Assembly: GCA_024230695.1 (NCBI GenBank) | Contig: JAAERC010000263.1 | Location: 1-6,941, forward strand | From: Candidatus Zixiibacteriota bacterium | Lineage (GTDB): Bacteria; Zixibacteria; MSB-5A5; GN15; PGXB01 | Length of the DNA stretch: 6,941 nt | Direction of reading: 5' to 3' | Part shown: positions 1 through 6,941 of the stretch, piece by piece | Position numbering within the stretch: the stretch's first letter is position 1 | How the letters are laid out: every line of letters starts with the position of its first letter | Notes under the pieces: generated by a model | Databases searched by the model: none | Seen by the model: only the letters and a program-made list of their open reading frames with translations | What the model was told of the DNA's origin: nothing | Program-made: the position numbers and the translations under genes

Positions 1-364
1 ATTAGTTAAAGGAAACTACCAGATAGCAGTTGATGCCTTAAGGAAAGGCATGAAAGCCAGTCCCAATTTTGATTTTGGAATTATTTTGGCAAAAGCATTA
101 ACTAAATCGGGCAATTATAATGAGGCTATACATTTGTATGAGTATTTATTATCCAATTATACAGAAAGATTCAGATTATACCAAGGGATTGAATCTGTAA
201 AAGCGTATTATTATCTCGGTATTGCCTATGAAAATGCAAATCAGATAAGTAAAGCGAAAACTCAATATAAAAAATTTATTGGCATTTGGAAAAATGCCGA
301 TACCAAATTTGATTCAATTGAAGATGCCAAAAAACGATTATTACAATTAAATAAAGGCACCTAA
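1..364 (+). CDS. TPR-repeat protein, C-terminal part (5' end outside window)
   Basis: The reading frame is open from base 2 with no stop before TAA at 362-364, so the visible 120 residues are the end of a longer protein; the ATG at 50 is an internal Met, not a convincing start. The sequence is helical with TPR spacing: pieces such as GNYNEAIHLYEYLL and VKAYYYLGIAYENANQ carry the small and aromatic residues typical of TPR helices A and B. Its last 56 residues align without gaps to the end of the minus-strand TPR/anti-sigma protein next door (27 of 56 identical by my count, including SVK-YYYL, Q--KA and IWK-AD). The two are therefore paralogues facing each other. By analogy this gene may also encode a TolB-like/TPR membrane sensor, but its N-terminus is not visible. 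No terminator hairpin separates it from its neighbour, and the two stop codons overlap. Confidence 0.85.
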   Translation, partial: LVKGNYQIAVDALRKGMKASPNFDFGIILAKALTKSGNYNEAIHLYEYLLSNYTERFRLYQGIESVKAYYYLGIAYENANQISKAKTQYKKFIGIWKNADTKFDSIEDAKKRLLQLNKGT

Positions 365-2631
365 GAGTTACTAGTTAATCTTGTCACTCTTTTTTGGGCG
401 TCATCAATTAATTCCATTCCCTCATCTGCATCTTTCCAAATTCTAAGGAATGTTTTATAATTTTCAATAGCCTTCAGATATTGATCGGAATTTTCAAAAG
501 CTAGAGCCAAATAATAGTATAATTTCACTGAATAAATAGCAAAATATGAACGCTGGGCACTATACTCATTTCGGATTTTTTCAAATTCAGTAATAGCATC
601 TTCATATCTCTCGGCCAAACTGTAAGTTTTCCCTAACATATATCTGACAACAAACTCGCCATTATAATCTCTTGATTTTTCAAAACTGGTACAAGCCATA
701 TCCAAATTTCCCTCGGCTAATTCAATGGCGCCACGAGCATACCAGTATGTATAGTGCATCCCATCGACTTCCTCAACAAACTGTTTTAATTCAGCCAATT
801 TCTCTTTTGCTGTGATCAAATCGCCATTTTCGGCAAGAATCTGAATCCCCAAATATCTATAATATGCCTTATTAGTTGGATTGACTTGATTGTAAAGGCT
901 AATAGTTGTATCGTTTTCCTTAAGTGCCATCAACAAATTATTCTGTCCGATAAATATTCTTGATTTGTAATAATGCAATAAGGCATAATCTTCTTTAAGT
1001 GAGTTAATTGCAATATCAAATTTATCTAAGGCTTTATCAAATTTACCCTGGAACAATGGAATTAATGCCTTATATCTTAAGACAGTATAACTATCGCCTC
1101 CTGTATCCAATATTAAGTTTATACAACTATCGGCATTATCATATTGCTGGCCAAAAACATACATCAATGCCAGTCCTTTTAAAGAAGCTATAAAATCAGG
1201 CTTTATCGATAGCGCTTTTTTATATGATTCAATGGCATATTCAATCATCCCGTTAAACGCATAAATTTCCGCTTTGGAATCAAATGGGTTTGGTTCATTT
1301 GGTGCCAATTCAATATATTTATCGATAGCTAGTAATGCTTTTTCAAAATCGCCAATATTATTATATACATAAGCTAGTTGATTATAGGGATCTTTAAAAC
1401 TAGGATCTAATTCAATAGCCTTATTAAATAAAGCGATCGCACTATCGTACTGTTGAAGACCGCTATTATAAAATCCCAAATAATAGTAGGCATCCTTTTC
1501 ATCCGGATATCTATTGACAATTTTGTGGAGTTCATCCAAGGCACTATTGTAGTCATTAATGACCATTGCTTCAAGGTGTTTGATATAATGTTTTTCCTTC
1601 CAGGTAACATTATCTGAATATTCAATTGCCTTGGATAAAAGTGAAATATCCTTAAGACCAGCCAAAGCATAATAGGCCATAGCAAAAGTTGAATCATATT
1701 CAATCGCTTTTTCAAAATATTTTATGGCTTCATCTTTGTAATATTTCCTCAACGTCTCATTACCCAATATATAGTAGTGATAAGCCTTGGCAGAATGAGT
1801 AGTCACATCGGCCACAGCCGGATCATGTTCATCGTAAGCCTCGGCGGGAAGAGCCAAATCAGTTTTAATCTCGGAAGATAGCATATCAACAATTGAAAAG
1901 ATATCCTGAGACTCATCTCCAATGATTCTTTGGGTCGCGACAACATCACCATTGGAAATATTTATAATTTGTGAAGTCAGAATTAAATGAGGATTTACCT
2001 GTAAAATACTGCCACTTAATAGCCATCTGGACCTTGATTTTTGTGCTACTTCGGACGCAACACTCTTATCGATCTTTTTGATTCCCTCTCGGCCAAGCAG
2101 TTTTAAAATATCATAAAGCCGCTGACTCGAGACAACCTGCATATATTGAGATTCTGCCAGGTCAGTAATTAAAAGATTTGTCGCAATTTCGCCAAATTGT
2201 AAAGAATCATTTGGCTCAGCCAAATTTTCAAAATACATAATTGCTAACCGGTTTTCGGCCGCAATTGCCTCTCCCGATGGTTGGAAGTCGATTTTCCAGG
2301 GTTTAATTATAAGAAATAGTAAAATGATTACAGTCGCAACTGAAGTAGGAACAAGAGAACGCCATATTTTATTACCAAATAGCCGTTTCCTTTCAGTTCT
2401 AATAGTTTTTGAAGACATATCTTCATTTTTAGAGATGTCTTGAACTACTTCTTGCACTTCATCATAAAATCGAATATGTTTGGCGACATCCTTAAACTGC
2501 TGAACCTTATTAAAACAATCTTCGCACTCGATAAGATGAACTTCGAATTGCTGGTGGTCATCATCTGATAACATACCCAGTTCATATAAATGAAGAATAT
2601 CTCCAAAATGTTTATTAGTACATTCACCCAT
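361..2631 (-). CDS. Transmembrane anti-sigma factor fused to TolB-like domain and TPR array
   Basis: This 756-residue protein probably holds the adjacent sigma factor inactive and responds to an extracytoplasmic signal. Residues 1-45 form a zinc-finger anti-sigma domain with C4, H8 and a H32-x3-C36-x2-C39 motif. A basic stretch (RTERKRLFGNKIWR) precedes one hydrophobic helix at about 92-110, which predicts N-terminus inside and C-terminus outside. Residues 128-259 resemble the TolB/FlgO-like domain found before TPRs in CadC-type regulators, adenylate cyclases and Ser/Thr kinases: an AIMYFENL strand, a WLLSGSI strand and an end near DIFSIVDMLSSEI. From about 282 to the end there are many TPRs, clearest at 380-480. 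The ATG at 2631 is chosen because GGGAGG lies 11 nt upstream; an in-frame TTG at 2640 is only 2 nt from that site. The sigma gene ends one base before this start, so the two are probably translationally coupled. Domain calls are by eye. Confidence 0.88.
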   Translation of the reverse strand: MGECTNKHFGDILHLYELGMLSDDDHQQFEVHLIECEDCFNKVQQFKDVAKHIRFYDEVQEVVQDISKNEDMSSKTIRTERKRLFGNKIWRSLVPTSVATVIILLFLIIKPWKIDFQPSGEAIAAENRLAIMYFENLAEPNDSLQFGEIATNLLITDLAESQYMQVVSSQRLYDILKLLGREGIKKIDKSVASEVAQKSRSRWLLSGSILQVNPHLILTSQIINISNGDVVATQRIIGDESQDIFSIVDMLSSEIKTDLALPAEAYDEHDPAVADVTTHSAKAYHYYILGNETLRKYYKDEAIKYFEKAIEYDSTFAMAYYALAGLKDISLLSKAIEYSDNVTWKEKHYIKHLEAMVINDYNSALDELHKIVNRYPDEKDAYYYLGFYNSGLQQYDSAIALFNKAIELDPSFKDPYNQLAYVYNNIGDFEKALLAIDKYIELAPNEPNPFDSKAEIYAFNGMIEYAIESYKKALSIKPDFIASLKGLALMYVFGQQYDNADSCINLILDTGGDSYTVLRYKALIPLFQGKFDKALDKFDIAINSLKEDYALLHYYKSRIFIGQNNLLMALKENDTTISLYNQVNPTNKAYYRYLGIQILAENGDLITAKEKLAELKQFVEEVDGMHYTYWYARGAIELAEGNLDMACTSFEKSRDYNGEFVVRYMLGKTYSLAERYEDAITEFEKIRNEYSAQRSYFAIYSVKLYYYLALAFENSDQYLKAIENYKTFLRIWKDADEGMELIDDAQKRVTRLTSNS

Positions 2632-2632
2632 A

Positions 2633-3172
2633 TTAATCAATACCTCCCTTTTCCAGACAGGATGCTAACATTGATCTGGCTCTCGATAAGATTACATAAA
2701 GGTTATTGGGCGTAATTTCCAGTTTTTTGCAAATTTCATTAACTTTATATCCCTGAAAATGGAGATTCAGTATTCTGGCATACCGCATATTTATTTTGCC
2801 TATTTTCCTTAGGCAGTCCAATAATTGCGGGGCCAAGATGGGATCTGGCTCCCAGGTTCTAAATTCTCCCGCTTGATTATCCGATGACGAAGAAATAATC
2901 TCTCCATGCTTTTTGGATTTTCGAAAATAATTTAACAACTTATTTTGAAGGACGTTGTAAGCCCATGCGGCAAAACTGGTTTCAAAATTAATTTTCTTAT
3001 ATTCCTTAATAATAGTAAACATCGCATCCTGAACTATTTCTTTGGCATCTTCTTCATTTATATTCTTATGGTACAAAAAGAGGCGAAATCTTACAGTTAA
3101 CGTTTGAAGAAAAACAGCTTCTGACGTTTTATCTCCATTGCAGGCCAATTTATATAACTCATTGATTGTCAA
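2633..3172 (-). CDS. ECF-type RNA polymerase sigma factor (sigma-70 family)
   Basis: This 179-residue protein has the two-domain layout of an extracytoplasmic-function sigma factor, directing RNA polymerase to a specific promoter set. Region 2 spans about 24-86, with DAKEIVQDAMFTIIKEY (42-58) as the core-binding 2.2-like helix and FAAWAYNVLQNKLLNYFRK (67-85) as the -10 recognition part. Region 4 spans about 118-174, with a helix-turn-helix near VNEICKKLEITPNNLYVIL that would contact the -35 element. The start is TTG at 3172: an in-frame stop (TGA) lies two codons upstream, the next in-frame ATG would remove most of region 2, and AGGG sits 7 nt upstream of the TTG. The downstream neighbour is a zinc-finger anti-sigma protein, the usual partner of this family. 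It diverges from the Kelch/dockerin genes, which are possible targets (inference only). Confidence 0.9.
   Translation of the reverse strand: MTINELYKLACNGDKTSEAVFLQTLTVRFRLFLYHKNINEEDAKEIVQDAMFTIIKEYKKINFETSFAAWAYNVLQNKLLNYFRKSKKHGEIISSSSDNQAGEFRTWEPDPILAPQLLDCLRKIGKINMRYARILNLHFQGYKVNEICKKLEITPNNLYVILSRARSMLASCLEKGGID
2643..2648 (-). promoter_or_regulatory. Ribosome binding site deciding the anti-sigma start
   Basis: Read on the minus strand this is GGGAGG, inside the last codons of the sigma gene. It lies 11 nt from the ATG at 2631 but only 2 nt from the in-frame TTG at 2640, so it favours the ATG. Its place within the upstream gene also supports co-transcription and coupled translation. 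Confidence 0.7.
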
Positions 3173-3211
3173 ATTTCATCCCTGACTTATTAAACCTTAC
3201 CGAGAAAATAT

Positions 3212-3239
3212 ACTATATAGATTTAGGATTGGCAATCAA
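3212..3239 (-). promoter_or_regulatory. Candidate sigma-70-like promoter for the left sigma/anti-sigma operon
   Basis: On the minus strand, TTGATT (3239-3234) is followed by a 16-nt spacer and TATAGT (3217-3212). These match the TTGACA/TATAAT consensus at 4 of 6 and 5 of 6 positions. Predicted transcription would begin near 3205, giving a 5' leader of about 33 nt that contains the AGGG site before the TTG start. The -10 overlaps an 8-nt palindrome, CTATATAG (3213-3220). This is a by-eye match in AT-rich DNA and may be chance. Confidence 0.4.
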
Positions 3240-3346
3240 TTCCCCCGATCCAACCACTCTTATAATTAAATTTATGTAAGATTCCAGCGATATATGACCC
3301 ATTTGAAGAAAATGGAATAGGTGGAATAACGTAACACACAATTATT

Positions 3347-3351
3347 GGAGG
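3347..3351 (+). promoter_or_regulatory. Ribosome binding site of the Kelch gene
   Basis: GGAGG stands 4 nt before the ATG at 3356. It is a strong but closely spaced Shine-Dalgarno sequence and confirms that start. Confidence 0.75.
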
Positions 3352-3355
3352 AATT

Positions 3356-4801
3356 ATGCGTAAAGTCTTATGTTTATTAATTTGTATAGGACTCTTTAGT
3401 TGCTCGGGGACTGTGTTGGCGCAAAGTGGTTACTGGTTTGATCGAACCGATATGCCAACCGCGAGGCAGGAAATCCTGCCAGGAGAATTGGATGGCAAAA
3501 TTTATGTGATTGGCGGCTGGCTGGATGGCTACAATATCACCGATATTGTTGAGGTTTATGATCCGGCAACAAACAGTTGGTCAAGTGCGGCATCGTTACC
3601 TACCAATCGACATCATTGCGCCGCGGTGGCGGTCGATGGTATTCTTTATGTTATTGGCGGTTATACTAATACTACCGCCGGGGGCTGGATACCTACACCA
3701 ATAACTCTGGCTTATGATTCAGACACTGATACCTGGACCCAACGGGCATCGATGAATGTTGCCCGCGGTGAACATAGTGCTATCGCTTATAATGGCAAAA
3801 TATATGTTACAGGTGGCAATATAGTACTGGGAGCTGTTACTCCTATTGTTGAGGTGTACGATCCTGCTACCGATACATGGACGCAACTGGCCAATATGAT
3901 AACTCCCCGGCATCATCATGCCTCTGCTGTGGTTGATGACACATTAATTTATGTAGTTGGGGGAAGACAGGGATACTTTGGTGCATATACAATGATCGGT
4001 GCTGTTGAAGCTTATGCGCCAGCCAGCGATACTTGGTACAGTATCACCACGATGCCGAAACCACGCGGTGGTCTGTCGGCTGCTGGAATCGATGGTAAGC
4101 TGTATATATTCGGCGGCGAAATTCCGGGGATTTTTGATGAGGTCGAAGAGTATGATCCGGATTTGAATATCTGGACCGAATTAACACCGATGTTAATCCC
4201 GCGCCATGGAACAGCGGCGGCCATTGTTGGCGATACAGTTTACATTATTGGCGGTTCCTACTGCGAAATGATGTGTACTGATAATTCCAATCAAGGATTT
4301 GTTTTGGGCACTTGTATCGATACCGACCATGATGGTTACGGTGATACCGATGATCCGCTGAACAGCTGTCCCCTTGATAACTGCCCTGAAATATATAATC
4401 CTGAGCAACTCGACGCTGATGACGACGGGGTTGGCGATATGTGTGATGAATGCCCTTTTGATTATAACCCGGGTGGCGAAGATACTGATGTTGATGGCAT
4501 TCAGGATGCCTGCGATAATTGTCCCGATCATTTTAATCCCGGACAAGAAGATACTAATGGTAACGACGTTGGCGATCTCTGTGATTATATATGTGGTGAC
4601 ATTGACGGAACTCCGGAGATAAATATTCTTGATATTGTTTTTCTCATAAATAATGTCTACAAATCGGGACCTGATCCTGACCCTCTCGAATCAGCCGATG
4701 TAAATCATGATTTAATAATCAATATTCTCGATATTGTTTATTTAATTAATTACATCTACAAAGGCGATTCCGAGCCGGAGTGCATCATTTGGATAGTCTA
4801 A
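3356..4801 (+). CDS. Secreted Kelch beta-propeller protein with TSP3-like repeats and C-terminal dockerin
   Basis: This 481-residue exported protein starts with a signal peptide (MRKVLCLLICIGLF..., probable cleavage after VLA at about 22; an LFSC at 13-16 makes a lipoprotein a weaker alternative). Residues 25-302 hold six Kelch repeat units, each with a hydrophobic strand ending in Gly-Gly (IYVIGG, LYVIGG, IYVTGG, IYVVGG, LYIFGG, VYIIGG) and, in the first five, a later Tyr and Trp (VEVYDPATNSW). The sixth blade seems to be closed by the N-terminal YWFDRTDMP strand. Residues 321-410 are Asp/Asn/Cys-rich TSP3-like calcium-binding repeats (DNCP...NPGQEDTNGNDVGDLCD). Residues 411-470 form a type I-like dockerin with two calcium loops, DIDGTPEINILD and DVNHDLIINILD. 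The role is probably carbohydrate or protein binding at the cell surface; the ligand is unknown and no enzymatic residues are recognised. It ends in tandem in-frame stops TAATAA and is followed 55 nt later by a related gene, likely in one operon. Confidence 0.92.
   Translation: MRKVLCLLICIGLFSCSGTVLAQSGYWFDRTDMPTARQEILPGELDGKIYVIGGWLDGYNITDIVEVYDPATNSWSSAASLPTNRHHCAAVAVDGILYVIGGYTNTTAGGWIPTPITLAYDSDTDTWTQRASMNVARGEHSAIAYNGKIYVTGGNIVLGAVTPIVEVYDPATDTWTQLANMITPRHHHASAVVDDTLIYVVGGRQGYFGAYTMIGAVEAYAPASDTWYSITTMPKPRGGLSAAGIDGKLYIFGGEIPGIFDEVEEYDPDLNIWTELTPMLIPRHGTAAAIVGDTVYIIGGSYCEMMCTDNSNQGFVLGTCIDTDHDGYGDTDDPLNSCPLDNCPEIYNPEQLDADDDGVGDMCDECPFDYNPGGEDTDVDGIQDACDNCPDHFNPGQEDTNGNDVGDLCDYICGDIDGTPEINILDIVFLINNVYKSGPDPDPLESADVNHDLIINILDIVYLINYIYKGDSEPECIIWIV
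4511..4762 (+). repeat. Shared TSP3-dockerin cassette, copy 1 (in Kelch gene)
   Basis: These 252 nt encode residues 386-469 of the Kelch protein. They align without gaps to 5835-6086: by hand count 217 of 252 bases and 79 of 84 residues are the same. Most differences fall at third codon positions. Confidence 0.9.
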
Positions 4802-4846
4802 TAAAAAAATGGGAATATTTTATAACAAAACAGTGGTAAAATTTTT

Positions 4847-4853
4847 GGGAGAG
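4847..4853 (+). promoter_or_regulatory. Ribosome binding site deciding the start of the second propeller gene
   Basis: GGGAGAG lies 3-7 nt before the ATG at 4857. The in-frame ATG at 4809 has no such site and would put 16 residues in front of an otherwise normal signal peptide, so 4857 is preferred. Confidence 0.7.
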
Positions 4854-4856
4854 AAC

Positions 4857-6122
4857 ATGTTTAAACAATTAATAAATTTCATCATATTAGCAATTTTATT
4901 ATTGCCCGTTTTATCAAGCGGGCAAGTCACAGTTGCCAATCCTGAACATGCCACCTATGATGTGGTAAATAACCGTTATCTTATTTGTAGTTTTTATGCC
5001 GGATCAGTTGTAGCAATTGATAATGAGGGAACGACATCTGATTTTGTCACAAGTATAGGCAATGCCTACGCTAATCATATTGTCGGAAATACTCTTTTTG
5101 TTACATGCGGACAATACTATGTAAGAGCATATGATTTGACTACAAAAAGTTTATTGTGGGTCAAATACATTCCAGGTGCTAATCAATTGGATGGACTGAC
5201 TGCCGACAACGATGGTCACTTATACCTTATCGACGCCGTTAATGGAGCGGGAGAAATATTTAAACTTACAATCAGTGACCAGACCATTGAAACTTTTGTT
5301 GGGAGTGGTCTTCCGGGGTGGCCGCAGGATGTAATTTTTGATGAAACTAATAATCGTCTGCTACTGGCGTCAATTGGGTCCTCTGCCCCGATTGTAGCCG
5401 TAGATTTGACCTCCGCTTCTATTACTTTATTAGTAACAACGCCCTTTGGCGATATGGACGGTATCGCGATGGATAATGACGGTAATGTTTACGTAACAAG
5501 TTATTATGACGGTACTATCTATAAGTACGACCAGACCTTTACTAATCCACCAACCTTAATATCAAGTACGCATTCGGGACCGGCCGGCCTCGGATATAAC
5601 CCAGTAGATAATATTCTGGCTGTTCCAAACTTTAATGCAAATCGAGTCGATCTGATTCCACTTGATGATAATGATAGTGATAATATTTTAGATTACATAG
5701 ATAATTGTCCCAATACGGCCAATACTGACCAAATTGATTCCGACGAAGATGGTGATGGTAATGCTTGCGATGGTTGCCCGGATATACCCAACCCGGGGCA
5801 TGAAGATGACGACATCGATGGAGTTGAAAATGCTTGCGATAACTGTCCAGAACACTATAACCCGGGACAAGAAGATAGTAACGGTAATGACGTAGGTGAC
5901 CTTTGCGATTATATTTGTGGTGATATAGACGGCACACCAGAAATAAATATTCTTGATGTGGTTTTTCTCATAAATAATGTTTACAAATCGGGACCTGACC
6001 CTGATCCGCTTGAATCAGCCGATGTGAACCATGATTTAATAATCAATATTCTCGATATTGTTTATTTGATTAACAACATTTACAAAAGCGGCCCAGACCC
6101 GGAATGTGTTGTTTGGATATAG
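4857..6122 (+). CDS. Secreted NHL/SMP-30-like beta-propeller with TSP3-like repeats and C-terminal dockerin
   Basis: This 421-residue exported protein begins with a signal peptide (MFKQLINFIILAILLLPVLSSGQ, cleavage probably near 20-23). Residues about 25-268 form repeated four-strand units in the style of NHL or SMP-30/gluconolactonase-like propellers: LDGLTADNDGHLYLID, WPQDVIFDETNNRLLLAS, MDGIAMDNDGNVYVTSYYDG and PAGLGYNPVDNILAVPN. Residues 270-350 are TSP3-like Asp/Cys-rich repeats and 351-410 a two-repeat dockerin almost identical to that of the Kelch protein. I see no clear catalytic set, so a binding or scaffold role is as likely as an enzyme. It follows the Kelch gene with no obvious terminator or promoter in the 55-nt gap, suggesting co-expression. 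The protein ends in PECVVWI, closely matching PECIIWIV in its neighbour. The propeller half is not obviously homologous to the Kelch half, so only the tail is shared. Confidence 0.88.
   Translation: MFKQLINFIILAILLLPVLSSGQVTVANPEHATYDVVNNRYLICSFYAGSVVAIDNEGTTSDFVTSIGNAYANHIVGNTLFVTCGQYYVRAYDLTTKSLLWVKYIPGANQLDGLTADNDGHLYLIDAVNGAGEIFKLTISDQTIETFVGSGLPGWPQDVIFDETNNRLLLASIGSSAPIVAVDLTSASITLLVTTPFGDMDGIAMDNDGNVYVTSYYDGTIYKYDQTFTNPPTLISSTHSGPAGLGYNPVDNILAVPNFNANRVDLIPLDDNDSDNILDYIDNCPNTANTDQIDSDEDGDGNACDGCPDIPNPGHEDDDIDGVENACDNCPEHYNPGQEDSNGNDVGDLCDYICGDIDGTPEINILDVVFLINNVYKSGPDPDPLESADVNHDLIINILDIVYLINNIYKSGPDPECVVWI
5835..6086 (+). repeat. Shared TSP3-dockerin cassette, copy 2 (in NHL-like propeller gene)
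   Basis: These 252 nt encode residues 327-410 of the second propeller protein and are the direct-repeat partner of 4511-4762. The longest identical run by eye is 38 nt (6030-6067 against 4706-4743), in the second dockerin calcium loop and helix. Confidence 0.9.
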
Positions 6123-6162
6123 ATAATTTAACTTATTGATATAATTCATTTAATTCAAGAGA

Positions 6163-6191
6163 AAAGGGTAGATTAAATTGACCTGCCCTTT
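6163..6191 (+). terminator. Candidate transcription terminator hairpin after the propeller genes
   Basis: AAAGGGTAG (6163-6171) can pair with CTGCCCTTT (6183-6191) across an 11-nt loop, giving a 9-bp stem with one U-G wobble. It lies 41 nt after the stop codon, where the propeller operon should end. The following bases are AT-rich (AATAATCATTTATAAAT) but lack a clean T-run, so efficiency is uncertain. Confidence 0.45.
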
Positions 6192-6239
6192 AATAATCAT
6201 TTATAAATAGTGTAATTATATAAACTGATAGCATCTTAT

Positions 6240-6268
6240 TTGTTTTTTTGAATCGTTTTGGCTATAAT
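6240..6268 (+). promoter_or_regulatory. Candidate promoter of the right sigma gene, giving a leaderless mRNA
   Basis: TTGTTT (6240-6245), a 17-nt spacer and a perfect TATAAT (6263-6268) form a good sigma-70-like promoter. Transcription would start near 6275, about 2 nt before the ATG at 6277. No Shine-Dalgarno sequence is visible before that ATG, which fits a leaderless transcript. The alternative TTG start at 6268 begins within the -10 box and could not be on this mRNA. The rest of the 6123-6276 gap shows only the hairpin annotated separately. Confidence 0.5.
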
Positions 6269-6276
6269 TGAGTCTA

Positions 6277-6846
6277 ATGAATGAAAGAGAATTAATATTG
6301 GCGGCCCAAAGCGGTGATTTTGATGCATTCTCCAAATTGATAGGAGAATATAAAGACAAAATCTACCGCCTGGCCCTGAAGCTTTCTAACAATCGTGAGG
6401 ATGCTGAGGATATTGTGCAGGAGACATTTTTAAAGGCAGTTGATAACATCGATAAATTTCGATTAGAATCATCATTTGGAACATGGCTTTATTCGATTGC
6501 GCTAAACCATTTCAGATCAGACGCCGTCAAAGATAAAAGAATGGATTTAAAACCTATAGAAGAATATTTACCCGAATCTCATAATGAGGATATTTCCAAT
6601 CTATATGATTGGGGCGATCCACATCATCATTTTGAGAATAAGCAGATCATGGAGATTATAGAAGCCGGTTTGGCTGAAATGAAACATATTTATAGTGGCC
6701 CTTTTATTTTGCGTTATATGGAAGATATGCCAGTGAAAGATGTAGCAGAGATATTTAATCTTTCGGTGCCGGCGACAAAATCTAGGATTCTCAGGGCCCG
6801 ATTGGCATTACGAGATAGATTATCTCAGAGTTTTCAGGAGAACTGA
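6277..6846 (+). CDS. ECF-type RNA polymerase sigma factor (RpoE-like)
   Basis: This 189-residue protein is a canonical ECF sigma factor, closer to the RpoE-like pattern than the left-hand one. Region 2 spans about 18-84: YRLALKLSNNREDAEDIVQE is region 2.1/2.2, followed by FLKAVDNIDKF and the -10 recognition segment FGTWLYSIALNHFRSD (68-82). A linker of about 40 residues is acidic and contains three adjacent histidines (116-118). Region 4 spans about 124-186, with the helix-turn-helix near VKDVAEIFNLSVPATKSRI. The ATG at 6277 is preferred; an in-frame TTG at 6268 has no ribosome binding site and lies in a perfect -10 box. The gene is followed one base later by a zinc-finger anti-sigma start, the same spacing as in the left pair. 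Its targets are unknown. Confidence 0.92.
   Translation: MNERELILAAQSGDFDAFSKLIGEYKDKIYRLALKLSNNREDAEDIVQETFLKAVDNIDKFRLESSFGTWLYSIALNHFRSDAVKDKRMDLKPIEEYLPESHNEDISNLYDWGDPHHHFENKQIMEIIEAGLAEMKHIYSGPFILRYMEDMPVKDVAEIFNLSVPATKSRILRARLALRDRLSQSFQEN
6836..6840 (+). promoter_or_regulatory. Ribosome binding site of the right anti-sigma gene
   Basis: AGGAG, within the last codons of the sigma gene, lies 7 nt before the ATG at 6848. This supports the start and coupled translation of the pair. Confidence 0.7.
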
Positions 6847-6847
6847 A

Positions 6848-6941
6848 ATGAAACATTGCAGTAAATACATTCAGAATATCGCTGATTTTATTGATGGCGA
6901 AATCGATGAGACACTTTGTGCCGATATCGAAAAACATCTCA
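6848..6941 (+). CDS. Zinc-finger anti-sigma factor, N-terminal fragment (runs off window)
   Basis: Only 31 codons are visible. They begin MKHCSKYIQNIADFIDGEID and reach an EKHL at 28-31. Cys4, the helical DFIDGEID segment and His30 match the start of the zf-HC2-type anti-sigma zinc finger (Cys, then H-x3-C-x2-C); the last two cysteines should lie just past the edge. It would bind and restrain the sigma factor encoded one base upstream. Whether it has a membrane helix or a sensor domain like the left anti-sigma protein cannot be seen. The start has AGGAG at 7 nt. Confidence 0.82.
   Translation, partial: MKHCSKYIQNIADFIDGEIDETLCADIEKHL

Follow-up and report, generated by a model that had tools for sequence, protein, structure and literature searches.

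Introduction

Class I ZAS/zf-HC2 anti-sigma factors combine zinc ligands, a membrane helix and a gene that overlaps the sigma gene, while CadC-type and Ser/Thr-kinase TolB-TPR proteins carry a helix-TolB-TPR module. RsgI of Clostridium thermocellum carries outside sensor arms. In the same bacterium, the relevant passages of PMC6056542 and PMC4711584 link several paralogous sigma factors of the SigI/RsgI system to a dockerin-based surface system. In ECF42, according to the passages of PMC8103513 cited here, a C-terminal TPR belongs to the sigma protein. ECF promoters are usually sought upstream of the sigma gene (PMC3817407, cited passage), a search that would overlook an intragenic one.

Here we analysed a 6,941-nt stretch of DNA from a Candidatus Zixiibacteriota bacterium (the window). 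Its sigma/anti-sigma locus resembles class I ZAS systems in the zinc ligands, the membrane helix and the gene overlap, but the outside part is a TolB-like domain followed by a long TPR array, and the sites of sigma type are found within the sigma coding sequence and ahead of a divergent gene instead of ahead of the sigma gene. The helix-TolB-TPR module is that of CadC-type and kinase proteins, except that the output domain here is an anti-sigma domain. Like SigI/RsgI, as far as the cited passages describe it, several paralogous sigma factors are tied to a dockerin-based surface system; unlike there, the gene predicted as target here is the divergent neighbour, and the sigma and anti-sigma families differ. 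Specifically, the Pfam matches give ECF sigma and zf-HC2 but no RsgI model, and the NCBIfam matches listed (25 of 63 for the sigma protein) include neither SigI nor RsgI. ECF42, in the respects covered by its cited description, also joins an ECF sigma factor to TPRs, which here sit on the membrane anti-sigma factor instead.

Organization of the locus

The first-pass annotation of this DNA had reported a sigma gene adjoining a 756-residue anti-sigma protein with a zinc finger, one helix, a TolB-like domain and TPRs; open reading frames, Pfam and hydropathy confirm this arrangement and its coordinates (Table 1). The sigma protein is built of σ2 and σ4 domains only, as is characteristic of an ECF sigma factor, with matches to Sigma70_r2 (34.4 bits; Pfam cut-off 24), Sigma70_r4_2 (23.8 bits, slightly below the Pfam cut-off of 25.7) and TIGR02937 of NCBIfam (59.8 bits; cut-off 42.9). 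Read from the alternative TTG, the anti-sigma ORF spans 361–2640 (−) and overlaps the sigma gene. A survey of this architecture, as had been proposed, covered 63 anti-sigma genes of Candidatus Zixiibacteriota: a sigma gene lies directly upstream in 62, and in the one exception that place is a stretch of N. Transcription of sigma probably comes from a housekeeping-type promoter; the 6 sigma-70-type sites of the window region do not exceed the number expected from shuffled sequence (mean 4.6, sd 2.3).

Table 1. Features of the window (positions within the 6,941 nt)
Feature	Position	Strand	Basis or remark
Anti-sigma factor gene, 756 aa from ATG at 2631	361..2631	−	Alternative TTG start at 2640
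TPR array, ~residues 281–756	364..1791	−	Pfam and structure model
TolB/FlgO/CsgG-like domain, ~residues 120–262	1846..2274	−	Profiles and AlphaFold fold matches
Single membrane helix, ~residues 92–112	2296..2358	−	Hydropathy and structure model
zf-HC2 anti-sigma domain, residues 1–50, C4/H32/C36/C39	2482..2631	−	Pfam, ligand alignment, profile against PDB
ECF sigma factor gene, 179 aa, TTG start	2633..3172	−	ORF, Pfam and NCBIfam
Intragenic ECF-type promoter, codons 26–35 of sigma: TGTAAGA (3095–3089), GTACC (3074–3070)	3070..3095	−	Predicted
Possible sigma-70-type promoter of sigma gene: TTGCCA, 17 nt, TATATT	3207..3235	−	Family-wide excess over shuffles
Divergent ECF-type promoter (predicted): TGTAAGA (3275–3281), GACCC (3296–3300)	3275..3300	+	81 nt from first base to Kelch start codon
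Predicted target: Kelch + TSP3 + dockerin protein, hydrophobic N terminus	3356..4801	+	ORF, Pfam; same arrangement in locus L001
Predicted second target: SGL/NHL-like + TSP3 + dockerin protein	4809..6122	+	ORF, Pfam; 7 nt past first target

Domains and topology of the anti-sigma factor

A search with residues 1–290 of the anti-sigma protein returned 1134 proteins, including the window's own. The zf-HC2 profile scores 23.2 bits on the entire window protein, against a cut-off of 22.2, and 28.1 when the domain is scored by itself, and it matches all 49 isolated N-terminal domains of a set, window included, that had been preselected from 63 by Cys/His pattern. The ligand pattern C...H-x3-C-x2-C of ZAS anti-sigma factors is present. 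Among 115 aligned proteins (from 120 matches listed, window included, after 5 partial or kinase-type entries were set aside), C4 is found in 107 (6 gaps) and H32, C36 and C39 in 114 each. Against the PDB, the domain profile matches 3hug (E 8.6e-8), titled as a membrane protein and probably RslA, and more weakly RsiW (5wuq, 0.014), DdvA (8rlz, 0.035) and ChrR (2q1z, 0.7).

The profile matches anticipated by the first-pass annotation were recovered for zf-HC2 and for TPR, for which many Pfam families match; FlgO, at 16.1 bits for the window protein and 19.6 for its isolated domain, stays below the cut-off of 22.6, and the TolB-like fold is supported by the structure model. In 59 isolated TolB-like domains, window included, FlgO is matched by 51, CsgG by 26, LpoB by 16 and TolB_N by 3 (E ≤ 0.01). 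Modelled with AlphaFold (pLDDT 87.1), the domain matches PDB structures of LpoB, PelC, TolB, FlgT, CsgG and the CadC periplasmic domain, with TM-scores of ~0.3–0.5 by query length. In the full model (pLDDT 87.3), a helical array extends from ~281 to 755.

A hydrophobic stretch lies between residue 55 and the KPW motif in 115/115 proteins (lowest mean hydropathy 2.28), and a scan from residue 55 onwards found no second stretch with hydropathy >1.8 past residue 135 (0/115). The net charge is greater on the N side of the helix in 100/115, which by the positive-inside rule places the C terminus outside, as expected at first pass. The protein thus has a TolB/CsgG/LpoB-type domain followed by TPRs outside the membrane, the topology of this arm being taken from the charge rule alone. 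Together with the domains and the strict sigma pairing, this makes the proposal of a single-protein transmembrane anti-sigma factor whose TolB/TPR arm lies outside well supported; a role of the TPR arm as the putative sensor that frees sigma is plausible.

Divergent sites and predicted target genes

Two locus sets were used. L002 (same place as L069) and L086 (N in place of the sigma gene) were dropped before counting; L067, L081 and L099, in which a contig end cuts the sigma start, were dropped from upstream analyses, and in L067 and L099 the inner site is without letters. Fourteen weak or partial matches were left aside. The held-out set includes a contig-end locus absent from the first set (G001:C50, entered as L130) and two, L129 and L137, whose sigma genes had been glimpsed earlier, after the matrix had been made. 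The site matrix was trained by iteration and was still unsettled after 8 rounds. In L063, L076 and L077, a better-fitting divergent site lies outside the stretch used and was not swapped in.

The family consensus of the ECF-type sites is bipartite (TGYAAGAWW, 12 nt, NCAMC). The divergent site points away from sigma, towards a divergent gene that often encodes a dockerin protein, and exceeds the shuffled 95% quantile in 49/59 loci; no divergent site is above threshold in 10/59 loci and in 25/53 held-out loci. A site above the same quantile but aimed at sigma, within 420 nt upstream, occurs in 1/59. A cognate promoter before the own sigma gene, a common feature of ECF sigma factors that is not universal, is thus lacking here; about 55% of ECF sigma factors are autoregulated by the cited passages of PMC8103513, so on that figure a missing upstream site does not disqualify ECF identity.

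The divergent site often lies 53–130 nt ahead of a long ORF. A search for ORFs of at least 100 aa starting within 400 nt found none in 11/59 loci, seven of which have a strong divergent site (L046, L048, L049, L055, L070, L076 and L100). For the SGL/NHL-like second target, a relative is divergent from sigma within 2.5 kb in 31/59 loci. The dockerin pattern occurs in 29/45 first divergent genes, compared with 27/312 other genes of the same loci.

A second site within the sigma coding sequence

The homologous place inside the sigma gene is the top match of the coding sequence in 58/60 genes and in 46/53 held-out genes; an inner site above threshold is missing in 6/60 and 14/53, respectively. The place is also conserved in the protein (T-V-R-F-R-L-F), and a chance resemblance of this motif to a promoter would accommodate the 6/60 genes that have a residue other than Arg or Ser at the embedded codon. 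The codon choice argues against it: the embedded Arg codon is AGR in 35/35 genes (299/1005 elsewhere in the same genes; 50/52 in the held-out set) and the embedded Ser codon is AGY in 19/19 (252/677 elsewhere). In addition, Arg/Ser exchange preserves AAG, and the inner site matches the divergent site locus by locus, as described below. We consider mere protein conservation hardly credible.

The inner site would be an ordinary upstream autoregulatory promoter if the true sigma start lay past it. Pfam Sigma70_r2 matches often begin near the site, and the third-position excess is weaker before it (55, 44 and 85 differences at codon positions 1, 2 and 3, compared with 222, 177 and 481 in the rest; 8 pairs summed). 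But L6, G13, L21 and F22, conserved at ≥90%, and the invariant L25 all precede the site (alignment of 40), Sigma70_ECF matches start at residues 2–11 in 4/10 proteins scanned, and region 2.1 would presumably be lost with the later start. A late start is therefore quite improbable.

Locus-specific agreement between the two sites

In 49 loci, the core of the inner site is identical to that of the divergent site of its own locus at 11.33/16 letters, compared with 8.95 on permutation (0/20000; z 13). The spacer (z −1.5) and the stretch downstream (z 0.8) have no such match, and other in-frame shifts used as control give z −2.9 to 3.3. The agreement recurs in the 53 held-out loci (10.06 compared with 8.30 of 16; z 9.3; 0/20000) and in a matrix-free scan of 112 loci (z 14.4), with 14/16 for the window pair. 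Specifically, letter 24 is the same at both sites in 47/49 loci (17.3 expected) and letter 2 in 43/49 (17.0 expected). Over the entire tree, letters 2, 22 and 24 give 4–5 matching contrasts and none swapped, and letter 21 gives 5.5 matching and 1.1 swapped; strongly supported branches alone provide 2–3 independent contrasts, too few for a sign test. That sigma recognises both sites is, at the level of sequence, well supported.

The Pfam r4_2 match, together with the helix-turn-helix pattern, puts V160 of sigma on the recognition helix of region 4.2. Residue 160, selected by scanning all sigma columns, pairs with letter 2 of the divergent −35 element as V-T (20), S-C (13), I-A (9), T-T (3), L-T (2) and V-A (2) in the 49 loci. 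In 28 held-out loci with a divergent score above threshold, the pairs include V-T (17) and S-C (2), and the rule fails in some (V-C, V-A, S-G and I-T, 1 each); this set barely tests the rule because most residues are V. The 49- and 28-locus counts exclude divergent sites of ≤7.26 bits, and all-locus versions were also computed. A link between residue 78 and letter 24 is not upheld in independent pairs (1.0 of 9.7).

Whole genomes were searched with patterns derived from these same loci, so that only scarcity elsewhere is informative. TGTAAGATTN12CGGCC has exact matches in the genomes G089 and G090 at just the divergent and inner site of one locus each, and four of the 5 exact matches of TGYAAGAWWN12SSACC in five genomes are divergent sites of loci in the set. 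TGATAGRWTN12TCAAC has 3 exact matches in G025, two of them at L141 (divergent and inner site), with 10 further matches at one mismatch (2 for the reversed control); in G022, it has one exact match (the inner site of L075) and 3 with one mismatch, including the divergent site. Matches of an AT-rich pattern in G002 and G038 are at about control level. Above 15 bits, the anti-sigma loci contain 79 matches (41 divergent, 29 inner and 9 others), and 20 kinase loci contain 2, both near a further sigma gene.

The same sequence evidence would hold if the inner site, bound by sigma holoenzyme, were a pause site or roadblock that cuts sigma operon transcription, and the cited passages of PMC10771440 describe sigma-dependent pausing at intragenic promoter-like sequences. 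Against this, the spacing and both boxes match those of the divergent site, with its frequent position before a long ORF, and anti-sigma genes often have an SD-like sequence of their own before the start (38/55; control 7), which would be useful to a separate transcript. We regard a pause site or roadblock as rather unlikely, and infer that the inner site fires as a promoter.

Possible exchange of the sensor module

The helix-TolB-TPR module is also found on Ser/Thr kinases of the same phylum, with identity up to 61% in kinase-type matches (those starting at residue 45 or later, typed by length). The HRD and DFG motifs are present in 20/20 kinase-type matches examined. A sigma homologue lies within 2 kb of the kinase-type gene in 1/20, and that protein has both zf-HC2 and kinase domains. 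These findings support the earlier suggestion that the output position of the kinase is here occupied by an anti-sigma domain. On the kinase/anti-sigma tree, the smallest number of changes is 4, but branches with strong support force only 1, so repeated swapping is not demonstrated by this tree.

In further loci of the same sigma family, the partner is a short zinc-finger protein without TolB/TPR in 45/53 (median 229 aa), and many of these loci retain the same pair of sites, indicating that the pair belongs to the sigma family, with the TolB/TPR arm as what looks like an exchangeable sensor.

Discussion

We propose, as the probable reading of the sequence, an ECF sigma/anti-sigma switch with two near-identical sigma-read promoters, the inner of which would feed the anti-sigma gene as negative feedback. 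The zinc domain would hold sigma in the cytoplasm, and an outside cue on the TolB/TPR arm, placed outside the membrane, may release it. Free sigma would then read both promoters, the divergent one driving, in the window, two dockerin-bearing propeller-type proteins, and the inner one giving a transcript that begins part-way through sigma and continues into the gene of the anti-sigma factor. Since the inner promoter lies past the sigma start codon, sigma would boost inhibitor and target but not full-length sigma. The inner transcript would still include region 4, and a shortened sigma could be made from it as a decoy for the inhibitor; the first gene that this transcript would carry in full encodes the anti-sigma factor, and we consider a decoy very improbable. 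We infer that negative feedback takes the place of upstream autoregulation.

For the family, we lean slightly towards a cognate promoter held in the sigma coding sequence that co-evolves with the divergent promoter and one recognition-helix residue, giving near-private circuits of few promoters per paralogue with built-in negative feedback and an inhibitor whose sensor is freely swapped (TolB/TPR, short, or with kinase). Our rating of such circuits is lowered by those strong divergent sites that have no ORF close by and by the matches with one mismatch in G025.

The promoters are the most informative part of the locus and had been missed at first pass; the divergent ECF-type promoter and its second copy within the sigma coding sequence appear to be new. 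In the openly licensed literature, judged largely by title, we found no account of a zf/TolB/TPR anti-sigma factor with an ECF sigma factor (a single paper touching on these elements is, by its title, on Leptospira) or of an intragenic anti-sigma promoter, and, for Zixibacteria, nothing on dockerins or on ECF classification and, by title, nothing on this sigma system; an earlier description elsewhere cannot be excluded.

If true, the circuit would let sigma raise inhibitor and target without raising itself, and the paralogues would provide a natural recognition rule at the −35 box (V160-T, S160-C and I160-A). The overlap of coding and promoter constraint in one sigma gene is directly testable. 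Dockerin-bearing proteins would become candidate targets for regulators of a phylum known here from metagenome assemblies only.

The sigma gene is paired with a TolB/TPR-type anti-sigma gene

The window encodes an ECF sigma factor and, directly behind it, a 756-residue anti-sigma protein. Depending on which start codon is used, its gene abuts the end of the sigma gene (ATG at 2631) or overlaps it (TTG at 2640).

Features of the window
Feature	Position	Strand	Remark
ECF sigma gene	2633-3172	minus	
Anti-sigma protein gene	361-2631	minus	756 residues
Kelch-TSP3-dockerin gene	3356-4801	plus	divergent from sigma gene
SGL/NHL-like-TSP3-dockerin gene	4809-6122	plus	divergent from sigma gene
Divergent promoter site (predicted)	3275-3300	plus	
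Inner promoter site (predicted)	3070-3095	minus	sigma codons 26-35
Sigma-70-type promoter candidate	3235-3207		before sigma gene
Second TPR protein, C-terminal part	2-364	plus	
SigW/RpoE-like ECF sigma gene	6268-6846	plus	
ORF with early Cys residues	6849-6941		cut by contig end

The zf-HC2 domain, single membrane helix and TPR array that the first-pass annotation had read in the 756-residue protein are all present, and the charge rule agrees with the external arm that it proposed: in 100/115 proteins the zinc domain is predicted to face the cytoplasm, with the TolB/TPR arm beyond the membrane. Its TolB/FlgO-like domain falls below the Pfam cut-off in the window protein alone, but is retained as TolB/FlgO/CsgG-like because 51 of 59 isolated domains match FlgO at E≤0.01 and the fold agrees.

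The best relatives of the window are from Candidatus Zixiibacteriota; locus L001, whose anti-sigma protein is 62% identical, has the same gene order (sigma, anti-sigma, Kelch-dockerin, NHL-dockerin). A search with anti-sigma residues 1-290 matched 1134 proteins, the window's own counted, and the named ones among the 120 matches listed are Zixibacteria, except one Acidobacteriota and one 'bacterium'. The N-terminal 287 residues have some match in 111/132 genomes of the phylum among the places listed, kinase-type and distant matches counted.

Surveying this architecture beside sigma genes bore out the pairing. In a set of 63 genes (60 fetched regions with anti-sigma-type matches, plus the window and L001, minus a duplicate), 62 have a sigma homologue immediately before the anti-sigma gene, the sole exception having a run of N at that position, and the two genes overlap by exactly 1, 4 or 8 nt in 40/62 pairs. 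As a control, we fetched 20 kinase-type genes, and one has a sigma homologue within 2 kb. This gene, in locus L108 (the same gene is in L137), encodes a protein combining zf-HC2, Ser/Thr kinase, membrane helix, TolB-like and TPR parts; it lies at 6528-9752 (-) behind its cognate sigma gene, which has an inner site of 13.2 bits and no clear divergent site (4.5). In L001, the next gene after the anti-sigma gene (8469-10916, +) encodes a kinase-TolB-TPR-like protein with a nearly identical helix boundary sequence.

In the window, the C-terminal part of the second TPR protein meets the anti-sigma gene tail to tail, is 36% identical to anti-sigma residues 641-759 (TTG-start numbering), and is probably a further TolB/TPR family member truncated by the contig end. 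Behind the different, SigW/RpoE-like sigma gene, the beginning of an ORF is perhaps an additional zinc-finger anti-sigma gene.

A candidate promoter directed away from the sigma gene

In the stretch before the sigma genes, TG[TC]AAGA directed away from sigma is enriched, and the aligned matches share a further block, in which a C lying 25 letters past the first T is nearly fixed (21/24), a two-block geometry that we take to resemble that of ECF promoters. With an iterated matrix (consensus TGYAAGAWW, 12 nt, NCAMC; still moving after 8 rounds), scored leave-one-out, the site exceeds the 95% quantile of shuffled sequence in 49/59 loci away from sigma and in 1/59 towards it. Many sites are followed after 53-130 nt by a long ORF whose product has a hydrophobic N terminus. 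In 11/59 loci, 7 of which have strong divergent sites, the searched stretch contains no start of an ORF of at least 100 aa. A dockerin pattern of our own occurs in 29/45 first divergent genes versus 27/312 other genes of the same loci, and an NHL-type relative lies divergently within 2.5 kb in 31/59 loci. In the held-out loci, several large divergent genes carry a terminal GVYFYRL...KKMVLLK-like tail, presumably of the secretion-sorting type.

A matching site inside the sigma coding sequence

The divergent-site matrix, whose training sequence took in only the first four sigma codons, also matches inside the sigma genes at one homologous place, which is the top match in the coding sequence of 58/60 genes. 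Over both boxes, the inner site is identical to its own divergent site at 11.33 of 16 letters, versus 8.95 for other loci (0 of 20000 permutations); the spacer and downstream sequence show no excess likeness. The likeness has z 13.2 in register and z −2.9 to 3.3 when the inner sequence is slid to other in-frame positions. Specifically, the two sites are equal at letter 24 in 47/49 loci and at letter 2 in 43/49, and the window pair shares 14/16 core letters. Furthermore, codon choice is constrained: the Arg codon overlapping the inner site is AGA/AGG in 35/35 cases (299/1005 elsewhere in the same genes), and Ser at this codon is AGC/AGT in 19/19 (252/677 elsewhere), with another residue in 6/60 genes.

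Sigma residue 160 varies with the -35 box in the first set

A scan of all sigma columns, with no column set beforehand, picked out residue 160 in the region 4.2 recognition helix. Against letter 2 of the divergent -35 box (49 loci), its pairs are V-T 20, S-C 13, I-A 9, T-T 3, L-T 2 and V-A 2; against letter 2 of the inner site (60 loci), they are V-T 21, S-C 15 and I-A 10, followed by V-A 5, T-A 3, V-C 2, L-T 2, L-A 1 and T-T 1. At the sequence level, residue 160 ties the predicted divergent site to the adjoining sigma factor independently of the inner site. In the 28 held-out loci above threshold, the pairs are V-T 17, S-C 2 and M-T 2, with V-C, S-G, T-A, T-T, V-A, I-T and Y-T in one locus each; the rule is little tested there and has exceptions.

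Held-out and matrix-free tests

In the first set, the loci that trained the matrix were also those that it scored, an overlap answered by the held-out and matrix-free tests. A profile of 40 sigma factors, run on the same 132 genomes, gave 53 loci outside the first set, 14 weak or partial matches being omitted. With the old matrix, the inner site is identical to its own divergent site at 10.06 of 16 letters, versus 8.30 for other loci (z 9.3, 0 of 20000). Of the held-out loci, 28 have a divergent site that scores above threshold; the two sites agree at letter 24 in all 28 (18.2 expected) and at letter 2 in 25 of them (17.1 expected). The Arg codon at the inner site is AGR in 50/52; the CGN codons belong to L169 and L172, both also lacking an inner site by score. 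Scanning with the inner core alone gave z 14.4 over 112 loci, and identity of at least 12/16 is reached away from sigma in 46 loci and towards sigma in 4, as well as in 7.6% of pairs that combine different loci. The held-out sigma genes precede a short zinc-finger protein in 45/53 loci (median 229 aa; hydrophobic stretch in 41/45), and the pair of sites is therefore independent of the TolB/TPR arm.

The divergent site is below the score threshold in 10/59 first-set and 25/53 held-out loci, and the inner site in 6/60 and 14/53. Related loci are not independent of each other. Across the best tree as a whole, residue 160 and letters 2, 22 and 24 yield 4-5 contrasts that match in both states and none that is swapped. 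For letter 21 the matching contrasts number 5.5 and the swapped ones 1.1, and for control positions they range over 0-2.8 and 0-2.0, respectively; the strongly supported branches hold 2-3 contrasts among those listed, too few for a test.

A proposed circuit

ECF sigma factors are described as usually autoregulating through a promoter before their own gene (PMC8103513; PMC3817407), whereas in the window family the predicted cognate site sits past the sigma start codon. A literature search of partial coverage found no earlier description of this placement. For the sigma gene itself, a sigma-70-type promoter is favoured by the family-average score before sigma genes (8.29, versus 7.75 in shuffles, sd 0.08), although the region in the window, taken by itself, has no more such sites than its shuffles.

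The divergent and inner sites are the sole places in the Zixiibacteriota genomes G089 and G090 that match one locus-specific consensus exactly, and because of this confinement we suggest a very small regulon there. In another genome, a third exact match to the promoter consensus of L141 lies away from the sigma gene (G025:C1:365268-365293), a possible extra target.

Sequence comparison shows the pairing, the charge-based topology, both predicted sites, their co-variation, the codon constraint and the first-set link to residue 160. In the circuit that we propose, the zinc domain would bind and inhibit the sigma factor until an external signal acting on the TolB/TPR arm released it. Both the divergent and the inner promoter would then fire, and the anti-sigma transcript from the inner site would provide negative feedback.
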